Source: Cryomorphaceae bacterium (GTDB lineage: Bacteria; Bacteroidota; Bacteroidia; Flavobacteriales_D; Crocinitomicaceae). From it: 55,510 bases of DNA. The stretch is taken from the NCBI GenBank assembly GCA_027490665.1, contig JAIXXP010000117.1, positions 1 to 55,510 of the forward strand, read 5' to 3'. This document shows, in pieces, positions 1 to 55,510 of the stretch (within the stretch, counting starts at the first letter, position 1; the number at the start of each line of letters is the position of its first letter). Below the pieces are notes generated by a model. The model was given only the letters and a program-made list of their open reading frames with translations, had not been told where the DNA came from and searched no databases. Position numbers and translations under genes: made by a program.

Positions 1-40
1 CTTTTGACTCATTGTATTACAAAATTAGTTCTTAATTCCT

Positions 41-48
41 TACCTTTG
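41..48 (+). promoter_or_regulatory. Bacteroidota -7 promoter box for prs
   Basis: The sequence TACCTTTG matches the Bacteroidota housekeeping -7 consensus TAnnTTTG. It lies 18 bases upstream of the GTG chosen as the prs start and inside the longer open frame, so it argues against any prs start to its left. I see no good TTTG -33 element at the usual spacing. Confidence 0.6.
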
Positions 49-66
49 CATCCAATTTTAAGTATC

Positions 67-996
67 GTGGGCGTAAAAATCTTTGCAGGCAGGGCTTCCG
101 AACAACTCGCAGCCAACATTGCTAAATCATTTGGATCATCTCTTGGTGACGTCAATGTTAGTGTTTTTTCCGATGGGGAATTCCAACCATCCTTTGAAGA
201 AACGGTAAGAGGTCAAGATGTATTCCTCGTGCAGTCTACCATGCCCCCTACCGAAAACCTTTTTGAACTTTTATTGCTGGTAGACGCAGCTAGACGCGCT
301 TCTGCAAGAAAAATCATCGCTGTTATTCCTTATTTTGGTTTTGCGCGTCAAGACCGAAAAGACAAACCAAGGGTAGCAATTGGCGCCAAACTTGTCGCTA
401 ACATGCTCATGGCTGCAGGCGTAGACCGCGTCATGACCATGGACCTCCACGCAGACCAAATTCAAGGCTTCTTCGAGGTTCCTGTAGACCACCTCTTTGC
501 TTCAACCCTTTTCCTCAAAGAAGTAGAAAAACTTGATCAGCAAAATTTAGTAGTGGCAGCTCCTGACGCAGGTGGTGCAAAACGCGCTAATTCTTATGCT
601 AAAAATCTAAACTGCGGTTTAGCACTTTGTCACAAACACCGCAAAAAAGCCAACGAAATTGCCGAAATGACCGTCATTGGCGATGTCATGGGTAAAGACG
701 TCGTCATCATCGACGACATGTGCGACACAGCAGGCACGCTCACGACAGCCGCTGACTTACTCATTGAAAAAGGAGCTAAAAGTGTTCGTGCTTTTACAAC
801 CCATGCCGTATTAAGTGGGCCGGCATTTGAGCGCATCAACGCTTCCAAACTCACCGAACTCATCGTTACAGACACCATTCCACTCCAAAAACACAGCGAC
901 AAAATTCGCGTGGTGAGTGTTGCCGACCTCTTCGCAGATGTCATCAAGCGCTTGGTCAACAACGAATCGATCAGTTCACATTTTGTAATCTCTTAA
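67..996 (+). CDS. prs: Ribose-phosphate pyrophosphokinase (PRPP synthetase)
   Basis: This enzyme transfers pyrophosphate from ATP to ribose 5-phosphate to make PRPP, the precursor of purines, pyrimidines, histidine, tryptophan and NAD. Visible signatures, numbered from the GTG, are the ATP-binding stretch FARQDRK (about 92-98), the metal-binding segment DLHADQIQGFF (about 126-136) and the PRPP loop VVIIDDMCDTAGT (about 212-224). The frame is open back to position 4, but the family normally begins just before 'VKIFAG', and a promoter box occupies 41-48. I therefore start at the GTG at 67, giving 309 residues, the usual length. The next gene, rplY, follows 13 bases later with no terminator, so the two are probably cotranscribed. 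Confidence 0.95.
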   Translation: MGVKIFAGRASEQLAANIAKSFGSSLGDVNVSVFSDGEFQPSFEETVRGQDVFLVQSTMPPTENLFELLLLVDAARRASARKIIAVIPYFGFARQDRKDKPRVAIGAKLVANMLMAAGVDRVMTMDLHADQIQGFFEVPVDHLFASTLFLKEVEKLDQQNLVVAAPDAGGAKRANSYAKNLNCGLALCHKHRKKANEIAEMTVIGDVMGKDVVIIDDMCDTAGTLTTAADLLIEKGAKSVRAFTTHAVLSGPAFERINASKLTELIVTDTIPLQKHSDKIRVVSVADLFADVIKRLVNNESISSHFVIS

Positions 997-1009
997 TTAA
1001 ATATATAAC

Positions 1010-1603
1010 ATGAAAACAGCACATTTGAGCGGTTCGCTCCGAGCGAACGTAGGGAAAAAGGATGCTACGGCATTGCGCAATGCAGGCTTAGTTCCTTGTG
1101 TGCTTTACGGACAAGGTGAGCAAACTCACTTCGCGGTAAAGCGAACAGCAATTGACAAAATCGTTTTTTCTCCTGAGGTTTATCAGGTTGCTCTCGACAT
1201 CGAAGGCAAAAAAGCGGTAGGTATCATTCGCGAGTTGCAACAACACCCAACTAAAGACACCATCCAACACGTCGATTTCTACGAACTCGACGAAAACAAA
1301 GAGGTTCGTGTTAAACTTCCTGTACGCATCACTGGTTCATCTCGTGGTGTAATGGCAGGTGGTAAACTCATGACCGTATTCCGCCAATTACAATGTATTG
1401 GTTTGCCTAGCGCATTACCAGATGCCATTACCTTAGACATCACCAAACTTCGTATTGGTCAGTCTATTCGTGTAAACAGCATTGAAATTCCTGGTGTTAC
1501 AATCCTAGATCCTGCAAACGCAGTGGTTGTATCAGTCAAAATGGCTCGTGGAGCAGTTAAAGGTGCTGATGCCGATGAAGAAGAAGAAGAAGAAGAAGCA
1601 TAG
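1010..1603 (+). CDS. rplY: 50S ribosomal protein L25 (Ctc/TL5 long form)
   Basis: This is a 5S rRNA-binding protein of the large ribosomal subunit. At 197 residues it is the long two-domain Ctc/TL5 form: an N-terminal L25 beta-barrel beginning near 'LSGSLRANVGKKDATALRNA' and a C-terminal TL5 domain. The protein ends in a run of acidic residues (ADADEEEEEEEA), encoded by repeated gaa/gag codons, which is common for this family in Bacteroidota. It follows prs by 13 bases and is closed by a strong terminator at 1626-1651. The pairing of prs with rplY is widely conserved in bacteria. Identification is secure; the start is the only ATG at the expected N-terminus. Confidence 0.95.
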   Translation: MKTAHLSGSLRANVGKKDATALRNAGLVPCVLYGQGEQTHFAVKRTAIDKIVFSPEVYQVALDIEGKKAVGIIRELQQHPTKDTIQHVDFYELDENKEVRVKLPVRITGSSRGVMAGGKLMTVFRQLQCIGLPSALPDAITLDITKLRIGQSIRVNSIEIPGVTILDPANAVVVSVKMARGAVKGADADEEEEEEEA

Positions 1604-1625
1604 TCTTTAACTACATCTATTTAAG

Positions 1626-1651
1626 AACCGCCCATGTGGCGGTTTTTTTTT
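1626..1651 (+). terminator. Rho-independent terminator of prs-rplY
   Basis: The stem AACCGCC / GGCGGTT (1626-1632 and 1638-1644) with a 5-base loop is followed by an unbroken T run to 1651. It ends the prs-rplY unit. It also overlaps an upstream in-frame ATG at 1636 that would extend the next gene, making that start unlikely. Confidence 0.85.
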
Positions 1652-1686
1652 GTCACTTTTCTTCGTTAATTTCGTTCAAATTAGAT

Positions 1687-2403
1687 ATGGCCAGCCCTAG
1701 AACCCTCATCATTATTCCTACCTATAACGAACTCGAAAACATTTCTAAAATGATTTTGGCCGTTACAGACCTTCAGCAGGGTTATCACATACTATTTATC
1801 GACGACAACTCCCCTGACGGCACAGCAGCCCAAATAGAAGTCCTCATGGAAAGACACCCCACTGTTTTTCTAGAAAAGCGGCCGGGTAAGTTAGGCTTAG
1901 GCACCGCCTATATCCACGGTTTTAAATGGGCCCTCGACCGCGACTATACCTACATCATTGAAATGGACTGCGATTTTTCGCACAATCCAAATGATTTGCC
2001 GCGTTTAGTCAAGGCCTGCGAAAATGGCGCCGACTGCGCTATTGGTTCGCGTTATGTTCGCGGCGGTAAAGTCAGCAACTGGCCCTTGAAACGCATTCTA
2101 ATGAGTTACTTTGCAAGTGTATACGTCAGGCTCATCCTCTGGATCAACATCAAAGACACCACCGCTGGTTTTAAGTGTTATCACCACAAAGTCCTGGAGC
2201 AAATACCTCTAGATCGCATTCCATTTAAAGGTTATGCTTTTCAAATTTGTATGAAATACGCGGCGGTCAAACTTGGCTTCAAAGTCAAAGAAATTCCAAT
2301 AACATTTGTAGATCGGGTGGTAGGCGAGTCAAAAATGAGTACCGGCATCTTTAAAGAAGCTTTTTTTGGCGTCTGGCAAATGCGAAAAATGAAATGGAAA
2401 TGA
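1687..2403 (+). CDS. Polyprenol monophosphomannose synthase-like GT2 glycosyltransferase
   Basis: This is a family 2 glycosyltransferase of the dolichol-phosphate mannose synthase type, expected to transfer a sugar from a nucleotide-sugar to a polyprenyl phosphate at the cytoplasmic face of the inner membrane. From the chosen ATG (238 residues) one sees PTYNE (11-15), DDNSPDGT (39-46) and the metal-binding MDCDFSH (93-99), followed by the DTTAGFKCY and KGYAFQ segments typical of the family. There are no C-terminal membrane helices, so it is the soluble DPM1-like form. The frame extends to an ATG at 1636, but that lies in the rplY terminator. It overlaps pyrC by four bases (ATGA), so the two are translationally coupled. 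The sugar donor cannot be read from sequence. Confidence 0.85.
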   Translation: MASPRTLIIIPTYNELENISKMILAVTDLQQGYHILFIDDNSPDGTAAQIEVLMERHPTVFLEKRPGKLGLGTAYIHGFKWALDRDYTYIIEMDCDFSHNPNDLPRLVKACENGADCAIGSRYVRGGKVSNWPLKRILMSYFASVYVRLILWINIKDTTAGFKCYHHKVLEQIPLDRIPFKGYAFQICMKYAAVKLGFKVKEIPITFVDRVVGESKMSTGIFKEAFFGVWQMRKMKWK

Positions 2404-3737
2404 AAACACTGATCAAAAACGGAACAATTGTCAACGAAGGCAAACAATTCAATGCCGACCTCCTTATTGCCAACGGTAAAATCGAAAAGATTGCAGCACA
2501 AATAAATGTCGAAGGAGCTGTTCAAGAAATCGATGCAAGCGGACTACTCATACTGCCTGGTTGCATCGACGACCAAGTTCACTTTCGCGAGCCGGGTCTG
2601 ACTCACAAAGGCAACATCTACACTGAATCACGCGCTGCAGTCGCCGGAGGCATCACCAGTTTTATGGAAATGCCAAATACGGTACCTAACGCGCTCACCC
2701 AACAATTACTTGAGGACAAATACCAGATTGCTGCCCAAAGCGCAATCGCCAACTACTCCTTTTTCATGGGGGCATCTAATGACAACCTCGAAGAAGTACT
2801 CAAAACTGACACCACCAAAATTTGCGGTATAAAGGTGTTTATGGGTTCATCAACGGGAAATATGCTTGTTGATAAAGAAAGTGTCTTAGAGGGCTTGTTT
2901 TCTCGTGTAGGCGCGCTTATAGCCACTCACTGTGAAGACGAACATACCGTAAAAGCGAATCTTGCGGCTTTTCAAGAAAAATATAACGATCAAATTCCAG
3001 TTAGTGCACATCCGCTTATCCGCAGCGAAGAAGCTTGTTATTTATCGTCGTCAAAAGCCGTGGCACTTGCACAAAAATTTGGGGCGCGTTTACACGTTCT
3101 TCATATTTCAACAGCAAAAGAAACACAACTCTTCGAGAACTCCATACCTCTAGAACAAAAGAAAATCACAGCTGAAGCCTGCATACACCACCTATGGTTT
3201 TCAGATGCTGACTACGCCACCAAAGGCAACTTTATCAAATGGAATCCTGCTGTCAAAACAGCCATAGACCGTGAAGGTATTTGGGAGGCTTTGCTAGACA
3301 ACCACATAGATGTCATTGCAACTGATCACGCACCGCATACCATCGAAGAAAAAATGCAAGTTTATGGTGCTGCTCCTTCTGGCGGTCCGCTTGTTCAGCA
3401 CGCTTTGTTAGCAATGCTAGACAAAGTTTCGGAAGGAAAAATAACAATAGAACGCGTCGTTGAAAAGATGGCGCATGCACCCGCTACCTTATTTCGCATC
3501 AAAGAACGTGGTTACCTCCGCGAAGGGTACGCAGCCGATTTAGTACTCGTGGCAACAACACCTAGCGCAACCGTTGACAAAAATAACCTGCTATATAAAT
3601 GCGGCTGGTCGCCTTTTGAAGGGCACCAATTTTCACATCACATACACAGCACGTACATCAATGGCAATTGTGTTTACGACAACGGACAAATCATAGAAAA
3701 CAGCCTCGGAAAGCGACTTCTTTTTATTCCTCGATGA
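2400..3737 (+). CDS. pyrC: Dihydroorotase
   Basis: This is the third enzyme of de novo pyrimidine synthesis, cyclising carbamoyl aspartate to dihydroorotate. It is a 445-residue amidohydrolase of the long class I type. Metal-site features are HFRE (61-64), the probable carboxylated lysine in GIKVFMGSSTG (Lys about 145), THCEDE, LHIST and ATDHAPH (near 315). I start at the ATG overlapping the upstream stop (ATGA at 2400-2403); an in-frame ATG two codons earlier (2394) is equally possible. It sits between a polyprenol-sugar transferase and a DUF4296 lipoprotein, with four-base overlaps on both sides, an order I recall as common in Flavobacteriia. Confidence 0.93.
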   Translation: MKTLIKNGTIVNEGKQFNADLLIANGKIEKIAAQINVEGAVQEIDASGLLILPGCIDDQVHFREPGLTHKGNIYTESRAAVAGGITSFMEMPNTVPNALTQQLLEDKYQIAAQSAIANYSFFMGASNDNLEEVLKTDTTKICGIKVFMGSSTGNMLVDKESVLEGLFSRVGALIATHCEDEHTVKANLAAFQEKYNDQIPVSAHPLIRSEEACYLSSSKAVALAQKFGARLHVLHISTAKETQLFENSIPLEQKKITAEACIHHLWFSDADYATKGNFIKWNPAVKTAIDREGIWEALLDNHIDVIATDHAPHTIEEKMQVYGAAPSGGPLVQHALLAMLDKVSEGKITIERVVEKMAHAPATLFRIKERGYLREGYAADLVLVATTPSATVDKNNLLYKCGWSPFEGHQFSHHIHSTYINGNCVYDNGQIIENSLGKRLLFIPR

Positions 3738-4057
3738 AAACGCCGTCCCTCTTCTTTTTTCTTCTTTTGCTGTATGCTTGTTCAGAAAACAAGTTGCCCG
3801 CTGGCATACTGCCACTAGATGAAATGAGTAGTCTAGTCGAAGAAATTACAATCATCGAAACCCATTACCAAAGTAAGTTTGGTGTGCCAAGTCAATACAA
3901 GAAAGCTTTGGATACATCTGTCAACAAAACGCTTCGAAAAGCCAATTGTACCCGTGCTAAATTTGAAAAAAGCCTGCGCTACTACGCTGCTCACCCAGCA
4001 CACCAAAAGGCACTCAATGAAGCGCTGCTCACGAGCATGAGCCGAAAAGTCAATTGA
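3734..4057 (+). CDS. DUF4296 family lipoprotein
   Basis: This is a 107-residue predicted lipoprotein. It starts with Lys, a hydrophobic stretch (SLFFFLLLLYAC) and a lipobox cysteine at about residue 16, followed by a helical domain with SLVEEITIIETHY and a C-terminal RYYAAHPAHQKALNEAL segment. The 'YY..H....' pattern is typical of DUF4296, a Bacteroidota family of unknown function. Its ATG overlaps the pyrC stop (ATGA at 3734-3737), so I prefer it to the upstream ATG at 3668, which lies inside pyrC and would bury the signal peptide. Function is unknown; the conserved position after pyrC is the only clue and may be historical rather than functional. Confidence 0.75.
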   Translation: MKTPSLFFFLLLLYACSENKLPAGILPLDEMSSLVEEITIIETHYQSKFGVPSQYKKALDTSVNKTLRKANCTRAKFEKSLRYYAAHPAHQKALNEALLTSMSRKVN

Positions 4058-4081
4058 TCAGAATTAAGGAAAACTGAAGCA

Positions 4082-4906
4082 CTAAAAGCTATGGTGAAGC
4101 GCATTTACTTGCTCACCCAGAAAAGATGTTGCGCGCTCATTGAAGACCTTTGTTGCCTCAGAAGTAAAAAAAGCAACTGCACTATTTTTTGATAAACGCG
4201 CTTGCATTTCAGGATGCGCAATTAAATAAGCTTCTAATTTTTCGGCAACAATAGGGCCTTGTGGCACAACTTGTATAGTCGGACCAACCAAATTTTCTAT
4301 TTGTTGCTGCAAAACAGGGTAGTGTGTACAGGCAAGTAAAAGGGTATCTATTTGCGGACTCATCGCTAAAATAGTCCGAACATCTTCAGCAATAAACTGT
4401 CGGCCAGCCGGATGCTCGTGTTGTTGGTTCTCAATAAGTGGAACCCACATTGGGCAAGCAAGCTGATGCACTACTGTATCAGGGGCAAATTTAGACAACT
4501 CTATTGGAAAAGATTCAGAAGCGATGGTGCCGGTTGTTCCTAAAACACCTACATGGCCCGTTTTGGTGCGTTCTCCGAGCACTTCCGTGCTTGGTCGAAT
4601 AACACCAAGAACGCGGTTGTTTGGAGCAATTAGGGGCAGGTCTTTTTGCTGAATAGTACGGAGGGCTTTTGCAGAAGCGGTGTTGCACGCAATAATGACT
4701 AATGGGCAGCCCTGTTCAAATAGAAACTTAACCGCCTCAAGAGTAAAATCATAAACTACATCAAATGATCGGTTGCCATAGGGCGCCCTTGCGTTGTCTC
4801 CAAAATAAATGAAGTCCTGATGTGGCAGTTTCTTGCGCAGCTCAGCTAAAACGGTCAAACCACCATAGCCTGAGTCAAAAACACCTATTGGACCTTGCTT
4901 TTCCAC
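4082..4906 (-). CDS. murI: Glutamate racemase
   Basis: This enzyme interconverts L- and D-glutamate, supplying D-glutamate for peptidoglycan. At 274 residues it has the expected length. The two catalytic cysteines are in ACNTASAK (Cys 74) and LACTHYPVL (Cys 193), and the N-terminal GVFDSGYGGLTVL motif is intact. The start codon is GTG (4906); a TAGTTTTG promoter box ends only four bases upstream, so the mRNA may be nearly leaderless. It lies downstream of the uppS-bamA-ompH-ompH operon, separated by a terminator at 4922-4948, and meets the DUF4296 gene tail to tail. The envelope-gene neighbourhood fits its role. Confidence 0.95.
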   Translation of the reverse strand: MEKQGPIGVFDSGYGGLTVLAELRKKLPHQDFIYFGDNARAPYGNRSFDVVYDFTLEAVKFLFEQGCPLVIIACNTASAKALRTIQQKDLPLIAPNNRVLGVIRPSTEVLGERTKTGHVGVLGTTGTIASESFPIELSKFAPDTVVHQLACPMWVPLIENQQHEHPAGRQFIAEDVRTILAMSPQIDTLLLACTHYPVLQQQIENLVGPTIQVVPQGPIVAEKLEAYLIAHPEMQARLSKNSAVAFFTSEATKVFNERATSFLGEQVNALHHSF

Positions 4907-4910
4907 GTTT

Positions 4911-4918
4911 CAAAACTA
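4911..4918 (-). promoter_or_regulatory. -7 promoter box for murI
   Basis: On the minus strand this reads TAGTTTTG, a full match to TAnnTTTG. Only four bases separate it from the GTG start of murI, so the transcript would begin at or almost at the start codon. Confidence 0.55.
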
Positions 4919-4921
4919 ACG

Positions 4922-4948
4922 AAAAAAGGGCAACCAATGGCTGCCCTT
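4922..4948 (-). terminator. Terminator of the uppS-bamA-ompH-ompH operon
   Basis: The inverted repeat AAGGGCA / TGCCCTT (4926-4932 and 4942-4948) is followed on the minus strand by a T run (A run at 4922-4927 on the plus strand). It lies 22 bases past the stop codon of the last ompH gene. Confidence 0.75.
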
Positions 4949-4969
4949 CGAATTTCAGAAAGTACTGTT

Positions 4970-5479
4970 TTATTTTTTCGCGGCTGCGTCAAGTAAAAGC
5001 AACTCAACAATAACTTCGCTAGTGATATCAATACCACCTTTTGAATACATAGTTGCCGAAACATCTAAAACATAATTCAATTTCTTGCGCTCAGCTACAA
5101 TATCAATTGACTTTTGAACGCGATCCAGAATCGGTTTGTTCAATTCTTCACTGACAATTTGAAGGCCTTCTTCTAAAGACGCCTGCGTTGCCTCTAACAT
5201 TTGTTGTTTTTGCATCAAACGACCTTCGATAATTTGACGTTCAGCCGGTGACTTACTCGCCTGATTGGTCATGTAATCTTGGTAAGCTTTTTGAAAATCA
5301 GCGTCCATGATACGGAGTTCATCCATGCCCGCAGTTTTCATTGAGTCAATTTTTCTGATAGCGTCTTTGCGTGAAGGCAAAGTATCCAATAGTTTTTGTG
5401 AGTCTACATGGCCGATTTTGGTCTGAGCAAAAGAGCTAAATCCGATGACAACAAACAGACCGAGTAATACATTTTTCAT
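4970..5479 (-). CDS. OmpH/Skp family periplasmic chaperone (second copy)
   Basis: This 169-residue protein has a signal peptide (MKNVLLGLFVVIGFSSFAQ) followed by KIGHVDSQKLLDTLP, the start of an OmpH/Skp domain, then long charged helices that form the tentacles of the trimeric chaperone. Skp-type chaperones carry unfolded outer membrane proteins through the periplasm to the Bam complex. It is the last gene of an operon with bamA and another ompH, eight bases after the neighbouring copy. The two copies are only distantly similar. The family assignment is firm; which clients each copy serves is unknown. Confidence 0.85.
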   Translation of the reverse strand: MKNVLLGLFVVIGFSSFAQTKIGHVDSQKLLDTLPSRKDAIRKIDSMKTAGMDELRIMDADFQKAYQDYMTNQASKSPAERQIIEGRLMQKQQMLEATQASLEEGLQIVSEELNKPILDRVQKSIDIVAERKKLNYVLDVSATMYSKGGIDITSEVIVELLLLDAAAKK

Positions 5480-5487
5480 TTTTATAT

Positions 5488-6006
5488 TTATTTAGTTATT
5501 CCCATTTCTTCGAGTACCTCATCAGAGATGTCGAACTCTTTTTCTGCATAGAGCAAATTACTTTGGTTTGCTTTGTCAAAGACAAAAGCATAACCTTCTC
5601 TTTTTGCCACTTTTTTCATGGCGGTAAAAACGCGGTCTTGAATTGGTTTAATCAGTTCCTGGCGCTTTTGGAAGTAATCACCGTTGGACCCAAAGTGCTG
5701 GGTTTGGAGGTCAATAGCTTCTTTTTCAAGTTTATCTATTTCAATTTTTCTTTTTTCTCTTTCCTCTTTTGGAAGGAGCACCTCTTCGCGGTCAAAGTTA
5801 CTTTTGAGGTCTTTGATGGTTGCGTAGCGGTCTTCAATCTCTTTGGTCCAACGCTCAGCCATTTTGTCTAGGCGTTCTTTTTCTTCGGCGTATTCTGGTA
5901 CATTTTCTAGGATGTAATCAGAGTCGATAAAAGCGTAGGTCTGAGCACTGACAAATCGCATGCCAAAAACCAATATAAGTAGCGCGAAGTATTTCATGAG
6001 TTTCAT
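5488..6006 (-). CDS. OmpH/Skp family periplasmic chaperone (first copy)
   Basis: This is a 172-residue secreted protein with a hydrophobic signal sequence ending near MRFVSAQ, followed by YAFIDSDYILENVPEY, the typical OmpH opening. A long lysine/glutamate-rich helical region (about 40-115) follows, and the C-terminus returns to the strand pattern GYAFVFDKANQSNLLY. It probably acts as a holdase for outer membrane proteins. It lies 42 bases after bamA and eight bases before the second ompH, in the conserved bamA-ompH-ompH order. An in-frame ATG three codons downstream (5997) is an alternative start that keeps the signal peptide intact. Confidence 0.85.
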   Translation of the reverse strand: MKLMKYFALLILVFGMRFVSAQTYAFIDSDYILENVPEYAEEKERLDKMAERWTKEIEDRYATIKDLKSNFDREEVLLPKEEREKRKIEIDKLEKEAIDLQTQHFGSNGDYFQKRQELIKPIQDRVFTAMKKVAKREGYAFVFDKANQSNLLYAEKEFDISDEVLEEMGITK

Positions 6007-6048
6007 TTGCGTGCTTAGAACGACGAAGTTACCAATTTATTGTTAATG

Positions 6049-8607
6049 CTACAATTCTCCGAGGTTCATCCCGATTGTAAATGTAAGTTTAGGATAATAC
6101 CCTTTCGCATTGATATCGAGGTCTGAACCCTTGCCAAAACCGCTCGACCAAGAATCGAGTTGATCGAAACCAAGACCGTAATCTAGTCCTAGCATACCAA
6201 ACATCGGTAAAAAGACACGGATACCCACACCGGCTGTGCGTTTCACATTAAACGGATTGAATTTGTCAAAGCTCGGATAGGTATTACCTGCCTCCAAGAA
6301 AGAAAGAGCGTAGAACGTTGCTTGCGGATTGAGCGAGATAGGGTAGCGCAATTCCAAAGTGTATTTAGCCACAATTGGATCACCACCAGCTGAAGAAATT
6401 GTTTGGTCTTCATAGCCCCGCAAAGCGATAATTTCACGACCACCAATTTGATTGGCACCCATTCCTGTAAGGCCGCTACCACCCATAATGAAGCGGTCAA
6501 AAGGAGATATTCCCTTCGTCTTGTTGTAAGCGCCCATGTAGCCAAAGCCAAAGCGCGACATCAAGACGAGTTTTTTGTCTGCACTGAGCGGAGTATACCA
6601 CTCACCTGTAAACTTCAGTTTGAAATATTCCAGGTATTTGTAGCGGTCTTGCTGCGACATGCTTGAGTAATCTTTTTCCGGTCCAAACATAGAATAAGGC
6701 GCCGTTGCTTTTGCCGAGAACGTGAAATTAGAACCGTTTTGCGGATAAATTGGCGCGCTTACTGAACTGCGCTGCAATGTGTATTTTAGGGAGATGTCGT
6801 TTGCATACCCATTCTGGAAAAGTGGGAAGAATGAATATTGTTGCACGTCATAATATTGATAAGAAAGTTCATACGAAGCAACGAAGTAGTCATCTGGCCA
6901 TTTTTTGCGACGGCCCATGGCCACGCCAGCTCCTGATATAGAAATGCCGTTGTAGTCAGGATTGGTGCGCAATAAACCATTTGTGGAAATAGACGAGTTC
7001 GTTACGTAGAAAGTGAGAGAGTTTGGTTTCTTACCACCCAACCATGGTTCGGTGAAAGAAAAATTATAACCCTGATAAAAGCGTCCTGTTGATTGCGCCC
7101 TGATAGTGAGTCTTTGTCCGTCACCACCAGGCAATGGGCTCCAAGCATCTTTTTTGAAAAAGTTCTTGGTAGAAAAATTATTGAAAGACAAACCAAGAGT
7201 TCCAATGATGCGTCCTGAAGTATTTGGGCCAGCACCACCGTAACCACCCGAAAGCTCAATTTGGTCGCTAGATTTTTCAGCAACAACATATTCGATGTCA
7301 ACCGTTCCGGTTGCGGGGTTTGGTTTTGGATTCACCTGAAAACCTTGCTCATCGAAAAAGCCGAGCTGTGCCAACTCGCGCTGGGTACGCATGATGTCTG
7401 CTTTGTTAAACAGATCACCTGGTTTAGTGCGGATTTCACGCAAAATAACGTGGTCATTGGTTTTAGTATTGCCGCGAATCGTTACTCCTCCAATGTGCGC
7501 CTCTTTTCCTTCTATCAACCTTACTTGGTGACTAATTTTGTTGTCCTTGACGCCAGTTTCAACTGGTGAAATTTGGAAAAACAAATAACCGCGATCCATG
7601 TATAGCGATGAGATATCGCGGCCATCACCATTGCCATAAAGTCGCTGATTAAACAAGTCTTTGTTGTAGAGGTCGCCTGGCTTAATACCTAAAACGGTAT
7701 CCAAAAAGCTAGAGCGGTATTTTGAATTGCCAATCCATTCGATGTCGCCAAAATAATACTTTTCTCCTTCATTGATTTCAATGCGGATTTTCATGTTTTT
7801 GTCGTCGAGCATATAGACGGAGTCGCGGACAATGGCGGCATCTCGCAAACCTTCGGCATTAAATTTAGCGAGTAAAGCTTTTTTGTCTGTTTCGTAACTG
7901 CCTTCTGTATATTTAGAACGCTTGAACAAACGCTGCGGGCCTTTTTGTTTGGTGTCTTTCATAGCCATGCGCAACTTCCAAATAGGCACGGAAGTAACAC
8001 CGACAAATTCAATTTCTTTAATGCCAATTTTGATGCCTTTATTCACATTAATGATAAAGATTTCCGAATTGTTTATAAGGGTATCCATCTGACGATCAAT
8101 CTGAACCTTTGCATGCAAAAAGCCCTTGTCGCGGTAATAACCCCTGATTTTGTTGTTGGTCTCAAAAACGAGGTTTTCAGTAATTGTTTTACCCGCATAA
8201 AGTGAAATCTCTTCACGAAGTTTATCAGCTTCACGTTTATTTACCCCGACAAATCTAAACTTAGAGAGCTTTGGTCTTGGGCTGAGTTCAATGACTAAAT
8301 ACACGATTCCCCCTATCTCTTTTTCAGCATAAATGGCAATGTCTGAAAACAAGCCTTCTGCCCACAGGTTCTGAATAGCTTTGTTGATTTGCTGACTCGG
8401 TAAAGTAATTTTTTGGCCCGTGCGGAGCCCTGCGATGAGCTTGATGGCTTGATGGTCGTAGTTGTCTGCACCAATAACCCTTACAGGGCCAATTTCAAAA
8501 GTTTGCGGATTGGCATAATCGAAATCTAGGCCACCTAAATTATTTGGAGTTTGGGCCTGTACATAACCGGCACAAAACAACAGCACGAAAAAGAGTATTT
8601 TATTCAT
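6049..8607 (-). CDS. bamA: Outer membrane protein assembly factor BamA
   Basis: BamA is the essential outer membrane insertase that folds beta-barrel proteins. The 852 residues include a signal peptide (to about residue 18, VQAQ), about five POTRA repeats (roughly 35-450; e.g. FRFVGVNKREADKLREEI and GVTIRGNTKTNDHVILREI) and a C-terminal barrel with a conserved FDRFIMGGSGLTG-type segment and REIIALRGYEDQ. The last residues (LTFTIGMNLGEL) form the final strand. Its ATG overlaps the uppS stop by four bases. The operon uppS-bamA-ompH-ompH joins lipid-carrier synthesis with outer membrane protein assembly. Confidence 0.95.
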   Translation of the reverse strand: MNKILFFVLLFCAGYVQAQTPNNLGGLDFDYANPQTFEIGPVRVIGADNYDHQAIKLIAGLRTGQKITLPSQQINKAIQNLWAEGLFSDIAIYAEKEIGGIVYLVIELSPRPKLSKFRFVGVNKREADKLREEISLYAGKTITENLVFETNNKIRGYYRDKGFLHAKVQIDRQMDTLINNSEIFIINVNKGIKIGIKEIEFVGVTSVPIWKLRMAMKDTKQKGPQRLFKRSKYTEGSYETDKKALLAKFNAEGLRDAAIVRDSVYMLDDKNMKIRIEINEGEKYYFGDIEWIGNSKYRSSFLDTVLGIKPGDLYNKDLFNQRLYGNGDGRDISSLYMDRGYLFFQISPVETGVKDNKISHQVRLIEGKEAHIGGVTIRGNTKTNDHVILREIRTKPGDLFNKADIMRTQRELAQLGFFDEQGFQVNPKPNPATGTVDIEYVVAEKSSDQIELSGGYGGAGPNTSGRIIGTLGLSFNNFSTKNFFKKDAWSPLPGGDGQRLTIRAQSTGRFYQGYNFSFTEPWLGGKKPNSLTFYVTNSSISTNGLLRTNPDYNGISISGAGVAMGRRKKWPDDYFVASYELSYQYYDVQQYSFFPLFQNGYANDISLKYTLQRSSVSAPIYPQNGSNFTFSAKATAPYSMFGPEKDYSSMSQQDRYKYLEYFKLKFTGEWYTPLSADKKLVLMSRFGFGYMGAYNKTKGISPFDRFIMGGSGLTGMGANQIGGREIIALRGYEDQTISSAGGDPIVAKYTLELRYPISLNPQATFYALSFLEAGNTYPSFDKFNPFNVKRTAGVGIRVFLPMFGMLGLDYGLGFDQLDSWSSGFGKGSDLDINAKGYYPKLTFTIGMNLGEL

Positions 8608-9353
8608 TTAGTGGTTTGAATTTGTTCAGATACCATTCCAAAACGCCTTTCTCTCTTCTGAAAATTAGCGATCGCATCAATAAACGCTTCGCGACGAAAA
8701 TCTGGCCAATGGGTATCTGTAAAAAGCAACTCTGTATAAGACAATTGCCAAAGCAAAAAGTTACTAATGCGGCATTCACCACTCGTTCGAATGAGTAATT
8801 CTGGATCGGGAATGTCTTTGGTTTGCAGCAAGGACGAAAAAACTTGTTCTGATAAGTCAGTACTAGAAAGCTGTGCGTCTTGCATGAGTTGATGAGCTGC
8901 AAGAGCCGCTTTGATGATTTCTTGTCGGGCTGAATAGTTTAGGGCTAATATTAAAGTGAGCGCCGTGTTGTCTTTGGTTCTGTTCATAGCAGACAATAGA
9001 GACTCATGGCAATTGCCAGGCAGCCCTTGGATATCACCGATAGTAAGTAAACGCACCCCGTTTGCATGCATTTCGTCAACTTCATTTGCGATCGCGTCGA
9101 CTAATAAATTCATTAAACCTTCTACTTCATCACTTGGGCGCGCCCAGTTTTCAGTAGAAAAAGCATATAAAGTAAGGTAAGAGATGCCGAGTTCTCGGGC
9201 GGTTTGAATAACAGACTTCACGGATTCTACACCAGCAGCATGCCCAAATAAGCGGTGCTGACCCTTGTTTTTAGCCCAACGCCCATTGCCATCCATTATG
9301 AAAGCTACATGGCGTGGAATATTCTGTAAATCAAGGTTGTTAATAGTGCTCAT
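8604..9353 (-). CDS. uppS: Isoprenyl transferase (undecaprenyl diphosphate synthase)
   Basis: This cis-prenyltransferase extends farnesyl diphosphate with isopentenyl diphosphate to C55 undecaprenyl diphosphate, the lipid carrier of cell wall precursors. At 249 residues it carries HVAFIMDGNGRWA with the catalytic Asp at residue 21, the FSTENWARP segment and RTSGECRISNFLLWQ near the C-terminus. The start is the only ATG before this motif. It is the first gene of the bamA operon and ends in an ATGA overlap with bamA. A one-mismatch -7 box (TATTTTCG) lies at 9364-9371. The atpDC terminator sits just upstream, so the operon needs its own promoter. Confidence 0.95.
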   Translation of the reverse strand: MSTINNLDLQNIPRHVAFIMDGNGRWAKNKGQHRLFGHAAGVESVKSVIQTARELGISYLTLYAFSTENWARPSDEVEGLMNLLVDAIANEVDEMHANGVRLLTIGDIQGLPGNCHESLLSAMNRTKDNTALTLILALNYSARQEIIKAALAAHQLMQDAQLSSTDLSEQVFSSLLQTKDIPDPELLIRTSGECRISNFLLWQLSYTELLFTDTHWPDFRREAFIDAIANFQKRERRFGMVSEQIQTTK

Positions 9354-9396
9354 TTAGTTAAAACGAAAATACGCAAACTTTTGCTGAAAATGTCAT

Positions 9397-9429
9397 AAAA
9401 AAAGGGAGTGGTGAAACCAATCCCTTTTT
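9397..9429 (-). terminator. Terminator of atpD-atpC
   Basis: A long hairpin with arms AAAAAGGGA (9399-9407) and TCCCTTTTT (9421-9429) has an inner TGGT/ACCA stem. The A/T-rich arms supply T runs on both strands. It lies 20 bases past the atpC stop and upstream of uppS. Confidence 0.8.
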
Positions 9430-9448
9430 GTGTAATGTTGTGAACGTT

Positions 9449-9718
9449 TTATTCAGCTAAAACGATTAATTTTTGGTTGTTTAGTTCAGCCACACCGCCT
9501 TTGATTTGGACACTAACAGAAGTGCCTGACACCTCTAGGTTTGCATTGGCTTCAACAGGAGTGGTTGTTTCAAAACGCAACTCACCTTTTCTCAATGAAG
9601 AAATAATAGGCGCGTGGTTATTTAAAACCTGGAAAACACCGTCGAGACCTGGAAGACTAACGCTGCTCACCTCTCCTTTAAAAAGGCTTGCTTCTGGCGT
9701 GATGATTTCTAATATCAT
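9449..9718 (-). CDS. atpC: F1Fo ATP synthase epsilon subunit, short form
   Basis: This is a central-stalk subunit of F1 that couples catalysis to c-ring rotation. The 89 residues match only the N-terminal beta-sandwich domain (EIITPEASLFKGEVSSVSLP, then GVFQVLNNHAPIISSL). The C-terminal helical hairpin, which inhibits ATP hydrolysis in longer epsilon subunits, is absent, because the protein stops after LNNQKLIVLAE. Short epsilon subunits are common in Bacteroidota, so I do not regard this as a truncated gene. It follows atpD by two bases and is ended by the hairpin at 9397-9429. The remaining ATP synthase genes are not in this window. Confidence 0.9.
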   Translation of the reverse strand: MILEIITPEASLFKGEVSSVSLPGLDGVFQVLNNHAPIISSLRKGELRFETTTPVEANANLEVSGTSVSVQIKGGVAELNNQKLIVLAE

Positions 9719-9720
9719 GA

Positions 9721-11310
<1,590 letters not shown>

Positions 11311-12510
11311 CTAAGACCTACGCAATAAAAAGCGAACAGGAAAATACGTAAACAAAAAGGCTAATGCGCTGGAAGCGAATAGTATGCTTGAGAAGTCTGC
11401 CAACTTAAAGACAATTGGAAATGGAACGTTCGCTCCTGGCACAATTAACCAACCAAAATATTGCTGCGACCAGCAAATGACCAGACCAAAAACCAAACCA
11501 ATTAGGATCCCTAAAAACGACAACAATAAGCCTTCAAAAAAGAAAATCTGAAAGCGGTTTTGTTGGGTCATGCCGATCGCTTTTAGAATTTGCAAGTTGG
11601 CTTGTTTTTCATGAATGAGCATAGTGAGTGTAGCAATCAAATTGAACGAAGCTAAAACAAAAACAAAGAGCAAAATTATAAAGACAACAAGCCTTTCAGA
11701 CCGACTCGTTTTATAAATGAGCTCGTTTTTTTCGAGTTGTGTGCGCACCAAAAAATCTGATCCAAGCTGCGCTTTAAGTGCCGATATCACTTCATTAATA
11801 TCGGCGTTGTGCTCCGGATAAACATGAAGGCGTGTAGCGGAACCTTCCTGACCAAAGAGCTCAGCGGCAGCATCATAATTCCAAAGCAAGGCGTTGCTAT
11901 TCAATTCTTGATTGTAATTCAGCGCGCCTGCGACCTCTATTTGCTGAATGTGAAACGGTGTTTTGCCAAACTTCATGCGCATGGCGCGTTTGGGCGCATA
12001 AATTTGGATGTTGTTTTGGGTGGAACCCAAGCCTAACTTCAATTTTGAAAAAATGTCTGCACCTAAAAAAACATAGTTTGCTTGGTTCAAAAATGGTGCC
12101 CCCACATGGTTAATCAAATGCGCATTCACCTTTGCCTGGCGAATAAACTCAGCGTCAACAGCATGCATATTGGCATTGATCCAGCGTTGATTTTTACGCA
12201 AAACCACCAGTTCTTCTAGCTCTTTACTGTAAGAATGAACACCTTTGGTTTTTTGCAGCTGGTTCAAATCTATTTGGCGTAAAAAAAATGTTTTTCTGGT
12301 TTGGTGCTGAATTGTAATTGGAGCGTCAAAAGAAGTATAAAGCTTGGAAATCATTTCTTCAATGCCATTGAAAGCAGAGAGAAGTATCACCATTGCGGCA
12401 GTGCACACGGCAATTCCAACTACAGAAATTCTAGAAATAATACTGACAATCGAGCGCTTCGAACGACTAAAAAGATACCGTTTCGCTATGTAAAGCGTTG
12501 TTTTGATAAT
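11311..12510 (-). CDS. LolC/E-like ABC transporter permease with a probable ATT start
   Basis: This is a four-helix FtsX/LolC/E-type permease: an N-terminal membrane helix (SIVSIISRISVVGIAVCTAAMVILL), a large periplasmic domain, then three C-terminal helices in an FtsX domain (about 270-399). Relatives release lipoproteins from the inner membrane or work as MacB-like exporters; no ATPase partner lies beside it. The first GTG (12408) is inside helix 1. Upstream the frame stays open and encodes KTTLYIAKRYLFSRSKRS, the usual N-terminus of these permeases, back to the rbfA stop (12511-12513), with which it is in frame. No ATG, GTG or TTG occurs there. I place the start at ATT (12510), giving 399 residues; ATC at 12507 is possible. 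It follows rbfA with no spacer. Confidence 0.75.
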   Translation of the reverse strand: MIKTTLYIAKRYLFSRSKRSIVSIISRISVVGIAVCTAAMVILLSAFNGIEEMISKLYTSFDAPITIQHQTRKTFFLRQIDLNQLQKTKGVHSYSKELEELVVLRKNQRWINANMHAVDAEFIRQAKVNAHLINHVGAPFLNQANYVFLGADIFSKLKLGLGSTQNNIQIYAPKRAMRMKFGKTPFHIQQIEVAGALNYNQELNSNALLWNYDAAAELFGQEGSATRLHVYPEHNADINEVISALKAQLGSDFLVRTQLEKNELIYKTSRSERLVVFIILLFVFVLASFNLIATLTMLIHEKQANLQILKAIGMTQQNRFQIFFFEGLLLSFLGILIGLVFGLVICWSQQYFGWLIVPGANVPFPIVFKLADFSSILFASSALAFLFTYFPVRFLLRRS

Positions 12511-12846
12511 TTATTTTTTGAGGAGTTCGTCGATCTTTAGCGCGTAATCTAAAGAATCGTCGATGTGAAAAACCAAGTCAGGGATTTTGCGCAAATTTTT
12601 GAGTCTTTTGCCTACTTCTAGGCGGATTTTGCCGCGATTAGCCTGAATGCTCTCCAACACAACTTGTTTGTCTGGGCCCGCAAAAATACTAAGGTAAATT
12701 CTGGCAAGACTGAGGTCAGAAGTGATGCGGACTACCGTAACAGACACCATAGCTCCTAAACAAATTTCTCCTGCTTGTCTTTGGAAAAAAGCGGCTAGCT
12801 CGGCCTGAATAACGGCTTCAATTTTTTGCTGACGGATTGAACTCAT
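12511..12846 (-). CDS. rbfA: Ribosome-binding factor A
   Basis: RbfA binds the immature 30S subunit and aids maturation of the 16S rRNA 5' end. The 111-residue protein fits the family: RQQKIEAVIQAELAAFFQR at the N-terminus, the KH-like fold with LSLARIYLSIF in the middle, and RIRLEVGKRLKNLRKIPDLVFHIDDSLDYALKIDELL at the end, written here as adjacent pieces of one conserved region. It is divergent from the MsbA-like gene. A TACCTTTG box ends four bases before its ATG, so its mRNA is probably leaderless. Its stop codon is directly followed, in the same frame, by the permease gene, an arrangement discussed under the findings. Confidence 0.9.
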   Translation of the reverse strand: MSSIRQQKIEAVIQAELAAFFQRQAGEICLGAMVSVTVVRITSDLSLARIYLSIFAGPDKQVVLESIQANRGKIRLEVGKRLKNLRKIPDLVFHIDDSLDYALKIDELLKK

Positions 12847-12850
12847 ATTG

Positions 12851-12858
12851 CAAAGGTA
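12851..12858 (-). promoter_or_regulatory. -7 promoter box for rbfA
   Basis: On the minus strand it reads TACCTTTG (full consensus). Four bases (CAAT) separate it from the rbfA ATG, which predicts a leaderless mRNA. Confidence 0.6.
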
Positions 12859-12897
12859 AGAATACTTGTGGTGAAGGGCTGCATCTAAACAAAAATG

Positions 12898-12905
12898 TAT
12901 CTTTG
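12898..12905 (+). promoter_or_regulatory. -7 promoter box for the MsbA-like exporter
   Basis: TATCTTTG is a full TAnnTTTG match ending five bases before the ATG at 12911. The alternative GTG at 12905 falls on the last base of the box and cannot be the start if this promoter is used. Confidence 0.6.
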
Positions 12906-12910
12906 TGTCA

Positions 12911-14749
12911 ATGTCTTACTACAAAGAAATATACAACTACACCTTTAAATACAAGGGCCTTGCTTGGGCCACTATTTTATTCAATTTCCTATTTGTTGTA
13001 TTCAACTTGCTTTCTTTGGTCTTGTTTGTTCCGGTTTTGCAGTTGATTTTCAGAACCGAAGAACCCTTAAGTATTGTAGGTGCTCCCAAATGGCAAGGCG
13101 GCCTCTCCGGAATTGTTGATTTTGTAAAAGACAGCTACAATTACGAAATGTATATTCTGGTGAAAACAGATCCAAAAGGTGCGTTGCTGTTTGTCTGTGT
13201 AAGTGTTTTTTTAGCGTTTTTATTTAAAAATATATTTCGCTACGGAGCCGTTTGGACACAATCCAAATTACGCATGTCTGTTGTGCGCGATGTAAGGGGA
13301 GCATTGTTTGAAAAGTCACTCAAACTCCCGCTTAGTTACCATAGCAACGAAAAAAAAGGCGACCTCATGGCGCGAATGAACAGCGACGTCAACGAAATTG
13401 AGGTGGCGGTTGTTAGTCTTTTGGAGCTTATTTTCAGAGAGCCGTTAGCCATACTCATCAATCTGATTACACTCATATACATGAGTCCGCAACTCACCTT
13501 AATTTCCCTGCTTTTGTTGCCAGTTTCTGCGTTTGTAATTTCCCGAATTGGCAAAAGTCTCAAAAGGACCGCCCATAAAACACAAGAACAACTCGGGTTT
13601 CTGTATGCCTCCATGGACGAACACCTCGGGGGGGTGCGCGTCATTAAAGCATTCGATGCTATTGGATTCATTTCTAGAGCCTTTCAACAAAAAAATGACC
13701 AACACCAAAAACTCGCAACACGTGTTTTCAGAAAACGAGACCTATCACCGCTTGTGAATGAAACACTTGGTGCCACGGTTTTGCTGGCATTAGTTTATTT
13801 TGGAGGGCGCCTCATTTTAAACGGTGAAGAAATTGGCCTTACCGGCGAGGTGTTTTTAACATACATCATTGTATTCTCCCAATTTCTCAGGCCCATTCAA
13901 AGTGTTTCCAACAATATGGCCAACATGACAAAAGCCCAGGCGTCTCAAGACAGGATCAACAGCTTACTGCATGCCCAAGAAACCATCACTGAAAAACCCA
14001 ACAGTATCCTACTGCAAGCATTCAATACAGATATCGCATTTCATCAAGTTGGTTTTTCTTATCAAGAACAACCTGTTCTACAAGATATCAATTGGCGGAT
14101 TAAAAAAGGTTCTTTAGTGGCTATTGTCGGAGAATCCGGAAGCGGGAAGTCTACACTTATGGATTTATTGCAGCGCTTTTATGATGTTTCTGGTGGTGCC
14201 ATTGAAATTGACGGCATAGATTTAAGAGAACTTAGTTTGACATCTTTACGCGGCCTAATTGGTGTAGTGAGTCAGGAATCTATCCTCTTCAATATGACGG
14301 CTGCTCAAAACATCGCTTTTGGAGACGAAAACCCAGATCTTGAAAGAATTATGGCAGCAGCAAAAGTTGCCAACGCGCATGAATTTATTTCCGAACTAGA
14401 CAACGGATACCAAACGATTTTGGGAGAACGTGGTAATAAACTATCTGGCGGACAAAAACAGCGTATTGCAATTGCGCGGGCCGTTTATAAAAACCCAGCC
14501 ATTCTCATCCTCGACGAAGCAACCTCTGCCTTAGACACCGCATCGGAAACCCTTGTACAGCAAGCGCTAGAAAACCTGATGCAGAAAAGAACTTCTTTTG
14601 TAATAGCCCATCGTTTGTCAACAGTAAAAAATGCAGACGAAATTATAGTGCTTTCCAAAGGGAACATAGTGGAACGAGGAAACCATGAAACATTAATCTC
14701 TCAAGAAAGTTATTACAAAAAATTGTGTGCTCTCCAGGGCTTGTCATAA
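12911..14749 (+). CDS. MsbA-like ABC exporter (fused membrane and ATPase domains)
   Basis: This is a half-size type IV ABC exporter, likely acting as a homodimer in the inner membrane to flip a lipid such as lipid A core or a related glycolipid. The 612 residues comprise a six-helix membrane domain (about 1-340) and an ATPase domain with Walker A GESGSGKST (about 406-414), signature LSGGQKQR (about 510), Walker B ILILDEATSALD (about 530) and H-loop IAHRLSTV. The start is the ATG at 12911, as the promoter box covers 12898-12905. Multidrug exporters of the same class have very similar sequences, so the substrate is inferred only. Confidence 0.85.
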   Translation: MSYYKEIYNYTFKYKGLAWATILFNFLFVVFNLLSLVLFVPVLQLIFRTEEPLSIVGAPKWQGGLSGIVDFVKDSYNYEMYILVKTDPKGALLFVCVSVFLAFLFKNIFRYGAVWTQSKLRMSVVRDVRGALFEKSLKLPLSYHSNEKKGDLMARMNSDVNEIEVAVVSLLELIFREPLAILINLITLIYMSPQLTLISLLLLPVSAFVISRIGKSLKRTAHKTQEQLGFLYASMDEHLGGVRVIKAFDAIGFISRAFQQKNDQHQKLATRVFRKRDLSPLVNETLGATVLLALVYFGGRLILNGEEIGLTGEVFLTYIIVFSQFLRPIQSVSNNMANMTKAQASQDRINSLLHAQETITEKPNSILLQAFNTDIAFHQVGFSYQEQPVLQDINWRIKKGSLVAIVGESGSGKSTLMDLLQRFYDVSGGAIEIDGIDLRELSLTSLRGLIGVVSQESILFNMTAAQNIAFGDENPDLERIMAAAKVANAHEFISELDNGYQTILGERGNKLSGGQKQRIAIARAVYKNPAILILDEATSALDTASETLVQQALENLMQKRTSFVIAHRLSTVKNADEIIVLSKGNIVERGNHETLISQESYYKKLCALQGLS

Positions 14750-14792
14750 AGGAAATCTATGTAAGGAATTAAGTTGCTTCTTTATATTTGAT

Positions 14793-14800
14793 TAACTTTG
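14793..14800 (+). promoter_or_regulatory. -7 promoter box(es) for the fatty acid desaturase
   Basis: TAACTTTG at 14793-14800 matches TAnnTTTG and lies 17 bases before the desaturase ATG. A second full match, TATATTTG, sits ten bases upstream at 14783-14790, so two start sites are possible. Confidence 0.5.
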
Positions 14801-14817
14801 GTGTCTAATCTTACTAA

Positions 14818-15921
14818 ATGGCCTACGCACCCGTCCAGTTCTCTAAAGAACACAATACAGAGTTTTATAAAACCCTGAAGTCTAGAGTAAATGCTTATTT
14901 CAAGGATAACAATATCTCTAAAACTGCTAACGCAGCAATGGTTTTTAAAACATTTGCGCTACTCGCCTTGTTTCTAACACCTTACGGTTTCCTATTCAAG
15001 CAAGAATTGCCAATGATCGCCTATTATGGATTATGGGTCATTATGGGTTTTGGAATGGCTGGTGTAGGTTTATCCGTAATGCACGATGCCAACCATGGTG
15101 CTTATTCTAGAAAAGAATGGATAAACACACTTGTAAGTAATGTCATGATTATTTTGGGTGGCAGCGCAAGAAATTGGCGCATTCAGCACAATGTGTTGCA
15201 CCATACTTACACAAACGTTACCGACCACGACGAAGACATCGATCCGCCACTTTTTGCGCTGCGCTTTTCGCCGCACTCTGAATATCACTCTATTCATAGA
15301 TTTCAACATCTTTATGCTTGGTTTTTCTATGGCATGATGACCCTTTTCTGGTACCTCACAAAAGACTACCAACAAGCATTCCGTTATAAGAAAAAAGGAC
15401 TTATTGAAGCGCAAGGCGTGACCTTCGGACAGCACATGTTTAGAATTATTTTCTTTAAAGTAATTTACACCGGTCTTCTTTTATTCCTTCCGATTTATTT
15501 TGGTGGTGCAACCTGGATTACAAACGTACTTGGCTTCTTACTCATGCAATTTATTTGTGGTCTTATTCTAGCCATGATTTTTCAACCTGCACATATTGTC
15601 CCGACCTCAACTTTTCCAATGCCAAACAATTCTGGTGTTGTAGAAGCCGATTGGGCGGTTAGTCAACTTTACAACACGGCTAATTTTGCTCCAAAAGCCA
15701 AGCTTTTTTCTTGGTATGTGGGAGGTCTTAATTACCAAGTGGAGCACCACCTCTTCCCTTCAATTTGTCATATCCACTATAGCAAGATTTCTAAAATTGT
15801 AGAGCAAACGGCAAAAGACTATAATTTACCTTACCACTCTTATGATACTTTTGCTGCAGCTCTTTCTGAGCACACCAAAATGTTGAAAAACTTAGGTAAA
15901 CCAAATCCTGTTATTGCTTAA
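14818..15921 (+). CDS. Membrane fatty acid desaturase
   Basis: This di-iron membrane desaturase inserts a double bond into acyl chains of lipids or acyl-CoA, which adjusts membrane fluidity. The three histidine boxes are visible: HDANHG (about 88-93), HNVLHHTY (about 123-130) and QVEHH (about 308-312). The Q in the last box is the signature of front-end (delta-5/delta-6-type) and related bacterial desaturases. Four hydrophobic segments flank the boxes. No cytochrome b5 domain is fused. The length of 367 residues is normal. Two promoter boxes precede it. Regiospecificity cannot be read from sequence. Confidence 0.88.
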   Translation: MAYAPVQFSKEHNTEFYKTLKSRVNAYFKDNNISKTANAAMVFKTFALLALFLTPYGFLFKQELPMIAYYGLWVIMGFGMAGVGLSVMHDANHGAYSRKEWINTLVSNVMIILGGSARNWRIQHNVLHHTYTNVTDHDEDIDPPLFALRFSPHSEYHSIHRFQHLYAWFFYGMMTLFWYLTKDYQQAFRYKKKGLIEAQGVTFGQHMFRIIFFKVIYTGLLLFLPIYFGGATWITNVLGFLLMQFICGLILAMIFQPAHIVPTSTFPMPNNSGVVEADWAVSQLYNTANFAPKAKLFSWYVGGLNYQVEHHLFPSICHIHYSKISKIVEQTAKDYNLPYHSYDTFAAALSEHTKMLKNLGKPNPVIA

Positions 15922-15927
15922 ATAGCC

Positions 15928-16281
15928 ATGAATATAGAGGAGCTTCATCTCTTTTGTATTCAAAAAGTTGGCGCAACCGACAGTTTCCCATTTGACAACA
16001 AGACCCTTGTTTTTAAAGTCTTCGGAAAAATATTTGCGATAGTAGATATCGAAGACTTCAATGGAATAAACCTCAAATGCGACCCAACTTTTGCGCTGGA
16101 GCTTCGAGAAAGATACGCTGCCATCATTCCTGGGTTTCATATGAATCACAAACACTGGAATACCATTCAATTCTTTAATGACGTCGACGACCAGCTGCTA
16201 AAAGAACTCATCAACCATTCATGTCAGCTCGTTTACAACGGTCTGCCCAAAAAAGTACGAGATGAAAATCCGCTTGGATAA
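15928..16281 (+). CDS. MmcQ/YjbR family protein
   Basis: This 117-residue protein matches the MmcQ/YjbR (DUF419) family: an N-terminal NIEELHLFCIQKVGATDSFPF, a central VFGKIFAIVDI strand region, and the C-terminal HMNHKHWNTIQF and ELINHSCQLVYNGLPKK motifs. The fold is CyaY-like and has been proposed to bind DNA, but the biological role is not established. It follows the desaturase by six bases and overlaps the S4-domain gene by 20 bases, so the three genes are probably cotranscribed. The family assignment is firm; the function is unknown. Confidence 0.8.
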   Translation: MNIEELHLFCIQKVGATDSFPFDNKTLVFKVFGKIFAIVDIEDFNGINLKCDPTFALELRERYAAIIPGFHMNHKHWNTIQFFNDVDDQLLKELINHSCQLVYNGLPKKVRDENPLG

Positions 16282-16642
16282 ATATATTTGGGCTGTTCGG
16301 CTAAGTAAAACGCGTTCTCAAGCCAGTGATCTCATTGCAAAAGGCCGTGTCCTGATCAACGATGCACACGTGAAACCATCTCGAGAGGTCAAAATAGGAG
16401 AAACCATTGTGCTACTCAAACACAGTGCGCGCTTTCAGTATAAGGTTATTGACTTATTAGACAAACGTGTTGGCGCACCGCTTGTCAAAGATTACATTCA
16501 AGACCATACTTTGCCTGAAGAAATTGAAAAACTTAAGGCTTACCAAGATGCTCAGCGAAACTACAGGCTTACAGATGGCAAGCCTACAAAGAAAGACCGT
16601 CGCGAACTCGACCGTTTCATGGATGATTGGCAAGAAGATTAA
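16262..16642 (+). CDS. S4-domain RNA-binding protein (Hsp15/HslR-like)
   Basis: The N-terminal 60 residues form an S4 RNA-binding domain (MKIRLDKYIWAVRLSKTRSQ, then LIAKGRVLIND), as in Hsp15, which rescues stalled 50S subunits carrying a nascent chain. The C-terminal half is basic and acidic in turn (GKPTKKDRRELDRFMDD) and resembles Hsp15 tails. At 126 residues the size fits. It overlaps the MmcQ-like gene by 20 bases, so translation is likely coupled. Its TAA stop shares TTAA with the stop of the convergent dehydrogenase gene at 16639-16642. Confidence 0.85.
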   Translation: MKIRLDKYIWAVRLSKTRSQASDLIAKGRVLINDAHVKPSREVKIGETIVLLKHSARFQYKVIDLLDKRVGAPLVKDYIQDHTLPEEIEKLKAYQDAQRNYRLTDGKPTKKDRRELDRFMDDWQED

Positions 16643-17589
16643 GCTAGTTCGTCGGCTAAAATTTTGTCGGCTAAAACACTACTAAGTTTCACATAACTCT
16701 CTGTTGTCCAACCACCTACATGAGGTGTTAAGCACACATTATCTGCGGAAACTAGATATTGAAAATCAGCTGGCATCTCTTGATCAAAGAAAGATTCAAA
16801 ACTTTTTTGCTCGTATTCGAGTACATCTAAGCCAGCTCCTTTTATTTGACCTGATTTCAAGCCTTCAACCAAAGCGGCGGTTGAAACAACCTTACCCCTC
16901 GACAGATTGAGCAAATAAAATGGTTTTGCCATTTGCCCTAAAAATTCATTGTTAAAAAAGTGCTTTGTTTCTTTGTTTTGTGGCACATGAAAACTAAGTA
17001 TATCAGCTTGTTCTTGCAAAGCTTCAAGTGTACATTCTTGCACCTGATAATCACCAAAGCCCGATTTATATTTATCGTAAGCCAAAACCCTTACATCAAA
17101 ACCTCTTAACTTTTTTGCAAACGCAGCACCATTATTGCCATAACCGATGATGCCAATCGTTTTTCCATCGAGTTCTTCGCCTCTATTTCCTTCTCTGTCC
17201 CAAAGGCCATTTTTTACTTCCTGGTGAGCCTTATTTAATTTATTCATTAGGCCCAAAAGCATTCCTAAAGCATGCTCAGCAACTGCGTTTCTGTTTCCTT
17301 CGGGAGAATTATAAAGGCGAATATTCAATGTTTCACAAAGTTTAACATCAATATTTTCTAAACCAGACCCTGATCTGGCAATAAACCCAAGATTTGGACA
17401 AAAAGCTAAAAAAGTTCCATCGATGGTAAATCGAGAACGAATAACAAGACCGTATGCTTGAGGTAAAATATTTTGTAGTTCTTCAAAAGAGCTTTTAAAA
17501 TGTCGTTGACATAAAAATCCGGCCTGTGTGAGTTTTTCCTCTAATATAGGGTGAACACTATCAATAAATAGAACTAAGCGCTTAGACAT
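16639..17589 (-). CDS. D-2-hydroxyacid dehydrogenase (phosphoglycerate dehydrogenase-like)
   Basis: This NAD-dependent dehydrogenase belongs to the SerA/D-isomer 2-hydroxyacid family. It has the Rossmann motif TIGIIGYGNNGAAFAKKL, substrate-site ARSGSGLENID, VPQNKETKHFFN, LLNLSRGKVV and the catalytic-region histidine LTPHVGGWTTES. The 316 residues lack the ACT/regulatory domains of long SerA, so a role in serine synthesis is likely but not proven. I start at the ATG at 17589; the longer frame (to 17604) would overlap a TACCTTTA promoter-like box at 17594-17601. It stands alone between a convergent S4 gene and the mnmG 3' end. Confidence 0.8.
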   Translation of the reverse strand: MSKRLVLFIDSVHPILEEKLTQAGFLCQRHFKSSFEELQNILPQAYGLVIRSRFTIDGTFLAFCPNLGFIARSGSGLENIDVKLCETLNIRLYNSPEGNRNAVAEHALGMLLGLMNKLNKAHQEVKNGLWDREGNRGEELDGKTIGIIGYGNNGAAFAKKLRGFDVRVLAYDKYKSGFGDYQVQECTLEALQEQADILSFHVPQNKETKHFFNNEFLGQMAKPFYLLNLSRGKVVSTAALVEGLKSGQIKGAGLDVLEYEQKSFESFFDQEMPADFQYLVSADNVCLTPHVGGWTTESYVKLSSVLADKILADELA

Positions 17590-17593
17590 GCAA

Positions 17594-17601
17594 TAAAGGT
17601 A
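17594..17601 (-). promoter_or_regulatory. -7-like box for the 2-hydroxyacid dehydrogenase
   Basis: On the minus strand it reads TACCTTTA, one mismatch from TAnnTTTG (final G to A), four bases before the ATG at 17589. Confidence 0.4.
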
Positions 17602-17737
17602 CAAAAAAAGCAGAAATTAGCCTCGTTGTTTGAAAAAACCGCTCTTTTAAACGCGTTTTAACAACACTTCTCCTATTGTCTAATGTGTTTCCGCATAAGC
17701 TTTGAAAAACACTCTTTAAAACGCCTTAAAATCGATT

Positions 17738-19609
17738 TTAACGCCCCAAATGGACCAATAACACAGAAATATCACTAGGAGAGACCCCAGAAACGCGCGC
17801 TGCCTGACCAATTGTTGCCGGTTGGATTTTCGAGAGCTTTTCCTTTGCTTCAATGCTCAAGCTTTTAATTTGAAAATAATCTAGCGTATTTGAAAGTTGA
17901 AGATTTTCCAAGCGCTGATGTTTTTGAGCTTGTTCTTCTTCGCGATCAATATAACCTTCATACTTCAATAGGATTTCAGTTTGCTCTACAGCTAATGGTT
18001 CTTCATTGAGTACTTCCGCCACAGCGGCCGCTGTTTGTGTGCTTACTGATACTAAATCCGTCAAAGAAATGTGTGGACGAGTGATAAGGGAGCTCGCCTT
18101 TACTTGTTGGTTAATAGGCGCAGAATCTTTTGCAACTAATAAAGGGTTTGCTTCATCTGGACTGATCCCTATCTCGCGCAATTTTGTTTTCAATTGTTTG
18201 GTTAAAACTTGCTTGCGTTCCACTTTATCTAATGCTTCTCTATCAGCTAATCCTAGTTCAAAACCTAATGGAGTTAGTCTTTCATCTGCATTGTCTTGTC
18301 TGAGCAAAATTCTAAATTCTGCTCTACTCGTAAACATGCGATAGGGTTCATTTGTGCCTTTCGTAATGAGGTCGTCAATTAAAACACCTATATAAGCCTC
18401 ACTTCTCGTTAATATAAACTGCTCTTTTTCGTGAGCCTTTTGATGTGCATTTATTCCTGCCATCAATCCTTGACAAGCTGCTTCTTCGTATCCAGTTGTT
18501 CCATTGATTTGTCCTGCAAAAAACAAGTTGTTAATCAATTTAGTTTCTAAGGAGTGCTTCAATTGCGTCGGAGGGAAATAATCATATTCTATAGCATAGC
18601 CCGGACGAAACATCTTCACTTTTGCGAAACCTGGTATAGATTTTAAAGCTGCATACTGGACCTCTTCCGGTAAGGAAGTGCTGAAGCCATTTACATAGAT
18701 TTCAACGGTATTCCACCCTTCAGGTTCTACAAAAATTTGATGCCGATCTCTGTCCGCAAAGCGCGAGATCTTATCTTCAATACTTGGACAATAACGTGGG
18801 CCGCTACTTTTGATTGCCCCATTGAACATGGGGGAGCGATCAAAACCAGTGCGCAATAATTCGTGGGTGTCCGTATTGGTATAAGTAATATGACAAGGAA
18901 GTTGTTTAACTAATGCACTAGTGTTGCCATAGCTAAATTTAGAAGGGTTTTCATCTCCATCCTGTACTTCCATTTTGGTATAATCTAAACTCCGACCATC
19001 TACTCTCGGAGGAGTTCCTGTTTTCATTCTACCTGCTTCAAAACCTAATGCAACTAAAGACTCTGTTAATCCAGTTGCAGCCTTTTCACCAGCCCTGCCT
19101 CCACCGAATTGTTTCTCACCTAGATGTATCAAGCCGTTTAAGAAAGTGCCATTTGTGAGCACAACGGTTGTTCCATATACTTTAGTTCCCATGGCAAGTT
19201 GCACACCAATAATTGTGTTTTGCTCGATTAAAACACCTACACACATGTCTTGCCAAAAATCTACATTTGGATTTTGTTCTAATAAATAACGCCACTCCAA
19301 AGAAAACATGACGCGGTCATTCTGTGTGCGGGGAGACCACATTGCTGGACCTTTGGACCTGTTCAACATTCTAAATTGCAAGGCGCTTTTATCACTTACA
19401 ATTCCAGAACCACCACCTAATGCATCGATTTCTCGTACTATCTGTCCTTTAGCAACACCACCCATTGCTGGATTACAACTCATTTGTGCAATGGTGTTCA
19501 TGTTCATTGTCACCAACAAAACCTTACTACCCATTCGTGCAGCGGCGTTTGCGGCTTCGCAACCGGCGTGTCCAGCACCAACTACAATTACATCGTATTT
19601 ATCTAACAT
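17738..19609 (-). CDS. mnmG: tRNA uridine-5-carboxymethylaminomethyl modification enzyme MnmG (GidA)
   Basis: MnmG, with its partner MnmE, uses FAD and methylene-THF to build the 5-aminomethyl-type group on U34 of certain tRNAs, which aids decoding. The 623 residues have the N-terminal FAD motif VVGAGHAGCEAANAA (about 9-24), CNPAMGGVAKGQIVREIDALGG, the TGTPPRVDGRSLDY segment, NGTTGYEEAACQGLMAGINA and RAEFRILLRQDNADERLTP, all hallmarks of MnmG. It is the last gene of a four-gene run after DUF4175, an RsbW-like ATPase and ybeY. One parS-type site ends nine bases before its ATG, so bound ParB could affect its expression. The gene is often close to oriC in other bacteria. Confidence 0.96.
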   Translation of the reverse strand: MLDKYDVIVVGAGHAGCEAANAAARMGSKVLLVTMNMNTIAQMSCNPAMGGVAKGQIVREIDALGGGSGIVSDKSALQFRMLNRSKGPAMWSPRTQNDRVMFSLEWRYLLEQNPNVDFWQDMCVGVLIEQNTIIGVQLAMGTKVYGTTVVLTNGTFLNGLIHLGEKQFGGGRAGEKAATGLTESLVALGFEAGRMKTGTPPRVDGRSLDYTKMEVQDGDENPSKFSYGNTSALVKQLPCHITYTNTDTHELLRTGFDRSPMFNGAIKSSGPRYCPSIEDKISRFADRDRHQIFVEPEGWNTVEIYVNGFSTSLPEEVQYAALKSIPGFAKVKMFRPGYAIEYDYFPPTQLKHSLETKLINNLFFAGQINGTTGYEEAACQGLMAGINAHQKAHEKEQFILTRSEAYIGVLIDDLITKGTNEPYRMFTSRAEFRILLRQDNADERLTPLGFELGLADREALDKVERKQVLTKQLKTKLREIGISPDEANPLLVAKDSAPINQQVKASSLITRPHISLTDLVSVSTQTAAAVAEVLNEEPLAVEQTEILLKYEGYIDREEEQAQKHQRLENLQLSNTLDYFQIKSLSIEAKEKLSKIQPATIGQAARVSGVSPSDISVLLVHLGR

Positions 19610-19617
19610 TGTATTTG

Positions 19618-19633
19618 TGTTTCACGTGAAACA
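19618..19633. promoter_or_regulatory. parS-type ParB-binding site 1
   Basis: TGTTTCACGTGAAACA is the perfect 16-base parS palindrome recognised by chromosomal ParB/Spo0J proteins. It lies in the 31-base gap between the mnmG start (19609) and the ybeY stop (19641). A second identical core lies 35 bases away, centre to centre. No parA or parB gene is in this window. Confidence 0.85.
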
Positions 19634-19640
19634 ACAGGTT

Positions 19641-20078
19641 TTAAAATTGGTTTGTTTCACGTGAAACAAACCTTTGAATATAAAAATCCTCTTTCTCGCG
19701 CATGATCACTATATCATCTTTACTTTTGTCTTTGTAGCCACATAAATGAAGCACACCATGAAAGACAACCCGATAAAACTCCTGCTCATAAGCAAGATTC
19801 ATAGAAAGCGCATTGTCTTCAACACGATCTAAAGAAATCATAATATCACCTGATACTTCAGGATGATTAGAATAATCAAAAGTAATTACGTCTGTAAAGT
19901 AGTCGTGGTTGAGGTATTGTTTGTTAACCTCTAACAAGTAATCATCGTCAGTGAAAACAATACTTAAATCTCTAAGAGATTTACCTTCATTTAAAACAAG
20001 ATTCTTTACAGCTTGCTTTAAATCCCTTTTGGAAACAAATGATGGTAGTTTTACACCAAGGTTAATGATTGTCGTCAT
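19641..20078 (-). CDS. ybeY: Endoribonuclease YbeY
   Basis: YbeY is a metal-dependent RNase involved in 16S rRNA 3' end maturation and ribosome quality control. The 145 residues contain the family core TDVITFDYSN and FHGVLHLCGYKDKS. The first two metal-binding histidines are present, but the third (HGxLHLxGxDH in most bacteria) is Asp here; I believe this HLxGYKDK form is normal in Bacteroidota. The last ten codons run through a parS palindrome (19653-19668), so the C-terminal FVSRET is also a ParB-binding sequence. It overlaps the RsbW-like gene by four bases (20075-20078), indicating coupling. Confidence 0.92.
   Translation of the reverse strand: MTTIINLGVKLPSFVSKRDLKQAVKNLVLNEGKSLRDLSIVFTDDDYLLEVNKQYLNHDYFTDVITFDYSNHPEVSGDIMISLDRVEDNALSMNLAYEQEFYRVVFHGVLHLCGYKDKSKDDIVIMREKEDFYIQRFVSRETNQF
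19653..19668. promoter_or_regulatory. parS-type ParB-binding site 2, inside ybeY
   Basis: A second perfect TGTTTCACGTGAAACA lies in the ybeY 3' coding end. The symmetry extends to a perfect 24-base palindrome at 19649-19672, four bases more on each side than the 16-base core. Its centre is 35 bases from that of site 1. Confidence 0.85.
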
Positions 20079-20488
20079 TTATGAAAGTAAAGATTTACTA
20101 TGCTTCCTGTATTCTGAAACTCTACTTCGTCGGCAAGATTCTTCATTAAAAACACACCTCTACCACTGTCTTTGAGCAGATTTTCTGGTGCCGTAGGGTC
20201 GGGCAGGTCTTCATATGAGAATCCATTTCCTTCATCTTTAACCTGTATGCAGAAGATATCGTTTTGATTGGCTACTTTAATTTCAACCTTGGCATTTGGA
20301 TTATTCTTATTACCGTGTTGAATGGCATTATTTACCGCTTCAGACACAGCTATCAATACATTTCCAAATGCATCTTCCTGTACACCAAATTCATCACAAA
20401 CGCTACCAACTATCTTTTCAACGTCTATAAGTGACTGATAATCAGATGGTAGAACCACTTCTGTTACTATAGAAAAACCTTCTTTCAT
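20075..20488 (-). CDS. RsbW-like ATP-binding protein (anti-sigma kinase fold)
   Basis: This is a 137-residue single-domain GHKL ATPase of the RsbW/SpoIIAB type (HATPase_c_2). The N box is SEAVNNAIQHGNKN (about 49-62), the G1 box VKDEGNGFSYED and the G2 box SGRGVFLMKNLAD, all intact, so ATP binding is likely. RsbW-type proteins phosphorylate STAS-domain antagonists and sequester sigma factors, but no STAS protein, PP2C phosphatase or sigma factor is nearby. It lies between DUF4175 and ybeY, overlapping ybeY by four bases, an order I recall in other Flavobacteriia. Its target here is unknown. Confidence 0.85.
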   Translation of the reverse strand: MKEGFSIVTEVVLPSDYQSLIDVEKIVGSVCDEFGVQEDAFGNVLIAVSEAVNNAIQHGNKNNPNAKVEIKVANQNDIFCIQVKDEGNGFSYEDLPDPTAPENLLKDSGRGVFLMKNLADEVEFQNTGSIVNLYFHK

Positions 20489-20507
20489 AAGATAAAAATC
20501 CGGGAAA

Positions 20508-23500
20508 TCACTGGTTTAAATAAGCGTCTGATCTTTGTTTATAGTATAACTGTAAAGCAGGATCAATAGACTTGATCAATTCCAATTCATTCCATTTGGA
20601 CCTTTTATACTCATCAAATCGAATTTGGTTACCTTTTTCTACATCTTTTGCTGATTGTGCTTCTCGTTTCTCTTCGTAACCTCTTTTCATGATTGCATTC
20701 TCGCTCTCTAACAAACGTGTGAGAATCTCTTTTTGTCTTTGAATCGTTTGCGGATTCACACGTTTAAGAAGTAAATCTTTCTCTTGTTGTTCGAGCTCTT
20801 TCAATAAAGGATTCAGTTGATTTCCTAAGCCTTTTCCTTCTTTATTTAAATCTTGCTTGAGTTGTTCTAAACGCTGCCTAATTGCTGTTTGCTCTGCAGC
20901 CATACGGGCCAACTCTTTTGAACCTAAACCAGGTAAACCTTGACCTGCCTCACCTTCTTTACCAGGTGCCGATCCAGGTTTAGAACCAGGTTTATTTCCG
21001 CCTGGATTAGACCCTTTCTGCATTTGCTCTAGCTGCTTCTTAAGCATTTCTTTCATATCACCCGAAGACATTGACTGACCAGGTTTAGGTCGTCCTTTTC
21101 CAGGGTTTTCACAGCTGCCACTTCCTTGCATTTCTGCATTCATTTGTTGCTGCATAGATTGCAAAGCTTCATTGAGCAATAAGGCAAGATTATTATAGGA
21201 AGTCATGACTAATTGCTGATGCTTTTCTATATCCTTCTTTTTATGGTCGTCAATGGCTTCGATTGTTGCTTTCTGTTGTGTTGCTATGGCATTCAATTCA
21301 GCATCAATAAATGTCGCAATTTTAGGTTGTCTTTTAGCGAGGGCTAACAAACTATCTTTGATGATTTTGGTATCGTCATTGATTCTTTGTTGACGTCTTC
21401 CTAGCTTTCTATAAACAGGATCTTTGGTACTGATTTTCACAAAATGTTTTTGTGTTTTCTCTTGATCAAAACTTAGATTAATCAGACCTTCTAGGATAGC
21501 TCTCAGGCTTTCCATATCTTCTTCCTGTTGCTGCTTATTAGATTGATTCTGCTTTGCATTTAATTGCGAAGACATAGCCTTCATACCATCGGCAGCTGAT
21601 TTTTGTTTTTCATTGGCTTTTTTAGATTTACCCTCAGAAATTTCTTGTGCTGCATTTTGTAAGTCTTCAGATACTTGCTGTTCTAATGCATCGAGTATGT
21701 CTAGGTCAAGTGGTCTTGCTAAATCTTTATTTAATTCTTGAACCTCTTTTAATTCCTTCTTTACTTCTTCAAACTTCTCGTTGAGTTCTTTTTGTTTTTT
21801 GAGTAGATCTTCCTTACTAAGATTTTGACTCTCCTCTTTTATTTCTTCTTGCTCTTTAGCGAGTTGATCTAATTCTTTTTCAAGGTCATCTATGCGTTCA
21901 TTGACTTGCATTTTCTTCAGTAATTCCAAACTTCTATCTAATTGTTTGTTCATATCCTCAGAACTCTGTTCTAGCTGCTCTAATTTATCTTTAGACTGTT
22001 CCTTATCTTGTTCTTTTAACAAAGCCTCTAATTGATCTAAAAGGGCCTTTAATTCATCATCCATTACTTCTTTAAGTAATTCTTCTAGAAGTGCTTGTTT
22101 CTCTAATAATTGTTCATCAAGAGGAGAAAGTTGATTTTTTTGATCTGTACTTTGTTTCATTTCTTCCAAACTCTCTTGAATTTGTTGTTGTAGTTGTAGT
22201 TGTTCTTGTTGTAATTTTTCTACTTTGTTGAGTTTATTCCAATTATTGGTTTTTGACTGACTGGTTTCTTTCTTTAATTGCTGTACATCTTTATTGAACT
22301 GTTGCATTTTCTTAAAGACATCTTCTAAATCTTTGATTTGTTCATTTTGATCTTCTTTGCGCTGCTCGTTTAATTCTTCTAAACTCGGTAGTTCATAAGT
22401 ACGTGAATCGCTCTTTGTAGCTTTATGTCCATTAACGCCGTCATTATCGTAAACCACAAAGTAATAAGTGATTATATCATTTAACTTTATTTTCTCACGT
22501 CTAAAATCTACAGCAAAATCAAACTTTTGTAATGTTCCTTTAACGGCTTCTACATCAACTTTTTGAGTTTTCTTTTCACCATTAGCTTGTTCTATTGTAT
22601 AAACAAACTTCAAACTACTCAGACCGTAATCATCGGTGATAGTACCCTGAAAATACATTCTTCCATCATAAATAGAATCCTGTTCTTCTTGAATTTCAAT
22701 TAAGGGATGTGCATCTTTAAGAACCTCAATCTTTGAGCTTATTGTATCTGTTTTAGAAGTTTGTGCGTTTGTTAGTACTAATTTTTGACGACCACTACTA
22801 CGATATTCTTGTGTAAATTCACTGTAAATAGGATCTAGTTTCTTAGAAGTATTTTGCCACAATAATTGCAATTTACTAGCATTCTTTGTCGCTATTTCCC
22901 AACGCACTATTGTACCTTCTGGTAAGTTCAAGTCACCGGTGTTTTCATAAGTACGATCTGGTTTATTGAGGTACTTTGGAAAAATACAATGAGCGCGCAG
23001 CGTACCTAATAATGCCCTGCGATTGACGCGTAACCATTGTTTTGGACTATTGAACTCATTGGTAGTGAGGTAAAAAGCAGTGGACTTTTGTAATTGATTG
23101 AATTTGAAAGAAAAAGTATTGCGTTTTTCTTGTTTCATTAGAAACTTACCTTGATCAAGTATGACATACAATTGTTTTGGTAAACTATTGAATCCTGGAG
23201 CAGGTTTCACTTTTACAGAAAGTTCAAAAGAACTACCTTCTTCTAGATTATTAGGTATTTCACCAAATATAAATTCATATGGATTCGGCTCCTGAAATTC
23301 TTTAGTATACTGTAAAACTCTAGCTGAACCCTGCGTTAATATTTGTGGCACAAACCACGCTACACCTAAAAAACCAGCTAATACCGGAATGAGGTATTTC
23401 AAATACTGGCGTTGTGCTTTGTATTGAATAGCCGATTCAAAAGAAATAACACTCAAGTGCTTAGCTCGTTGTGCAATACTCGCTGAAATCAGATCGATAT

Positions 23501-23873
23501 TACCTAAGTTGTCGTTAAGATCTTGTTGAAGTTGGATGGTATTCTTTAATTTATCGGCAACATCAGGAAAAAATACACCAATTATTTCAGCAGCTTGTAA
23601 ATGTGAAATCCTTTTACCGAAAGACCATAAACGACTTAAGGGTATACCTATAAAACGAATGAATAAATAACTTTGAAGTACAATGAATCCAAAAAATAGG
23701 ATACCTCTAACAAGAACAGGAAATTTTCCAAAAAATTCTAAGGAACTCGTTAGTAAAAAAGCCAGTAGAAAAAACAACGTAAACAATAAACTCCCTCTTA
23801 CTAATTGATTTTTATAATACTTCCTGATAAAAGCATCAATTTGATCAATGAGTATATGATATGAATTTTGCAT
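20508..23873 (-). CDS. DUF4175 family membrane coiled-coil protein
   Basis: This very large protein (1121 residues) belongs to DUF4175, a family of unknown function. Three membrane segments occur near the N-terminus (about 28-48, 55-77 and 161-176). A beta-rich region follows (about 190-490, e.g. FELSVKVKPAPG and DDYGLSSLKFVYTIE). A very long Glu/Lys/Gln coiled coil then runs from about 500 to 900, next a Gly/Pro/Ser-rich linker (about 955-1000) and a final helical part. The topology suggests an inner membrane anchor with a large extracytoplasmic or cytoplasmic rod. It is the first gene of the run leading to mnmG, with a full -7 box at 23905-23912. The function is not known and I do not propose one. 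Confidence 0.8.
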   Translation of the reverse strand: MQNSYHILIDQIDAFIRKYYKNQLVRGSLLFTLFFLLAFLLTSSLEFFGKFPVLVRGILFFGFIVLQSYLFIRFIGIPLSRLWSFGKRISHLQAAEIIGVFFPDVADKLKNTIQLQQDLNDNLGNIDLISASIAQRAKHLSVISFESAIQYKAQRQYLKYLIPVLAGFLGVAWFVPQILTQGSARVLQYTKEFQEPNPYEFIFGEIPNNLEEGSSFELSVKVKPAPGFNSLPKQLYVILDQGKFLMKQEKRNTFSFKFNQLQKSTAFYLTTNEFNSPKQWLRVNRRALLGTLRAHCIFPKYLNKPDRTYENTGDLNLPEGTIVRWEIATKNASKLQLLWQNTSKKLDPIYSEFTQEYRSSGRQKLVLTNAQTSKTDTISSKIEVLKDAHPLIEIQEEQDSIYDGRMYFQGTITDDYGLSSLKFVYTIEQANGEKKTQKVDVEAVKGTLQKFDFAVDFRREKIKLNDIITYYFVVYDNDGVNGHKATKSDSRTYELPSLEELNEQRKEDQNEQIKDLEDVFKKMQQFNKDVQQLKKETSQSKTNNWNKLNKVEKLQQEQLQLQQQIQESLEEMKQSTDQKNQLSPLDEQLLEKQALLEELLKEVMDDELKALLDQLEALLKEQDKEQSKDKLEQLEQSSEDMNKQLDRSLELLKKMQVNERIDDLEKELDQLAKEQEEIKEESQNLSKEDLLKKQKELNEKFEEVKKELKEVQELNKDLARPLDLDILDALEQQVSEDLQNAAQEISEGKSKKANEKQKSAADGMKAMSSQLNAKQNQSNKQQQEEDMESLRAILEGLINLSFDQEKTQKHFVKISTKDPVYRKLGRRQQRINDDTKIIKDSLLALAKRQPKIATFIDAELNAIATQQKATIEAIDDHKKKDIEKHQQLVMTSYNNLALLLNEALQSMQQQMNAEMQGSGSCENPGKGRPKPGQSMSSGDMKEMLKKQLEQMQKGSNPGGNKPGSKPGSAPGKEGEAGQGLPGLGSKELARMAAEQTAIRQRLEQLKQDLNKEGKGLGNQLNPLLKELEQQEKDLLLKRVNPQTIQRQKEILTRLLESENAIMKRGYEEKREAQSAKDVEKGNQIRFDEYKRSKWNELELIKSIDPALQLYYKQRSDAYLNQ

Positions 23874-24421
23874 AGGATAAAACTACTACTTCATTTGCTA
23901 GCTACAAAATTAACAGCTAAAGCGCTTCTTAATTAGATTAATATATTTCTTTTAAAATTATTTCTAAAAAATTTACTACTACTATTAACCTTGTTGATAT
24001 GTGTATAATTATTTGTGTATTTAGTTGCTTTCTTGTTTACACTGGTTTTATCAACATGATTTCAACTGATAAATATTTACAAATAACTGATAAATAAGTA
24101 TTTGTATATTAATAAACAATTAATAATCTAACCCCGTTGTTCAAAAATATATAGTTTTTGAAGTCTTCATAAAGTTTGAAAAACGTTCATAAGCAATGTA
24201 AAAAGAAAGCTTAAAAATAGTTGTTATCTCAACTACATTTGAGCTTATATAAAACAACTAGAAATCCAAAAAACGTTATAATTCGTTTTCAACATCTTAT
24301 AAACGAATACAAACATACTTTAGTTTATAAATAGAACCTGTTTACTGTATTGTAGCGCGTTCTAATTTTCTAATGTTTATAAGTTTAAACCCAAAATAGT
24401 ACTTAATTTTACAAGAAAAAC
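23874..24421. other. 548-base AT-rich region without genes; candidate replication origin
   Basis: No gene or tRNA is visible. Three lines I counted had about 25% G+C. It contains TTATCAACA at 24048-24056, one mismatch from the DnaA box TTATCCACA, and a weaker reversed copy (TGTTGATAT) at 23992-24000. A direct repeat, AACTGATAAATA, occurs at 24064-24075 and 24085-24096, exactly 21 bases apart (two helical turns). GTTTATAA occurs three times (24323, 24375, and reversed at 24297). The left end holds the DUF4175 promoter. With two parS sites 4 kb away this could be oriC, but canonical DnaA boxes are lacking; a long regulatory leader for rpiB is the main alternative. Confidence 0.35.
23905..23912 (-). 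promoter_or_regulatory. -7 promoter box for the DUF4175-to-mnmG operon
   Basis: On the minus strand this reads TAATTTTG, a full TAnnTTTG match, 31 bases before the DUF4175 ATG. Confidence 0.5.
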
Positions 24422-24850
24422 ATGATTATTCCAATAGGTGCAGATCACGCAGGTTTTCAAACAAAACAAGTTCTAATAGAATACTTAATATCCTTAGGTC
24501 ACGAAGTTAAGGATTACGGTTGTTTTTCTGAAGCAAGCATTGATTACCCTGATTATGCCCATCCTGTTGCTGAACATGTAGCCGCTCATCCTGGAACGTT
24601 AGGTATTCTTCTTTGTGGCTCAGGAAATGGCATCAGCATGACAGCTAATAAACATCAAGAAATTCGTTGCGCTTTGTGCTGGACAACAGAAATCGCTGAG
24701 TTGGCACGCTTACACAACGATGCAAATATCATCTCTTTACCAGCTCGTTTTATTACAGAAGACCAAGCAAAAGAAATGGTAGCTTGTTTTTTAAATACGG
24801 CTTTTGAAGGAGGTAGACACGCAACACGTGTGGCTAAGATATCTTGTTAA
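24422..24850 (+). CDS. rpiB: Ribose 5-phosphate isomerase B
   Basis: This enzyme interconverts ribose 5-phosphate and ribulose 5-phosphate in the pentose phosphate pathway, feeding the PRPP synthetase encoded at the left of the window. The 142 residues match RpiB/LacA: IPIGADHAGFQTKQ at the N-terminus, the active-site loop LLCGSGNGISMTANK with the catalytic Cys, and HNDANIISLPARFI. The start is the only ATG available. A TAATTTTA element at 24404-24411 resembles a -7 box with one mismatch. The stop shares TTAA with the convergent OmpA-like gene (24847-24850). Confidence 0.93.
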   Translation: MIIPIGADHAGFQTKQVLIEYLISLGHEVKDYGCFSEASIDYPDYAHPVAEHVAAHPGTLGILLCGSGNGISMTANKHQEIRCALCWTTEIAELARLHNDANIISLPARFITEDQAKEMVACFLNTAFEGGRHATRVAKISC

Positions 24851-25935
24851 TTCTTACGAATTAAAATCTCTACCCTTCGATTAGCTTCTTTTTGTTCTTC
24901 ATCTTGTGGTTTAGCATATACGGGTTTTGTAGAACCAAAACCTATGGGGTACAAGCGATCCGGAGCCACGCCATTTTGAACAAGGTATTTTTTAACCATC
25001 ATAGCGCGCTGTTTAGATAATTTCTGTGCTTTTTTTGCACTGTTTTCATCTAAGTTGACATGACCATGTATTTCTATTGAAATACCCGGATTCAGAATTA
25101 ACAAATCTCGTAATCGATTAAGTTGCCCATATGATTCTTCCATAATTTCAGGAAGTCCGGCGCTAAAATATACTTGTTCTAGTTTGGTGAGTTCACCTGC
25201 TTCAAATTTATGTAAGCGTATTGTATCTGTTTTTTGACCATTATAAGGAATACTGCGCTCTTTAAATTCAACAGGAAAGTACCCAGGCGCATCGATTTTA
25301 ATAGAGCCCTTTTTAATAGGCTGTTTGAGGTTCATACATAATTTGGAAGCGTAATAAGAACCACTCACTTCAGCACTTCCTTGTAAAAAAATGCGGCCAG
25401 CAACAGGCGTCAATGTTTGTTCATCACGGATAAGTAGGGTATAAGTAGGTAAAGTTTTGTCGTAAACTAAGTTCAATACATGTTCTTCTTCTTGCGTATT
25501 GTCTGCTTTGAACTTACAGTTAAAAATTATATCATCCTTTATTCCAGAATTAGTTGTCAAACACAAACTTGCATACTGGTTTTTTTCTATGTGAAAACTT
25601 ACATTTTCACTTCCCCTTAATTCAAAAGAGATACTATCTAAGCTTAGATTATTTCTTTCAGTTAAATCACAAATTTCAGCATTACTTCTTATGACAACTC
25701 CCTTTGATACTGTCAAAGACGAACCAATGGCTGTTATTTCTAGCTCAATTTCTCCTGATTTAGGTGCAATAAAGACGACCCAAATTTGATTGTCCTTTTT
25801 AGCACCAAGAAAGGAAAGAGTGAACTTGCCTTCTACCGGCGCAAATACAGCTCCTGAACAATGATTATAAGTGGAGCGTTGACCAAATAACAAGCCGACG
25901 AATAAGATACAGAAAACACCGAGTAAAATTTTCAC
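24847..25935 (-). CDS. OmpA-family secreted protein
   Basis: This is a 362-residue exported protein with a signal peptide (ends near GLLFGQ). The N-terminal half is a beta-rich region of unknown type with a CSGAVF cysteine; a carboxypeptidase-regulatory-like segment (VAGRIFLQGSAEV) follows at about 175-245. The C-terminal OmpA domain (about 255-362) has IEIHGHVN, QRAMMVKKYLVQNGVAPDRL and RRVEILIRKN, which bind peptidoglycan non-covalently. It likely links the outer membrane or a periplasmic complex to the wall. It follows the DUF4403 gene by 16 bases, and that gene overlaps a small secreted protein, so the three form an envelope operon. Confidence 0.8.
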   Translation of the reverse strand: MKILLGVFCILFVGLLFGQRSTYNHCSGAVFAPVEGKFTLSFLGAKKDNQIWVVFIAPKSGEIELEITAIGSSLTVSKGVVIRSNAEICDLTERNNLSLDSISFELRGSENVSFHIEKNQYASLCLTTNSGIKDDIIFNCKFKADNTQEEEHVLNLVYDKTLPTYTLLIRDEQTLTPVAGRIFLQGSAEVSGSYYASKLCMNLKQPIKKGSIKIDAPGYFPVEFKERSIPYNGQKTDTIRLHKFEAGELTKLEQVYFSAGLPEIMEESYGQLNRLRDLLILNPGISIEIHGHVNLDENSAKKAQKLSKQRAMMVKKYLVQNGVAPDRLYPIGFGSTKPVYAKPQDEEQKEANRRVEILIRKN

Positions 25936-25951
25936 AGAACCTTTATACGGC

Positions 25952-27349
25952 TCAGTCTATTTTTAGTTTCAACCTTCCGCTTAAGCGCAAGTCTACAACT
26001 AAAAAACCAGTCGTCAAAAGTAGGTTCTGTACACTCAGTTCGTCTATTTTACCTTCAAGTCTTACCCCCTTTGTTATTTCGCTATTGATTTGTTGTTCAA
26101 TGGCGGCTTTTGATTCTGTAAGGATAGGGCTTAAATCAACGTCTATGTTCGCAGTAAGTTGTTCTTTTAGTTTTGAGTTCAGCATCCATTTGGCCGAGTG
26201 CAACAATACACTTTTAGTACGCAATTCATAATCAACTTCTCGGATTCTTAAGTGTTGTTGCAGATCAATATAAGGTTGAACAACTAAATAAAGCGTTCCT
26301 TTTTTTGTACCGGAAAACTGTACAGATAGCACCAAGCGCTCTCCTTGAGGCCCAAGAATTTGTACTTTATCTATGTTAATGTACTTTTTATCGGTGATTT
26401 TAATTTGCTGTGTATCAAAGTCGCGCAACAAAAAGCGGTTAATCGAATCATAAGATGCAACAGTCCGCAGATTAAAAATGCTTGTGGTTGTAGCATTTGG
26501 CTGAGGCGTATTTTTAGGTAAGCGCGATTTCGGTAAAGCTACGGCATTTGTAGAAAATAAAGGTTGGGCAACCATTTGCGTAGTAAAATAGGCTTTTTGA
26601 CCCTCGTTTTTTAAAGTCAGGTCTTCAATCCCAATTTGCTGCGGCCGCAAATAAAAGTAACCGTAAGGTTCAACTAAAATAGGTTCTTGAAGTGACTTCC
26701 AAACATCGGTCATGGTGCGGTGTATAGGAGCAGAAGCCAATTGCTTATCAACTTCTTTTTCGAGTTGTACCAAGGAGGCTCTTACTTCTTTTTCAATGGT
26801 TGGCGTTGCGTCGTACCTAAAAACCGTGATTTTACAAGGGTCAATTAGTGTAAATTCATGTAGTTTAGTTTGAGACTTTAACTCAAAGTTTTCGCTAATT
26901 GCAATTTTGCTTTTGTAAGAAATGTGCACTTTTCTTTTCGGTTCACCTACACCACACGAAGCATAAACACGCGGAATAATACATGTTGGTTCTCCAAAGA
27001 TATTTTGGCAATCTGGGCAGTAAGACAAACTTAGGTCAAACTTGCCGTCTATATCACACAAAACCTCTTTATCTTTCAATTGAAAAGAAAGCGGGTCGCG
27101 TTCAAAATGGTAATTGTAGCGGATCCCTTCGCATTGATTTTCCTCCCCGTTGAACTTTTTGTCTAGGCTTTTATCGGCTTCTGTTAAATAAGGCTTCAGT
27201 GCTAATTCAGTTTGTAACGAAAGAAAGGAGGGTTCTGGAGCGCTTATCTCAGCTACTACTTTGAAGTCTGGAACTGGTAATTCTATTGTAATTGTTTTAC
27301 AAGAAAATAAACCTAAAAGCAGAAAGAGAACAATATTGATATACTTCAT
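25952..27349 (-). CDS. DUF4403-like lipoprotein
   Basis: This is a 465-residue predicted lipoprotein: the signal LFLLLGLFSC places the lipid-bearing Cys near residue 17. The body consists of beta-rich repeats and amphipathic stretches consistent with DUF4403, a Bacteroidota family with a possible lipid-binding (BPI/SMP-like) fold; this is from memory of the family and is moderately certain. A cluster of cysteines (CDIDGKFDLSLSYCPDCQN and ASCGVG, about 97-133) is unusual and could form disulfides. It overlaps the upstream small secreted protein by four bases and precedes the OmpA-like gene, suggesting a joint envelope role. Confidence 0.6.
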   Translation of the reverse strand: MKYINIVLFLLLGLFSCKTITIELPVPDFKVVAEISAPEPSFLSLQTELALKPYLTEADKSLDKKFNGEENQCEGIRYNYHFERDPLSFQLKDKEVLCDIDGKFDLSLSYCPDCQNIFGEPTCIIPRVYASCGVGEPKRKVHISYKSKIAISENFELKSQTKLHEFTLIDPCKITVFRYDATPTIEKEVRASLVQLEKEVDKQLASAPIHRTMTDVWKSLQEPILVEPYGYFYLRPQQIGIEDLTLKNEGQKAYFTTQMVAQPLFSTNAVALPKSRLPKNTPQPNATTTSIFNLRTVASYDSINRFLLRDFDTQQIKITDKKYINIDKVQILGPQGERLVLSVQFSGTKKGTLYLVVQPYIDLQQHLRIREVDYELRTKSVLLHSAKWMLNSKLKEQLTANIDVDLSPILTESKAAIEQQINSEITKGVRLEGKIDELSVQNLLLTTGFLVVDLRLSGRLKLKID

Positions 27350-27864
27350 TTTTTAGGTTTGAGCAGCACCCTTTGGAGAAAGTCGAAATGCAGGGTTTCA
27401 ACAGAACTTTCAGCCTCTTTAATGTATGGACTTGTATATGTTGGTTTTTTTTGTCCACCGGTAATTTCGAACAGCAGGTTTTCATCTTGTTTGCAGAGCA
27501 TTGAATTGAAAAACATGCCGCTCAATTCAAAGTGGTCATAAAAGCAATTACCTAAATGTGTCATTTCTATCAGTAAACTATCGCCTTCGTCCATCCAAAG
27601 TTTTTTGGTTTCTTCTGCATAAAATATTTTGTAGGCTTTGGCACTTACTACTTCTCCATCTTTTAGATTGATATAAGTCATGTTATAGGTCCAATAATTA
27701 GGTCTGTCCATGATTTGTAAGTCGAACTTGACGCCAATTTTTTGTTGTAAACCATTGTTGTTATAGATTTCCATTACACCCTCATAGGAGCCAAGCCATT
27801 CTTCGGGAATGCCTTGAGTAAAAGCCAAAGTAGGCAGCAGCAAAAAAAGAAAAAGTAAACGCAT
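27346..27864 (-). CDS. Small secreted protein of unknown function
   Basis: I do not recognise this protein. It has 172 residues with a clear signal peptide (MRLLFLFLLLPTLAFTQ) and a compact domain rich in Tyr, Trp and acidic residues: WLGSYEGVMEIYN, NYWTYNMTYINL, KKLWMDEGDSLLIEM and FYDHFELSGMFFNS. The pattern of antiparallel strands recalls lipocalin-like or heme-binding-like barrels, but this is only an impression. It is the first gene of the DUF4403/OmpA operon, overlapping the next gene by four bases (ATGA). It begins right after the icd terminator, so its promoter must lie within or beyond that hairpin, or it depends on read-through. Confidence 0.7.
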   Translation of the reverse strand: MRLLFLFLLLPTLAFTQGIPEEWLGSYEGVMEIYNNNGLQQKIGVKFDLQIMDRPNYWTYNMTYINLKDGEVVSAKAYKIFYAEETKKLWMDEGDSLLIEMTHLGNCFYDHFELSGMFFNSMLCKQDENLLFEITGGQKKPTYTSPYIKEAESSVETLHFDFLQRVLLKPKK

Positions 27865-27886
27865 AAAAAAAGGGGCCTAGGCCCCT
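27864..27886 (-). terminator. Terminator of icd
   Basis: The perfect palindrome AGGGGCCTAGGCCCCT (27871-27886) is followed on the minus strand by seven T residues (A run at 27864-27870). It lies six bases past the icd stop. The T run reaches the start codon of the next gene. Confidence 0.85.
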
Positions 27887-27891
27887 CTAAA

Positions 27892-29121
27892 TTAGTTCAT
27901 TTTTGCTTTCAATCCTTGATCTAGAGCGTCTAAAAATTCTTCGGTATACACGTAGTGTTCACCGTGGTTCACTTTGTTGCCGTGAATACACACCGCTAAG
28001 TCTTTGGTCATGATGCCGCTTTCTACGGTTTCAATACATACTTTTTCAAGTGTAAGACAGAAGTCTATGAGTTCTTGGTTGTGGTCAAGTTTACCGCGGA
28101 AAGCCAAACCTCGGGTCCAGGCAAAAATGGATGCGATAGGATTTGTCGATGTTTTTTTACCCGCTTGGTGGTCTCGGAAGTGACGCGTAACGGTTCCGTG
28201 AGCCGCTTCAGACTCCATAATTTGTCCATCAGGTGTAATGAGTACAGATGTCATAAGGCCGAGTGAACCAAAACCTTGTGCAACTGTGTCGGACTGAACG
28301 TCGCCGTCGTAGTTTTTACAAGCCCATACAAAATTGCCGTTCCATTTTAAGGCAGAAGCCACCATGTCGTCAATGAGGCGGTGTTCGTAAACGATACCTG
28401 CTGCATCGAACTGTGTTTTGAATTCAGCTTGGAATATTTCTTCAAAAATATCTTTGAAACGACCATCGTATTTTTTTAGGATGGTGTTTTTTGTAGAAAG
28501 ATACAAGGGCCATTTTTTAGTCAGGGCCATATTGAAACAGCTTCTTGCAAAACCAGCGATAGATTCGTCTGTGTTGTACATGGCCATTCCGACGCCGTCG
28601 CCTTTGAAGTTATAGACTTCAAAAGTTTGGGTTTCGCCGCCATCTTCAGGCGTGAATGTCATGGTGAGCTTTCCTTTTCCTTTGAAAACCGCATCAGTTG
28701 CGCGATATTGATCGCCGAAAGCATGACGTCCAACAATAATTGGAGCTGTCCAGTTTGTTACGAGACGTGGTACGTTTTGCATCACGATAGGCTCGCGAAA
28801 AACAGTGCCGTCTAGGATGTTTCTAATGGTGCCATTTGGTGACTTCCACATGGATTTCAAGTTGAATTCTTGAACGCGTGCTTCGTCAGGAGTAATAGTG
28901 GCACATTTGATACCTACTTTATATTTTTTGATAGCCTCCGCTGCATCAATAGTAATTTGATCGTTGGTTTCGTCGCGTTTTTCAATACCGAGGTCGTAAT
29001 ATTTAATATCGAGATCAAGGTATGGTAAAATGAGTTTGTCCTTGATGAATTTCCAGATAATGCGGGTCATTTCATCGCCGTCTAGCTCTACAATCGGGTG
29101 TGCAACTTTAATTTTTGACAT
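27892..29121 (-). CDS. icd: NADP-dependent isocitrate dehydrogenase
   Basis: This TCA-cycle enzyme oxidises isocitrate to 2-oxoglutarate, producing NADPH. The 409 residues are of the eukaryotic-like homodimeric type: [18 protein letters not shown] at the N-terminus, the [10 protein letters not shown] segment, [20 protein letters not shown], and [20 protein letters not shown] near the metal site. This type is common in Bacteroidota. It has a full -7 box at 29138-29145 and a strong terminator at 27864-27886, so it is probably a single-gene unit, next to fumC, another TCA gene, on the same strand. Confidence 0.95.
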
Positions 29122-29137
29122 GTAAATTTTTTATGTA

Positions 29138-29145
29138 CAAAATTA
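29138..29145 (-). promoter_or_regulatory. -7 promoter box for icd
   Basis: On the minus strand this reads TAATTTTG (full TAnnTTTG match), 16 bases before the icd ATG. A TTTTG lies on the same strand at 29170-29174, 24 bases further upstream, slightly too far for an ideal -33 element. Confidence 0.5.
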
Positions 29146-29193
29146 AACATTATTATGTTTAAAACAGGTCAAAAACAAAGAAGCACATATGAT

Positions 29194-30591
29194 TTAGTCT
29201 AACGAACCAATCATTTTGGATGGATCAACAATGAGGTCGTATTCTTCTGCACTTACATGTCCAAGGCCTACAGCCGCCTCTTTTAAGGTGGTGCCGTTTT
29301 TGTGTGCGTACTTAGCAATTTCTGCCGCTTTATAATAGCCGATCTTAGTGTTGAGCGCCGTAACAAGCATTAAAGAGTTGTCAAGGTGTTGTTTCACCAT
29401 TGGTAAATTTGCTTGAATGCCAACTGCGCAATTGTCGGCAAAAGAAACACAAGCGTCTCCAATGAGCCGAGCCGACTGCAATACATTTGCGGCAATAACA
29501 GGCTTGAATACATTGAGTTCGAAATGACCGTTTGAACCAGCGATACCAACCGTGACGTCGTTGCCCATTACTTGTGCACAAACCATTGTAAGCGCTTCTG
29601 GTTGGGTTGGGTTTACTTTACCTGGCATGATAGAAGAGCCAGGCTCGTTGTCTGGGATGATAATTTCGCCAATGCCACAGCGAGGCCCAGAAGACAACAT
29701 GCGGATATCGTTGGCAATTTTCATGAGCGAAACAGCGCTTCTTTTGAGTGCACCGGAAAGCTCTACCATAGCGTCATGTGCGGCAAGAGCTTCAAATTTG
29801 TTGGCTGCAGTAACAAAAGGAAGTCCTGTAAATTCGGCGATTTTTTGAGCCACGAGCACGTCGTAGCCTTTTGGTGTGTTTAATCCGGTTCCAACAGCGG
29901 TACCACCTAGTGCCAATTCAGAAACAACAACTAAAGCGTTGTTGATAGCGCGCATTGAATAATCAAGTTGCGCTACATAACCACTAAATTCCTGACCCAA
30001 AGTAAGTGGTGTTGCATCCATGAAGTGTGTGCGGCCTGTTTTGACGATGTCTTTGAATTCCAACACTTTTTGTTGAAGAATGTCGCGCAAGTGCTTGAGT
30101 CCAGGAAGCGTTACCTCGACCGCCATTTTGTAGGCAGCAATGTGCATGGCAGTAGGGTAGGTGTCGTTGGAAGACTGCGATTTATTGACGTCGTCATTCG
30201 GGTTGAGGACTTTTTGCTCATCTAATAAGTCTCCGCCGTTTATAACGTGGCCACGATTGGCTATCACTTCATTGCAGTTCATGTTGGATTGTGTGCCGGA
30301 ACCTGTTTGCCAAATCACTAAAGGAAATTCAGAGTTGTGTTGACCTGTTAAAATTTCATCACACACCTTGGAGATGAGGTCTCTTTTCTCTTGGGCCAAA
30401 ACGCCAAGTTCGTGATTGGCGTGTGCAGCTGCTTTTTTGAGGTAAGCAAAAGCATGGATTACTTCAATTGGCATCGAGCCCTCTGGGCCAATTTTAAAGT
30501 TGTTGCGCGAACGTTCGGTTTGTGCTCCCCAGTAGCGTTGAGCAGGTACTTTTACCTCGCCCATGGTATCTTTTTCGATGCGAAATTCCAT
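29194..30591 (-). CDS. fumC: Fumarate hydratase class II
   Basis: This enzyme of the TCA cycle hydrates fumarate to L-malate without an iron-sulfur cluster. The 465 residues have [14 protein letters not shown], the catalytic-site region [19 protein letters not shown] and the signature [11 protein letters not shown] (about 316-326), with the catalytic serine loop intact. The gene is monocistronic or nearly so: upstream, a divergent small membrane gene begins, with full -7 boxes for both directions at 30619-30626 (+) and 30642-30649 (-). It precedes icd on the same strand, pairing two TCA enzymes. Confidence 0.95.
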
Positions 30592-30593
30592 TT

Positions 30594-30626
30594 TTTGGTG
30601 TTTATGAATTAATTTGTGTAATTTTG
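30594..30626 (+). promoter_or_regulatory. Promoter of the 51-residue membrane protein gene
   Basis: This has both Bacteroidota elements: TTTG at 30594-30597 and TAATTTTG at 30619-30626, separated by 21 bases. The ATG of the small gene follows 30 bases later. Confidence 0.6.
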
Positions 30627-30641
30627 GTCTGTATTCAACTG

Positions 30642-30649
30642 CAAAAATA
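30642..30649 (-). promoter_or_regulatory. -7 promoter box for fumC
   Basis: On the minus strand it reads TATTTTTG (full TAnnTTTG match), 50 bases before the fumC ATG. It lies within the leader of the divergent small gene, so the two promoters overlap. Confidence 0.45.
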
Positions 30650-30656
30650 ATAGAAG

Positions 30657-30812
30657 ATGAGCACTTTCGGTATTGTAATGTTTCTTTTAATTGGCGGAAT
30701 GGCCTTTTGGATGTTATTCTTTTTATTAGGATTTATCCTTCCTTATTGGCTAACCTTAGGTTTGTTCGAACAATTGCGCCCAAAACGCATTTTTGACGAA
30801 GAGACTAAATAA
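30657..30812 (+). CDS. 51-residue membrane protein of unknown function
   Basis: This ORF is below usual size cut-offs, but its surroundings mark it as a real gene. It encodes 51 residues: two adjoining hydrophobic stretches ([20 protein letters not shown] and [14 protein letters not shown]), then a charged tail ([14 protein letters not shown]). It looks like a small inner membrane protein with one or two helices and a cytoplasmic tail. A two-element promoter lies at 30594-30626 and a strong terminator at 30833-30857, so it is a complete transcription unit of about 200 bases. It is divergent from fumC and convergent with a bestrophin gene. I do not recognise the family. Confidence 0.7.
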
Positions 30813-30832
30813 AGAGACAACCCTTTATTCCG

Positions 30833-30857
30833 AAAGCGCCCAAAAGGCGCTTTTTTT
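30833..30857 (+). terminator. Terminator of the 51-residue membrane protein gene
   Basis: The stem AAAGCGCC / GGCGCTTT (30833-30840 and 30846-30853) with loop CAAAA is followed by a T run to 30857, 20 bases after the small gene's stop. The run touches the end of the convergent bestrophin gene. Confidence 0.85.
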
Positions 30858-31725
30858 ATACCCCAAATATTTGTTGGCAGTTATTTTGAATGGTTAAACA
30901 CAACTGATCTGTAGGCAAATCGTTTTGGTCTGCACCAAATGGGTCTTCAATTTCTTCGGCTAGTAATTCCATACTCACTAGTGCATAAAACACGAATGTT
31001 GAAATAAATGCAGACAAATAACCGAACAACGGCACAAACGCCAACGGCATCGTGACGACATAAATAAAAATGAATTTTTTGATAAACAAGCTATAAGAAA
31101 AAGGGATCGGTGTGTTTTTAATGCGTTCACAGATTCCTAAAGAGGTAATAAGCGCGTCTAGGTCGCGATTGAGTGCGAGCCAAGATTCTCGATGTATCGT
31201 TTCTTTTTGAAGTAAGTTTTCGATTTCAAGGCGCAATAATTGGACGACTCTCAAAGGTTGATGCCCGCTTAGGTCCAAACCTTCTAATTGAAGAACCGCA
31301 GAAGACTCATCTTTTAGGTCTTGATTGCGTAAATGTTGTTTAGTAGCAAAAACAAAAAGTGGAATGAGCCTGTTAAATGTACTTTTTTCTTCAGGTGTTA
31401 ACGACACCGCGCCTAGTTTAGAACTCAAACTTCTCGTATCGTTGACAAAGGCCCCCCATGCTTTTCTGCCTTCCCACCAACGGTCATAGGCAGTGTTGGT
31501 GCGAAAAACCAAGAGTAGCGAGATCACAAACCCAAGGAGGGAATAAACAGTTGTTAAGTTTTTCAAGAAATCTGCTTCCGGAAAAAATGTCATTTCAACG
31601 TAAGTGATAAGGATAGAAAGTAAACTGATATAAACGAGTTCTTTCCACATCATGCGGACAGTGTCGCTTTTATGAAACGAAAAAATAAAGTTGAGCCAGT
31701 TTTTTGGATTGTAGTTGATCATCAA
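30856..31725 (-). CDS. Bestrophin family ion channel
   Basis: This is a 289-residue membrane protein of the bestrophin/YneE (UPF0187) family, which forms pentameric ion channels. The N-terminal pore helix region (WKELVYISLLSILITYVEM), the second helix with LLGFVISLLLVFRTNTAYDRWWEGRKAWG and two C-terminal helices (about 215-260) are present. The RTNTAYDRWWEGR segment is the family signature. Prokaryotic members include sodium-permeable channels, so ion preference is uncertain. It has a full -7 box (31741-31748) in a short divergent region shared with the tryptophan dioxygenase gene. The next codon (31722) is also ATG and may be the true start. Confidence 0.85.
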   Translation of the reverse strand: MMINYNPKNWLNFIFSFHKSDTVRMMWKELVYISLLSILITYVEMTFFPEADFLKNLTTVYSLLGFVISLLLVFRTNTAYDRWWEGRKAWGAFVNDTRSLSSKLGAVSLTPEEKSTFNRLIPLFVFATKQHLRNQDLKDESSAVLQLEGLDLSGHQPLRVVQLLRLEIENLLQKETIHRESWLALNRDLDALITSLGICERIKNTPIPFSYSLFIKKFIFIYVVTMPLAFVPLFGYLSAFISTFVFYALVSMELLAEEIEDPFGADQNDLPTDQLCLTIQNNCQQIFGV

Positions 31726-31740
31726 TTTTCAATTGTACTA

Positions 31741-31748
31741 CAAAAGTA
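31741..31748 (-). promoter_or_regulatory. -7 promoter box for bestrophin
   Basis: On the minus strand this reads TACTTTTG (full match), 15 bases before the bestrophin start. It lies eight bases from the -33 element of the divergent dioxygenase promoter. Confidence 0.5.
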
Positions 31749-31755
31749 AAAATTC

Positions 31756-31784
31756 TTTGAGCACTTAAATTTTGTTTAATTTCG
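31756..31784 (+). promoter_or_regulatory. Promoter of tryptophan 2,3-dioxygenase
   Basis: TTTG (31756-31759) and TAATTTCG (31777-31784, one mismatch from TAnnTTTG) are separated by 17 bases. The ATG follows 25 bases downstream. Confidence 0.45.
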
Positions 31785-31809
31785 AAGCAGCAAATCAAGC
31801 AATATAAAG

Positions 31810-32760
31810 ATGGAAATCACACCCGAACTCAAAGAGAAACTCAGCCAACTAAATGAAAAGTACGCCGCTTTAGGAGAAGACTTCAATGCCTATTTAGAAG
31901 GACTTTTATATGCCGAGGTAACTACTTATTGGGACTACATAGAACTCGATACCCTTTTGAGTTTACAAAAACCAAAAACATCGTTCCCAGATGAGGTGGT
32001 TTTTATTATGTACCATCAAATCACAGAACTCTATTTTAAACTTGCGTTGCGTGAATTCGAAGCTCTTGGACAAATTGCCGCGCCAACAAAAGCTCATTTC
32101 ATAGACCGCGTTACCCGCATCAATCGTTATTTTGATGCTTTGATCAAAAGCTTTGAAATCATGATCAATGGAATGGATAGAGAAGAGTTTTTAAAATTCC
32201 GCATGAGTTTGCTGCCCGCTTCAGGTTTCCAGTCTGCTCAATACAGAGAAATCGAAATTTACAGTACAGATTTCATCAATTTAGTAGCAAAAGACCAGCG
32301 CGAGGCGCTGCGCAACCAAACAGATATCGCACAACTATTTGACCACATTTATTGGAAAGAGGGGGCTACAGAAGTAGCTACTGGTAAAAAAACGCTAACA
32401 CTTATTCAGTTCGAGAAAAAATATAAGGACCAATTTATTGCGCTTGGCAACCGTTGTAAGGATAAAAATTTATGGCAAGTGTATTTGCGCCTAAGTAAAG
32501 AAGACCAAGCCGATGAAAACGTGAAAGAAGTGTTGCGCCAAAACGACACCAACGTGAATATCAATTGGCCACTAGCGCATTATAAATCAGCTGTTCGTTA
32601 TTTAGCCCGACAAGACAAAGATGTTGCAGCTACTGGTGGCACCAATTGGCAAAAGTATTTACCACCACGTTTTCAAAAGCGTATTTTTTATCCTTCCCTT
32701 TGGTCTACCGACGAACATGAACATTGGGGCAAGGCATGGGTAGAAGAGAGCCTCAAGTAA
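31810..32760 (+). CDS. Tryptophan 2,3-dioxygenase family protein
   Basis: This heme enzyme opens the indole ring of L-tryptophan to N-formylkynurenine, the first step of the kynurenine pathway. The 316 residues contain FIMYHQITELYFKLALREFEAL, matching the active-site histidine helix (His about 68), a central MDREEFLKFRMSLLPASGFQS segment, the likely heme-ligand helix HYKSAVRYLA and the ATGGTNW loop that closes on the substrate. The length is slightly above the usual 280-300. No other kynurenine-pathway gene is in the window, so its role (catabolism or NAD synthesis) is open. It has a divergent promoter with bestrophin. Confidence 0.88.
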   Translation: MEITPELKEKLSQLNEKYAALGEDFNAYLEGLLYAEVTTYWDYIELDTLLSLQKPKTSFPDEVVFIMYHQITELYFKLALREFEALGQIAAPTKAHFIDRVTRINRYFDALIKSFEIMINGMDREEFLKFRMSLLPASGFQSAQYREIEIYSTDFINLVAKDQREALRNQTDIAQLFDHIYWKEGATEVATGKKTLTLIQFEKKYKDQFIALGNRCKDKNLWQVYLRLSKEDQADENVKEVLRQNDTNVNINWPLAHYKSAVRYLARQDKDVAATGGTNWQKYLPPRFQKRIFYPSLWSTDEHEHWGKAWVEESLK

Positions 32761-32769
32761 ATTTTCTGC

Positions 32770-34452
32770 TTAGTTAAGCTCTTTGATATACAAATTGGCG
32801 TAGTCTAACAAACCAGAATCATCTAGTTTAAAGTTCCGCACCCGGAGTTGTTGAAGCACTATAAAGTCTTCAGTATATATAGGTATGAGTGCCTGTAAAT
32901 TGATTATTGCTTTTTCACAGCGTTTTTGCGCCCAATTTCTATCGTTGAGATTCTCAGCGAAAACAGAAGCTAGATAAAGGGAGTCAACGAGTACATTTTT
33001 AAAGTATATTGGATTCTGAGCCCTGCTGTAAAAGAGCCTTAAGTAAGATTCTGAGCCCGGATAATCTCCAACCCAACCAGTTCGCCACATACTTGCCTCA
33101 GTCATTTTTAATGGAGCTACTTGCTCCTTTAGTAAAATTTGAACCCCTAGTTGATTTTCGAGCATTTGAGCCACGGCTTTTGACCATTTGTAAGCCAGGG
33201 TGTTTTTCTTGCCGCCTACGTAAAAGGTTACAGCAGGGAATGCTCGCATTGTGGTATAACCTTCTTTTCTTAGAATAGACTTTGCTTCAAGTATTCTTGC
33301 ATTTATGGGTCTGTTGTCTGCATAAATTAGTGAATTTTTATTCCAAGAGCTTGTTGGAATAAACTGATTATTGAGTTGACGACCTTCACCCATTAAGACC
33401 TCGTTACAAATCGTATTTGCATCAATTACCAAAGCAAAAGCCTTTCTAACTGCTGGCTGGTTAAACGGAGGTTTTGTGCAATTGAATTGAATAAAATGAA
33501 CCGTTGCGGCACTTTTTATATATACCTCATGAAGTGGGTTTTTGCCTGATTTAGCATCACTCAAGGTTCCGAAAGCACCTCTTAGGTCGTCGATCGGTAA
33601 ATCAAAAAGTAAATCGAGTTGGTTTTTTAAAAAAAGCTGATGCGCACGTTGACCTTGTATTCCACACTTCAATTCGACTTGATCAATATAGGGCAACTGA
33701 TTTCCATATTGGTCATAGCGCCAATAGTCGACGTTTCGCTCAAAGATGAGTCGTTTTCCCTCTCGTTGTGCCAACACATACGGACCCGTTCCTACCGGGT
33801 TTGTTGCAATGTCTTTACCATAGTATTTTGCAGCTTGTTTACTCAGAATACCTAAGCTAGGACTAGAAAGCACATTTAAAACATGGTTGTAAGCACCAGT
33901 TAATGTGAGTTCTAAGGTGTAATTATCAATAATATGAATGCCGCGCACTTTTCTTTTGAGCGGGTCTACTTTTGCCTTGTAAAATTCCGCACCACCTAAG
34001 ATCAATTGCGGCAAAATGAGGTCTTGTTTGATGTTTGCTTGTTGCGAACAAGCAAGGCTGAGGCTATAGGCGACGTCCTCTGCGGAGAGTTCTGAAGAAC
34101 GGAACCGAAAACAAGCGTTATCGGCGAAGTGTATATTTTTGCGCAGATGAATGACGAGCTTTTTGCGCGTTGTGTCGGTAGAAATTTTATTTGCCAAACA
34201 ATATCCCCAACCACGATTGCTTTTGCTGGGTTTGAGCAGAGGTTCAAAAATAAGTTGTTGAGCGCGGTGGTGTTCTAAAGTGTTGTCGGCAAGAGGGTAA
34301 AGACTGAGCTCCTTGTTTTTTGAACTTATTCTGAGTACACCGCCGAATTCTTTTCCGCCTTTGGCACTTTTTTGTTGTGCTGTGGCAAAATAAAAGATCA
34401 GCCCGCCAAGCGCTAGAACAAAAACAAGCCAGATCATTTTATTTTGCTTCAT
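32770..34452 (-). CDS. Peptide/nickel-type ABC substrate-binding protein (solitary)
   Basis: This is a 560-residue family 5 solute-binding protein (OppA/DppA type). The N-terminus has an uncleaved-looking hydrophobic segment (MIWLVFVLALGGLIFYFATA, about 6-25) with no lipobox cysteine, so it may be membrane anchored. Family features include PLLKPSKSNRGW, DNACFRFRSSELSAEDVAYS, VGTGPYVLAQREGKRLIFERN and FNCTKPPFNQPAVRKAFAL. No permease or ATPase gene is nearby, so transport partners must lie elsewhere, or the protein serves another role. I start at the ATG at 34452, because a TACATTTG box at 34462-34469 overlaps the only upstream alternative (TTG at 34464). Confidence 0.82.
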   Translation of the reverse strand: MKQNKMIWLVFVLALGGLIFYFATAQQKSAKGGKEFGGVLRISSKNKELSLYPLADNTLEHHRAQQLIFEPLLKPSKSNRGWGYCLANKISTDTTRKKLVIHLRKNIHFADNACFRFRSSELSAEDVAYSLSLACSQQANIKQDLILPQLILGGAEFYKAKVDPLKRKVRGIHIIDNYTLELTLTGAYNHVLNVLSSPSLGILSKQAAKYYGKDIATNPVGTGPYVLAQREGKRLIFERNVDYWRYDQYGNQLPYIDQVELKCGIQGQRAHQLFLKNQLDLLFDLPIDDLRGAFGTLSDAKSGKNPLHEVYIKSAATVHFIQFNCTKPPFNQPAVRKAFALVIDANTICNEVLMGEGRQLNNQFIPTSSWNKNSLIYADNRPINARILEAKSILRKEGYTTMRAFPAVTFYVGGKKNTLAYKWSKAVAQMLENQLGVQILLKEQVAPLKMTEASMWRTGWVGDYPGSESYLRLFYSRAQNPIYFKNVLVDSLYLASVFAENLNDRNWAQKRCEKAIINLQALIPIYTEDFIVLQQLRVRNFKLDDSGLLDYANLYIKELN

Positions 34453-34461
34453 TGATAGAAA

Positions 34462-34469
34462 CAAATGTA
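34462..34469 (-). promoter_or_regulatory. -7 promoter box for the substrate-binding protein
   Basis: On the minus strand this reads TACATTTG (full match), nine bases before the ATG at 34452. It excludes the longer TTG start. Confidence 0.5.
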
Positions 34470-34484
34470 CAGATGTTGTGTCAT

Positions 34485-34510
34485 AAAAAAGGGGACCGAA
34501 GCCCCCTTTT
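34485..34510 (-). terminator. Terminator of the choice-of-anchor L protein gene
   Basis: The stem AAAAGGGG (34487-34494) / CCCCTTTT (34503-34510) has T runs on both strands and begins three bases past the stop of the T9SS gene on the minus strand. Confidence 0.75.
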
Positions 34511-34512
34511 GA

Positions 34513-36855
34513 TTATTTTTTGTCAACCAAATGCAAGAAGCCGTGACCCGTAACCTCTTGGTTGTTCAAGCCAGCTCCAACATATTTGTAGAAGTAAACA
34601 CCTTCACTTGCAGGTGTGCCATTGATTTTACCATCCCAGGCAGGATTGTTATTGATGAGGTCTACAGAACTTGCATCGAACAACACGTTGCCCCAACGGT
34701 TCAAGATAATGAGCTGCAACGAGATGACATTTTTAGTATCTAAATAGAAACTTTCGTTGTTGTTGTCGGCATTCGGACTGAAAACATTTGGCGCAATAAC
34801 TACAGGGCGTGCGTACTCACAGCTGCCGTCGTCAATAAGCGCATTCGGATCGTAGTTGAGCGCGAGTGGATCTGTACAACCAGTAGGGTAGACACAAGAA
34901 CCGTCGTTCACGTTAGCCAGTGGATTATAGTTGGTACCGAGCGGATCTGTACAGCCACATACATCTACCTGAATAGTAACGGTTGCAACATCTGAACACT
35001 GCGGTCCTTGATTGGCTGTGAGCGTTACTGTATAAGTACCGAAAGGCACATCGAACACATGATTTTGAGCACTGAGGTCATTGCTGCTGCCGGTTTGACC
35101 ATCGCCAAAGTTCCAGCCGAATGCGCTCGCGTTCTGACTTGTATTGGTGAAGGTAACACTGAGTGGTGCACAACCGGTTGTAACACTTGCGCTGAATGCT
35201 GCAACTGGCGGGTCAAGCACATCGACAAATGCGCTGTCACTTACAGTACAAACGTTGTCTTCAATTGTAATGTAATACCAACCAGAAGGAATATTTTGCC
35301 AAACAGAGGCGTCAATGAAGCCGTTTGGCCCTGGACCTGTCCAGTTGTATTGTGGAACGCCTTGTGTACCTGATGCCTGAACAGAAACAAAACCTGTAGG
35401 TACACAGGTAGAAGGCCCAACATATATGGTGTCAATAGCCAGTGTTTGGTTCATCGTGATGGTAACGGTGTCTGTAGAAGTGAAATTACAGTTGTCGGTT
35501 GCGGTTACTAAATAGTACATGGTGCCGTTTTGGCTAATACTCACAGAAATGGAGTCGTTGGTGCCCAGATTGGCCCCAGCTAAATTTTCCCATTCGTAGT
35601 CATAAGGAGCATAGCCGCCAGAGGCACTTGCTGTGAGCCAAACGCTATCAGCTGCACAATATACCGTTGGGTTGTTTCCGGTTATATTGATAATAGGCCC
35701 CTCGCCAATATATATGGTTCCTGACGAGGTGATGGTATCCCCACATGGATTGATAATTTCTACGGTAATCACGACTGATTCAAAACCTTCGGTGATGCCA
35801 TCTTGTGTTGGCGTGAGGTTGATGATAACGGTGTCTTCACCTGGCAAGAATGTAATTGGGTTAATAAGCGTGTTGTAATCGATGCCTTGTTGTGCAACAC
35901 CGCCGATGGTATAGTTGATAATAAGGGTATCATTGACTTGTCCTGGAGGGCGTGTAAAGATGAAGTCAGCGTAAGTACAACCTTCAATGATGGTGGTGTC
36001 GCCAGATACAGTTGCAACAGCAACGTCTACAGCTGCTGAACTAAAAGAACCGGCTTCTAAGAACACACCAGAGTCGTAGGATTGGTCACCTACGTTAGAG
36101 ATGGCCAACTTGATATGATAGAGTTGGTTACATTGAACACTTGCCGCGGCAGTGAGCAAGGTGGTGGTGCCGTCGTATTGGATGGCATCGCCGTAGGTCA
36201 AAGTGGAGGCTGCTTCATTAAATACGTAGTATTGTGTATTGGAAACATCTCCTACGTTGTTAATAGTTACAGGAATGCCGCCAGGAATAGTAGCGATGTT
36301 GCTGCCACCATTTGGATAACCAGCTAATGCATAGGGACCTGTAATTCCAGGACCCCATAGGAAAAGACCAAAGGCATCGTTAAAGGAAGAAGGTGAAAAC
36401 TCAGGGTATTCATCGGAACCAAACATATAATTAAAAACCAAGGTGTCTCCGGCAGGAATGAAGTCGAACTCAAGTACAACACCATTTGTTACATTACCGG
36501 CTGCAATATCATTGAGATGTGGATCAGTACTCACTGAGCTTGTTGCAGGGTTATTGAGTGTAAAACTACTGCTGTTATTTGGCCCAACGGCAGCTGCTGC
36601 ATTTCCTGTTGTGAGGATAAGGCCGTTATTGATAGGAAAGGCTGGATTTGTATTCGTAAAATATCCTACATTAGATTGTGCTGTATTGGCCAAGGCCGGG
36701 TTGCCATTGATAGTGACATTAAAAGCAGTTACACCAAAACCCAACAAGACGTTGTCTACTAATTGTTGTGGAGTTTGGGTGGTTGATACGCCAATGGATT
36801 GTCCAAAAACAGAGCCAAAAGCAAAGATAAAAGCGAGGTGTAGTAAATGTTTCAT
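34513..36855 (-). CDS. Choice-of-anchor L protein with type B T9SS C-terminal domain
   Basis: This is a 780-residue secreted, probably surface-bound protein. In order: a signal peptide (to about FGSVFGQ); a choice-of-anchor L domain (about 25-270, with the hallmark NYMFGSDEYPEFSPSSFND); a Calx-beta-like domain (about 275-385); a beta-sandwich region (about 390-550); a PKD domain (about 555-640, GWNFGDG); two tandem cysteine repeats of type CTDPLxxNYxPxAxxxDGSC; and a gliding-motility-associated C-terminal domain (about 695-780) used for type 9 secretion. I start at the ATG at 36855, which opens the signal peptide. Adhesion or matrix function is likely but not shown. Confidence 0.88.
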   Translation of the reverse strand: MKHLLHLAFIFAFGSVFGQSIGVSTTQTPQQLVDNVLLGFGVTAFNVTINGNPALANTAQSNVGYFTNTNPAFPINNGLILTTGNAAAAVGPNNSSSFTLNNPATSSVSTDPHLNDIAAGNVTNGVVLEFDFIPAGDTLVFNYMFGSDEYPEFSPSSFNDAFGLFLWGPGITGPYALAGYPNGGSNIATIPGGIPVTINNVGDVSNTQYYVFNEAASTLTYGDAIQYDGTTTLLTAAASVQCNQLYHIKLAISNVGDQSYDSGVFLEAGSFSSAAVDVAVATVSGDTTIIEGCTYADFIFTRPPGQVNDTLIINYTIGGVAQQGIDYNTLINPITFLPGEDTVIINLTPTQDGITEGFESVVITVEIINPCGDTITSSGTIYIGEGPIINITGNNPTVYCAADSVWLTASASGGYAPYDYEWENLAGANLGTNDSISVSISQNGTMYYLVTATDNCNFTSTDTVTITMNQTLAIDTIYVGPSTCVPTGFVSVQASGTQGVPQYNWTGPGPNGFIDASVWQNIPSGWYYITIEDNVCTVSDSAFVDVLDPPVAAFSASVTTGCAPLSVTFTNTSQNASAFGWNFGDGQTGSSNDLSAQNHVFDVPFGTYTVTLTANQGPQCSDVATVTIQVDVCGCTDPLGTNYNPLANVNDGSCVYPTGCTDPLALNYDPNALIDDGSCEYARPVVIAPNVFSPNADNNNESFYLDTKNVISLQLIILNRWGNVLFDASSVDLINNNPAWDGKINGTPASEGVYFYKYVGAGLNNQEVTGHGFLHLVDKK

Positions 36856-36904
36856 ATGCGCAAGTTGCCGTTTAGACGTCAAAATTGACAATATAGTTGC
36901 ATTA

Positions 36905-36912
36905 CAAAATTA
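36905..36912 (-). promoter_or_regulatory. -7 promoter box for the choice-of-anchor L protein
   Basis: On the minus strand this reads TAATTTTG (full match), 49 bases before the ATG at 36855. Confidence 0.45.
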
Positions 36913-36973
36913 ATATAAACTCTGACGCAGCAAAACACCGCGATTTTTCGCAACTTTGAGGTATAGAATTATT

Positions 36974-38356
36974 ATGGAAAAAACACAACAATTTATTGGC
37001 CAGCACAAAGACAGATTTGTGGCTGAACTTTTTGCACTATTGCGCATTCCTTCTGTATCTGCAGACCCTTCATTTCAGCAAGATGTTGCCGCCTGTGCCA
37101 CCCATTTAGCCACTCATTTAAAAGAAATTGGCTTGGATGGAGTAGAGGTGATTCCAACGGCGGGGCATCCAATTGTATATGCAGAAAAAATCATAAATGC
37201 TTCTCTGCCAACAGTTTTAGTATATGGCCACTACGATGTTCAGCCTGCAGACCCGCTCGAACTTTGGCATACACCAGCCTTTGAACCTGTCATCAAACAA
37301 ACACCTATTCATCCTGAGGGCGCTATTTTTGCGCGAGGTGCTTGCGACGACAAGGGTCAGTTTTTCATGCACGTAAAAGCCGTTGAAGCCATGCTTCAGG
37401 CTCAAGAACTTCCATGCAACCTTAAGCTCATGATCGAAGGTGAAGAAGAGGTGGGCAGTCCTAATTTGGCAATTTTTGTTCGAGAAAATAAAACCAAATT
37501 AAAGGCAGATATCATTCTTGTATCTGACACCGGTATGTTGGCCAACGACACCCCTTCCATTACCACAGGCTTGAGAGGACTCAGTTACGTAGAAGTTGAA
37601 GTAACTGGTCCCAACCGCGACCTTCACTCAGGTCTATATGGTGGCTGTGTCGCCAACCCAATCAATACGCTCACTCAAATGATTGCAAGTCTGCACGACG
37701 AAAATATGCGCATTACCATACCAGGTTTTTATGACAAAGTAATTGAACTTTCTGCTGAAGATAGGGCAGAAATGGCTAAAGCGCCTTTTTCTGAGCAAGC
37801 CTATTGCGCGGCTTTAGATATCAAAGCCACACACGGTGAAAATGGATACAGTACCATGGAGCGCGGCTCTATTCGGCCAACACTAGACGTCAATGGTATT
37901 TGGGGAGGTTATACGGGCGAAGGCGCAAAAACCGTAATTGCTTCAAAAGCATACGCTAAAATTTCCATGCGCTTGGTTCCTGACCAAGACCCAGAAGAAA
38001 TTACCAACCTCTTCCAAAAACATTTTGAAAGCATTGCGCCTATGAGCGTGCGTGTAAAAGTAATGCCACACCATGGTGGCGAACCTGTCGTTACGCCAAC
38101 CGATTCTCCAGCATACGCAGCGGCAAGTCGCGCTTATGAAACCACATTTGGTAAAAAACCTATACCGGTCCGCAGTGGAGGAAGCATCCCAATTATTGCC
38201 ATGTTCGAACAAGAGCTTGGGCTCAAAACCATTTTAATGGGCTTTGGCTTGGATAGCGATGCCATCCATAGTCCGAATGAGCATTTTGGTTTGTTCAACT
38301 ATTTCAAGGGCATCGAGACCATCCCTTATTTTTACAAGCACTTTAGCGAGATCTAA
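36974..38356 (+). CDS. M20 family dipeptidase
   Basis: This is a 460-residue zinc metallopeptidase of the M20 (CNDP/PepV-like) family, likely a cytosolic dipeptidase. It has the metal-binding motif YGHYDVQPADP, the ARGACDDKGQF segment, the catalytic glutamates in IEGEEEVGSPN, a dimerisation domain containing NRDLHSGLYGG, and the C-terminal IHSPNEHF metal-site histidine. I start at the ATG at 36974 (MEKTQQFIGQH); the alternative at 36956 adds six residues without family support. A lipoprotein and polA follow in close order. Substrate is inferred from family only. Confidence 0.88.
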   Translation: MEKTQQFIGQHKDRFVAELFALLRIPSVSADPSFQQDVAACATHLATHLKEIGLDGVEVIPTAGHPIVYAEKIINASLPTVLVYGHYDVQPADPLELWHTPAFEPVIKQTPIHPEGAIFARGACDDKGQFFMHVKAVEAMLQAQELPCNLKLMIEGEEEVGSPNLAIFVRENKTKLKADIILVSDTGMLANDTPSITTGLRGLSYVEVEVTGPNRDLHSGLYGGCVANPINTLTQMIASLHDENMRITIPGFYDKVIELSAEDRAEMAKAPFSEQAYCAALDIKATHGENGYSTMERGSIRPTLDVNGIWGGYTGEGAKTVIASKAYAKISMRLVPDQDPEEITNLFQKHFESIAPMSVRVKVMPHHGGEPVVTPTDSPAYAAASRAYETTFGKKPIPVRSGGSIPIIAMFEQELGLKTILMGFGLDSDAIHSPNEHFGLFNYFKGIETIPYFYKHFSEI

Positions 38357-38358
38357 GC

Positions 38359-38829
38359 ATGAAAAATATTTTGTTTCTCTTCGGCTTGTTTGTTTTAGTG
38401 TCTTGTAAAAGCTTAGAAGAACCGGTTGAAATGGTGAGCTTCGACGGCACACAAATTGAACAATTTAGTGGACAGCTCGTGAAGTTCAAAGCCAGTTTTC
38501 ATATACAGAACAACCTTTGGGTTCCTGTAAAAATGAAACCAGGTTCTTTTGAGGTATTCGTCGATCAACAAAAAATAGGAAATCTATACCTAGACGAACC
38601 GATTAAAATCCGTGGTCACCGCGAGAGTGAGCTTACAATTCCCTTGCGCCTTATTCCAGAGCCGGGTTTTATGACCACAGCATATAAGGCTGCCAAAAAA
38701 CCACTTGCCACTGTTAAAATCAGCGGCTATCCAAAGGCAGGCGCCTTGTTCATTTACAAAACATTTCCAGTTTCTAAAGAGACCCAAATTGAACCCGCTC
38801 AATTTATTCCTTACATTCCTACTTTCTGA
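38359..38829 (+). CDS. LEA14-like lipoprotein
   Basis: This is a 156-residue predicted lipoprotein with signal LFGLFVLVSC (Cys about residue 16). The single domain, with VKFKASFHIQNNLWVPVKMKPGSFEVFVDQQKIGN written here as neighbouring strands, resembles the LEA-2/WHy immunoglobulin-like fold: an 'NN-x-N' strand, then VFVD and a later ELTIPLRLIP strand. Such proteins are envelope or desiccation related, but this match is by pattern only. It starts two bases after the dipeptidase gene and its stop overlaps the polA ATG (TGATG at 38827-38831), so the three are cotranscribed. Confidence 0.6.
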   Translation: MKNILFLFGLFVLVSCKSLEEPVEMVSFDGTQIEQFSGQLVKFKASFHIQNNLWVPVKMKPGSFEVFVDQQKIGNLYLDEPIKIRGHRESELTIPLRLIPEPGFMTTAYKAAKKPLATVKISGYPKAGALFIYKTFPVSKETQIEPAQFIPYIPTF

Positions 38830-41636
38830 TGCTTACACCCGTTGCTCCTAAAAAACTTTTCTTACTTGACGCATATGCACTTATTTATAGAGCGTATTTT
38901 GCGTTTGCCAAAAACCCTCGTGTCAATTCAAAAGGAGAAAACACTTCGGCAGCTTTTGGATTTACAAATGTCCTTATAGACATTCTCAAAACGGAGCAAC
39001 CCACACATATTGCTGTTGTTTTTGATCCGCCAGGTGGCTCTACGCAGCGCCAAGAAGAATATGTAGAATATAAGGCACAGCGCGAACAAATGCCCGAGGA
39101 TATCCGCTCTATGATTCAGCCCATCAAGCAAATTGTTCAGGCTTTTAACATTCCGATATTGGAAGTGGCAGGTTTTGAGGCCGACGACGTCATCGGAACA
39201 TTCGCCAAGCTTGCAGAGCCAAGAGGTTTTCTCACCTACATGATGACCCCCGACAAAGATTATGCACAATTGGTAAGCCCACAAACATTTATGTACAAGC
39301 CTGGTCGAGGAGGAAATCCGCCTGAAATTTTAGGGGTTAAAGAGGTTTGTGAAAAATTTGAAGTTGAGTCACCGATTCAAGTCATCGATATTTTAGGTTT
39401 GTGGGGAGATGCCTCCGATAATATTCCTGGAGTTCCAGGAATTGGCGAGAAAACCGCAAAGTCCTTGATAGCAAAGTATGGTTCTATGGAAGGTTTGTTT
39501 GAGCATGTCCATGAATTGAAAGGCAAGCAAAAAGAAAATGTAGAGAATTTTCAGCAACAAGGCCTAATGTCCAAATCTTTGGCCACCATTATCCGAGATG
39601 TTCCGATTGAATTCGATGAAAAGGATTTAGAAGTTTGCCCAGTCAATGCCGATGCCATTCGCGACATCTTCACCGAATTAGAATTCAGAACCCTTGCCAA
39701 GCGCATCATTGGCGAAGAACTTGTAGTTACCCAATCTACGGTAAATAAAGAAGATCCGCAACTCGACCTTTTTGGAATGCAAAGCATGCTAGAACCCCAG
39801 GAGGCTGCACCTACGTCGAATTATAAAACCATCGCTACAGAAAAACCGAGCTATCACCTCATTACTTCTGAAGAGGAGCGCAAAGAATTGTTAGCACTGC
39901 TGCTTGTCCAAAGTGAAGTGTGTTTTGACACCGAAACGACATCTATTGATGCGCTTCATGCTGACCTAGTTGGTTTTTCGTTTGCTTACAAACCGCGGGA
40001 AGCATTTTATGTAGCTGTACCTTCAGATTTTGAGGCCGCAAAAGCGATTGTAAACGAATTTGCATTGGTGTTCGAGGACCTCTCTATTGAGAAAATCGCT
40101 CACAACATTAAATACGACCTCAAAGTATTGCATCGCTACGGCATCGAATTAAAGGGCCCACTTTTCGACACTATGATTGCACAATACTTGATCAACCCCG
40201 AGTCCAAACAAGGCATGGACTTCTTGGCTACGTATTACCTGAATTATCAGCCCATTTCTATTGAGGCGCTCATTGGTAAAAAAGGCAAGAACCAAGGCAA
40301 TATGTCAGATTTAGCGCCCGAACAAATCAAAGACTACGCTTGTGAAGACGCCGACATCACCTACCAACTCAAAAAACTTTTAGAGCCAGAAATTGAAAAG
40401 CCGCATCTGCATCATTTGTTTTACGACGTCGAAATGCCTTTGGCAAAGGTGCTTAAAGAAATAGAACAAGAAGGAATAGCGATAGACACGGTTGCGCTTA
40501 CGGCTTTTTCAAAAGAACTCGACGAACGTCTTATAGAGCTTGACCAACAAATCAAAGAATTGGCAGGTGAAGAATTCAATATTGACTCTCCCAAACAACT
40601 AGGAGAAATCTTATTTGAGAAACTCCAAATTTCGAGCAAGGCAAAGAAGACCAAAACAGGTCAGTATGCTACTTCCGAAGACATCCTGCAAAAACACGAG
40701 CACGACCACCCAATTATAGGTCATATTTTGGAGTATCGTCAGTTGCGCAAACTGAAAAGTACTTACGTCGACCCATTGCCAATGCTATGCGACCCCATTG
40801 ACGGCCGAATACACTCGAATTTTATGCAAACGGTAACCGCAACTGGCCGCTTAAGCTCTAATAACCCTAACCTTCAAAATATTCCAGTGCGTTCGGCAAA
40901 AGGCCGAGAAATCCGCCGCGCTTTTGTACCCCGTTCTTCCGACTTCCAACTCATGGCCGTCGATTACTCTCAAATAGAATTGCGCATCATTGCGGCACTT
41001 TCAGGCGACCCTAATATGATTGCAGCTTTCAAAAGCGGCCACGACATCCATGCGGCCACTGCTGCAAAAGTATTTCACACCCCGATCGCTGAGGTAAGCC
41101 GCGAACAGCGCAGCGCAGCAAAAGCGGTCAATTTTGGTATCATTTATGGTCAATCGGCTTTCGGTTTGGCTCAAAACCTTCAAATTTCGCGCACCGAAGC
41201 AAAAGGAATCATCGATGCTTATTTTGAACAATACGGCACCATCAAAACCTATATGGATAAAGTAATAGCTCAAGCCAGAGAATTGGGTTATGTAGAAACC
41301 ATTCTCAAGCGCCGCCGTTATTTGCCGGATATCCATTCTGCAAATGCAGTGGTTAGAGGCTTTGCAGAAAGAAATGCCATTAATGCACCCATCCAAGGCT
41401 CGGCCGCGGATATCATCAAACTTGCAATGGTGGCCGTACAAAAGGCCATGAGCAAAGAAAAACTGCAATCTAAAATGATCCTTCAAGTCCATGATGAACT
41501 CGTATTTGATGTACATAAAGATGAAATCGAACAAATGCAATTGCTTGTTAAAACAGCAATGGAACAAGCCGTTTCTATGGAAGTCCCGATGGAAGTCGAA
41601 ATGAAAACCGCCAACAACTGGCTAGAAGCGCACTAA
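38829..41636 (+). CDS. polA: DNA polymerase I
   Basis: This is the full-length repair and Okazaki-fragment polymerase (935 residues). The N-terminal 5' nuclease domain (about 1-300) begins FLLDAYALIYRAYFAF and carries GFEADDVIGT. The 3'-5' exonuclease domain has the metal residues intact (CFDTETTS near 365, NIKYDLK, YACEDADITYQL), so proofreading is expected; many other PolA proteins have lost it. The polymerase domain has motif A VDYSQIELR (about 711), motif B RSAAKAVNFGIIYG (about 760) and motif C QVHDELVF (about 887). It overlaps the lipoprotein stop by one base. Confidence 0.96.
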   Translation: MLTPVAPKKLFLLDAYALIYRAYFAFAKNPRVNSKGENTSAAFGFTNVLIDILKTEQPTHIAVVFDPPGGSTQRQEEYVEYKAQREQMPEDIRSMIQPIKQIVQAFNIPILEVAGFEADDVIGTFAKLAEPRGFLTYMMTPDKDYAQLVSPQTFMYKPGRGGNPPEILGVKEVCEKFEVESPIQVIDILGLWGDASDNIPGVPGIGEKTAKSLIAKYGSMEGLFEHVHELKGKQKENVENFQQQGLMSKSLATIIRDVPIEFDEKDLEVCPVNADAIRDIFTELEFRTLAKRIIGEELVVTQSTVNKEDPQLDLFGMQSMLEPQEAAPTSNYKTIATEKPSYHLITSEEERKELLALLLVQSEVCFDTETTSIDALHADLVGFSFAYKPREAFYVAVPSDFEAAKAIVNEFALVFEDLSIEKIAHNIKYDLKVLHRYGIELKGPLFDTMIAQYLINPESKQGMDFLATYYLNYQPISIEALIGKKGKNQGNMSDLAPEQIKDYACEDADITYQLKKLLEPEIEKPHLHHLFYDVEMPLAKVLKEIEQEGIAIDTVALTAFSKELDERLIELDQQIKELAGEEFNIDSPKQLGEILFEKLQISSKAKKTKTGQYATSEDILQKHEHDHPIIGHILEYRQLRKLKSTYVDPLPMLCDPIDGRIHSNFMQTVTATGRLSSNNPNLQNIPVRSAKGREIRRAFVPRSSDFQLMAVDYSQIELRIIAALSGDPNMIAAFKSGHDIHAATAAKVFHTPIAEVSREQRSAAKAVNFGIIYGQSAFGLAQNLQISRTEAKGIIDAYFEQYGTIKTYMDKVIAQARELGYVETILKRRRYLPDIHSANAVVRGFAERNAINAPIQGSAADIIKLAMVAVQKAMSKEKLQSKMILQVHDELVFDVHKDEIEQMQLLVKTAMEQAVSMEVPMEVEMKTANNWLEAH

Positions 41637-41648
41637 TTAAACTTAAGG

Positions 41649-41656
41649 TATCTTTG
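41649..41656 (+). promoter_or_regulatory. -7 promoter box for rseP
   Basis: TATCTTTG is a full TAnnTTTG match, 18 bases upstream of the rseP ATG and 12 bases after the polA stop. It suggests rseP is transcribed on its own. Confidence 0.55.
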
Positions 41657-41674
41657 TAAAACACAATTTATAAA

Positions 41675-43078
41675 ATGGAAATTCTCATTAAAGCAGCTCA
41701 GCTCATCACTTCCCTTGCAATTCTCGTTACCCTTCACGAGTTTGGACATTTCATCCCGGCCAAACTTTTCAAAACACGTGTCGAGAAATTTTATCTGTTT
41801 TTCAATCCCTATTTTTCTTTCTTTCGTTGGAAAAGCGTCAATGGTGTCAAAAGAAAGTCATGGTTCAGCAGTGCCCCTCCAAAAGATTGGTCTGAAGATC
41901 CTGATACCACAGAATGGGGTATAGGTTGGGTTCCGCTAGGTGGTTATGTCAAAATTGCGGGCATGATCGACGAATCTATGGACACCGAGCAGCTCAAAAA
42001 CGAACCACAACCGTGGGAATTCAGAAGTAAAAAAGCTTGGCAGCGCCTGATCATCATGATAGGTGGTGTTACCGTCAATTTAGTACTTGGTTTCTTGATT
42101 TACATAGCAGTGGTCTTTACTTGGGGCCAACTCACCTTGGATCAAAATAAATTGCAAGCAGGTTTAGGTGTGCATCCTTACTTGGCTCAATATGGCATTT
42201 ATTCTGGCGATATCATCTTAGACATCGAAGGAAAGAAACCACTTAATCTCGACGAAATCAATAAGTCTATTTTATTGCGTGGTGCGCACAAGATTACAGT
42301 ACAACACCCAGACGGAACAACCGCACACCTTACACTTCCTTCAGACATCGATCAAAAATTATTTGAAGCGGGTGCTTTGCCTGCATTCTCCCTGCGCGCA
42401 AAAACATTAAAAGTTGCAGAGGTGAGTAAAGATTCACCGGCGCTAAAGTCAGGATTCAAAGCAAAAGACCACATTTACGAGGTGAACGGAACTCCCATTC
42501 ATTATTACGATGAATTTCAAGCTATTTTATTTGCCAACAAAAATAAATTGGTTGACATCAAGGTTGCTCAAAATAGCGATTCAAAAGATACCATCACCCG
42601 CGAGGTTAGGGTCAAATCAAATGGCACAATTGGCATCATGACTAACTCCGCATTCGTTGACCGCAAAGCGCTTTCCGAGAAAAAATATGGTTTTGCACAA
42701 AGCATCGGTATCGGCATGAGTTATGGCTACAACACTTTATCTGATTATGTAAGCCAATTTAAATTTGTATTTACGAAAAAAGGCGCCACGCAAATTGGTG
42801 GTTTTGCTTCTATTGGCAATATGTTCCCGCCACTTTGGGATTGGCACACCTTCTGGCTTACTACAGCTTTGCTTTCTATTATTTTGGCGTTCATGAATAT
42901 TTTACCAATTCCTGCGCTAGACGGCGGCCATGTTGTTTTCCTTTTATATGAAATGATCACCGGTAAAGAAGCTCCACAAAAAGTATTGGAGGTTGCACAG
43001 TATATCGGGATTTTCTTACTCCTTTCTTTGATGATTTACGCCAACGGCGCCGACTTAGTTCGTTGGTTAATGAAATAA
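41675..43078 (+). CDS. rseP: RIP metalloprotease RseP (site-2 protease family)
   Basis: This intramembrane zinc protease cuts membrane-bound regulators such as anti-sigma factors after a first cleavage. The 467 residues have the zinc motif HEFGH (21-25) in helix 1, a PDZ domain (about 225-320, with KVAEVSKDSPALKSGFKAKDHIYEVNG) and the C-terminal NILPIPALDGGHV motif, which supplies the third zinc ligand. There are four membrane helices. Stress-response substrates are unknown here, as no anti-sigma gene lies nearby. It is followed six bases later by paaZ, a metabolic gene with no clear link. Confidence 0.9.
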   Translation: MEILIKAAQLITSLAILVTLHEFGHFIPAKLFKTRVEKFYLFFNPYFSFFRWKSVNGVKRKSWFSSAPPKDWSEDPDTTEWGIGWVPLGGYVKIAGMIDESMDTEQLKNEPQPWEFRSKKAWQRLIIMIGGVTVNLVLGFLIYIAVVFTWGQLTLDQNKLQAGLGVHPYLAQYGIYSGDIILDIEGKKPLNLDEINKSILLRGAHKITVQHPDGTTAHLTLPSDIDQKLFEAGALPAFSLRAKTLKVAEVSKDSPALKSGFKAKDHIYEVNGTPIHYYDEFQAILFANKNKLVDIKVAQNSDSKDTITREVRVKSNGTIGIMTNSAFVDRKALSEKKYGFAQSIGIGMSYGYNTLSDYVSQFKFVFTKKGATQIGGFASIGNMFPPLWDWHTFWLTTALLSIILAFMNILPIPALDGGHVVFLLYEMITGKEAPQKVLEVAQYIGIFLLLSLMIYANGADLVRWLMK

Positions 43079-43084
43079 GCACTT

Positions 43085-45130
43085 ATGCAACGTTTTCAAA
43101 ATTACATTCTCGGACAATGGGTAGACGGCCAAGGTGTCGAAACCCCTTTATTCAACGCAATTACCGGCGCTCAAATTGGCGAAGTATCTAGCGCTGGCCT
43201 TGATTTTTCTTCCGTTTTAGCCTATGGGCGTCAAAATGGCTATGCCCTACGCAAAATGACTTTTCAAGAACGTGGCCGTATGCTCAAGGCATTGGCGTTG
43301 TTTTTAATGGAGCGTAAAGAGAAATATTATCAAGTTTCAGCATTAACTGGAGCCACAAAGATTGATTCCTGGATTGATATCGAAGGGGGTATTGGCAACC
43401 TATTTGCAAATGCGAGTTTGCGTCGTCAATTTCCAGATCTTCCTTATTACGTAGATGGGGTGGCTGCACCACTTTCAAAAAATGGCAGCTTCATAGGGCA
43501 TCACATCATGGTTCCAAAAGAAGGAGTTGCAGTGCACATCAATGCATTCAACTTTCCAATTTGGGGGATGCTTGAAAAAATCGCAGTCAATTTAATGGCA
43601 GGTGTTCCCGCGGTAGTGAAACCATCAGAGTACACATGTTTCTTGACCGAAGTGATGGTCCGAGATATCATCGAATCTAAAATTTTACCTGAAGGTGCAC
43701 TGCAATTGATTTGCGGTTTAGGTCGTGGCATCCTCGATTCTGTTACATCTGGTGACACCGTTACTTTTACAGGCAGTGCCGCTACGGGCAAAATCCTGAA
43801 AGGCTTGCCCATCATTTCTGAACAAAGCGTGAGTTTCAATTTAGAGGCTGACTCCTTAAATGCAACAATCTTAGGACAAGCTGCTGTTCCAGGCACCGAA
43901 GAATTCGACCTATTTGTCAAAGAATGCGTCAAGGAAATCACCATCAAAGCAGGTCAAAAATGTACGGCTGTTCGTAGGATCATCGTTCCAGAAAACTTAC
44001 TAGATGAGGTTCAGGGTGCAATTGCGGCACGCTTGGCGAGCACCAAAATGGGAGACCCTTCAGCCGAAGGCGTGCGCATGGGTGCACTTGCGACCAAATT
44101 GCAAGTGGAACGCGTCAGTGCAAGTGTAGCTGAACTAGCTAAAACCCAACAAATTGTTTACGGTAACCTCTCTGATTTTGAGGTAATTGGTGCAAATAAA
44201 GAAGTGGGAGCTTTTTTCCCACCTGTGTTGTTCCGCAATGAAAATCCGTTTACTGCTACGGCGGTCCACGAAATCGAAGCATTTGGCCCAGTAGCGACTA
44301 TCATGCCATATAAAGATATGGCTTGTGCTGTTGAATTAGCCAAAATGGGTAAGGGTTCGTTGGTTTCTTCTATCGTGACCCCAGATAACAAAGAAGCAGT
44401 GGAGTATGTGGTAGGCGCCGCAAGTATGCATGGTCGAATTTTAGTACTCAATAAAGATTGTGCTAAAGAAAGTACTGGTCATGGTTCGCCTATGCCTTTG
44501 CTTACACACGGAGGCCCAGGCCGAGCGGGCGGAGGCGAAGAAATGGGCGGAAAACGCGGGGTTTTACATTATTTGCAGCGCACGGCTATACAAGGCCACC
44601 CAAGCACTATTACAGCTATTACCCAACAGTTTCAGGTTGGTGCTGAAATGCCAGAGGCGCAGCCGCATGTATTTAGAAAACATTTTGAAGAGTTGGTCGT
44701 GGGCGAAACCGTATTTACCCACAAACACACCGTTACAGACGCCGACATCGTCAATTTTGCCAATGTATCAGGCGACAACTTTTATGCACACATGGATGCA
44801 ACTTCTTTGGAAGGAACCATTTTTGAGCGCCGTGTTGCCCATGGTTATTTCATTTTATCAAAAGCCGCTGGTTTATTCGTAGACCCGAAGAAAGGTCCGG
44901 TACTCCTCAATTACGGCATTGAAGAAGCACGTTTTACAAAGCCTGTTTATCCAGGTGCCACAATAGGGGTGCGTTTTACGGTAAAAGAAAAGGTCGATCA
45001 AGAGAAACGTTCGCCAGAAGACATCGCAAAAGGTATTGTGAAGTTCTTGGTAGATGTTTACGACGAAACCGGTGAAACAGTAGCGCTTGCAACCATTCTA
45101 ACAATGGTCAAGAAGTTACAAGACGCTTAA
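43085..45130 (+). CDS. paaZ: PaaZ-type bifunctional aldehyde dehydrogenase / enoyl-CoA hydratase
   Basis: In phenylacetate breakdown PaaZ opens the oxepin-CoA ring and oxidises the resulting aldehyde. The 681 residues contain an N-terminal NADP aldehyde dehydrogenase (about 1-520) with Glu in FNLEADS (about 254) and the catalytic Cys in KAGQKCTA (about 292), and a C-terminal MaoC hydratase (about 535-680) with the Asp/His pair in SGDNFYAHMD. Both halves look functional. No paaABCDE, paaG, paaJ or paaK gene is in the window. It follows rseP by six bases and is tail to tail with the RND gene, six bases apart. Confidence 0.9.
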   Translation: MQRFQNYILGQWVDGQGVETPLFNAITGAQIGEVSSAGLDFSSVLAYGRQNGYALRKMTFQERGRMLKALALFLMERKEKYYQVSALTGATKIDSWIDIEGGIGNLFANASLRRQFPDLPYYVDGVAAPLSKNGSFIGHHIMVPKEGVAVHINAFNFPIWGMLEKIAVNLMAGVPAVVKPSEYTCFLTEVMVRDIIESKILPEGALQLICGLGRGILDSVTSGDTVTFTGSAATGKILKGLPIISEQSVSFNLEADSLNATILGQAAVPGTEEFDLFVKECVKEITIKAGQKCTAVRRIIVPENLLDEVQGAIAARLASTKMGDPSAEGVRMGALATKLQVERVSASVAELAKTQQIVYGNLSDFEVIGANKEVGAFFPPVLFRNENPFTATAVHEIEAFGPVATIMPYKDMACAVELAKMGKGSLVSSIVTPDNKEAVEYVVGAASMHGRILVLNKDCAKESTGHGSPMPLLTHGGPGRAGGGEEMGGKRGVLHYLQRTAIQGHPSTITAITQQFQVGAEMPEAQPHVFRKHFEELVVGETVFTHKHTVTDADIVNFANVSGDNFYAHMDATSLEGTIFERRVAHGYFILSKAAGLFVDPKKGPVLLNYGIEEARFTKPVYPGATIGVRFTVKEKVDQEKRSPEDIAKGIVKFLVDVYDETGETVALATILTMVKKLQDA

Positions 45131-45136
45131 TAAATT

Positions 45137-47764
45137 CTAATCTTTTTGTTCGGCAAACTCAATCTCGAGTTTGTCTGTGTCGTAGTCAGGCTCTTCGTTG
45201 TAGATATCGAAGTAAGGATCTTGAAACGACTTCATGCTAAATTTACGTTCTAGTGTCAATAATAGCGCTGGAAGAATAATTAGGTTCGTTGCCATCCCGA
45301 CCATAATTGTAATAGACACTAATAAGCCCAGTGCTTTGGTACCTCCAAACTGCGAGAAGACAAACATCAAGAATCCAAAAAAGAGAATGACCGAGGTATA
45401 GAAAATACCCAATCCTGTTTCACGCAGCGAGTGAAGGATAGCAAAGCGTACATCCCAAGCATGAAGCTTGAGCTCATTGCGGTATTTTCCTAAGAAAAGA
45501 ATGGCGTTGTCTACAGTGATCCCGAGCGCAATACCAAAGACCAAAATTGTCGACGGCTTGAGTGGAATCTGAAAATACCCCATAATACCCGCAGTAAAGA
45601 GCAACGGAATGATATTCGGAATCATGGATACGAGAATGATGCGCATGGAGCGGAACAAAAAGGCCATCATGATCGCAATAGAAATCACTGCAAAAATCAA
45701 ACTTTGCAAGAGGTTGATAAATAAGTATTTTGTCCCTTCCGTCTGTACTACTTTGATGCCGGTAAAAATCAAGTCGTATTTTTCGGCGTCGATGGCTTTT
45801 CTTAAGTTTTTGTTGAATTGCGCATTTCCTGCATAGGCCTTGATTTTTTCAGGGTCCATGTCCAATGCCATTTGCTTTTGGTCATTGCCCTTCGAAACTA
45901 ACGCTGTTAGGTTATTGAAGACACCTGTGTGTTCATAAATGATGCTATCTAATGCAGCTGTATTTCCTTTTGATATTTTGGTATAAAGTCGGTCGAGTGT
46001 TTGTTGATCCGGATTGAGGATTTCGTTGGATTTGATTTTAAGAGCATCTAAGGCTGGCCCAACTTTATCGACGTTGAGGTCTTTCATTTGCATGCGGATG
46101 CGCAGTGTTGTTTTGCTGGTGTCAACAAGATTTTTCAAACTAATGGATCCGCCGTTCAGACTGCTTAAGTCGAGTTTGTCAATGTACTTTTTGAGTCGGA
46201 GTTTGTCTCGGTTAGAAATCAGGGTGTATTTGCTTGGGTCTCCGCCGTGGTAAGCCATGTTAATGGACTTGATGAGGTCGACATAAGAAATGCTTTTAGA
46301 AAAGAGCGTGTCTTTGGCAAAAGTGCCTTGTATTTCCTCTACCTTACGCATGGTTTCAGCACTGAATAAGCGCCCCTTTTCTTTGTAGTTAACGGTAATT
46401 TCAAAAGGAATAGAACCGCCAAAATTACGCTCCACGAATTTGAGGTCTTGTAGAATAGGGTCGTCTGGAGGGAGGTCACTGGTGACATTACCGGTGGAAA
46501 TAATTTTAGTCATGCCATATAGACTAAAGATGACTAATAAAACAGAGCAAACATATACCCAAGGACGGTATTTGGTCACAATTTTAACGATGATTTCAAT
46601 AAATCCTTGCGAATAAACACGACTGAGGTGCTTGAGGTGGCGAGGTTTAGGTGGTTTGGCAAAAGACGCAAAGATGGGAATGATGGCTAAAGAAAGCACA
46701 AAAACCATCATGATGTTCCAACTCGAAATAATACCAAACTGTCCGAGTTTATCGGAACTTGTAAAAGTTACAAAACCAACGGCTGTTGTGAGGTTCGTTA
46801 AGAAGGTAATAGAACCAATGCGTTTGACCATCACAAACAAGGCCCGCATTTTATTTTCGAGCCGCACGTATTCCTGATGGTACCTGGTAATGAGAAAGAC
46901 GCAGTTGGGAACGCCTATCACAATTAAGAGCGGTGGAATGAGCGCCATGATGATAGAAAGCTCATAACCCATAAATGCAATGCTACCAAGTGCCCAAATC
47001 ACAGAAATAAAGACAACTACGTTACAGAGCAAGACCACATAAAGCGATCTAAAAAAGATAAATAATAGAAGTGAAGAAGCGAAGATGGATAAACCAAGGA
47101 AAATGTACATCTCGGCTACGATGCGCTTGGCCACAACCACACGAATGTGCGGTAGGCCGGCAAAGTAAACCTTGCCAAAATGTTTTTCATAAGCATTGGC
47201 GAGTTCTTCTATTTTGAGTACAACACCAGATTTTTTAGGGTTGGAGAGTACTTTTTCATCGATACCAATCATTAACAACGACACATTACTGGTGTCGTTA
47301 TAAAGCAAGCCACGGTAAATTGGATTCTTGCGGATTTCGCTACGAACAGCGTCTATAGACTTATCTCTAAAAGTAGTATCTGAAAAAATGCGGTGGATTT
47401 CAAATTCATTTTTTTTGATGTTGTTGGTCATCCCAAAGAGTGTAGCTTCAGAAACAACGTTGTCTACGCCTTTGATTTTAAGAATTTGATAACCGAGTTC
47501 ACGCCATTTTTTGAAGTTGGTTTCTGTATAAAGGGAGTCTGTCTGAACTGCAATGACCAGTGTGGAACCATCTTCTCCAAATTGTAATTTGAAGTTTTCG
47601 TAGTCCATTTGGATGGGGTCGTCTTTGGGCAAGGTGTTACCAACACGGTTGTCGACCTTGAGGGAGGTAACAGCATAATAACCAAAAAATACGGTTATAA
47701 GGGCGATAATGGCCAGTATAAACAAGCGATTCCGTAATATAAAACTGGCTATTCTACTCCACAT
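45137..47764 (-). CDS. MMPL/RND-family transporter
   Basis: This is an 875-residue inner membrane RND transporter of the MMPL/sterol-sensing-domain type. It has one N-terminal helix (about 12-32), a periplasmic domain starting VDNRVGNTLPKDDP, five to six helices (about 215-380), a second large periplasmic domain, and a second helix bundle (about 680-850). The symmetric halves and the PxxIPLLFTAGIMGY-like and ALGITVDNAI segments suit proton-driven export of lipids or hydrophobic compounds. No membrane fusion protein or outer membrane channel is adjacent, unlike tripartite efflux operons. The substrate is unknown. Confidence 0.82.
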   Translation of the reverse strand: MWSRIASFILRNRLFILAIIALITVFFGYYAVTSLKVDNRVGNTLPKDDPIQMDYENFKLQFGEDGSTLVIAVQTDSLYTETNFKKWRELGYQILKIKGVDNVVSEATLFGMTNNIKKNEFEIHRIFSDTTFRDKSIDAVRSEIRKNPIYRGLLYNDTSNVSLLMIGIDEKVLSNPKKSGVVLKIEELANAYEKHFGKVYFAGLPHIRVVVAKRIVAEMYIFLGLSIFASSLLLFIFFRSLYVVLLCNVVVFISVIWALGSIAFMGYELSIIMALIPPLLIVIGVPNCVFLITRYHQEYVRLENKMRALFVMVKRIGSITFLTNLTTAVGFVTFTSSDKLGQFGIISSWNIMMVFVLSLAIIPIFASFAKPPKPRHLKHLSRVYSQGFIEIIVKIVTKYRPWVYVCSVLLVIFSLYGMTKIISTGNVTSDLPPDDPILQDLKFVERNFGGSIPFEITVNYKEKGRLFSAETMRKVEEIQGTFAKDTLFSKSISYVDLIKSINMAYHGGDPSKYTLISNRDKLRLKKYIDKLDLSSLNGGSISLKNLVDTSKTTLRIRMQMKDLNVDKVGPALDALKIKSNEILNPDQQTLDRLYTKISKGNTAALDSIIYEHTGVFNNLTALVSKGNDQKQMALDMDPEKIKAYAGNAQFNKNLRKAIDAEKYDLIFTGIKVVQTEGTKYLFINLLQSLIFAVISIAIMMAFLFRSMRIILVSMIPNIIPLLFTAGIMGYFQIPLKPSTILVFGIALGITVDNAILFLGKYRNELKLHAWDVRFAILHSLRETGLGIFYTSVILFFGFLMFVFSQFGGTKALGLLVSITIMVGMATNLIILPALLLTLERKFSMKSFQDPYFDIYNEEPDYDTDKLEIEFAEQKD

Positions 47765-47853
47765 GCGACTAAATGTACAAAAAATTGAGGCGTGAAGTTA
47801 CGAATTATTGTCTAATTGACCCTAATTAAGTAAGTCGCAGGACTTTTACTGGT

Positions 47854-50082
47854 TTAAAGCTTCATTTTTAGACCCAATACGAAAGTTCTGGGCAGTGCAG
47901 ATCGGTATCCCTGCGGAAGATTAGCTACGATGTGAAGGTTGTTTGCTATGTTTTGAATGCTGCCGTAAAGCATCCATTGTTCGTTTAGTACCCAATTACT
48001 GGAGAAATCAAGGATGGTAAAACCCTTGATGCTATTTACAAGTGCATAATTTTCGTTTGAAATCGCGACAATGCTTGGGTCTTGTCCAGGTGTGGTTCTT
48101 GTGGTACCTACATAATTTGCACTGAGTAAAGCGTTCCATTTTTTATGTTCAAGCCCAACACTACAGTTCAACAGGTGTGGCGCAATAAAAGGAATGAAGT
48201 CACCACTATTGATTTGGCCAACTCCCCAATCGCCACCACCATTTATAAACGTTTCTGCAAAGGTTGCGTTGGTATATGTATAATTCATTTGAATTGGTAC
48301 TTGAATGCTTGGCATAAAAGGCAATTTCATTAGGTATTGAGTGCTCAATTCCAAGCCTTGCACCATTGCTTTGCCAGCATTGAATTGATTACCAGTTCCT
48401 AAACCACCACCTGAAATGTTATCTGAACCGAGTAAATTTTGATAAGCGCTTCTGAATAATGCGGCCTGAATTTGCAATTTATTTGACAGCAGTCTGTAGC
48501 CGAGCTCATAGTTGAGCGCTTCTTCAGCACGGGCTTGTTCTCCGCTTGTTGTATTGGGTATACCAGGAGGTGAAAATCCTTTGTGAATACCAGTAAATAA
48601 GCTGTTTCTCTCGTTGAGGTCATAGTATAAGCTAGCTCCGGGAAGCCAAACCTGTACTTGGTTATCTGCACTTTTTAAATCGCTGCCTGTTCTTGCAAAA
48701 TCAGCGTTTCCATAGTTAAGAAAACTTAATGTGATAAATTCTTGTCTGATACCCGTGTTGAGTGTCCAATGTTTATAATGAAGCTGGTAATTGAGATAGC
48801 TAGCTAAGCTTGTGCCTTGTCTGATTTGGTTTTCTTGATTACCTTGCTCTCCGCCGTCGGTCAAGATCATTAGGCCAGAGGTCATTTGGTATTTACTTTG
48901 CGTGCCATATCTGTTGGCTTGGTCTTGATGCAAGCGTAAGCCGAGTTCTATTGAGTGTTCAATAGCTCCTGTTTTGAACTGATAACGCGCATTGGTTTGT
49001 AAGCCTTTTGTAATATAATGGCGAGCAGCACTTCTGAAGATAACCTCTCCATTGGCCTCACCGGTCATGATCTGATAACCTAGCTGGTTCGTGTTATTGT
49101 CAGCGATTATTGCGTTGATACTTTGCCCCCCGAAACTATTTGCTCGCCCCCAGTCGCGGAACGTTTGAGTTAGGTAGCCGCTTGTTGTGATTTGTAAACG
49201 TTTGAAAGGCGTAAGCACATGTTGCAAAACGACATGATTATGAAATAAATTCAAAAGGTCTTTTTGTGTGCCGGAATATCTGCGCAAAGGATTTTCTTGA
49301 AAATCAGTGAAATTTAAGCCTAAATAAGTTTCATTTGCGTTTTCCTCGGTATGCAATACTTTGAGCTGAACACTTTGTAGCACGCGAGCAGCAGCTTTGC
49401 TTTGCCAACGCACTTTTCCGAGGTAATCCCGACGATCAAAACCGGTGTTACCGCCGCCGTCAAGTTCTCTAAACCCCCTGGTTGCCAAACGATTTATTTC
49501 AAATAAATAACTCAACTGTCCTTTGGTGTCGCCAACCCAAAAGCGTTGCTGGTTCAGGCCAAAGCTACCATAACTTGCTTGTGCGAAAGCTTTAAAAGTA
49601 GTCGGTATGCTAGTGGATAACAAATTGATAGCGCCACCGATGGTATACGGCCCATATTTAATTTGGCTACTGCCCTTTAATACTTCTATTCCGCTCATAC
49701 GTGTAAATGTTGGAAAATAATAGGCGGCGGGGTCGGCATATGCAGCAGGAGCCATTAAAACACCATCTTCCATTACAGTAATTTTTGCGCTTCGATTTAC
49801 TGGCGTACCTCTCAAGCCAATGTTAGGCCTTAAGCCAAATCCTTCTTCGTCTCGAACTTGAATACCCGGCATACTTCGCAAAATCTTGTTGATATCGAGC
49901 TGATTCATTTTTTGAAGCTGGGTGTTGTTCACACGGCAACTCGAGCCACCAATGTATTTGTTTTGGAGTCCAATAATAGAAATGCTTTGGGTTTCTATGG
50001 TCCTTAAAGAATCAGATGAAGGGTTCGTTTGTCCAAAAGCTAATTCTGAAATCAACATGGCCAGAAAAAATATGCGCTTCAT
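47854..50082 (-). CDS. TonB-dependent outer membrane receptor, FecA-like
   Basis: This is a 742-residue receptor with signal peptide (MKRIFFLAMLISELAFGQ), plug domain (about 25-150; LDINKILRSMPGIQVRDEEG, then NIGLRGTPVNRSAKITVMEDG, and GIEVLKGSSQIKYGPYTIGG) and a 22-strand-type barrel ending in FVLGLKMKL. The GLRPNIGLRG and APAAYADPAAYYFP segments resemble FecA and related ferric-citrate or siderophore receptors. There is no N-terminal carboxypeptidase-like domain and no SusD partner, which argues against a glycan role. I start at the ATG at 50082. No FecI/FecR regulators are nearby, and the ligand is uncertain. Confidence 0.88.
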   Translation of the reverse strand: MKRIFFLAMLISELAFGQTNPSSDSLRTIETQSISIIGLQNKYIGGSSCRVNNTQLQKMNQLDINKILRSMPGIQVRDEEGFGLRPNIGLRGTPVNRSAKITVMEDGVLMAPAAYADPAAYYFPTFTRMSGIEVLKGSSQIKYGPYTIGGAINLLSTSIPTTFKAFAQASYGSFGLNQQRFWVGDTKGQLSYLFEINRLATRGFRELDGGGNTGFDRRDYLGKVRWQSKAAARVLQSVQLKVLHTEENANETYLGLNFTDFQENPLRRYSGTQKDLLNLFHNHVVLQHVLTPFKRLQITTSGYLTQTFRDWGRANSFGGQSINAIIADNNTNQLGYQIMTGEANGEVIFRSAARHYITKGLQTNARYQFKTGAIEHSIELGLRLHQDQANRYGTQSKYQMTSGLMILTDGGEQGNQENQIRQGTSLASYLNYQLHYKHWTLNTGIRQEFITLSFLNYGNADFARTGSDLKSADNQVQVWLPGASLYYDLNERNSLFTGIHKGFSPPGIPNTTSGEQARAEEALNYELGYRLLSNKLQIQAALFRSAYQNLLGSDNISGGGLGTGNQFNAGKAMVQGLELSTQYLMKLPFMPSIQVPIQMNYTYTNATFAETFINGGGDWGVGQINSGDFIPFIAPHLLNCSVGLEHKKWNALLSANYVGTTRTTPGQDPSIVAISNENYALVNSIKGFTILDFSSNWVLNEQWMLYGSIQNIANNLHIVANLPQGYRSALPRTFVLGLKMKL

Positions 50083-50111
50083 TTTATTTAGATTAAATAT
50101 AAATAACGAGG

Positions 50112-50119
50112 CAAAAGTA
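50112..50119 (-). promoter_or_regulatory. -7 promoter box for the FecA-like receptor
   Basis: On the minus strand this reads TACTTTTG (full match), 29 bases before the ATG at 50082; it excludes the longer start at 50130. I see no clear Fur-type palindrome beside it. Confidence 0.5.
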
Positions 50120-50186
50120 GGAGGTCTCAAGGCATTTGGAAATACCTATAAAGTGGTATTTTAAGATGTTGGTCGATAAAAATAAA

Positions 50187-50194
50187 TAGCTTTG
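50187..50194 (+). promoter_or_regulatory. -7 promoter box for the LysE family gene
   Basis: TAGCTTTG is a full TAnnTTTG match, 29 bases before the ATG at 50224. A TTG at 50169-50171 is a weak, closely spaced -33 candidate. Confidence 0.5.
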
Positions 50195-50223
50195 TTGACC
50201 AAAAACGAAAATATAAAAAGCAA

Positions 50224-50823
50224 ATGCCCGAGATAGTGCTGTATGGTTTTTTAACAGGAATGGTCATGAGTATCATGCTGGGCACCGTCTTCTTCGCCTT
50301 GGTGCAAAATAGCATAGATCATGGCTTTAAAACGGGTGTCTTCATCTCAATTGGTGTCATCACTTCCGATATATTGTTGATTTCCTTAAGCTGGTTCAAT
50401 GCAGAATTGATACCGGAAGGCAGCACCACTGATTGGGTTGTCAGGCTTTGTGGAGCCACCTTTTTGCTTTTTTACGGGTTTTCCAATCTGTTAAAAAAAG
50501 AAAACATAGCCTACCCGAAAACCGAGAAAAAGCAAGTTGCAAAATTCATTACAATGGGCTTTTTGCTCAATGTACTCAATCCGGGTAATTATATCGGTTG
50601 GTTGGCAATTACTACCCAACTTCAAACCGTAGCAAAGTATAGTTTCTCTGAGGCAATTTTCTATTTTGTTGGCGCCTTGAGTGCGATTTTTATCATGGAA
50701 TGCCTCATTTCATGGGGAGCTTCTTTCTTAAAACCCTACATTACGGCGCGCTTTTTACGCTTGGTCAATAGACTTGTTGGCGTCTTATTTATTGGTTTTG
50801 CAATTGCTTTATTCTTTTACTAA
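50224..50823 (+). CDS. LysE family translocator
   Basis: This is a 199-residue inner membrane protein with about six hydrophobic segments. The N-terminal GTVFFALVQNSIDHGFKTGVF matches the LysE/RhtB signature (G-P/T-x-x-F-x-x-V-x-x-x-x-x-x-G-x-x-x-G), and NVLNPGNYIGWLA matches the conserved N-P segment after helix 3. These proteins export amino acids or related small molecules. It is divergent from the TonB receptor and overlaps the convergent CapA gene by 15 bases at their 3' ends. The substrate is unknown. Confidence 0.85.
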   Translation: MPEIVLYGFLTGMVMSIMLGTVFFALVQNSIDHGFKTGVFISIGVITSDILLISLSWFNAELIPEGSTTDWVVRLCGATFLLFYGFSNLLKKENIAYPKTEKKQVAKFITMGFLLNVLNPGNYIGWLAITTQLQTVAKYSFSEAIFYFVGALSAIFIMECLISWGASFLKPYITARFLRLVNRLVGVLFIGFAIALFFY

Positions 50824-52188
50824 GAACCTGTCCAAATTTCCTTTTAAAAGATACGTTTCAGCAAAGGTTTTCAATTCTTCGAATTCTTTTTTTGCTTCTA
50901 AATCTCCGTCTAATACCTTAGGGTTTGCGATCAAGTTTTGGTAATCCAACAATTGAAGCGTTTGTACATTGCCGTTGCTGATTTCTGCATAATTATAAAA
51001 CAATTTAGCCTGAAGGTCAGTTAAAACTACTTTGCCCTCGATTTTGGAGAGTTCAAATTTCAGTAGCAATGGCAACTTGCACCATTTATGAATGTCGTAG
51101 GCTACAAAATCGCCTTGAGAATAGACAATGGTCGTTTGTTTGTTTTGTCCGCTAAAAGGATCTTTGATATCTAAAAACTCTATTGGTTGGGCATTGTGCG
51201 GATGGCCGCCAAGCACGAGGTCAATGCCGGTTTCTTTGCATATTTGGTGCACGTTGTCTACAATAACTTTAGATGGATATGGCTGATACGCGCAACCCAT
51301 ATGTAAGAATGCCACCAAAAATTCTGCACCTCTTTCTCGAGCGCTTTTGGCTTGTTCTGCTATCAATGAAATATCTGGATTGACTTCGTTGAGATTCAGG
51401 TGATTAGCTAAGTAAGATTTGTTAGGTGGGCAAACCAACGCATTTAATGAAAATGTGTAGGATAAAAATGCGACTTTGAAGCCGTTCTTTTCTACGATCG
51501 GAAATTGGTCGCGCTCCTCCACGGACCTCGCCGTTCCAACGTGTGCGATATTTTGCGCATCTAAAAATTGTAGCGTTTCAATAACACCTTCTTCACCCTG
51601 ATCCAAAGAGTGGTTGTTGGCCGTTGAGAGCACATCAAAACCTTTGTATTTGCCGAACCCCGAAAAAACACTGAACATGTCTTCGTTGGCGTTGAAATAC
51701 ATATTGCTCAGCATGACTTCTGGCACATACGAAGCGGATTTTTTTGGATGGAGTGGTGTTTCGAGATTACCTACTACTAAATCTGCATTAAAGAAAAAGT
51801 CACCACCTTCCTGCCATAGTTTTTGACATTGATTAGAAGTGATACAGAAGTAGGGCATGAGGTCGCCACCCGCGCTAAGCGTAAGTTTAGGCGTATCCGC
51901 ATTTGTCTGGGGTGGTGCAAATCGTGCTGCTTGACCTTGAAAATGCTGCTCAACTCCCGCACCTTTTTCGGCATGAAGTATTGCTCTGAAATAATATTTA
52001 TAACCAAAATAAAGCTGTTGCTTTCGCGTCATTTTACGCGGGTCTTCATGATGCCCTTCTAATGGTTGCTCCCAATCTTGTCCGCCTAAAACTTTGCGTA
52101 TTTTAAAAAGCAAGCGCACCAAGCCAACTAAAAATTTCCCCTTGAAGGAAATTGGACGAACAGGGTTGTAGTTTTTAGATTGGAGCAC
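50809..52188 (-). CDS. CapA family metallophosphatase-like protein
   Basis: This 459-residue protein has a CapA/PgsA domain (about 100-400) of the calcineurin-like fold: LSAGGDLMPYF, ADLVVGNLETPLHP, VLSTANNHSLDQGEEGV, FLSYTFSLN and GGHPHNAQPIEF supply the metal-binding Asp, Asn and His residues. CapA homologues act in poly-gamma-glutamate capsule synthesis, but no capB/capC genes are here and no signal peptide is obvious. The open frame starts at a TTG (52194) lying inside a TACTTTTG promoter box, so I use the GTG at 52188, three bases past the box, which implies a leaderless mRNA. ATGs further in are possible starts. Confidence 0.78.
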   Translation of the reverse strand: MLQSKNYNPVRPISFKGKFLVGLVRLLFKIRKVLGGQDWEQPLEGHHEDPRKMTRKQQLYFGYKYYFRAILHAEKGAGVEQHFQGQAARFAPPQTNADTPKLTLSAGGDLMPYFCITSNQCQKLWQEGGDFFFNADLVVGNLETPLHPKKSASYVPEVMLSNMYFNANEDMFSVFSGFGKYKGFDVLSTANNHSLDQGEEGVIETLQFLDAQNIAHVGTARSVEERDQFPIVEKNGFKVAFLSYTFSLNALVCPPNKSYLANHLNLNEVNPDISLIAEQAKSARERGAEFLVAFLHMGCAYQPYPSKVIVDNVHQICKETGIDLVLGGHPHNAQPIEFLDIKDPFSGQNKQTTIVYSQGDFVAYDIHKWCKLPLLLKFELSKIEGKVVLTDLQAKLFYNYAEISNGNVQTLQLLDYQNLIANPKVLDGDLEAKKEFEELKTFAETYLLKGNLDRFLVKE

Positions 52189-52191
52189 GAA

Positions 52192-52199
52192 CAAAAGTA
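52192..52199 (-). promoter_or_regulatory. -7 promoter box for the CapA-like gene
   Basis: On the minus strand this reads TACTTTTG (full match). It overlaps the TTG that begins the longest frame, moving the start to the GTG at 52188 or later. Confidence 0.45.
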
Positions 52200-52217
52200 A
52201 GCAAATAGGATTTAGAT

Positions 52218-53918
52218 CTAGCGCACTAAATGCACAAATCCATGACCAACTTTACCGCTAAATGTGAGGTATTTATAGGTGTAGACGCCCTCAAGAAGGT
52301 TCTTGCCTGAAGTATCTTTTCCGTCCCAATTGTTTTGGTAATTTGTTGCTGAGAAAACAACATTTCCCCAGCGGTTAAGAATGATGACCTCTGTATTTGC
52401 TGGTATGTTATCAACTTCAAAAAAATCATTGATGCCGTCATCGTTAGGTGAGATGACATTTGGGAAGACAAATGCTACGTTGCTACTATCAACCGGCTCG
52501 TCAATTATACATGGTAAAACGACAATCTGATCACTTCCCGAACCGCAAGCGCCATTGACGGTTGCACTGTAAATTCCAGGACTGGTAACCGTAAAGAACT
52601 GACCCGTGTTGGCTCCGGCAGCTCCTCCCCAAGACCAGGATGTGCCTTCACCTGCATTTAGAAGTAGTGTTTCTCCTTCGCAAAGATAAACGGTGTCGGG
52701 TCCAAACTGAATTTGTGCTTCGTAACTGTTGTAAAAAATCCATGCAGGGAAATTCGGTAATGCAAAAAATCCAAAAGAGGTAACAAAATCACTGGGATAG
52801 GAAAAAACAGAAAGGCTGACTGTTGGTGTTGAGGTATTCGGACAATTAATGCTTCCTATTCCGGTTGCTATACTTCCAGTTGCCAGATCAATAGTTAGAT
52901 ATGTGTAATATATTTTTCCATCAGGAGCAAGTTGCATGTAGTTGCCATCAAAGTTTTGCTCAATTACTTGAGCTGTTGCTGACAAATCTTGTCCGGTAGA
53001 TTGAGCAAGAAGAATGTCGTATTGAATCAACTGTGTGCTCGCGTTGAACTGATCAATTACCCCCGCGTATAAGTATTGTCCATTAGGTGAAAATTCAAAA
53101 TAACTGGAGTTCGCACCCCCTAAATCTGCAGCAAAACTCAAGACGCCTGTACTTAGGTCAAAATCAAAAAGTCCAGCTTGCGTCATCACCTTGTTACAAC
53201 AGGTTTGGCCAGGCACATATGGATAAGGGCTTGCTTTGATGATGCCGCCTGAGGTTGAAAAAGGAGTCGGATATATTCCTGCTAACTGAACGCCACTTTG
53301 TGTCACACTGTAAACGCCAATTCCGGAGGTGTCTTGGTTGATCAAAATCCAGTAATCAGTTTGGTTGGCGTGGCGTATCGCACAGATTCCTTCGTACGAG
53401 TAATCATATACTTGAACATCTGCTTCAATTACCTCCCCAAGTCCACCATTTAATGACATATCAATTTTAAAATAGCGCAACCCTCTACCATTTGGCTCTG
53501 AAGGAACTACCCCGTCAAGGTCGAATTCAATTTCCTCCATGGTAAATAGATAGTAAATATCTGCTTCGCCTGGTGCAGGAACAACCACGGATGACTGTGC
53601 TGCACTCCAACCACCACCTTCTTGGCCTTGCATGTCGTACATGACCTCATTGTTTTTATTCCAAATTTTACCACCATCTTGTCCGCTTGAAGGAAGTCTG
53701 CCTCCTCCGTTGGAATAGAAAAGAAGTTCGCCGTTTGCATCACAAAAAGAGGTGCACCCTTCAAAAGTGAACATTTGACTACCTGAGGTTTGCACGGGAG
53801 TACCACTGTTAAAATCTAAACTGTGTCCGATGCCAAAATGCCATACATTCGCTTCTTTTTGAGCAAATGCTGCCGTAGAAGCAAACAGCACAAAAAAACA
53901 GAGTAAGTATTTTTTCAT
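52218..53918 (-). CDS. Secreted beta-propeller-like protein with type B T9SS C-terminal domain
   Basis: This is a 566-residue secreted protein. It opens with a signal peptide (MKKYLLCFFVLFASTAAFAQ), then NVWHFGIGHSLDFNSG, an opening I associate with Bacteroidota gliding-motility-associated secreted proteins. About 40-390 consists of repeated strands with YxxL/YFEFSPNGQYLYAG blocks, suggesting a beta-propeller. A short Ig-like domain (about 400-465) precedes the C-terminal sorting domain (about 475-566; FPNVISPNDDGINDFF, VIILNRWGNVVF and NNWDGKD). I start at the ATG at 53918, which opens the signal peptide. The function is unknown; it is probably attached to the cell surface. Confidence 0.85.
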   Translation of the reverse strand: MKKYLLCFFVLFASTAAFAQKEANVWHFGIGHSLDFNSGTPVQTSGSQMFTFEGCTSFCDANGELLFYSNGGGRLPSSGQDGGKIWNKNNEVMYDMQGQEGGGWSAAQSSVVVPAPGEADIYYLFTMEEIEFDLDGVVPSEPNGRGLRYFKIDMSLNGGLGEVIEADVQVYDYSYEGICAIRHANQTDYWILINQDTSGIGVYSVTQSGVQLAGIYPTPFSTSGGIIKASPYPYVPGQTCCNKVMTQAGLFDFDLSTGVLSFAADLGGANSSYFEFSPNGQYLYAGVIDQFNASTQLIQYDILLAQSTGQDLSATAQVIEQNFDGNYMQLAPDGKIYYTYLTIDLATGSIATGIGSINCPNTSTPTVSLSVFSYPSDFVTSFGFFALPNFPAWIFYNSYEAQIQFGPDTVYLCEGETLLLNAGEGTSWSWGGAAGANTGQFFTVTSPGIYSATVNGACGSGSDQIVVLPCIIDEPVDSSNVAFVFPNVISPNDDGINDFFEVDNIPANTEVIILNRWGNVVFSATNYQNNWDGKDTSGKNLLEGVYTYKYLTFSGKVGHGFVHLVR

Positions 53919-54113
53919 TGGCGTAAAATGAAACATACATTTGATCATCTTCACTGTAGAAACAATGGAAAAAAACATTTGTTTAATTTGCAATTACAGC
54001 CTTGAGTTGTCGGGATTTCATAACTTGAAACCCTTACCAGTATTTAAGTTGATTTAGTTGATAATAGATTAAATACATAAGCAACTTAAGCGAAATAAAT
54101 ACACTTTTGTTCT

Positions 54114-54698
54114 ATGAATTTTAACATGAATAAAGGGAGGATAGAATCCTTTAGCGATGGAGTGATTGCTATTGTCATCACAATTATGGTTTTACAATTG
54201 CACATTCCTCAACTCAAAGAGGACTGCACCTCAAATGAGGTTTGGGATGCCATCTTTTCAATTGTGCCGAAATTATTTGATTATCTCCTGAGTTTCGTCG
54301 TGATTTCAATTCTGTGGTTGAATCATCATGCCTTATTTGATAAGCTTCCGCATTCTACCTCTAAGTTGGTTTGGTATAATGCGTTTTTATTATTTGCTAT
54401 GTCGCTTATTCCGCTCCCTACTGCTTTTTTATCGAAGTATCCACTTCTGCCTCAAGCGGTGATGTTCTATGGCTTTATTATGTTTTTAAATGCGTTTGCC
54501 TTTATGCTGCTGCGCAGGTATATCGAAGTGAAAGCGAAGCTCATTCCGTACAATCAAATGGTACAAAAAAGCAACTTAATAGCAAGTGTGCTGTATTTGT
54601 TGTCAATACCACTTGCGTTTTTTTCTGTTTACTTGTCCTACATCATTTTTGTGGGTATCCCAATTTGGTATTTTCTACCGGATAAATTCCATAAGTAA
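54114..54698 (+). CDS. TMEM175/DUF1211 family potassium channel-like protein
   Basis: This 194-residue membrane protein has about six helices. The family signature R-x-x-x-F-S-D-G-V is present at the start of helix 1 (RIESFSDGVIAIVITIMVL), followed by WLNHHALF after helix 2. Bacterial TMEM175 proteins are tetrameric potassium-permeable channels lacking the usual selectivity filter. A start at the ATG at 54126 is possible and would remove four residues. A near-consensus -7 box (CACTTTTG, 54102-54109, first T replaced) ends four bases before the ATG. The gene is convergent with the FISUMP lipoprotein. Confidence 0.82.
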   Translation: MNFNMNKGRIESFSDGVIAIVITIMVLQLHIPQLKEDCTSNEVWDAIFSIVPKLFDYLLSFVVISILWLNHHALFDKLPHSTSKLVWYNAFLLFAMSLIPLPTAFLSKYPLLPQAVMFYGFIMFLNAFAFMLLRRYIEVKAKLIPYNQMVQKSNLIASVLYLLSIPLAFFSVYLSYIIFVGIPIWYFLPDKFHK

Positions 54699-54706
54699 AG
54701 CAGCAA

Positions 54707-55393
54707 TCAATTTTTAAGGCAGCGCACAGAAAAACCAACCGTGCGATAAGACGAACCAAAAAGTGGATCGAATTGATTTTTTCGCAAGTGAAATGCATTG
54801 GCGCTATAGCCATTGGTTGTGTCTTTGCTCCAAAAACTGGCATATTCATCTATACTGGAAAAAATTCCACTCTCTTTGCGATAGCCTGAGCCATAAGCAT
54901 GAAAATGCAAGGCATCTGCATCCGGGTACGCACCAATAAACGACGAATGTTGTAAGGCCATAGCGTCTAAATCTTGTTTTTGGAGCGCAACTTTTAAATC
55001 TTTCCAATCAGAATCAGCAGCCATACGCCAACCTTTTGGCGCCAAACCTCTTGGGTCGTTCACGGCATACCAATTATAGAGTTTGCCAAATTTTTCACCC
55101 AGTTTAGGGTCGTTGTTGTAATAACACCATGCTGGTGTACCTGTGCCGCCTGCTTTTTTCCATTCTTCAGCAGTTTTGGCATGCATAATGGCGTCTCCGT
55201 TTTTAAAATGTGGCTCGTTCAGGTTTTGATCCATCCAAGTTTGTTCCCCAATAAGGCAAGTGCCATAGGTTTGGCTTGGTTCGACTTCTTTGTAGACGAT
55301 TGCTTGTTTCTTTTTGGCTTTGGTTTCTTTGGTAGCTGAAGAGCAAGCACCAAATAAAAAACTTGAAAGTATGATGAGAAAGATGTAGCGCAT
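54707..55393 (-). CDS. FISUMP-domain lipoprotein
   Basis: This is a 228-residue predicted lipoprotein: signal IFLIILSSFLFGAC (Cys about 17), a Lys-rich linker, then a FISUMP domain (Fibrobacter succinogenes major paralogous domain) from about 45 to 228. Hallmarks are IGEQTWMDQNLN, YNWYAVNDPRGLAPKGWRMAADSDW, FWSKDTTNGYSANAFHLR and RTVGFSVRCLKN. The fold is related to formylglycine-generating-enzyme/C-type-lectin-like domains. The function of the family is unknown, but it is abundant in Bacteroidota secreted proteins. I start at the ATG at 55393, since the longer frame (to 55480) lies in the tRNA terminator region. Confidence 0.85.
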   Translation of the reverse strand: MRYIFLIILSSFLFGACSSATKETKAKKKQAIVYKEVEPSQTYGTCLIGEQTWMDQNLNEPHFKNGDAIMHAKTAEEWKKAGGTGTPAWCYYNNDPKLGEKFGKLYNWYAVNDPRGLAPKGWRMAADSDWKDLKVALQKQDLDAMALQHSSFIGAYPDADALHFHAYGSGYRKESGIFSSIDEYASFWSKDTTNGYSANAFHLRKNQFDPLFGSSYRTVGFSVRCLKN

Positions 55394-55439
55394 TTTTAAA
55401 AATATCAAAAATGTTTGGAAAAGTGAATCGAGTTGAAAC

Positions 55440-55472
55440 AAAAAACCCTCAATTCTAATAGAATCAAGGGTT
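55440..55472 (-). terminator. Terminator of the tRNA transcript
   Basis: The imperfect inverted repeat AACCCTxxATTCT / AGAATxxAGGGTT (about 55444-55472) is followed on the minus strand by six T residues (A run at 55440-55445). It lies 16 bases past the tRNA 3' end. Confidence 0.7.
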
Positions 55473-55487
55473 AATTTCACAATAATG

Positions 55488-55510
55488 TACTCGAGGCGGG
55501 ACTTGAACCC
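55488..55510 (-). tRNA. tRNA 3' end, cut by the window edge (isotype not determinable)
   Basis: On the minus strand the last 23 bases read GGG TTCAAGT CCCGC CTCGAGT A: half of the T stem, a standard T loop (TTCAAGT), the 3' T-stem strand, the seven-base acceptor strand CTCGAGT and discriminator A. The next bases are CAT, so CCA is not encoded and would be added after transcription. The anticodon lies outside the window. Confidence 0.85.

Follow-up and report, generated by a model that had tools for sequence, protein, structure and literature searches.

The chromosomal ParABS systems of other bacteria are the closest described counterparts of the locus considered here. In those species the nucleation of ParB, its spreading as a CTP clamp and the ParA-driven movement of origins are established (PMC7333895, PMC7022226), and a review names the location of the par operon inside the 20% ori domain as the conserved feature (PMC7022226). 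Sites may fall within genes: nine of the ten parS of P. aeruginosa are predicted to do so (PMC4368675). Closer to the present organism, a Hi-C study of gut Bacteroidetes used parS clusters together with GC skew to place ori, found that ori is not always at dnaA, and in the text compared reports no known condensin in its two Bacteroidetes (PMC10197239). Among the matches listed in a search of PubMed Central open-licence titles and abstracts, none describes parS at a ybeY-mnmG junction, and the portion of a P. gingivalis paper that was compared holds nothing on parS (PMC5771137).

Here we describe twin parS-type palindromes at the ybeY-mnmG junction of a draft genome (2.79 Mb in 139 contigs, 92% complete). 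Very probably the pair forms the principal parS (centromere) cluster on the chromosome of a Crocinitomicaceae-type bacterium and its main ParB loading site. This reading rests on the sites, their conservation, their independence of reading frame, the presence of ParA and of a ParB with parS-type residues, and closeness to a candidate origin; from these data we infer binding, spreading and segregation.

Twin palindromes at the ybeY-mnmG junction

The window, by which we mean the whole stretch of 55,510 nucleotides that was analysed (contig 99 of the draft), carries two exact copies of TGTTTCACGTGAAACA, the 16-bp palindrome that is the consensus of chromosomal parS. Site 1 (19618-19633) occupies the gap between ybeY and mnmG, beyond the ybeY stop and 8 bases ahead of the mnmG ATG, and site 2 (19653-19668) lies in the 3' end of ybeY, where it is read VSRET in the context FVSRETNQF. 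The two genes are both on the minus strand: mnmG (gidA) at 17738-19609 (Pfam GIDA, E 1.2e-161) and ybeY, for the endoribonuclease YbeY, at 19641-20078 (Pfam YbeY, E 2.4e-27). Two conserved neighbours lie on the same strand, a gene for a small histidine-kinase-like ATPase (HATPase_c_2, 20075-20488) and one for a DUF4175-type coiled-coil protein (20508-23873). The latter stands beside ybeY-mnmG in most of the stretches, and its relative in one genome, G192, gives a weak Smc coiled-coil match.

The first-pass annotation had reported two exact 16-mers 35 bases apart, the second of them inside a perfect 24-base palindrome (19649-19672), and had argued that such a pair could not be due to chance. 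Both copies, their 35-base spacing and the longer palindrome are indeed present in the window; palindromy stops at 16 bases around site 1 and at 24 around site 2. Chance would supply about 0.001 exact copies per 2.79 Mb from base composition, or 0.0014 under a second-order model of the window. A scan of the window at up to three mismatches returned no TGTTTCACGTGAAACA match besides the twin sites, and a search of the whole draft found just these two exact copies and, as the next best, a single match with two mismatches on another contig. Since the genome is a draft of 139 contigs and 92% completeness, more sites may be missing from it. The window also holds a GC-rich perfect 16-bp palindrome, AGGGGCCTAGGCCCCT, at 27871-27886, between two genes.

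Among the matches listed, the nearest DUF4175 records come from MAGs filed as Flavobacteriales (full-length identity up to 97%), Crocinitomicaceae or Cryomorphaceae; Fluviicola is further off. We place the source genome in Crocinitomicaceae (Bacteroidota). Some records with this locus type carry misfitting names (L279, L208, L216, L224, L231 and others): one is a complete chromosome labelled Glaciecola amylolytica, and there are MAGs labelled Chryseobacterium gleum, Chitinophaga pinensis, Sphingomonadales and Polynucleobacter.

Conservation of the DNA word in relatives

At one mismatch or fewer, the site was found in 57 of 61 genomes of the genus (37 of the 38 more complete ones), in 186 of 200 genomes of the family (142 of 146 more complete ones, with one to five copies each) and in 201 of 247 genomes of a phylum sample. 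The same word read backwards, used as a control on the family sample, gave nine sites in eight genomes. The single more complete genus genome without a site at this threshold, and the 46 of 247 phylum genomes without one, count against our main reading.

A locus set independent of the motif was formed from 80 named loci fetched by DUF4175 alignment, 77 of which hold ybeY. Every one of these 77 has a parS-like site (a CACGTG core with at most two mismatches, or at most one mismatch) within 400 bases of the ybeY stop, and 75 have one at the stricter limit of one mismatch; each of 60 scrambled palindromes, searched as controls, scored 0 of 77. At least two sites lie near the ybeY stop in 63 of the loci and a single site in the other 14. 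These loci are related and do not represent 77 independent events, and some of the records are likely the same genomes as in the other samples. Placement of the site beside genes was checked within the class: among 30 loci picked by the motif along with the phylum sample, all of one class, mnmG was in the 3-kb stretch in 24, four of which have the site solely 3' of mnmG; another has ybeY at a contig end, and five hold neither gene (one of them lacking the CACGTG core). The four and the five, too, speak against our main reading. A parS-like site was also seen at the mnmG 3' end (L142, 9368-11268; L143, 9154-11054; and many further loci), so that mnmG is flanked on both sides. At the level of DNA sequence, then, the sites are conserved in relatives; the genomes do not show many scattered copies that relatives fail to retain, the pattern that would have spoken against the first-pass annotation. 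Relatives keep the parS word at the same spot, and what we see is very probably an ordinary kind of segregation site in an unusually constant place.

Neither the distance between the sites nor the extension of the palindrome is part of what is kept. In the 63 loci with at least two sites the spacing ranges from 24 to 81 bases, with a median of 38 and a commonest value of 35 (14 of 63). On this range, seen in related loci, we reject a fixed 35-base spacing and, more tentatively, a helically phased one, and the single-site loci likewise tell against the 35-base spacing as a fixed feature. As for the flanks, among 63 distinct ybeY sites 47 and 43 have complementary first and second pairs outside the 16-mer, but only 24 and 29 have complementary third and fourth pairs; the corresponding figures for intergenic sites, pairs one to four, are 18, 14, 27 and 16 of 72. 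The 24-base palindrome, present in the window, is not conserved in full in relatives, where its third and fourth flank pairs are not retained, and we reject it both as a kept unit and as an extended form of parS.

Paired palindromes between two genes could also act in RNA, as a hairpin, terminator or processing site. In the transcript of this region (19600-19690, minus strand) the two sites do pair as a 17-pair stem of -23.2 kcal/mol (z -3.6), and none of 200 shuffled sequences was as stable. This stem is a by-product, because twin copies of one palindrome must pair. Moreover, 14 of the 77 loci have one site and no partner for it, the spacing in the others is variable, and a terminator scan gave no match at the pair: its two terminator-like matches lie upstream in ybeY. 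The scrambled palindromes would fold alike and are absent from the region, which indicates that the word itself, and not mere palindromy, is kept. We therefore consider a role in RNA structure very improbable.

A DNA word that lies in a coding sequence might be conserved because of the peptide that it encodes, and 56 of the 72 sites in or over the ybeY end do share one frame, giving VSRET- or VPRET-like tails. However, the frame is not constant across the 77 loci: inside ybeY, 56 sites are in that frame and seven in another, five and four cross the stop codon in two frames, and a further 72 are intergenic, with two more lying after ybeY in stretches without mnmG. At the end of ybeY the word is thus read as VSRET, VPRET, FHVK or FHVE, or else it runs over the stop codon or sits just outside the gene. 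In one group the site begins 133 bases before the ybeY end (NVSRET); one genome has it 343 bases ahead of that end. The occurrence of the same word in several frames, over the stop or outside ybeY argues that DNA, not peptide, is under selection.

Codon positions point the same way. In 16 close loci (at least 65% DUF4175 identity, the window included, selected without regard to the motif), 14 of 16 columns are invariant in the ybeY site and 15 of 16 in the intergenic partner, which is equally conserved, versus 33 of 90 in the preceding part of ybeY; conservation is also high over the first 60 bases of mnmG (39 of 60 columns). All six third codon positions in the ybeY site are invariant, versus two of 30 in the preceding 90 bases, and over 78 loci the two sites average 0.93 and 0.91 in column identity, versus 0.57 at the preceding third positions. 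We take this to mean that the word is kept for its own sake and that the YbeY tail follows. Peptide conservation as the cause of the site is ruled out by the frame changes, and the chance that it explains the conserved DNA without help is slighter still than that of an RNA structure. The proposal that the last ybeY codons are under double constraint is supported, as regards constraint at the DNA level, by the same third positions. An alignment of ybeY 3' ends from relatives, which the first-pass annotation had suggested as a check, upholds it for the 16-mer, kept at third positions, and not for the full 24-base palindrome. The overlap with coding sequence is real in ybeY, but it is ordinary for parS: in P. 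aeruginosa nine of ten sites are predicted to lie in genes.

The same annotation had suggested that the site next to the mnmG start may tie expression of that gene to ParB binding. More generally, the sites could have a second role as an operator through which ParB represses or tunes mnmG or ybeY. The mnmG ATG is indeed close to site 1, and repression of adjacent genes by ParB at parS3/parS4 is described in P. aeruginosa (PMC5521831); by analogy with that case, control of mnmG by ParB is possible in principle. Against it, anything between 22 and 183 bases separates the ybeY stop from the start of mnmG among the 73 loci with both genes, and the sites shift accordingly; in some loci sites also lie 3' of mnmG. 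Scanning for promoters gave no sigma-70-like site at the pair, with a consensus that may not fit this phylum. Nothing in these results backs the suggested tie to mnmG, and we regard an operator function as unlikely, less so than the RNA and peptide alternatives.

The ParA-ParB system and a candidate origin

A parS cluster calls for a ParB, and its absence would have weighed against the first-pass annotation. The source genome encodes one HTH_ParB protein of 300 amino acids, which also has ParB_N and ParB_C; its gene immediately follows that of a ParA-like ATPase (270 amino acids, Pfam AAA_31). The parA-parB operon spans 309-2013 of contig 118 (L004), a different contig from that of parS. We take the frame following parB, by its look, to be dapB.

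Residue positions that set parS versus Noc specificity have been described by Jalal et al. (PMC7383237): R173 and G201 mark the parS type, where Noc has Q and R. In our own reading of the helix-turn-helix stretch, on which the numbering depends, the ParB of the source genome has the equivalents of R173 and G201 and so belongs to the parS type. The same holds for all 27 ParBs found beside ParA, the source ParB included, and each of the 27 carries K or R at 184, as about 28% of ParBs do (PMC7383237). A remote second homologue in genome G448 (L331) is without residues of the R173/G201 type. Noc is a paralogue of ParB and its sites are similar (PMC7383237), and a Noc-like nucleoid-occlusion system might own the sites in place of ParB; but the only HTH_ParB protein in this 92%-complete genome adjoins ParA, and it has R173/G201-type residues rather than the Q173/R201 of Noc. 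We give this alternative next to no weight, the least of any considered, and retain parS as the identity of the sites.

A 548-bp intergenic gap (23874-24421), between the DUF4175 gene and rpiB (24422-24850, plus strand) and 4.2 kb from the parS pair, is 76.5% A+T and holds three TTATNNACA motifs. The most A+T-rich 500 bases of the window begin at 23926 and nearly coincide with this gap, and the cumulative-skew minimum of the window is at 26069. A corresponding gap before rpiB is present in relatives; in other loci 3.6-9.8 kb separate rpiB from the DUF4175 gene. Across 23 related stretches, the window included, the 560 bases before rpiB contain 60 TTATNNACA motifs versus 9.4 in shuffles, and TT[AT]TNCACA occurs 26 times in these gaps versus 3.1; over the whole window, enrichment of TTATNNACA is mild (17 versus 10.7). 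None of the 23 gaps has an exact TTATCCACA box, and the most widespread 9-mer of the gaps, in 15 genomes, equals the shuffled maximum of 15 and shows no excess. We take all three patterns to be DnaA-box-like motifs, and they may not be this group's own.

Skew in relatives roughly fits an origin here. In G469 (20 sampled windows) the skew turns from negative to positive between 3.91 and 4.14 Mb, and parS is at 4.12 Mb. In G078 the AT peak beside rpiB (0.131 Mb) is 16 kb from parS (0.148 Mb), and within the first 400 kb cumulative skew is lowest at 0.136 Mb, 12 kb from parS. For G192, a stretch of 400 kb has its most AT-rich 500 bases in this gap, about 4.3 kb from parS (1.119 Mb); of the windows sampled for skew there, all 13 up to 0.96 Mb are zero or negative, those at 0.98-1.12 Mb are mixed, and 17 of the 19 from 1.14 Mb on are positive. 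Over the same 400 kb, however, cumulative skew reaches its minimum at 0.979 Mb, 140 kb from parS, which counts against the fit. We propose the AT-rich gap beside rpiB as a candidate oriC. The central claim made at the outset for this DNA, that these are parS sites which serve a chromosomal ParABS system and most likely lie close to the origin, stands, with oriC itself a prediction to be set beside the distant skew minimum of G192.

On the parS reading, ParB made from the operon on the other contig would nucleate on both sites, load as a CTP clamp and spread over ybeY and mnmG toward the neighbouring origin, and ParA would then separate the duplicated origins. Selection would act on the DNA word and on its position near oriC, and the YbeY tail would read through whatever parS DNA happens to be there. 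Two close sites probably boost local ParB loading or provide redundancy, with their exact spacing immaterial.

Comparison with known systems

The position of the par operon departs from the textbook arrangement. In all nine single-contig relatives, parB lies 15.4-48.8% of the circle away from parS; these are eight of 19 class genomes, whose sizes were rounded, and G469 (the genome behind L279, record CP034120.1). For G252, G448, G317 and G432 parS was placed by pattern match rather than by its neighbouring genes, and in G432 another site, with one mismatch, lies 87 kb from parB. Where a multi-contig genome has both on a shared contig, the distances are 1.64 Mb (G078), 2.5 Mb (G408), 0.73 Mb (G230) and 0.63 Mb (G460). 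In G469, parB (1.76 Mb) falls where skew turns from positive to negative, between 1.61 and 1.84 Mb, opposite the origin; two isolated windows, at 1.15 and 2.30 Mb, have values close to zero and of the contrary sign. The source genome has parAB and parS on separate contigs. The wide separation of parB and parS on the long contigs of relatives counts against our main reading.

The condensin search covered the Smc and ScpA models. ScpA (PF02616) gave no match in any of 14 genomes, the source included, with controls positive in nine of 14, and Smc (TIGR02168) gave nothing over the cut-off in four of four genomes, with controls positive in 10 of 14. The absence of ScpA matches in all 14 suggests that ParABS may work here without Smc-ScpAB. 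One could see in this a Bacteroidota lineage with a ParABS variant, its centromere fixed at ybeY-mnmG beside oriC and hopping between frames, its par operon outside the ori domain, and without Smc-ScpAB; we rate this broader proposal at slightly below an even chance. If it were true, parS-ParB would manage partition by itself or load a condensin of unknown kind.

Four features raise the interest of the locus somewhat: its constant address, the shifts of frame, a par operon far away and the lack of ScpA matches. It offers a concrete centromere and a candidate origin for a mostly uncultured group, an anchor for orienting draft genomes, and a clear natural example in which selection on DNA overrides the protein sequence, with one word in several reading frames. 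Should the missing Smc-ScpAB and the distant operon hold lineage-wide, the group would be a system in which to ask what role parS-ParB has without condensin and whether par genes need proximity to oriC.

Among known systems, Noc and its NBS sites resemble the present case in having a paralogous DNA binder and similar 16-bp palindromes, but differ in that the contact residues of the ParB here are of the parS type. The gut Bacteroidetes (PMC10197239) share the phylum, the parS clusters and the lack of a known condensin; they are other organisms, and the genes at their parS clusters are unnamed in the text compared. Relative to the chromosomal ParABS of B. subtilis, Caulobacter and P. aeruginosa, the present system differs in that parB is outside the ori domain in the relatives measured, that ScpA was not found, and that the site is at ybeY-mnmG in all neighbour-selected loci holding ybeY. 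It is like them in its 16-bp word, which is the same, in having more than one site, near oriC there and near a candidate oriC here, with some sites in coding sequence, and in its ParA-ParB operon.
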